Shown here: piece by piece, positions 1 to 20,218 of the stretch | Layout: each line of letters opens with the position of its first letter | How positions within the stretch are numbered: the stretch's first letter is position 1 | Virus record (IMG/VR): IMGVR_UViG_3300048050_000023 | Location: 1 to 20,218 of that record | DNA length: 20,218 bases | Strand: one strand, 5' to 3' | From: a virus | Made by a program: the position numbers and the translations under genes | Notes under the pieces: model-generated | Told to the model about the DNA's origin: nothing | Databases searched by the model: none | Seen by the model: only the letters and a program-made list of their open reading frames with translations

Positions 1-1
1 T

Positions 2-202
2 AATGATATAGCTCTATGCTCTAAGTGTCACGAAGAATGCGATGTGTTAGAAAGAGTAGAATTAAAGCAGACCGAAGAACAGAAAAATTATTCATTTCTT
101 TTATCGGGATTATATGATGCTGATGATGCTATTAAATTATCTCCTATAAGTGATATTTATAGAGAGAATATCAAAATAGAAAGCTTAGTCACTTTATACT
201 AA
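2..202 (+). CDS. Unknown cysteine-containing protein, C-terminal part
   Basis: An open frame enters from the left edge and ends at a TAA at 200-202, giving 66 visible residues; the start lies outside the window. The visible part has a CSKCHEEC cluster near its beginning, which could bind zinc, followed by an acidic stretch with no recognisable domain. The next gene begins one base after the stop, so this belongs to the same transcription unit as the recombination genes. I do not recognise the family, and with the N-terminus missing no function can be assigned. It could be the tail of a small phage accessory protein. Confidence 0.6.
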   Translation, partial: NDIALCSKCHEECDVLERVELKQTEEQKNYSFLLSGLYDADDAIKLSPISDIYRENIKIESLVTLY

Positions 203-203
203 T

Positions 204-482
204 ATGGAAAAACTAACTAAAATTATCGCCCAGCTTTACGAGATATTAGGAACACCAGTCAGCATAAAGATTTTAGAGAAATTAAACGAAAAACAAATCT
301 GGAAAATATCCGCTATGATAGAGAATATTATTAAGCCCAACGAGAACGCATTTTACTTCCAGAACGCCGAAGACAGCAAAACAGAGATATTGAGCTTACT
401 GGACTTTGGGAAAAATAAGATTAAGCCGAGGGAGTATATCGACAAGACAAAAGATTATTTATCTAATAAAAAACTAATATGA
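204..482 (+). CDS. Hypothetical protein ahead of the Rad52-type gene
   Basis: A 92-residue protein with no domain I recognise. The first half looks helical (residues 1-45) and the C-terminal half is lysine-rich. The ATG at 204 follows the previous stop by one base and is preceded by AT-rich sequence with no Shine-Dalgarno motif. The gene ends in TGA inside an ATGA overlap with the next start at 479, so the two are probably translationally coupled. This is the only TGA stop I find in the window. Its place next to ssDNA-annealing and SSB genes suggests a role in phage DNA metabolism, but that is inference from position only. Confidence 0.7.
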   Translation: MEKLTKIIAQLYEILGTPVSIKILEKLNEKQIWKISAMIENIIKPNENAFYFQNAEDSKTEILSLLDFGKNKIKPREYIDKTKDYLSNKKLI

Positions 483-1069
483 AAATTATTACCGCAGAAA
501 TGCGAGATCAATTAAGAAAACCTTTACCAAAAGAAGCAATATCTAAGCACCCTACTAAACCCTATTTGTCTTCAATAAAAGCTATTTATGTAGTGGAAAG
601 AATAAATGATGTATTTGGATTAGGAAGTTGGAAGCTAAAATCAGAAATAATTAAAGACGATACGGCGATGATAGTGGTTAGAGCATTTTTAACAATTCCT
701 GAATATGGGATTGAACTTGAAAGTTTTGGCGGAAACGACAATGGAGGTGTTAGCAATAAAAACTTTGATTTAGGCGATGCTTATAAGGGAGCTACCACAG
801 ACGCATTAACTAAAATCGGTAGTTATTTAGAAATCGGTATTGATGTTTTTAAGGGAATAGCTGATAGAGCAGATAATAAACCAGTTGGTACAGACACTAA
901 AACAAACCAGAAACCTAAAAATCCAAAATTCAATCAAATTTGCCTAGCCCTTCATAAGAAAGATAAGAATTTAAAGACCTTTGGTGATTACAATGAGTAT
1001 TGTATGAATATTACGGGCTTTGAATTATTACCGGCTAATTATGAGAACATTATTAATTTAATAAATTAA
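479..1069 (+). CDS. Rad52/Rad22-family single-strand annealing protein
   Basis: A 196-residue protein. Residues about 14-125 match the Rad52/22 family as found in phage recombinases: the segment around FGLGSWK, the strand-rich middle, and the signature GDAYKGATTDALTK leading to SYLEIG. Family members bind single-stranded DNA as oligomeric rings and anneal complementary strands, supporting replication-linked recombination. The C-terminal 70 residues, after a lysine- and asparagine-rich linker, are not conserved in a way I can name. It starts by ATGA overlap with the gene before and is followed closely by a coiled-coil protein and SSB, the usual arrangement of a phage recombination operon. Confident in family; exact biochemical activity is inferred. 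Confidence 0.88.
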   Translation: MKIITAEMRDQLRKPLPKEAISKHPTKPYLSSIKAIYVVERINDVFGLGSWKLKSEIIKDDTAMIVVRAFLTIPEYGIELESFGGNDNGGVSNKNFDLGDAYKGATTDALTKIGSYLEIGIDVFKGIADRADNKPVGTDTKTNQKPKNPKFNQICLALHKKDKNLKTFGDYNEYCMNITGFELLPANYENIINLIN

Positions 1070-1073
1070 ATCT

Positions 1074-1727
1074 ATGGAGAACAATTTAGCTGTCATCATA
1101 AAGGACAGCGGTTTGGAAGAAACAAAGGCTAATTTTCTACTAACTAATTTTCAAAACTATTTTGAAATTGCCTCTGATTGGGAGAAGAAAGCTAAAAGCA
1201 TTGTCGTAAAAGATGAAACCCAAAAAGCCGAAATGGAAATGGCGAGGGCAGGAAGATTATTTTTAAGAGAAAAAAGAATTGCCATTGAAAAATCTCGTAA
1301 GGAATTAAAAGAGCAGTCTTTGAGAGAGGGAAAAGCTATTGACGGTATTGCTAATGTCTTAAAAGCTCTTATTGAACCCATTGAGGAATATTTAGACAAG
1401 CAAGAGCATTTCGTCGAAATAAAAATCAAAGCAGAAGTAGAAAAACAGCAAAGAGAATTAACGGAAAAATTAGAAGCAGAACGGTTAGCTAAAGAAAAAG
1501 CTGATCGAGAGGAGCAGGAACGGATTAGACTGGAAAATGAAAAGTTAAAAAAAGAAGCTGAGAAAAGAGAAAAAGAAAGAGTAGCAATGAAGGCTGATAT
1601 TGAAGCTAAAATATTAAAAGCCGAAGCTGAAAAGAAAAAGTTATTAGCCCAACAAGACAAGCTAAAAGCAGAGTTAGCAGCTCAAATTGAATGCCCGTAT
1701 TGCCATAAAAAGTTTAATTTAAATTAA
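1074..1727 (+). CDS. Coiled-coil protein with C-terminal zinc knuckle (recombination-associated)
   Basis: A 217-residue protein dominated by charged heptad-like repeats of K, E, A and L from about residue 60 to 205, so a long coiled coil is expected. The last residues contain CPYCHKKF (Cys207, Cys210, His211), which resembles half of a zinc finger; dimerisation through the coil could complete it. The N-terminal part and the place between an annealing protein and SSB recall the DUF1351-type proteins of phage recombination operons, a weak resemblance judged by eye. It starts four bases after the Rad52-like gene and has no Shine-Dalgarno sequence. The long antisense open frame over this gene is a by-product of its lysine-rich codons. 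Confidence 0.75.
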   Translation: MENNLAVIIKDSGLEETKANFLLTNFQNYFEIASDWEKKAKSIVVKDETQKAEMEMARAGRLFLREKRIAIEKSRKELKEQSLREGKAIDGIANVLKALIEPIEEYLDKQEHFVEIKIKAEVEKQQRELTEKLEAERLAKEKADREEQERIRLENEKLKKEAEKREKERVAMKADIEAKILKAEAEKKKLLAQQDKLKAELAAQIECPYCHKKFNLN

Positions 1728-1738
1728 TATATAAATTT

Positions 1739-2158
1739 ATGAACAAAGCGATCTTAGTAGGAAACTTGACTAAAGATGTTGAGTTAAGAAATACCGCCAG
1801 CGGTAAAACTGTTGCTTCATTTGGAATAGCCACCAATGAAAGCTATACGGATAGCAACGGCGAAAAAGTAAAAAAGGTTGAGTTCCATAACATTGTTGCT
1901 TGGGGAAAAACTGCCGAGTTATTATCTCAATATTGTTCTAAAGGTAAAAAGGTTTTAATCGTTGGCAAGCTACAAACGCAGAGTTATGACGGCCAAGACG
2001 GAGTTAAGAGATATAAGACAGAGATAATTGCTAATGAGATTGAATTTTTAACTCCAAAAGATAATTCCCAACCAGTAGAACGGGAGATAAAAGAAAATGA
2101 AACTATTGATATTCCAGAAGATGACGAGGTAATTAATGTAGAAAATATCCCTTTCTAG
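1739..2158 (+). CDS. ssb: Single-stranded DNA-binding protein
   Basis: A 139-residue SSB. The OB-fold runs from residue 1 to about 108: it begins MNKAILVGNLTKDVELR, continues with VASFGIATNE and FHNIVAWGKTAELLSQY, and has the KGKKVLIVGKLQTQSYD strand, all typical of bacterial and phage SSB. The C-terminal tail is acidic and ends in ENIPF, a variant of the usual acidic DDIPF tip used to recruit partner proteins such as primase or recombination factors. It coats ssDNA during phage replication and is expected to work with the Rad52-like protein two genes upstream. Length is slightly shorter than E. coli SSB, as is common in phages. Confidence 0.95.
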   Translation: MNKAILVGNLTKDVELRNTASGKTVASFGIATNESYTDSNGEKVKKVEFHNIVAWGKTAELLSQYCSKGKKVLIVGKLQTQSYDGQDGVKRYKTEIIANEIEFLTPKDNSQPVEREIKENETIDIPEDDEVINVENIPF

Positions 2159-2169
2159 TTTCCTCTTAG

Positions 2170-2200
2170 GGTTCGGCTTCACGAAATCCAAAGCCGAGCC
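2170..2200 (+). terminator. Hairpin after ssb
   Basis: GGTTCGGCTT at 2170-2179 pairs with AAGCCGAGCC at 2191-2200 (10 bp with one G-U) around an 11-base loop, just after the ssb stop. Only two Ts follow, so this is either a weak intrinsic terminator or an RNA-stabilising hairpin. Confidence 0.5.
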
Positions 2201-2220
2201 TTATAGAAGAAATTAACTAT

Positions 2221-2586
2221 ATGCTATGTTCAATTCTATTTGCTAGTTGGATATGCTTCCAACCAGCGCCAATATACTGCCCTATTTATGAATACAAAAA
2301 TGCAATTTTTACCGCCTTTACGCTCAGCGAAGATGAGACTGATAGCGACCCCTGCGTTGGAGCTGGTAATAACAACTTATGTGAAATTGTTAAAAGCGGA
2401 ATTAGAGTGTGTGCTACCCGCTCTTTACCACTTAAAACTAAGATTATTATTAAGGGAATTGGAACTTGCGAAATATTGGATAAGACAAACAAAAAATACT
2501 CTGACCGAATTGACATCCTCTTCCCAACTAAAAAGGAAGCGTTCAAGTTTGGCAAAAAGGAGTTAGAATATAGAATAATTAAATAA
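2221..2586 (+). CDS. 3D-domain / double-psi beta-barrel protein, possibly exported
   Basis: A 121-residue protein. The first 20 residues are hydrophobic and could be a signal or anchor sequence. Residues about 29-118 fit the 3D (Asp-Asp-Asp) or RlpA-like double-psi barrel pattern: FTAFTLSEDETDSDP, a small-residue turn, LPLKTKIIIKGIGTCEILD, then DRIDILFPTKKEAFKFG. This fold occurs in cell-wall lytic transglycosylases and Rpf-type proteins, so a wall-active role is plausible. The place between ssb and DNA-binding genes is unusual for such a protein. Family assignment rests on pattern recognition without alignment; the start could be later, but the AT-context ATG at 2221 fits other starts here. 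Confidence 0.65.
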   Translation: MLCSILFASWICFQPAPIYCPIYEYKNAIFTAFTLSEDETDSDPCVGAGNNNLCEIVKSGIRVCATRSLPLKTKIIIKGIGTCEILDKTNKKYSDRIDILFPTKKEAFKFGKKELEYRIIK

Positions 2587-2587
2587 T

Positions 2588-2965
2588 ATGGAAAAAATCA
2601 ACGAGTTAAAAGTTAAGCTATCAGGAACAGTCAATATTCCTAGAGAGATTTTAACCAACGCTATCATTGACCTTAAAATTAACCGTGCTGATTGTTTAGA
2701 TTACAGGCTCATCAATAATCAAGACGGAAGTTTTAACAAGATATTTAATGTGAAGATTAGTGAGCTTTCAGAAGTAGAGTTTATTTCTGATCGTGAGAAG
2801 ATAGATGGCAATAAGAAAAAGAGCGCAAGCCAAAGACTGAGAGGCAGGGCTTACGTTTGGACAGCCGAGAATGATAGCACCGACCCCGAAATGTTTTATC
2901 AAACCATTGTAAATAAGATTATTAACAACTTTGACATCTTAGTAGAGTTTTTAAGGAATAAATAA
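2588..2965 (+). CDS. Hypothetical protein
   Basis: A 125-residue protein of unknown family. It starts one base after the stop of the 3D-domain gene, with TAAATAATATG as start context. The middle has a run of basic residues (KKKSASQRLRGRAYVW, about residues 76-91) followed by an acidic stretch and a helical C-terminus. The basic patch would suit nucleic-acid contact. Its position between the SSB gene and two small DNA-binding proteins supports an early or replication function, but there is no direct evidence. Confidence 0.65.
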   Translation: MEKINELKVKLSGTVNIPREILTNAIIDLKINRADCLDYRLINNQDGSFNKIFNVKISELSEVEFISDREKIDGNKKKSASQRLRGRAYVWTAENDSTDPEMFYQTIVNKIINNFDILVEFLRNK

Positions 2966-2967
2966 TT

Positions 2968-3156
2968 ATGACCAAGCAATCAAAAAAGAATAAAAAGTAT
3001 TTAGAATCCCACGGAATAGAGCATATCCATATTTCCCTCCCCAGAGAAACTAAGAGAGCTTTTAAGTCTAAGCTTTCAGACGAAGGAAAGAATATGACGG
3101 ACTATTTACTAAAGTTTATTTATAAATATGTCGGAAAAAATATCACAAACAACTAG
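2968..3156 (+). CDS. Small ribbon-helix-helix-like protein
   Basis: A 62-residue basic protein. Residues 19-26 (HIHISLPR) form a likely beta strand, followed by helix TKRAFKSKLSDEG and a second helix MTDYLLKFIYKYV, separated by a short turn. This strand-helix-turn-helix order and length fit the ribbon-helix-helix (CopG/Arc/MetJ-like) fold, which binds operators as a dimer through the strand. It would be a phage transcriptional regulator. The 3' end overlaps the next gene by 29 bases in a different frame, so the two are probably coupled. The assignment is by pattern only. Confidence 0.65.
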   Translation: MTKQSKKNKKYLESHGIEHIHISLPRETKRAFKSKLSDEGKNMTDYLLKFIYKYVGKNITNN

Positions 3157-3490
3157 GCTATATGATTTGTTATCCGATGGAAACCCCCATAGTACGAATG
3201 AAATTCAGTTAGTGATTTATGGGAGAGAACATTTGGGTTATGCCAATATCCACGGAAGAATTACAGACATTAGGAAGAAATACGGATTAAGGGTTATCAA
3301 CTTCAAAGATGATGAAGTTAAGAGCTTATCTTATTATCAGATAGTTAATGACGATAAGGTTGAGTTAAGGGAAGAATATAAAAACAGCATTTTAGTTAAA
3401 AGGTCAGCCAACGGGATTGATTTGCCAATCCCCTTAGAAGAAATGCCCGAGTATGATAAATTTAATTTAGGACAGCAGATACTAATGTAG
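3128..3490 (+). CDS. Winged-helix DNA-binding-like protein
   Basis: A 120-residue protein. Residues 9-73 read as a winged helix: helix TRLYDLLSDGN, a helix around STNEIQLVIYG, a recognition-like helix with IHGRITDIRKKYG, and a wing ending SLSYYQIVN. The C-terminal 40 residues are variable and contain a proline-rich PIPLEEMPEYDKF stretch. This type of HTH is common in phage early proteins and may act as a regulator. Its start lies inside the preceding RHH-like gene. A short hairpin overlaps its stop codon, closing the early operon. Confidence 0.65.
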   Translation: MSEKISQTTRLYDLLSDGNPHSTNEIQLVIYGREHLGYANIHGRITDIRKKYGLRVINFKDDEVKSLSYYQIVNDDKVELREEYKNSILVKRSANGIDLPIPLEEMPEYDKFNLGQQILM

Positions 3491-3504
3491 CTATCTCGAT
3501 AGCT
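3489..3504 (+). terminator. Short hairpin on the stop codon of the winged-helix gene
   Basis: AGCTATCTCGATAGCT is a perfect inverted repeat that includes the last two bases of the TAG stop and is followed by TTTAAAT. It may be a small terminator or a ribosome-release structure; the stem is short. Confidence 0.35.
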
Positions 3505-3538
3505 TTAAATAACCAATTCTCATCAGCCTTTTAAGTAT

Positions 3539-3606
3539 AGCAAGCACCCTAACAAGTCAAGGTAAATTCCACCTTGACTTAGTCAAGGAACCCGCTTGCT
3601 TTTTTT
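3539..3606 (+). terminator. Composite terminator with two competing inner hairpins
   Basis: AGCAAGC at 3539-3545 pairs with GCTTGCT at 3594-3600 and is followed by a run of seven Ts (3600-3606), an intrinsic terminator layout. Inside, AAGTCAAGGT (3554-3563) pairs perfectly with ACCTTGACTT (3571-3580), but CCTTGACT (3572-3579) can instead pair with AGTCAAGG (3581-3588). The same strand therefore has two mutually exclusive partners. It separates the early operon from the small-protein genes starting at 3647. Confidence 0.65.
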
Positions 3607-3614
3607 CAGGCATA

Positions 3615-3632
3615 GATGAGAAATAACTCATC
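3615..3632 (+). other. Leader hairpin ahead of the 65-residue zinc protein
   Basis: GATGAG and CTCATC form a perfect 6-bp stem around AAATAA, 14 bases upstream of the ATG at 3647. It may affect initiation or mRNA stability; no promoter motif is obvious next to it. Confidence 0.3.
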
Positions 3633-3646
3633 ATAAGATTAGAAAT

Positions 3647-3844
3647 ATGAAAAACGATTTTATTAAGAAATGCGAGTGTGGATCAAAAGAGTTTTATGTT
3701 AGAGAAGATTACGCTTATAAAGCACAGGTTGACGAGGACGGAAACCTTGATTGCGGAAAAGCGGACGGAGGAATATCGGAGATATGTTGCGCCGAGTGCG
3801 GTAAGCAATTTACCGATGAAGATTTTAATGAGATTATTTTTTAA
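3647..3844 (+). CDS. Small zinc-ribbon-like protein
   Basis: A 65-residue acidic protein with six cysteines: Cys9 and Cys11 (CECG), Cys36, Cys47, Cys48 and Cys51 (CCAEC). The CxC and CxxC pairs about 37 residues apart fit a zinc ribbon. Such small ribbons occur in many phages with unknown roles, often near replication genes. It starts after the composite terminator, with the usual AAATATG context, and is followed four bases later by the next gene. Confidence 0.6.
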   Translation: MKNDFIKKCECGSKEFYVREDYAYKAQVDEDGNLDCGKADGGISEICCAECGKQFTDEDFNEIIF

Positions 3845-3848
3845 TTAT

Positions 3849-4139
3849 ATGGATAATTTATTAACGCCGAGAGAAGCTGCTAAAGATTTAATAAGGTTTT
3901 ATGTTGAGAGAGGAGATGGACTTGATAGTCTATCTGGTAGTTTTTTGGGAGTTGCCGGAGGAGATTATAACGCCCAAATTGGAGGATACGTAGGAGAGTT
4001 ACCCGATCTTGTTAAGGTCAAGTCGGATAAAATAGCGGTGAGTAAGATTAACGGACAGATTATTAGTCCTCAGATATTTTCCTTAAGGGAATTATTTGAT
4101 GAGATAAAGTCAGGAGTCAGGCAGACGGCTTTATTTTAA
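3849..4139 (+). CDS. Hypothetical 96-residue protein
   Basis: The frame is open from 3678, but the upstream part lies over the zinc-ribbon gene. The ATG at 3849, in TTAATTATATGG, matches the start context of the neighbours and leaves a four-base gap, so I chose it. The protein begins MDNLLTPREAAKDLIRFY, a helix, then a glycine-rich middle (SGSFLGVAGGDYNAQIGGY) and a C-terminal helix. No family recognised. It sits between two small cysteine-rich proteins. Confidence 0.6.
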   Translation: MDNLLTPREAAKDLIRFYVERGDGLDSLSGSFLGVAGGDYNAQIGGYVGELPDLVKVKSDKIAVSKINGQIISPQIFSLRELFDEIKSGVRQTALF

Positions 4140-4143
4140 TTAT

Positions 4144-4302
4144 ATGAAGAGATTTTTTGCTCAAAAGGAGGAACGATGTTCAAATTGTGAGTGTGATTTA
4201 CCTAAAGGTAGTAATGTTTATATTAGCGAATATGACGATGTTTTATGTGAAGATTGCTTTGATGAAAGCGAGAGGGATTATAGAGGTGAGATTTATGGAT
4301 AG
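4144..4302 (+). CDS. Small cysteine-rich (zinc-finger-like) protein
   Basis: A 52-residue open frame beginning MKRFFAQKEERCSNCEC and containing CEDC at residues 35-38 (Cys12, Cys15, Cys17, Cys35, Cys38). Two Cys pairs about 20 residues apart suggest one zinc site. The start shares the TTAATTATATG context of the upstream gene, and the four-base gap supports co-transcription. The C-terminus is acidic. No family assigned; a coding call is favoured by context and cysteine spacing. Confidence 0.55.
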   Translation: MKRFFAQKEERCSNCECDLPKGSNVYISEYDDVLCEDCFDESERDYRGEIYG

Positions 4303-4314
4303 TAAGTCCTAATG

Positions 4315-4378
4315 GGATTTGGCAGAGAACGGGCGAAAGCTTGTTTTTTGCTATAACCCGAGCCACACCCTAGAATCC
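4315..4378 (+). ncRNA. Structured leader ahead of the coupling-ATPase operon
   Basis: Nested complementary segments are visible: GGATT (4315-4319) with AATCC (4374-4378), TGGC (4320-4323) with GCCA (4362-4365), and CGGG (4330-4333) with CCCG (4357-4360). A separate stem GCCG-TAAA-CGGC follows at 4400-4411. The region holds no gene and could be a regulatory RNA or a DNA site such as an origin. It matches no RNA class that I recognise. Confidence 0.35.
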
Positions 4379-4456
4379 AATGCTCTCGTAGCGGTGATCG
4401 CCGTAAACGGCAAACACCTTTCTCAAGCCTTTAATTCTTACGCCTTAATATATGGG

Positions 4457-4561
4457 CCTGTAAATACTAGACTAACTTATTATTTTTCAATGAGTTAGCA
4501 TTAAATAGCTGTAAATTGTTAATTTGGCCTGTAATCGCTATTTTACAGGTTCATTTACAGG
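4457..4561 (+). repeat. Cluster of CCTGTAAA / TTTACAGG repeats
   Basis: Five copies of an 8-bp motif in both orientations lie directly before the operon: CCTGTAAA at 4457, CTGTAAA at 4509, CCTGTAA at 4528, TTTACAGG at 4542 and TTTACAGG at 4554. The third and fourth face each other and can form a 7-bp hairpin. A further 10-bp hairpin (4472-4481 with 4489-4498) lies between the first two. The pattern suits an operator or an iteron-like origin or transfer site recognised by a protein of the adjacent operon. Confidence 0.6.
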
Positions 4562-4567
4562 TTGAAA

Positions 4568-5263
4568 ATGGGTCGGATTGAACATCTTGAGTTAAAAGAA
4601 AAGTTAAGAGAAATTATACCTCTCAGTTCCGGGGGAAGTTTTCAACTCCTATGGGATATGCTTTACCATATCCGCCTGCTCAAATATGTTCATCAGATGC
4701 AACTTAAAGAAATAAACCCCCGGTACTCTAAGATTTGCGCTACCGATAAACTTAACTTCCTTGTTAATCTGGGACTACTTGAAAGCCCGAAAAAAGATAT
4801 TTACATCGGCACAGATAAAACCACTGTTTCCTTAGCGCAGGAGGGAGTTTATGTTAAATCGTTACCTAATATATCTACTGGATTAGGGGAAATTAACCAG
4901 CTCAATAATACCGAGGTTTTTATTCAGGCTCTTAAATTGCCACTATTTAAGGCTCTGCTCTACCCATATTTTAGCTACACAATTCCAGACGCTTTGTTAG
5001 TTTTAATGGATGGCGACAAGTATAAATTAGTGTTTTTAGAAATTGAAGCCAGTAAGGCAAATTGGAGCAACTGGCTGGAAAATAAGAGAATTAATTATTT
5101 AAGGCTGGCCCAAGATAGGCAGGTTTATGCTTATTGGAAGACCCAGTGTAATCATCTAAACATCGCCCCACCCAAAATTGAAGACTTCAAGTTTTCCGTT
5201 ACCATAGTAGGTAACGTTAAAAAAGAGTTTGGGCCGGGGTTTAATTTCGTAGAGAGTTTATAA
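4568..5263 (+). CDS. Replication-relaxation-like protein (winged helix plus PD-(D/E)XK-like domain)
   Basis: A 231-residue protein from the ATG at 4568; a TTG two codons earlier is an alternative start. The N-terminal part (about 20-100) looks like a winged helix, with LLWDMLYHIRLLKYVH and a DKLNFLVNLGLL helix. The C-terminal part has IPDALLVLMDGD, then LVFLEIEASK (Asp141, Glu158, Glu160, Lys163), then a helix with NKRINYLRLAQ. This order resembles replication-relaxation family proteins of conjugative and mobilizable elements, whose core resembles a PD-(D/E)XK nuclease fold. It is the first gene of an overlapping operon that ends with a coupling ATPase, which supports a role in DNA processing for transfer. 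Activity is not established; the family call is by pattern only. Confidence 0.6.
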   Translation: MGRIEHLELKEKLREIIPLSSGGSFQLLWDMLYHIRLLKYVHQMQLKEINPRYSKICATDKLNFLVNLGLLESPKKDIYIGTDKTTVSLAQEGVYVKSLPNISTGLGEINQLNNTEVFIQALKLPLFKALLYPYFSYTIPDALLVLMDGDKYKLVFLEIEASKANWSNWLENKRINYLRLAQDRQVYAYWKTQCNHLNIAPPKIEDFKFSVTIVGNVKKEFGPGFNFVESL

Positions 5264-5736
5264 TGAATGAAGTCGATACTAGGTCTATTCGCCGACGTAT
5301 AAATGATGAAAGAATATCTTATAAAACCCGTGCATGGTTCTCATTATCAATAGCTGGGATAATATTTTTGTTATTTGTATTCGAAGTTTTCGGTAAAGTA
5401 GATAATACTTTACCAATTATGTTCATTCTGTTTGCTATCTCCTTACTTTTATCGTTATATAATGCCGTTCAAGTAGAGGAGTTTTATAGTAGAGCCAGTT
5501 TTATTTGCCCCGAGTGTGGTAGCACAATCAAATTAATCGACATTATTAATATTGAATGCCCCTTTTGCCATCATGATGGGAAAAACTATAAACACTTATT
5601 TACGCATTGTGATTGCGGCAAGGAGTCAAGAATTATAGATTATTTTTGTCCGCATTGCGATAATACGATTGATTTAGTTTCCCCATATAATAAACAAAAT
5701 TTAATAAACGATAGATATAGGAAAAGTAATGGCTAA
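5263..5736 (+). CDS. Two-TM membrane protein with zinc ribbons
   Basis: A 157-residue protein overlapping the previous stop by one base. Two hydrophobic segments at about residues 25-43 and 49-68 should span the membrane as a hairpin. The remainder carries four cysteine pairs: Cys82/85 (CPEC), Cys99/102 (CPFC), Cys116/118 (CDC) and Cys129/132 (CPHC), enough for two zinc ribbons facing the cytoplasm. The coupling ATPase encoded downstream lacks a membrane anchor, so this protein could anchor or recruit it; that is inference from operon order. Family not recognised. Confidence 0.65.
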   Translation: MNEVDTRSIRRRINDERISYKTRAWFSLSIAGIIFLLFVFEVFGKVDNTLPIMFILFAISLLLSLYNAVQVEEFYSRASFICPECGSTIKLIDIINIECPFCHHDGKNYKHLFTHCDCGKESRIIDYFCPHCDNTIDLVSPYNKQNLINDRYRKSNG

Positions 5737-6517
5737 TTTTTCACGTGATGATTTTGTTGCAAAAAATAAAGAATTCGCATATAGGAAAAGTCGTGTTCAA
5801 TATCTCCATGATAATATTGAGCCTGACGCATTACCTAAAGTAGTTTGGGACGCTTCTCAGATTAAACTTGAACAATTAATGAATAACATTAATAATTCAA
5901 TAAATTCCCCAAACTATTCAAGTCTTGAGTTAAAGTTTGACCAAGTTTTAGGATTAGAACTCGACGCCGCAAAGCTTATAATATTAAAAAACGAGATACT
6001 GGCAACCGCTGCTATCAATAAAGAATTTTTACAACTACAAGCAGACCAAGTTTTTAGTTTCGAATATCTTAAAAACCGCATAGTGCTTAATAATATCGCT
6101 TCTCAACACGAAAAAGAGATATTCCTAGAAGAGCATTTATCTAAAATAACTAAGTTAAAGGAAGACTCTAATTCATTAGAACTTGATAATAAACTAAAGA
6201 AAGCACAACTAAGAAAATGTCTTGCCGAAGCAAGACGAGAAGAAGAAATTAATAAATATTTCAAGAAGATTCAAAAATTAGTTAAGATTGAAAATTTTTC
6301 GGAAGCCTTTATCACTTATATACTTACTTCATTCTTAAAAGTTGATGGAAGTAAAATAGATGAATTAGATATCATGAGTAAACTAAATGAATTCAAAGTA
6401 GAAATTGGAAAGGCACAAGCTGAAAAGGCTGTAGTGGAAGTAGATGGCTTGAAAGAGGATGTTAGCCAGAAGAAATGGAAAAACCGCCGAACCCAAAAAG
6501 ATGCTGATGAAGTATAA
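5729..6517 (+). CDS. Helical, partly coiled-coil protein of the coupling operon
   Basis: A 262-residue, mostly alpha-helical, charged protein that overlaps the previous gene by 8 bases; AGGAAAAG lies just upstream of its ATG and may serve as a ribosome site, unlike most starts here. Residues about 125-185 are rich in K, E and L in heptad-like order and may form a coiled coil. There is no transmembrane segment or recognised catalytic motif. The C-terminus is basic and overlaps the ATPase gene. A structural or adaptor role between the membrane protein and the ATPase is plausible, but not shown. Confidence 0.65.
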   Translation: MANFSRDDFVAKNKEFAYRKSRVQYLHDNIEPDALPKVVWDASQIKLEQLMNNINNSINSPNYSSLELKFDQVLGLELDAAKLIILKNEILATAAINKEFLQLQADQVFSFEYLKNRIVLNNIASQHEKEIFLEEHLSKITKLKEDSNSLELDNKLKKAQLRKCLAEARREEEINKYFKKIQKLVKIENFSEAFITYILTSFLKVDGSKIDELDIMSKLNEFKVEIGKAQAEKAVVEVDGLKEDVSQKKWKNRRTQKDADEV

Positions 6518-7697
6518 GCTCAAATTAGGTTTATTAGATAATTCGGATTGGGATTTGCCTTATATAACCGAGCTAAAGCAAAGGTTTAATCATACCTATA
6601 TTATCGGTAAATCTGGTATGGGTAAATCAGTCTTAATGGAGCGCATGGCTGATTACGATATGAAATTTGGGCTATCTACTATCTTTATCGACCCCAAGGG
6701 TGATAGCGTAAATAAGCTGACCAATAATAGCAACTACCGGTATATTTCTTTTGATCACCCCGTTAAGATTAATCCTTTAAGAAGGCCGGGCTATAAGATT
6801 GACACTCTTATAAGAGAGTTTACCGAAGTCATGGATATTATGATTACCTCGACTACTAGTAACCCCGAATCCACCGTTAGAATGAAAGAGATTTTAACCA
6901 AGGCCATTAAGGGGTTCAAAGAGGAACATAGAAATCTTTATTTCTTGAATAAGTTTTTAACCTATAAAGACGAAAGACAAAAATATCCTTTTGACCCTGA
7001 TACAAGAAAATGGTTCGATGAAATAGAGAACACCTCAAGAAGCGGACTAAAAAAAGTTAGCGATTATCAAAACACAATGGGAAGCATATCCAGCCGATTG
7101 TCCCAGTTCCTTGATAACGAAGAAATGAATCAATTTATGACTAAGGGGGAAAACGAATTTGATATAGCTGCAATAATTGAAAACGGCCAATCTTTATTAA
7201 TTAATACTAGCACCTCCGATTTTGATAATCAGAAGTTTTTATCAACTTTAATTCTTTATTATATTTTCACTTATATAGCGACTACTAAAAATGAAATACC
7301 ATTAATGGTCTATATGGATGAATTTCAAATAAGCGTTAATTCTAGTTTCCCAACTTTATTAGCATTAGCGAGAGGAAAGAAAGCTGGCTTTACGTTATCT
7401 CACCACGATTTTTTAGAAATTAGTCCCGAAGTATTAAGTTCTGCTTTCGGTCTAATTAGTTCTTTTGTAGTCTTTAATTGCGGAGATACGGAGGCTAAAA
7501 GACTATCTACTATTGTTAGGCGTAGTCAAACTGATATTATGGATTTACCAGAATATACAGCCTATTTAAGACTAGGCACAAAGAATAGTCACATCAAAAC
7601 ATTTCCGCCGCTTAAAAACATCTCTACTCCCCCCGTAGATGTTAAAGAAGAAACGCCGCTCTATAACTTCCTCTCAGATGACTGGATTATGGTATAA
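6501..7697 (+). CDS. VirD4/TraG/TraD-type coupling ATPase (HerA-FtsK superfamily)
   Basis: About 398 residues from the ATG at 6501; ATGs at 6459 and 6507 are alternatives. Walker A is GKSGMGKS (residues 36-43). IDPKGD follows at about 63-68, as in TraG/TraD ATPases, then INPLRR. Walker B is LMVYMDEFQ (Asp273, Glu274). The late segment with SHHDF and FNCGDTEAKRL fits the sensor and arginine-finger part of these ATPases. In type IV secretion such proteins are hexameric motors that bring DNA to the channel. There is no N-terminal membrane anchor, so it resembles soluble coupling-type ATPases. The large terminase is encoded separately, so this is not the packaging motor. Its stop codon forms part of the next promoter. 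Confidence 0.82.
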   Translation: MLMKYKLKLGLLDNSDWDLPYITELKQRFNHTYIIGKSGMGKSVLMERMADYDMKFGLSTIFIDPKGDSVNKLTNNSNYRYISFDHPVKINPLRRPGYKIDTLIREFTEVMDIMITSTTSNPESTVRMKEILTKAIKGFKEEHRNLYFLNKFLTYKDERQKYPFDPDTRKWFDEIENTSRSGLKKVSDYQNTMGSISSRLSQFLDNEEMNQFMTKGENEFDIAAIIENGQSLLINTSTSDFDNQKFLSTLILYYIFTYIATTKNEIPLMVYMDEFQISVNSSFPTLLALARGKKAGFTLSHHDFLEISPEVLSSAFGLISSFVVFNCGDTEAKRLSTIVRRSQTDIMDLPEYTAYLRLGTKNSHIKTFPPLKNISTPPVDVKEETPLYNFLSDDWIMV

Positions 7698-7698
7698 T
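7690..7698 (+). promoter_or_regulatory. Extended -10 promoter over the ATPase stop codon
   Basis: TGGTATAAT; the TAA stop at 7695-7697 is part of TATAAT. No -35 match lies about 17 bases upstream. Predicted transcription start near 7704-7706, at the beginning of the RNA unit. Confidence 0.65.
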
Positions 7699-7704
7699 TA
7701 AATT

Positions 7705-7922
7705 GTGAAACGGCGTATGGGAAGACCTACGCTGAATTTGACTTGCCACCAAGAGCCAATAATCTATTAAACATACCGCAAGGCTAACGGGCTGAAATCT
7801 TAGTTTAATAGACAATTCCCACCGGTCTTATTACGATAGATTAAGAAGTTGAGGGAAACGCTTTTTAATCATTGTTTTTCACATAGTCAGTTTTAAGAGA
7901 CCGGGATAATACCTGGTCTTTT
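7705..7922 (+). ncRNA. Candidate structured RNA between promoter and terminator
   Basis: A roughly 218-base unit with its own extended -10 promoter, no sizeable open frame, and an intrinsic terminator. Helices seen: GCGTA (7713-7717) with TACGC (7728-7732), whose loop contains GGGAAGACC; TCTATTAAAC (7763-7772) with GTTTAATAGA (7803-7812), a perfect 10-bp stem; and downstream TTCCC (7816-7820) and GGTCTT (7824-7829), each complementary to part of the first loop, which would make a pseudoknot. I match it to no known RNA class. A 21-codon GTG frame (7705-7770) begins exactly at the predicted RNA start and is an alternative reading. Confidence 0.5.
7898..7922 (+). terminator. Intrinsic terminator of the RNA unit
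   Basis: AGACCGGG (7898-7905) pairs with CCTGGTCT (7912-7919), with one G-U, around ATAATA, followed by TTT then ATTTAT. It ends the RNA unit just before the next promoter. Confidence 0.7.
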
Positions 7923-7929
7923 ATTTATG

Positions 7930-7938
7930 TGCTATAAT
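7930..7938 (+). promoter_or_regulatory. Extended -10 promoter of the primase-like gene
   Basis: TGCTATAAT with no -35 box. The start near 7945 gives a leader of about 30 bases carrying GAGGTG (7966-7971), the clearest Shine-Dalgarno sequence in the window, five bases before the ATG. Confidence 0.7.
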
Positions 7939-7975
7939 GGTGATAGTTCATTTTCATCATTAAACGAGGTGTTTT

Positions 7976-8707
7976 ATGTCCGAGTTTTTAAACTTTTCAG
8001 AGATAAGCCAGAAGATACTTTTTAAGGATTTACTTGACTGGCTCAACATTCCCTATTCTGTTTATCAGAATGGCGAGATCCGCGGCGAGGGGTTTATTGT
8101 TAACCCCGTAAAGAACCTTTATCTAAACCCAAAGGCAAACGATAAGGGAAGCGTCATAAACTTCCTGGCGTATCGCAAAGGACTGGATGTCAGAAGTGCA
8201 GCTCAAGAATTAAAAGACCATTTTCTTAAAGAGGCTAAACCGCCTCAAAGAGAATTACCCAATCTCGAATTACATTATTGCAAGTTCCTGGAGGACAAAG
8301 GAATCCCGCAGGAATTTGCCAAAGAATACGAGATAGGACTGGTCAAGCAACACTCCATTATTTCGGGCCGGATAGCTTTCAAGGTTTATGACGAGCTTTC
8401 TGTCCATACTGGTTACGTAGCGTACAACTTCCAAAAAGACGAGTGGTTTTTCCCCAAAGGCTTCAAACGGGAGCTTTATAATATCCACCGCACAGAGGGC
8501 GAAGAAGTACATCTAACCGTTTCTATCTGGGAAACAATAGAGATTCTTAAACAAGGCTTACCCTCCGTTTCGTTAATCGGTAAAACCATGACCGATAAAC
8601 AAGCCGAGCAGTTAGCAAGGTTTCAAAAAATCATTGTCCATCACAGCGAGCCGGACAATATAATTGTCAGACTTGCCAAAAAATCATTTGTTAAAGCCTC
8701 CACATAG
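7976..8707 (+). CDS. DnaG-like primase-family protein with degenerate motifs
   Basis: A 243-residue protein. Residues about 13-84 follow the CHC2 zinc-domain layout (LLDWLNIPYSVY, NDKGSVINFLAYRKG, SAAQEL) but lack the zinc-binding Cys/His set. Residues 103-152 match the DnaG core start (KFLEDKGIPQEFAKEYEIGL then AFKVYDE). Residues 179-228 look like a TOPRIM domain (TVSIWETIEIL, SVSLIGKTMTDKQAEQLARF, IIVHHSEPDN), but EGxxD and DxDxAG are not preserved. It is therefore either a divergent primase or an inactive relative that binds DNA or partners. The gene has its own promoter and Shine-Dalgarno sequence and ends in a terminator hairpin. Confidence 0.65.
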   Translation: MSEFLNFSEISQKILFKDLLDWLNIPYSVYQNGEIRGEGFIVNPVKNLYLNPKANDKGSVINFLAYRKGLDVRSAAQELKDHFLKEAKPPQRELPNLELHYCKFLEDKGIPQEFAKEYEIGLVKQHSIISGRIAFKVYDELSVHTGYVAYNFQKDEWFFPKGFKRELYNIHRTEGEEVHLTVSIWETIEILKQGLPSVSLIGKTMTDKQAEQLARFQKIIVHHSEPDNIIVRLAKKSFVKAST

Positions 8708-8718
8708 GGGGCTTTTTT
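8693..8718 (+). terminator. Intrinsic terminator of the primase-like gene
   Basis: AAAGCCTCC (8693-8701) pairs with GGGGGCTTT (8707-8715), with one G-U, around ACATA, followed by Ts to 8718. The stem covers the last codons of the gene and the stop codon sits in the loop. Confidence 0.85.
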
Positions 8719-8728
8719 AATAGGTACT

Positions 8729-8749
8729 ATACACCCCCAGGGGGCGTAT
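8729..8749 (+). promoter_or_regulatory. 21-bp dyad operator candidate
   Basis: CCCCC-A-GGGGG, centred on 8739, flanked by ATAC and GTAT with one mismatch on each side. It fills the space where a -35 box would lie and abuts the -10 element at 8752, so a protein bound here should control the promoter. The next gene encodes a sigma-region-4-like protein, a candidate ligand. The dyad could also act as an RNA hairpin only if transcribed from upstream. Confidence 0.6.
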
Positions 8750-8757
8750 GCTATAAT
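8749..8757 (+). promoter_or_regulatory. Extended -10 promoter of the sigma-4-like gene
   Basis: TGCTATAAT ending seven bases before the ATG at 8765, so transcription should start at or next to the start codon and give a leaderless mRNA. Confidence 0.7.
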
Positions 8758-8764
8758 AAAGGTA

Positions 8765-8965
8765 ATGATAAATCCAGACTGCTTAATTAGAATAAACGAA
8801 TTAACCGATGAAGAAAGAAGTATATTTTTGTATCGGTTCGTTTTGAAGCTTTCAAACAAGGAAACTTCCAAGTGTCTCAACAAACCGTATAATGAAATAT
8901 TGGAGCTCGATAGATTCTTTAGAAAAGAGATATTTGAGGAGTTTGGTTTGGAGGATATGCTATAA
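8765..8965 (+). CDS. Small sigma-region-4-like helix-turn-helix protein
   Basis: A 66-residue protein. LTDEERSIFLYRFVLKLSNK (about 13-32) followed by ETSKCLNKPYNEILELD resembles sigma-70 region 4.2: the start of helix 1 is LTDEE, and the HTH has NKETSKCL in place of the usual sKEIAe.L. It lacks all other sigma regions. Such pieces occur in phages as transcription regulators or sigma-appropriation factors. It is transcribed from a promoter with a 21-bp dyad, suggesting autoregulation. The last codons ATG CTA TAA form the next promoter. Family call by eye. Confidence 0.6.
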   Translation: MINPDCLIRINELTDEERSIFLYRFVLKLSNKETSKCLNKPYNEILELDRFFRKEIFEEFGLEDML

Positions 8966-8966
8966 T
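8958..8966 (+). promoter_or_regulatory. Extended -10 promoter over a stop codon, ahead of the tRNA unit
   Basis: TGCTATAAT with TAA (8963-8965) as the stop of the gene before. The segment ATATGCTATAATTAAA is identical at 12945-12960. It should drive the 77-residue protein, the tRNA and probably the packaging genes. Confidence 0.7.
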
Positions 8967-8995
8967 TAAAATATAAACGGAAATGATAACACCCT

Positions 8996-9229
8996 ATGGC
9001 GAACATTTCATTAAGTAATAAATCGCGCAAGCGAGGGCCAAAGCCCTCTCTTTGTGCTGGGGATAAATTGTTTATTGTTAGGAAGTATATTTTAGCGAGG
9101 AGCGCTATTGAGGCAATTCGTAAAGATAAGCTAACTCCAGTTGATGACGTCTGGATTGATGAGGATTTCCGCAAATCTAGTCCAGGAGCGTCAGCTATTG
9201 GCTTTGTCGATTATAGACAAGAAGAATAG
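8996..9229 (+). CDS. Hypothetical small protein before the tRNA
   Basis: A 77-residue protein with a basic N-terminus (SRKRGPKPS, about residues 10-18), a helical middle (FIVRKYILARSAIEAIRKDK) and a C-terminal segment DDVWIDEDFRKSSPGASAIGF. The N-terminal basic, proline-containing segment could contact nucleic acid. No family recognised. It sits about 23 bases downstream of a predicted transcription start. Its TAG stop overlaps the first two bases of the tRNA, so tRNA maturation would cut the message at the end of this gene. Confidence 0.6.
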   Translation: MANISLSNKSRKRGPKPSLCAGDKLFIVRKYILARSAIEAIRKDKLTPVDDVWIDEDFRKSSPGASAIGFVDYRQEE

Positions 9230-9300
9230 CGGGGTAGAGCAGTTGGTAGCTCGCCTGGCTCATAACCAGGAGGTCGTGGGTTCGAGTCCCACCCCCGCCA
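9228..9300 (+). tRNA. tRNA-Met (CAT), initiator-like
   Basis: A full cloverleaf: acceptor AGCGGGG with CCCCGCC, D-stem GAGC with GCTC, anticodon stem CCTGG with CCAGG, loop CTCATAA (anticodon CAT at 9261-9263), variable AGGTC, T-stem GTGGG with CCCAC and loop TTCGAGT, discriminator A9300. Initiator hallmarks are present: position 1-72 is unpaired (A and C), and A11-U24 occurs in the D-stem, the opposite of elongators. Two of the three G-C pairs at 29-31/39-41 are kept (the third is U-A). CCA is not encoded. The 5' end overlaps the stop codon of the gene before. Confidence 0.93.
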
Positions 9301-9307
9301 CAATTAT

Positions 9308-9481
9308 ATGGGATTTATTCATAAAGACAATCATAAAACTTTCAACTGCACTAAGTGCCACGCTAATTATTGCGTTGATCAACATAGACAACCTCTTGGA
9401 GACGGTTCGGCTTGTGGTCATTGGTGTATCTTAGAAAATCCGAAAGTTGAAACAAAAGGGTTGTGTGAATTCTGCAAATAG
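9308..9481 (+). CDS. Small zinc-binding-like protein
   Basis: A 57-residue frame from the ATG at 9308 (CAATTATATGG), seven bases after the tRNA. It has six cysteines plus histidines: CTKCH (Cys14, Cys17), Cys22, Cys36, Cys40 (CGHWC) and CEFC (Cys53, Cys56). The spacing suggests one or two zinc sites. The next gene starts one base after the stop, so it is part of the packaging operon. Another open frame crosses the tRNA here (9141-9434); I reject it as a shadow. Confidence 0.6.
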   Translation: MGFIHKDNHKTFNCTKCHANYCVDQHRQPLGDGSACGHWCILENPKVETKGLCEFCK

Positions 9482-9482
9482 T

Positions 9483-9923
9483 ATGGCCAAGGGAAAGGAT
9501 GATTTAAAACTTAAACAAGAAAGGTTTTGTCAACTCTATGCTACTGAGGTTGAATTCTTTGGTAATGGTGTTGAAACTTATTTGAAGGTATACGACATCG
9601 ACCGAAGCAAACCCAACTGGTATAAATCGGCCTGTTCCGCATCTTCTCGTCTGTTGAGTAATGTTAAGGTTATTGACAGAATATCTGAATTGTTGGAAGA
9701 GCAAGGACTAAATGATGTATTTGTTGATAAGCAGTTAAAATTTCTTTTAACTCAATACGCTGATTTTAATTCTAAACTTGGCGCTATTCGAGAATATAAT
9801 AAGCTCAAACAAAGGATAATCGAAAAGTCGGAAGTTAAGCTTACAACGCCTAAACCATTGCTCTATGCTATTTCAAATAACCACGGCAACAAAAAAGATA
9901 TCGAATCTAACGAAGAAGATTAG
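9483..9923 (+). CDS. Terminase small subunit
   Basis: A 146-residue protein from the ATG at 9483, chosen because it follows the previous stop by one base in the common context; an ATG at 9447 would overlap the zinc protein. It begins MAKGKDDLKLKQERFCQLY, typical of small terminases, followed by an HTH region (YLKVYDIDR, ASSRLLSNVKVIDRISELLEEQG). The middle forms the oligomerisation part. The small subunit recognises phage DNA and loads the large subunit to start packaging. The overlap of 59 bases with the large-subunit gene fits this pairing. Confidence 0.8.
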   Translation: MAKGKDDLKLKQERFCQLYATEVEFFGNGVETYLKVYDIDRSKPNWYKSACSASSRLLSNVKVIDRISELLEEQGLNDVFVDKQLKFLLTQYADFNSKLGAIREYNKLKQRIIEKSEVKLTTPKPLLYAISNNHGNKKDIESNEED

Positions 9924-11064
9924 AGCTGTTGCTGGCGGAACATCGGCAAGCAAGACAATTTCAATTCTTCTTTTTCTTATTCACCTTGCCCAGTCTGATA
10001 AAGAGCCAACTCTAACAAGCGTAGTGTCTGAAAGCATTCCCCACCTTAAAAGAGGCGCAATGAGAGATTTTAAGAACATTCTTCAATCTCATAATTATTG
10101 GAGGGATAAGAATTGGAATGCTACTGATAGCATCTATACCTTTGAAACCGGTAGCAAAATAGAGTTCTTTTCAGTCGATAACCCGGATAAGCTAAGAGGT
10201 GGCCGCCGTGACAGATTGTTTATGAATGAAGCGAACAATATGATGTTGGACGCTTTTGATCAGTTAGAAGTCCGGACGAAGGAGCTTGTTTTCTTAGACT
10301 GGAATCCGACTAATGAATTTTGGTTTTATACGAATATTCTTGGCAAACGCTCTGATGTTGAGTTCATTACCTTGACCTACAAGGACAATGAGGCTTTAAG
10401 CTTAGAGATTATTTCCGCTATTGAAGCTCGTAAAGGTAATAAGCAATGGTGGCTGGTTTACGGGTTAGGTCAACTCGGAGAAGTTGAAGGTAAGATTTAT
10501 AGGGATTGGCAGATTATTGACGATATTCCTCACGAGGCCAGGTTAGAACGCCGCGGCCTTGATTTCGGGTATAGTATTGACCCAACAGTCATAGAGGATA
10601 TTTACCGATATAACGGAGGGTTCATCCTTGACGAGATTTGTTACCAAAAGGGCTTATCAAACAAATCCATTGCAGATTTGCTTAATTCTAAAGACGGTAA
10701 GATTTTAACAATAGCAGATAGTGCCGAACCCAAAAGTATTGATGAAATTAGTAATTACGGTGTCAACATAATTGGAGCGTCAAAGGGGCCGGGAAGCGTT
10801 AATCAGGGCATACAGTTTGTCCAAGATCAGCGTATCAGTATTACCAAGCGGAGTGTTAAATCGATTATTGCTTATCGAAATTATCTCTGGGCGAAAGACC
10901 GAAATGGTATAATACTAAATGTACCGGATGACACCATCCATGAATGGAGCAATCCAATGGACGCTATCAGGTACGGATTAGATTCTTTCAGGCCTGCTAA
11001 TGCCAAATTTAAGGACTTAATGCAGGAGAACGAATCAAACTATAACCCAACGCCTTGGAAATAA
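9865..11064 (+). CDS. Terminase large subunit
   Basis: A 399-residue protein. The ATPase N-terminal half contains the Walker A variant GGTSASKT (24-31), Walker B RLFMNE (117-122) and the coupling segment FLDWNPTNEFW (144-154). The nuclease half has the conserved acids in GLDFGY (Asp233), ADSAEP (Asp285) and NPMDAIRYG (Asp366). This is a PBSX/terminase-3-type enzyme that translocates DNA into the prohead and cuts it. The start lies 59 bases inside the small-subunit gene, and the N-terminus FQITTATKKI is typical of the family. Nothing is missing. Confidence 0.95.
   Translation: MLFQITTATKKISNLTKKIRAVAGGTSASKTISILLFLIHLAQSDKEPTLTSVVSESIPHLKRGAMRDFKNILQSHNYWRDKNWNATDSIYTFETGSKIEFFSVDNPDKLRGGRRDRLFMNEANNMMLDAFDQLEVRTKELVFLDWNPTNEFWFYTNILGKRSDVEFITLTYKDNEALSLEIISAIEARKGNKQWWLVYGLGQLGEVEGKIYRDWQIIDDIPHEARLERRGLDFGYSIDPTVIEDIYRYNGGFILDEICYQKGLSNKSIADLLNSKDGKILTIADSAEPKSIDEISNYGVNIIGASKGPGSVNQGIQFVQDQRISITKRSVKSIIAYRNYLWAKDRNGIILNVPDDTIHEWSNPMDAIRYGLDSFRPANAKFKDLMQENESNYNPTPWK
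10905..10913 (+). promoter_or_regulatory. Possible internal extended -10 promoter
   Basis: TGGTATAAT within the terminase gene, about 155 bases before the portal start. It matches the promoter motif seen elsewhere but could be a chance codon string. Confidence 0.3.
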
Positions 11065-11068
11065 ATTT

Positions 11069-12955
11069 ATGAAAAAATCATTTATCAACCAGCCACATTC
11101 TGACAAGATTGTTAAATTAATCTTGAACGAGGTAATTAATTACGAGACCAGCACGATTGATTTGTCAGACCGTGTTAAGTTTAATCAGTACCAGACAATA
11201 CAAATAAATATTACTCACCAGAATCACGGATTTTTAACAAACCTGGCACCTGGGCAGGAAGACGACCGGGAATTTTACGATATCATTACTCCGATGATCG
11301 AAACCGGCGTAGCTAATACCGACTTGGACACTGATAATATTGATACTTTTACGGATGAAGCTGAATACCTGGCGCACGAGCTATTGGCTAATGCTTTGAT
11401 AAAACGCTATAACCGGCAGACCAATCAAGGAGTAGTCCTAAATGAAATGGTCTATCAATTCTTTGATGACGGGAATATTATCGTCAGAAAAGTTGATGGA
11501 GAGGGCGAACTTTACCGACCAGTGCTGCCTCAAAATCTGATTATCGTTGACCAGTCCGCCAGAACCTTGGAGGATACCGCGGTAATTGAGAGAGCAACGA
11601 TGAACCAAAGCGAGGTGAGAGGCGTTAAGGGCTGGGATAATATTGATGAGCTATTTGAGTATTGCGACCTCAGCGAGACGGATTTTATGCCGTATTACGA
11701 GATTTTCTATTGGTACGGCGATCTGTCGAAACAAAGGCTGGGAAGAATCAAGAAGGAAGTCCACGGTACAGATTATAAATACAAAAAAGGCGACAAATAC
11801 AACTATATCCAATCAGTAGTCGTCATTGCCAGGGCAAAGAAGGGTGTCAGGAACGAAAAAGGGGCCGAAGTTCCCGGATTCGTCTTGTTCGCCGAAGAAC
11901 TTAAGCCACAGATTATTAATATCACTAAGAAATTAAAGATAAAGCGTTTCAAGCCGTATGAATCAGTAAGGCTTGGCAAGTATAACGGTAGGTTCTGGGG
12001 TGCTGGATATCGTGAAATCGGAGTTCCTTATCAAAACAGAGCCAATGAGCTTGGCAACCAGATTAGACAGATAATGAAGCTGGCCTCTAAAATGGTTTTT
12101 TGGAGTACTGATGATGAGATTGCCGGAAAGAACATCTTATCCGCTATTAAGAACGGTCAAATTTTACAGGCAAAAGACTTGTACCTGTTAAATAACGTTT
12201 TTCCAAACCTTACTCTATTCAGTGAGGAATGGAATAGGAATATTAATGAGGCTCAGAAAGCCCTTAAAGCTTTCGAGGCTGCTTCCGGTGAAGCCCTTCC
12301 CTCTAGTACCTCAGCCACCGCTATACTGGCTCAAACACAAGCTATTGGTAAATTCTATGATTTCAAGCGTGAGAGATTCGGCCTACTCCTTTCTATCATC
12401 TATAAGCGCTGGATACTTCCTGAAATAATGAAAGGAATGAAGGAAGATGAAGTAATTGAAATAACTGGTGATGTAGATTTTATCGACAAAATGATTGAGT
12501 TCTATCTTAAGGGTTCAATCATTCAAAGCGAAATGCTTAATACTGCATTAGCTGGCGGGGTTATGTACCAGGAGAATTTTGACCAGTTATTGCAAATGAA
12601 GAAACAGGACATGGTTAAGCACCCCAAGTTGTATGCTTCTATTGCTCAGTTCTTCTTTAAAGGTGTGGATATCTTTGTCGGAATAAACGTAACAGGAGAA
12701 GGCTTTAATAAACAAAATAAGCTTTCCAATATCCTCAAGATGTTGGAATTTGAGGTTAATCCGAATATTATGAATAATCCGGCTGCCTTGGATGATCTTA
12801 ATGAAGCCCGCCAGATGTTGGGCTTAAAGGCCAATAGGAATAAACCTCAACCGGCCCAAATGGTTACAAATACACCGCCAACTAATACTCCGTCCCCCAT
12901 GCCCACCAGAGAACAACCACCTTTGAAACCGAACGGAAACCCCAATATGCTATAA
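11069..12955 (+). CDS. Portal protein
   Basis: A 628-residue protein directly after the large terminase, where the portal is expected. Residues about 60-600 have portal-like segments: ITPMIETGVANTD, a long helical stretch with YREIGVPYQNRANELGNQIRQ (the tunnel or stem helix region) and a late helix with NEARQMLGL. The C-terminal 45 residues are proline- and asparagine-rich. Portals form the dodecameric ring at the capsid vertex through which DNA passes. The size fits podovirus-type portals. The call rests on position and length more than on a signature. The stop TAA is in the next promoter. Confidence 0.82.
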   Translation: MKKSFINQPHSDKIVKLILNEVINYETSTIDLSDRVKFNQYQTIQINITHQNHGFLTNLAPGQEDDREFYDIITPMIETGVANTDLDTDNIDTFTDEAEYLAHELLANALIKRYNRQTNQGVVLNEMVYQFFDDGNIIVRKVDGEGELYRPVLPQNLIIVDQSARTLEDTAVIERATMNQSEVRGVKGWDNIDELFEYCDLSETDFMPYYEIFYWYGDLSKQRLGRIKKEVHGTDYKYKKGDKYNYIQSVVVIARAKKGVRNEKGAEVPGFVLFAEELKPQIINITKKLKIKRFKPYESVRLGKYNGRFWGAGYREIGVPYQNRANELGNQIRQIMKLASKMVFWSTDDEIAGKNILSAIKNGQILQAKDLYLLNNVFPNLTLFSEEWNRNINEAQKALKAFEAASGEALPSSTSATAILAQTQAIGKFYDFKRERFGLLLSIIYKRWILPEIMKGMKEDEVIEITGDVDFIDKMIEFYLKGSIIQSEMLNTALAGGVMYQENFDQLLQMKKQDMVKHPKLYASIAQFFFKGVDIFVGINVTGEGFNKQNKLSNILKMLEFEVNPNIMNNPAALDDLNEARQMLGLKANRNKPQPAQMVTNTPPTNTPSPMPTREQPPLKPNGNPNML

Positions 12956-12956
12956 T
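12948..12956 (+). promoter_or_regulatory. Extended -10 promoter over the portal stop codon
   Basis: TGCTATAAT, with TAA at 12953-12955 the portal stop. The next ATG (12963) lies six bases after the -10 end, so transcripts should be leaderless. It probably drives the scaffold, decoration and capsid genes. Confidence 0.7.
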
Positions 12957-12962
12957 TAAATT

Positions 12963-13181
12963 ATGATTGATTTAAACAATGATGATTATCGAAAAATCTT
13001 AGGAGACGCCGCCAATTCCAAAGACGGCAAGATAATCGTTGAGTTCTTACAAAGCGAGGTTGATAAATTGAAATTTGAGAATATTGATGAAAAGCTACCC
13101 TTCGACCAAATCGGTCTTGAGTACAAAGTCATCAATAAGACAAAGAAGTATTTTAAGAAGTGTTTAAGGTATTTAATATAA
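12963..13181 (+). CDS. Hypothetical protein between portal and scaffold
   Basis: A 72-residue protein beginning MIDLNNDDYRKILGDAAN, with a basic C-terminus (KTKKYFKKCLRY). Small hypothetical proteins at this position are usual in phage head clusters. No domain recognised. The start is likely leaderless, since the predicted RNA start falls on the ATG. Coding is supported by position and the fit with the neighbouring genes. Confidence 0.6.
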   Translation: MIDLNNDDYRKILGDAANSKDGKIIVEFLQSEVDKLKFENIDEKLPFDQIGLEYKVINKTKKYFKKCLRYLI

Positions 13182-13182
13182 C

Positions 13183-13214
13183 TTATATCCAAGGGCAAAT
13201 GCGCTTGAATATAA
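13183..13214 (+). other. Hairpin before the scaffold gene
   Basis: TTATAT (13183-13188) and CAAG (13190-13193) pair with CTTG (13204-13207) and ATATAA (13209-13214), with one mismatch. It sits in the gap between genes and may stabilise the downstream message; no T-run follows. Confidence 0.35.
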
Positions 13215-13226
13215 CAAATTTTCCAA

Positions 13227-13814
13227 ATGGAAAATAAGAAAGAGTTTTCGCCAAAGGACGAAAGTACGATTCGCCAAGAAGTCATCACTGAGTATGAGTT
13301 AGACCCAAATGAAGAAGTGAATAAAAAGGTCATCGACAAATTGACTTCTGAACGAATGGAAACCCAGAAGAAGATTAGCACCGCCATTGCTCAAAAAATC
13401 AAAGTCCGAGAGGGAAAAGATTTTTATAAGCAGGTATTGGCTGATGCTAAACTAGACCCGAAAACGGGTAAGCCTCTGGAAGAAAAGAAACAAGTTCAGA
13501 ATGAAGAGGAAAAGTTTGTTACCAAAGAGGAGTTTGAAAAAGATAAGCTCCGTCGGCAACATTCAGACCTCACAGATGATGAATTTGAGTTTGTTAACGC
13601 TTATGCGAAAGGTAGCGGAAAGAGTTTCAGAGATGCTCTAAAAACAGAAATAGTTAAAGAACACTTTGAAACAATCGAAGTCCAAAGCCGAGTAGCAGGA
13701 GCAACAGGCGACCCCTCGACTAGATATAAATCTTCTAGCGCTTCCGAGGAGGACAAAATCGCAAGTGAACTTGATAGGGATTTGCCTAAAGGGTTCAGTT
13801 CTAAGAAAAAATAA
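13227..13814 (+). CDS. Scaffolding protein candidate
   Basis: A 195-residue, strongly charged, helical protein (rich in K and E, residues 1-120, with a coil-like stretch around EEEKFVTKEEFEKDKLRRQ) and a disordered basic C-terminus (SSSASEED then SSKKK). This composition and its place between portal and capsid genes fit a scaffolding protein, which guides capsid assembly and leaves before maturation. There is no catalytic motif, so it is not an obvious head protease. The A at -1 of the ATG differs from most starts. Confidence 0.6.
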   Translation: MENKKEFSPKDESTIRQEVITEYELDPNEEVNKKVIDKLTSERMETQKKISTAIAQKIKVREGKDFYKQVLADAKLDPKTGKPLEEKKQVQNEEEKFVTKEEFEKDKLRRQHSDLTDDEFEFVNAYAKGSGKSFRDALKTEIVKEHFETIEVQSRVAGATGDPSTRYKSSSASEEDKIASELDRDLPKGFSSKKK

Positions 13815-13824
13815 CTAAAAATCT

Positions 13825-14241
13825 ATGATGGAATTTAAATTAAAAGATGGAGAAAAAGTCCGTACCGTCAAGGTAATAAAGGCTTCCGCTACTGTTTTAC
13901 CAGCCGGTTGTTTGGTCGCTTTGGACGCAGGCGGTCTGGCTATTAAGGCTATCAGTACCAGTGCCGCTATTGCCTACTGTCCGAATGGGGGCGCAGCTGG
14001 TCTTACGGAAGTTGATGTAACTATCGGCTCTGATTATACCTTGATAGGCTTAGGAAACGCCGCGGCTGTATTTGCGGTCACCATGAAGGGCACTACCTGT
14101 GATATTAGTGGTACTACCTCGGTTATTATAAATAATTCAGCGACTTCCACTAATGTATTGAAAGTTGGTATCAGTAAGGACGCTGGCGTAGTCGGGTCGG
14201 CGGCTAATATCGAAGTTAGGATAAATAAGCCGTTGTTCTAA
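13825..14241 (+). CDS. Capsid decoration protein candidate
   Basis: A 138-residue protein rich in A, G, T, V and S with alternating hydrophobic residues, so mainly beta strands. It sits directly upstream of the major capsid gene, the usual place of the head decoration protein (lambda gpD-like). The stretch VKVIKASATVLPAGCLVALD is typical of such proteins in metagenomic phages. Function inferred from position and composition. Confidence 0.55.
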   Translation: MMEFKLKDGEKVRTVKVIKASATVLPAGCLVALDAGGLAIKAISTSAAIAYCPNGGAAGLTEVDVTIGSDYTLIGLGNAAAVFAVTMKGTTCDISGTTSVIINNSATSTNVLKVGISKDAGVVGSAANIEVRINKPLF

Positions 14242-14268
14242 CTATTAATTATTTAAGAAAAGACTATT

Positions 14269-15204
14269 ATGATGTACGAATACGCATTACAACGGGTGAA
14301 AGGTATCAAGAAATCCTTTGATAACGCCATGGCCAACGCCATCGACACTTATCAAGATAATCGGATTGTTGACCTTTACCCGACCACCGAAGTATTTGAA
14401 ATTTTTACTTCCTCCGAGGGTATGAGCGGAGCTAAGAACTTATCCAATGGCGAAACTCCGCCTGTCCTTGATTTAAATGACGGTTATTCCGTTATGATCG
14501 AGGAAAAGCGCTGGGGCGGTGCGATTGAGTTACTGGAGAATGAATACCGTCGGGAGGCTAATGATGTTTCCACCAAAGTTAAAACCGCTTTAATCCGCAA
14601 GCGTAATAAGCTGTTAGTTGCCAACAAGAGTTTATTCTTGAGCGAAATGTTCAAGTTCTTAAACTATGCTTTTGCAACTACCTTTTACGCTGCTCCGGAC
14701 GGTGCCGCTTTATGTGGTACTCACACCTGGAATACTCCGGGCGCTCCTACCTTTGCCAATAACGCCACAGCTGCTTTGAGTATGACCGCTGTTGACACTC
14801 TGGAGGAATATGCAGGCGCATTTGTTGACCCGGCTGGCAACCCAATGCCTTTAGACTTCGACACTATCGTTGTAAAGAAAGGTTCTGCAAATTTCAGGTT
14901 AGCTAAGCAGTTATTCGCCGAAGGTATCTCTCCGACCAAGATTGCTGATATTAACATCTATGAGGGTGAAAAGACTATTATCGCCACCCCTTATATCACC
15001 ACCGCTAATAAAAATTATTGGTTTGCCATCGCGTCTAACGATCCGAACGGCAATCCTTTAAAGATTGGTATTGGTGAATATCCGACCTTAAGGGAGCCTA
15101 TCAAGCAGAATAATGAGGCTATCCGTTCTAACTGCACTGGTTTCTGGAAACAAGGTATCGTAAATATGCCATACGCTTTTTACGGAAGCAACGGGACTAC
15201 TTAG
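14269..15204 (+). CDS. Major capsid protein
   Basis: A 311-residue protein with HK97-fold features: an N-terminal helical part, an E-loop-like region with GYSVMIEEKRWGG, a long helix with STKVKTALIRKRNK, and a P-domain/A-domain stretch with LDFDTIVVKKGSANFRLAKQ. It is the third gene after the portal, as expected. The sequence ends PYAFYGSNGTT; the final six residues recur at the end of the HNH protein downstream. Start ATGATG, first ATG used. It assembles the icosahedral shell. Confidence 0.85.
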   Translation: MMYEYALQRVKGIKKSFDNAMANAIDTYQDNRIVDLYPTTEVFEIFTSSEGMSGAKNLSNGETPPVLDLNDGYSVMIEEKRWGGAIELLENEYRREANDVSTKVKTALIRKRNKLLVANKSLFLSEMFKFLNYAFATTFYAAPDGAALCGTHTWNTPGAPTFANNATAALSMTAVDTLEEYAGAFVDPAGNPMPLDFDTIVVKKGSANFRLAKQLFAEGISPTKIADINIYEGEKTIIATPYITTANKNYWFAIASNDPNGNPLKIGIGEYPTLREPIKQNNEAIRSNCTGFWKQGIVNMPYAFYGSNGTT

Positions 15205-15226
15205 TCTATAAATATTAGCCAGTAAA

Positions 15227-15235
15227 TGGTATAAT
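15227..15235 (+). promoter_or_regulatory. Extended -10 promoter of the HNH cassette
   Basis: TGGTATAAT with no -35 box. The predicted transcription start is near 15242, at the GGG that begins the three-helix RNA. Confidence 0.6.
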
Positions 15236-15239
15236 ATTA

Positions 15240-15292
15240 TTGGGTACGACGGTCGTAAGTAAGGGGGTGGTATGTTCACCCCCTTAGCCCAA
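15240..15292 (+). ncRNA. Three-helix RNA leader of the HNH cassette
   Basis: TTGGG (15240-15244) with CCCAA (15288-15292) closes two perfect hairpins: TACGA (15245-15249) with TCGTA (15253-15257), and TAAGGGGGTG (15260-15269) with CACCCCCTTA (15277-15286). The arrangement forms a compact three-way junction at the 5' end of the transcript. It may be a regulatory leader or a small RNA; no known class recognised. Confidence 0.5.
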
Positions 15293-15315
15293 CTTTAATT
15301 AATTAACATACAATT

Positions 15316-15843
15316 ATGCAGGAGACGAAAAAATGCTTGTTTTGTGAAAATGAGTTTACTGGACATCCTAGAATATTTAAAAGAAAGGCTTGTTGTTCTC
15401 TAAAGTGTAATCGTAATTATTGGAGAAAAACTCATAGAGATAAATATCTTAATACTACCAAAGAGTATAATAAGCACGTATCGAACACCCCAGAATTGCA
15501 TAAGAGAAAATTAATTTGTCAAAGAATTAATTTTAAAACACCAAAAGGGAGATTTAATCATATTAAATCTGGTGCTATACATAGGGGATATTCATTTTCT
15601 TTAACCTTTGAAAGGTTTATGAACTTATGGGGAAAACCATGTCATTATTGTGGAACAAATATTAATGGTGTCGGTATTGATAGAATAGATAACACCGTTG
15701 GATATGAATTAACTAATTGCGTTCCCTGTTGTAAAACTTGCAACGTAATGAAAAATACTCAAACTCAAGAAGAATTTATAAACAGATGTATGACTATTTC
15801 TAAAAAGTGCTATAAGCTTATTGGTTCGAATGGTACAACCTAG
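15316..15843 (+). CDS. HNH homing endonuclease
   Basis: A 175-residue protein. The N-terminus has a zinc-finger-like CLFC ... CSLKC segment (Cys7-Cys31). The nuclease core is CHYCG (109-113), GIDRIDN (120-126), GYELTNCVPCC (129-139) and CNVMKN (142-147), the usual HNH order with a structural zinc site. The protein ends GSNGTT, the same six residues as the capsid protein, encoded with different codons throughout, after a non-conserved linker CYKLI. Free-standing enzymes of this kind cut a related gene and spread by repair copying. It lies between capsid and head genes with its own promoter and leader RNA. Confidence 0.88.
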   Translation: MQETKKCLFCENEFTGHPRIFKRKACCSLKCNRNYWRKTHRDKYLNTTKEYNKHVSNTPELHKRKLICQRINFKTPKGRFNHIKSGAIHRGYSFSLTFERFMNLWGKPCHYCGTNINGVGIDRIDNTVGYELTNCVPCCKTCNVMKNTQTQEEFINRCMTISKKCYKLIGSNGTT

Positions 15844-15848
15844 GTTAA

Positions 15849-15911
15849 TTGTTAGTTAGGGGTGCTGTCTTTCAGACGGCACTCTGATACTAATAATTAA
15901 ATAACTAACAA
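15849..15911 (+). repeat. Inverted repeat enclosing a hairpin before the next gene
   Basis: TTGTTAGTTA (15849-15858) pairs with TAACTAACAA (15902-15911). Inside, GTGCTGTCT (15862-15870) and AGACGGCAC (15874-15882) form a 9-bp stem with loop TTC. It ends five bases before the ATG at 15916. It may be an RNA element or the native end of the capsid message. Confidence 0.5.
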
Positions 15912-15915
15912 ATCT

Positions 15916-16242
15916 ATGACTGATTTTTACACAAAAATCACAGACCAAGACAATGAGGTCGTTAAACAAAACTTCAAGACGGGAAAGCTCGTTGACGGTA
16001 AATTGAAAGAAACCAATGTTTACCGTGAGGTAACTTTGGAGGATATCGCCAGAAACGCCCTCTTAAAATCCGATGATGAAGTTAATCCTGATGAAGTCTT
16101 AAAACGCTATCAGCTTTTTAGGAAGATTTATCAAAAAGGAGAAGTCGATTTAACTGAGAATGAAAAGACTCTCTTAAAGAAACTTATCTGTAAAATTCAC
16201 GATGTTATATTCGCCGGTCAGGCGCTAGAAATAATTAAATAA
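15916..16242 (+). CDS. Hypothetical protein of the head cluster
   Basis: A 108-residue protein with no recognised family. It has a beta-rich start (MTDFYTKITDQDNEVVKQNF) and helices from about residue 35, ending LLKKLICKIHDVIFAGQALEII. Its place after capsid and before other head-tail genes suggests a head-completion or tail-assembly role. It starts in the TCTATG context, downstream of the inverted-repeat hairpin. Confidence 0.55.
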   Translation: MTDFYTKITDQDNEVVKQNFKTGKLVDGKLKETNVYREVTLEDIARNALLKSDDEVNPDEVLKRYQLFRKIYQKGEVDLTENEKTLLKKLICKIHDVIFAGQALEIIK

Positions 16243-16243
16243 T

Positions 16244-16591
16244 ATGCAGTATTTTAATCACGAGGGAAAGTGGGTATCACATGAAGAGTTCTTAAAGCTT
16301 AAATACCCGGAAGAAATCGCAACAGAGAAAGCAACTGGTTCGTATGAATCCGTTAAATTCAACGATTTAAAGAAATTGGCACGAGGACGAGGCATTACTC
16401 TGACGAATAAGGAAACAAAAGAAGAGTTGTTAGCTCTATTAGTGTCTTATGACAACTTGAAAGACGGGGATGAATTTCAAGATCAAATCGCCAAGTATGC
16501 CACAGAAGAATTTATTACTGAAAACGGCTTAGAGAATAAATTAAAAGTTGGAGATTTGTTTTTTGTCCCTAAAGTGGTGTCTAAAGATTAA
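16244..16591 (+). CDS. Protein with a SAP/HeH-like motif
   Basis: A 115-residue protein. Residues about 38-70 (FNDLKKLARGRGITLTNKETKEELLALL) fit the helix-extended loop-helix (HeH/SAP) pattern of small DNA-binding domains often found in phage structural and terminase-region proteins. The flanks have no clear domain. It starts one base after the previous stop, so the two are coupled. Role unknown; DNA contact near the head vertex is a possibility. Confidence 0.55.
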   Translation: MQYFNHEGKWVSHEEFLKLKYPEEIATEKATGSYESVKFNDLKKLARGRGITLTNKETKEELLALLVSYDNLKDGDEFQDQIAKYATEEFITENGLENKLKVGDLFFVPKVVSKD

Positions 16592-16605
16592 TTTCAATCA
16601 AAAAT

Positions 16606-16986
16606 ATGGAGGACTATTTCTACAAGCAGCTAAACCCTGCTCAAGCATTAACTGCAAGTTATGTTGCTGGCAGTGCTTTTGACCTTATCACCAAATACAA
16701 TAGACTGGTCTTATTAATTGACTTCACTTTGGGAAGTCTTACATCGGCTCAGTATAAAATTGAGTTCTCACCCGATGGAAACACCTGGTATCAAGAAGTC
16801 GCTAGTGCGGCCACAGCAGGCGCAATTACCGACAGTTTAGCCGAACATACTTTATCCGCAACTGGTAAATATCGTGTTCCATTAATTCTGGCCGATCGTT
16901 TTATTAGGGTATCTGTCAAAGGTACTGGAACCGTGACCGGGTCTTCAATAACTGTTAACAGCGTTTTAGCAGAGAGCGAAAACTAA
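16606..16986 (+). CDS. Beta-rich structural protein
   Basis: A 126-residue protein with alternating hydrophobic strands, including IEFSPDGNTWYQEV, DRFIRVSVKGTGTV and SSITVNSVLAE. Such sequences are typical of a beta-sandwich in phage virion proteins such as head fibres, decoration or tail proteins. Family not recognised. Position among head-tail genes supports a virion role. Confidence 0.55.
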   Translation: MEDYFYKQLNPAQALTASYVAGSAFDLITKYNRLVLLIDFTLGSLTSAQYKIEFSPDGNTWYQEVASAATAGAITDSLAEHTLSATGKYRVPLILADRFIRVSVKGTGTVTGSSITVNSVLAESEN

Positions 16987-16990
16987 TTTT

Positions 16991-17188
16991 ATGCAGACAA
17001 TTAATGACATCTACAATTTCATAACCACTCACAAAACGGAAATTATTGGCGTTTATACTGCTATTATTTCTACTGGTTGGATAACTTCTGAACTATTAGC
17101 CCAAATACCGAGCATAGAAGCTAATAGCGTTTTCCAAGTGATCTACAAAATGTTCCAAAAGATTTACGGATATCTAAATAAGCAATAA
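16991..17188 (+). CDS. Small membrane protein, holin-like
   Basis: A 65-residue protein with one hydrophobic segment at about residues 18-37 and a charged C-terminus (KMFQKIYGYLNKQ). Size and layout fit small holins or holin-associated proteins. It opens a run of four tiny membrane proteins before a peptidase gene, the expected order of a lysis cassette. Holin activity is inferred. Confidence 0.5.
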   Translation: MQTINDIYNFITTHKTEIIGVYTAIISTGWITSELLAQIPSIEANSVFQVIYKMFQKIYGYLNKQ

Positions 17189-17189
17189 T

Positions 17190-17345
17190 ATGGGTAGCTG
17201 CTTTGTCGAATTCATCCTCACAATTTTCTTTATCTGGTTTATCCTGATTCACCCCGAAATAGCCTCAGGTCTTGTTTCTGCTATGGCGCAAGTTTTTAAC
17301 CTGATTGTTTTACTCGTTACTCAAATATTAAACGCTATCAAATAA
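17190..17345 (+). CDS. Tiny membrane protein, holin-like
   Basis: A 51-residue frame starting in the AATAATATG context one base after the previous stop. Residues about 5-20 and 25-47 are strongly hydrophobic, so one or two membrane spans are likely, separated by a short polar HPE turn. Probably a lysis or membrane-associated protein; no family recognised. Confidence 0.5.
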   Translation: MGSCFVEFILTIFFIWFILIHPEIASGLVSAMAQVFNLIVLLVTQILNAIK

Positions 17346-17346
17346 T

Positions 17347-17553
17347 ATGTCTTACGACGAGGATGTTATCAAGAGCTTGGATGAATTTAAGAACTTAGAC
17401 CAAGCGACCAGAGATTACTATGTTTATTCAGCTATTTCAGGCCTGGATAGAAGGTTTGCCGGGAAATGGGTAGAAAAAATGATGATTGGCGGTGGAGTTA
17501 TTCTTGGCTCGACTGCTTTGATAGCTCTATTTGATTTACTGATTAAAAAATAA
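17347..17553 (+). CDS. Small membrane protein, holin-like
   Basis: A 68-residue protein with a soluble acidic N-terminal half (DEDVIKSLDEFKNLDQATRD) and a hydrophobic C-terminal segment at about residues 46-66 (MIGGGVILGSTALIALFDLL). It could be a tail-anchored lysis regulator or holin. One base separates it from the gene before. Confidence 0.5.
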   Translation: MSYDEDVIKSLDEFKNLDQATRDYYVYSAISGLDRRFAGKWVEKMMIGGGVILGSTALIALFDLLIKK

Positions 17554-17557
17554 CTCT

Positions 17558-17689
17558 ATGCTTAAAGAACGACAGGAATGTATTATTTATAGCAGAGTTG
17601 TCGGCTGGTTAACTCCAGTTCGTAATTATAATCCTGGTAAAGCTGCTGAATATGAAGACAGAAAAACATTCGTCCTCAAGGACAAATAA
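17558..17689 (+). CDS. Stand-alone NrdD glycyl-radical C-terminal domain
   Basis: A 43-residue frame reading MLKERQECIIYSRVVGW then LTPVRNYNPGKAAEYEDRK. This matches the extreme C-terminus of class III anaerobic ribonucleotide reductase (NrdD), with YSRVVGW carrying the glycine that becomes the radical (Gly16) and NPGKAAEYEDRK the end of the enzyme. The large catalytic part and the zinc site are absent, and no NrdD is encoded in the window. By analogy with YfiD/GrcA, which replaces the damaged radical domain of pyruvate formate-lyase, it may restore a host NrdD. It lies among lysis genes, with a 38-base overlap with the next gene. Confidence 0.7.
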   Translation: MLKERQECIIYSRVVGWLTPVRNYNPGKAAEYEDRKTFVLKDK

Positions 17690-17804
17690 AATCATAGAGA
17701 ATACATTTTTAAGTATTTACTTACTTTTTTACTCCCTTATTGCGCTCATCTATATAGGGATTTTCTCATTTATTGGAAAGGTAGCTTATGATTTAATTAA
17801 ATAA
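17652..17804 (+). CDS. Tiny single-span membrane protein
   Basis: A 50-residue frame beginning inside the glycyl-radical gene in another frame. Residues 1-17 are polar and basic; 19-42 are a hydrophobic span (FLSIYLLFYSLIALIYIGIF). It ends five bases before the peptidase start. It fits a small holin or spanin-like component; family not recognised. The overlap supports expression from the same message. Confidence 0.5.
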   Translation: MKTEKHSSSRTNKIIENTFLSIYLLFYSLIALIYIGIFSFIGKVAYDLIK

Positions 17805-17808
17805 CTAT

Positions 17809-18369
17809 ATGAACGCCATTAATTCAATAAAATACGTCAGTCAAAGAGACCTTAAATGGTCAACTATCAAGCTTGGTACAAGTGATGTTACTGTCGGAAG
17901 AATGGGCTGTCTTGTTACCTGCCTGTCAATGTTATCGGACTATTTCGGTTGCTATCAAACACCAGGCGAAATTGCCATGAATCCCAGCAACTTTGACGGT
18001 AGTGCTAATGTATCTTGGGTAGGGTTAAACTTTCCTAAGTTTTCTTTTCGTTGGAGAGAAGGCAGCATGTTTTCAGACTCCAAGAAATTAGATATGGAGA
18101 TGATTAAGTCTTATATGGCTAAAGACGGCGGAGGCAACCCGGATAGAGCCGTTGTTTTGGAGGTAGCCAATCATTCTCATTGGGTTGTGGCTTTATGGCC
18201 CACTTTTGATAATGATATTTTGGTAATTGACCCTTGGACTGGTAAAACCTGTGATGTCTTAAAGGAATACAAGAATATAACCGGAGCGGCTCTTTTTGTC
18301 CGCTGGTCTAATAAAACTAAAAAGGCTTGGCAAAACCCGAACCAGCCGACAGCACCGAACTACGATTAA
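17809..18369 (+). CDS. C39-like cysteine peptidase, endolysin candidate
   Basis: A 186-residue protein. QRDLKWSTIKLGTSDVTV followed by GRMGCLVTCLSMLSDYFG contains the catalytic cysteine (Cys34), in the usual GC.xTxLxM layout of Peptidase_C39_2. The later HWVVALW segment supplies His124, and VIDPWTG the Asp141. No signal peptide is seen, so release would need a holin, which the preceding membrane genes may provide. The substrate is probably the peptide part of the cell wall, though bacteriocin-processing relatives exist. A low-complexity tail (NPNQPTAPNYD) ends the protein. Confidence 0.72.
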   Translation: MNAINSIKYVSQRDLKWSTIKLGTSDVTVGRMGCLVTCLSMLSDYFGCYQTPGEIAMNPSNFDGSANVSWVGLNFPKFSFRWREGSMFSDSKKLDMEMIKSYMAKDGGGNPDRAVVLEVANHSHWVVALWPTFDNDILVIDPWTGKTCDVLKEYKNITGAALFVRWSNKTKKAWQNPNQPTAPNYD

Positions 18370-18430
18370 AGCCTCTCTCAAACCTCAAAAAGCCCTTAAA
18401 TTCGCACGATAGACTAAAAACCATACAAAT

Positions 18431-19126
18431 ATGTTCACCCTCCAAGATTTACGTTCTGACGCTCGATATTTAGCATTGGGAGATAGTACCAATACTCAAT
18501 ACGCAAATACCGACCTAGATCGGAATATTAACCGCTGGCATGAAATTGGGATATCTTTGGCTATGGACGCCAATGGTGATTGGGAGATAAACGGTGAAAT
18601 TGCCGTTACTTCCCTTGTAATAGGGCAGAGAGAATACATTTTACCTGCTGATATTTTGCGGTTAAATGAGGTGTATATAAAGAGTTCCGTTAATTCTGAC
18701 TATATCAAAGCCAAGCAGAGAGATCTAAAAGGAGTTCAAAACTATAACGAAGATTATCACCCGGCTGTTCCAGAATATGATTTACTTGATAATTCGCTAT
18801 TTATCTACATACCAGATAGTTCGATTACAGCTGTTCCGGCTGGATTAAAGATTGTCTACCAAAAAGATTTGGTCGAGTTATTAGAGACAAGCGACGCTCC
18901 TAATCTTCCTGAGCCATTTAAGCGTTTATTGTCTGTTGGAGCAGCCATGGACTTTTGTGAGTCAAACGAGATGTGGACTAAAGCTAAAAAGCTTAGTAAT
19001 CGGATATACGGCGATCCCACTGTTAAAAATGATGATGGAATAAAAGGCGAACTTAAAAAGCATTTTTCAAATCGTTCAGCGCGAAACAATGCTGTCCTCG
19101 AATCCATTCAAGAGAACTTTTACTAA
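18431..19126 (+). CDS. Head-tail connector (adaptor) candidate
   Basis: A 231-residue protein beginning FTLQDLRSDARYLALGD, helical at the N-terminus, with the segment YILPADILRLNEVYIK typical of phage tail-connector or tubular-A-type proteins (family resemblance by eye). The C-terminal half is helical. It follows the lysis cassette and precedes putative tail genes; such proteins join the portal to the tail. The long antisense frame here is a shadow. Confidence 0.6.
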   Translation: MFTLQDLRSDARYLALGDSTNTQYANTDLDRNINRWHEIGISLAMDANGDWEINGEIAVTSLVIGQREYILPADILRLNEVYIKSSVNSDYIKAKQRDLKGVQNYNEDYHPAVPEYDLLDNSLFIYIPDSSITAVPAGLKIVYQKDLVELLETSDAPNLPEPFKRLLSVGAAMDFCESNEMWTKAKKLSNRIYGDPTVKNDDGIKGELKKHFSNRSARNNAVLESIQENFY

Positions 19127-19127
19127 T

Positions 19128-19478
19128 ATGGCTTTAATTAAAGCAAAAACATTAGACAATGGAGTAACTGGTAATTACTGGAAAATTATCAGTTCTTTTC
19201 TTGAGTATCCGAATAAAGTTTGGATTACTATCGGTTTATTTGTTAGCAAGGCTATTCGCGAGCAAGGTAAGGAGCCGTTAGAAACTGAACAAAGATTTTA
19301 TGACATTGATATCAACGACCCCACCCGTCAGAATTATTACGCTTTACTCAAGACATCTCTTAAGCGATTAGTTGAAAAGAAAGACGAAAATGGAAATACT
19401 GTTTTTGATGAGAATAAAAAAGCCGTGATAGAAGAAGTTGAGATTAATTACTTGGCAGACGCTCAAGACGATATATAG
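19128..19478 (+). CDS. Hypothetical tail-region protein
   Basis: A 116-residue protein from the ATG at 19128 (CTAATATGG), which follows the previous stop by one base; the frame is open upstream but that part overlaps the connector gene. It begins MALIKAKTLDNGVTGNYWKI, a strand-rich segment, and ends in charged sequence. The N-terminus recalls small phage tail proteins, a weak impression. Role unknown. Confidence 0.55.
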   Translation: MALIKAKTLDNGVTGNYWKIISSFLEYPNKVWITIGLFVSKAIREQGKEPLETEQRFYDIDINDPTRQNYYALLKTSLKRLVEKKDENGNTVFDENKKAVIEEVEINYLADAQDDI

Positions 19479-19494
19479 ATTTGTGCTTCATCAC

Positions 19495-19513
19495 TACCAC
19501 TAGTCAGGTGGTA
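19495..19513 (+). terminator. Hairpin between tail genes
   Basis: TACCAC (19495-19500) pairs with GTGGTA (19508-19513) around TAGTCAG. No T-run follows, so termination is uncertain; it may only stabilise the message. Confidence 0.35.
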
Positions 19514-19538
19514 TTGAGGGCGCAGAAGTTTATTAAAT

Positions 19539-20218
19539 ATGCCTACTTTTACTAAAACATTCCATTTTACGAATGATCCCGAGAGTTGGGTTTTTACTTG
19601 TAATGGGCCGGGCTATTCTAAATCACGCTGGAAACATCCAAGGACTACTGGTAAAAGCTATTCAGGCAGAGGATTTGATTTTTCTTTAGGAGGTGGCTCT
19701 TTGTCATCATCAGTGGCTAACGGTTCTGGAGGTGATTTTACATATAATTATTGGGAATGGTCAGGGCGTTGGATTGATTTAGGAATACCAACAGGAGCAA
19801 GGATTATTTCAGTTGACGCCGCTTATTCATATCGTTGGATGTGTTCTGGAAGCCGTACAGGAAGCAGTTCTGTTCAAAGAAAAGTTAGTTCTATCGTATT
19901 AAACGAGGGAGACGCCAAGACTGGGCCGTTTGAACTAAGAAATGGCAGTGGAGTAATCTTAATTGGAACTTTTTCACCAGCCGTTGATTGTCCGGCCCGA
20001 AGTGGTTGGACTGATTGGGGAAAATGGCCCTTACCTTATCAAGACAATCCTATTCAGGAAGTACCATCCACATGGAGTCAACCGCTACATTCTTCTATTT
20101 CTATTCCTGATGATTATCAAGCAGACAGTTCAGAAATAAAACTAAGGCTAAATAATCTTTTGCCGCTAGCACCTAACAATGACCCTGGCACTGATTCATA
20201 TTACTACATAGCACTTAA
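19539..20218 (+). CDS. Tail or receptor-binding protein candidate, 5' part
   Basis: An open frame from the ATG at 19539 (TTAAATATGCC) to the right edge without a stop, 226 complete codons. It is rich in G, S, W, Y and T with many strands (for example GWTDWGKWPLPYQDNP and SYYYIAL-like endings), suggesting beta-sandwich domains of a virion surface or carbohydrate-contact protein. It is in the tail region, so a tail fibre or receptor-binding protein is plausible. The C-terminal part lies outside the window. Confidence 0.55.
   Translation, partial: MPTFTKTFHFTNDPESWVFTCNGPGYSKSRWKHPRTTGKSYSGRGFDFSLGGGSLSSSVANGSGGDFTYNYWEWSGRWIDLGIPTGARIISVDAAYSYRWMCSGSRTGSSSVQRKVSSIVLNEGDAKTGPFELRNGSGVILIGTFSPAVDCPARSGWTDWGKWPLPYQDNPIQEVPSTWSQPLHSSISIPDDYQADSSEIKLRLNNLLPLAPNNDPGTDSYYYIAL

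Follow-up and report, generated by a model that had tools for sequence, protein, structure and literature searches.

A recoded copy of the capsid tail next to an HNH endonuclease gene in a tailed phage: a probable homing-endonuclease cassette at the 3′ end of a capsid gene

The window analysed here is the whole 20,218-base stretch of record IMGVR_UViG_3300048050_000023, a tailed-phage fragment. Its genes follow the order terminase, 628-aa protein, small head gene, capsid, HNH and small structural genes. The 628-aa protein (11069-12955) occupies the portal position by gene order and has no family match. A tRNA-Met gene with a CAT anticodon (9228-9301) separates the replication genes from the packaging genes. 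Around the capsid gene, all features described below are carried by the plus strand.

The gene at 14269-15204 encodes a protein of 311 aa. An AlphaFold2 model of this protein was obtained with a pLDDT of 85 and a pTM of 0.80. When the model was compared to the PDB, the best fold matches were encapsulins and phage capsids of the HK97 fold (E values down to 2.4e-10, TM about 0.5). The sequence also matched phrog_4523 (head protein) at 2.4e-5. The predicted structure confirmed the assignment of the product as a major capsid protein of HK97 fold. No capsid relatives were found among 84,980 prokaryote genomes and GenBank phages; the comparisons presented below were made with 30 relatives. The next gene (15316-15843) encodes a protein of 175 aa with zinc-finger-like N-terminal cysteines and an HNH core with paired cysteines (CxxC ... 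GIDRxDN ... CCxxCN, here CHYCG...GIDRIDN...CCKTCN). It matched phrog_1035 (endonuclease VII) at 2.8e-17 and phrog_3118 (HNH) at 2.4e-13. Judging from these matches, the product is an HNH endonuclease of the phage endonuclease VII-like / HNH homing type. Between the two genes lies a conserved structured RNA motif (15242-15290), predicted to consist of a GGGU/AGCCC stem closing ACGACGGUCGUAAGU and a long hairpin. The HNH gene is followed by an intergenic hairpin and the leader of the next gene (15844-15915).

The capsid gene ends with ...TTT TAC GGA AGC AAC GGG ACT ACT TAG and the HNH gene with ...TAT AAG CTT ATT GGT TCG AAT GGT ACA ACC TAG. Hence, as an earlier note on this DNA had pointed out, both proteins end in GSNGTT and both genes stop with TAG, six codons out of six being different; this is read directly from the sequence. 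The positions 15187 and 15824 given in that note were off by 3 and 1, respectively. The proximal copy occupies 15184-15204 and the distal copy 15823-15843. Counting the shared stop, 13 of the 21 nucleotides are identical.

A coincidence, or a convergence of two short C-termini, could be put forward on the grounds that only six residues are involved and that every codon differs. However, the hexapeptide has a chance expectation of 4e-8 from composition alone. Scored on a profile of the 30 capsid tails, the HNH tail reached 17.9 bits, as compared to 6.4 bits for the best unrelated one of 3,274 distinct ORF tails. Moreover, in 1,279 neighbouring ORF pairs, C-terminal runs of at least 6 residues were shared by tandem paralogues and by the capsid/HNH pair only. 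The HNH tail also matches a tail found throughout the capsid family. From these comparisons a chance origin of the shared GSNGTT appears unlikely, and we give very little credence to coincidence or convergence.

To which of the two proteins does the tail belong? A tail of the type G-S/G-N/D/T-G was observed in 27 of the 30 capsid relatives, mostly as YGS(N/D/T)GTT, and it was found in phages without HNH. This supports the view that the GSNGTT-type tail is native to the capsid family. Conversely, no GSNGTT-type tail was found in the aligned HNH relatives (63 HNH sequences compared). These proteins end otherwise, and the idea that GSNGTT is a habitual HNH tail was rejected. Since the tail is a family trait of the capsids and is foreign to the HNH relatives, the HNH gene therefore terminates in a capsid gene end. 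An HNH gene was also found at the same place behind a related capsid, in L032. There, YKKI takes the place of the YKLI that precedes GSNGTT in the window HNH. The earlier note had remarked on a Tyr four residues before both copies. Its position is correct, but because of the YKKI of L032 the Tyr is probably the HNH protein's own sequence and not a part of the duplication, which would place the fusion point at about 15822/15823. The two HNH proteins are 35% identical, and a sister relationship is not demonstrable among the 63 HNH sequences. The L032 contig ends before the HNH stop, and the tail of this HNH lies outside the sequence.

The two tails start 639 bp apart. If these 639 bp were a spliced intron, TTTTAC would be joined to GGTTCG, which also gives ...YAFYGSNGTT and a stop, so that both ends are in frame with the same protein product. 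Against this, no Rfam intron family was detected over 13800-17000. In addition, the capsid ORF is intact: a complete capsid is encoded by the message without any splicing, and recoding would then serve no purpose. On these grounds a group I/II intron or an intein was rejected, and we consider the probability of a spliced intron to be close to negligible.

The codons of the two copies were then compared with those of the family. Both copies fit the family tails about equally well. The tail codons of L015, L032, L129 and L133 are nearer to the proximal copy, and those of L013 are nearer to the distal one. L013 matches the distal copy at 14 of 21 nucleotides and the proximal copy at 9 of 21, and L015 matches the proximal copy at 17 of 21 and the distal copy at 16 of 21, none of the relatives being close enough to serve as the uninterrupted allele. 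In the window capsid body, GGA is used once and GGG never among 20 Gly codons; because GGA is frequent in the capsid tails of the family, this rarity is no decisive pointer to a foreign copy. Overall, codon comparison does not decide which of the two copies is the original.

The RNA motif was examined in related loci. It is made of GGGUACGACGGUCGUAAGU, followed by a variable long hairpin and then by AGCCC, and 11 distinct instances were collected. In a pairing scan of the motif loci, the predicted hairpin showed changes on both sides with pairing kept in 8 of 10 pairs. In five related loci, no Rfam family reached the gathering score, and the matches in the window were weak, at chance level, and none lay over the motif. 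No match to a U-tract terminator or to a sigma-70 promoter was found at the motif. A search of the 84,980 prokaryote genomes gave 15 pattern matches, which were taken as chance because none of them folds into a small closing stem with a long hairpin. Seven instances lie behind capsid genes of the family (window, L014, L018, L032, L034, L129, L132). Of the other ones, those of L124, L125 and L120 lie behind a portal-like, another capsid-like and a tail-like gene, respectively, and that of L127 behind one further gene. In L018, a native-type 3′ UTR hairpin is apparently kept behind the motif.

The gene following the motif is HNH in the window and in L032. It encodes an endonuclease with NUMOD-like repeats in L124 and a different HNH-like protein in L127, these two being recognised by eye. 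In L132, the capsid gene and the motif are followed by a 13-codon remnant of an HNH N-terminus, MKEKKKCLFCGKE and a stop. Among 19,679 ATG starts, this remnant was the best match to the window HNH start, with a score of 51 as compared to 33 for the next one. An HNH gene or a remnant of one is thus found at this site in two phages besides that of the window. A homing endonuclease comes next after the motif in 4 of the 11 distinct instances, or in 5 if the L132 remnant is counted. Considering capsid genes, an endonuclease or a remnant was observed next to 3 of 7 with the motif and to none of 24 without it (p = 0.008). By their gene arrangement, L032 and L132 support repeated occupation of the site and later loss. 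No second tail copy was found behind the motif in the motif-bearing phages that lack HNH.

Alternatively, the motif could be an ordinary capsid 3′ UTR element, the HNH gene having replaced the small decoration-like gene found behind the capsid gene in relatives and gained a capsid-like tail by an unrelated accident. In favour of this possibility, L014 (= L002) has the capsid gene, the motif and then a decoration-like gene, without HNH, and in L120 and L125 the motif follows structural genes without endonucleases. However, an ordinary element would not explain why endonucleases or remnants beside the capsid gene are confined to motif-bearing loci, nor why, in L124 and L127, endonucleases of unrelated kinds come after the motif. 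It also leaves unexplained the tail and the serine codon association described below. We therefore judge this explanation improbable.

The region behind the capsid gene shows further variations. In L037 and L131, a hairpin comes directly after the capsid gene, then a small gene similar to that at 15916 of the window, without a decoration-like gene. In L131, just past the capsid stop (~4937-4985), the decoration-like gene is deleted except for the C-terminal codons TDYLIVLRAAA and the stop, marking the gene slot after the capsid as a variable spot. A second recurrent 3′ UTR hairpin, (A)CTGG + GGGAGGG-YGTAATT-CCCTCCC + TTAAT, was seen in the motif-free L005, L015, L017, L020, L028, L030, L033 and L035. 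In L035, a homing-endonuclease-like ORF (MTQRKPIKGFKGYEIDTDGNVYSYWK...), which we take to be NUMOD4-like, is found some 1.2 kb past the capsid stop, behind the motif-free capsid gene and its next gene. On the other side of the capsid gene, L006 (= L019) and L028 carry tandem copies of the small pre-capsid gene with the common C-terminus RINKPLF.

The codon used for the serine of the tail was found to be linked to the motif. It is AGY in 7 of 7 motif-bearing capsids as compared to 5 of 21 motif-free ones, the other 16 being TCN (Fisher p = 7e-4); this association was noticed with the data in hand and rests on seven motif-bearing capsids. When the window was left out, AGY was still found in 6 of 6 motif-bearing capsids (p = 0.0016). 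AGY and TCN serine codons cannot be interconverted by one synonymous change. In the window itself, the serine of the distal tail is TCG, a TCN codon as in most motif-free relatives, and that of the proximal tail is AGC, an AGY codon. The motif is scattered on the capsid tree, where 7 changes are needed, and such scattered presence and absence is compatible with mobility as far as the sequences tell. For independent pairs on the tree, the motif-AGY association went in the same direction in 4-6 cases and in the opposite direction in 0 (sign test p 0.03-0.125, borderline).

In close pairs (>70% aa) differing in the motif, only 7 of 43 tail codons were shared at identical residues. In motif-free close pairs, 18 of 50 were shared (about 36%), and the value for the gene body was about 50%. 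Low sharing of tail codons together with an AGY bias would be the expected trace of a cassette carrying its own re-spelled tail. Motif-bearing tails were no more alike among themselves, which argues against a single recent cassette.

A simpler rival is a one-sided recombination. The HNH gene would have come from another phage, with a left exchange in capsid homology, bringing in the donor tail and the motif, and a right, illegitimate one inside the recipient tail, which would have ended up fused to HNH. The differing codons would then be due to the ordinary divergence of two alleles of the capsid gene, and selection would not have favoured codons that escape cutting. Co-conversion of flanks is typical of the transfer of phage free-standing endonucleases (PMC2988022), both tails resemble normal family tails, and even motif-free relatives have little more than a third of their tail codons in common at identical residues. 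Such a recombination accounts for the duplication but not for the serine bias, as it does not predict AGY in motif-bearing capsids. We regard it as possible, though rather unlikely.

The arrangement is probably best explained by the insertion of a homing-endonuclease cassette, with a recoded tail, at the 3′ end of the capsid gene. The earlier note had already proposed a cassette in this place. The native capsid tail, its foreignness to HNH relatives, the motif-AGY link and the cases of L032 and L132 speak for that proposal, with the amendment that the unit must include the RNA motif. Insertion would have occurred just upstream of the last six capsid codons. The putative cassette (639 bp, 15184-15822) would carry, from its left end, a synonymous capsid tail with its stop, the structured RNA element and the HNH gene up to the fusion with the old tail. 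Because a synonymous tail with a stop is supplied, the capsid protein would not be altered. The original tail, GGT TCG AAT GGT ACA ACC TAG, would have been displaced and become an in-frame appendix of six residues on HNH, and the hairpin region at 15844-15915 would correspond to the original capsid 3′ UTR. It is plausible that recoding, above all the change of the serine codon from TCN to AGY, protects the occupied allele against the enzyme. After loss of HNH, as in L132 and perhaps in L014, L018, L034 and L129, the tail and the motif would remain as a scar. The order and direction of insertion, a cut site within the tail, resistance by recoding and mobility are what we infer from this arrangement. 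More tentatively, a family of phage cassettes, each made of a re-spelled host-gene tail, an RNA element and a homing endonuclease that can be exchanged, may repeatedly invade structural genes, those for capsids among them, at their 3′ ends, leaving an immune scar that outlives the enzyme.

By analogy, the nearest known case is the duplication of C-termini in fungal mitochondria. Mobile ORFs (mORFs) with such a duplication are known in Allomyces atp6 and in Glomus atp6, atp9, cox2 and nad3 (PMC3630166). Their inserted ends show mostly synonymous divergence, with 64-81% nucleotide identity to a relative and a nearly identical protein, and the endonuclease ORF lies between the replaced host 3′ end and the duplicated native C-terminus (PMC3630166). 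Likewise, in the window two copies of the C-terminus flank the endonuclease ORF, and they have diverged synonymously at six codons of six with an identical peptide. Unlike the fungal enzymes, which are LAGLIDADG or GIY-YIG, the phage one is HNH; the phage locus is also distinguished by the duplication of six codons, by the in-frame fusion of the old end and by an RNA motif within the unit.

In phages, homing endonucleases are frequent neighbours of capsid genes (PMC2988022, PMC10448857). In T4, mobA lies by the essential gene 60, and an alteration preserving the gene product is thought to be protective (PMC5009743, PMC2988022). There, gene 60 is split and ribosomes bypass its 50-nt non-coding insert, whereas here the capsid gene is intact and protection would come, as proposed, from synonymous recoding. 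Aeh1 mobE in nrdA and seg43(25) from Aeromonas phage 25 are also free-standing endonucleases in or at an essential gene; in the latter case, the ribosome-binding site is immediately preceded by a stable hairpin in the RNA (PMC2988022). However, their host genes are split into two polypeptides, and the available text describes no recoded C-terminal duplication (PMC2988022). T4 segD, between genes 23 and 24, is an endonuclease beside a capsid gene as well (PMC2988022), but it is antisense and intergenic, and no copy of the capsid tail is described in the parts available (PMC2988022, PMC10448857). Searches of open-licence papers brought up no phage capsid gene with a recoded duplication of its C-terminus, which does not establish novelty.

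Rfam has no entry for the RNA element brought to notice here, which is placed between homing endonucleases and structural genes. The cassette model also makes a precise prediction on the cut site, namely that the sequence with a TCN serine codon is cut and that with AGY is not. If the model is true, the mitochondrial mobile-ORF strategy of replacing and recoding the end of the host gene would extend to phages, where it would operate at the most highly expressed structural gene, and the scars would make past invasions readable from sequence.
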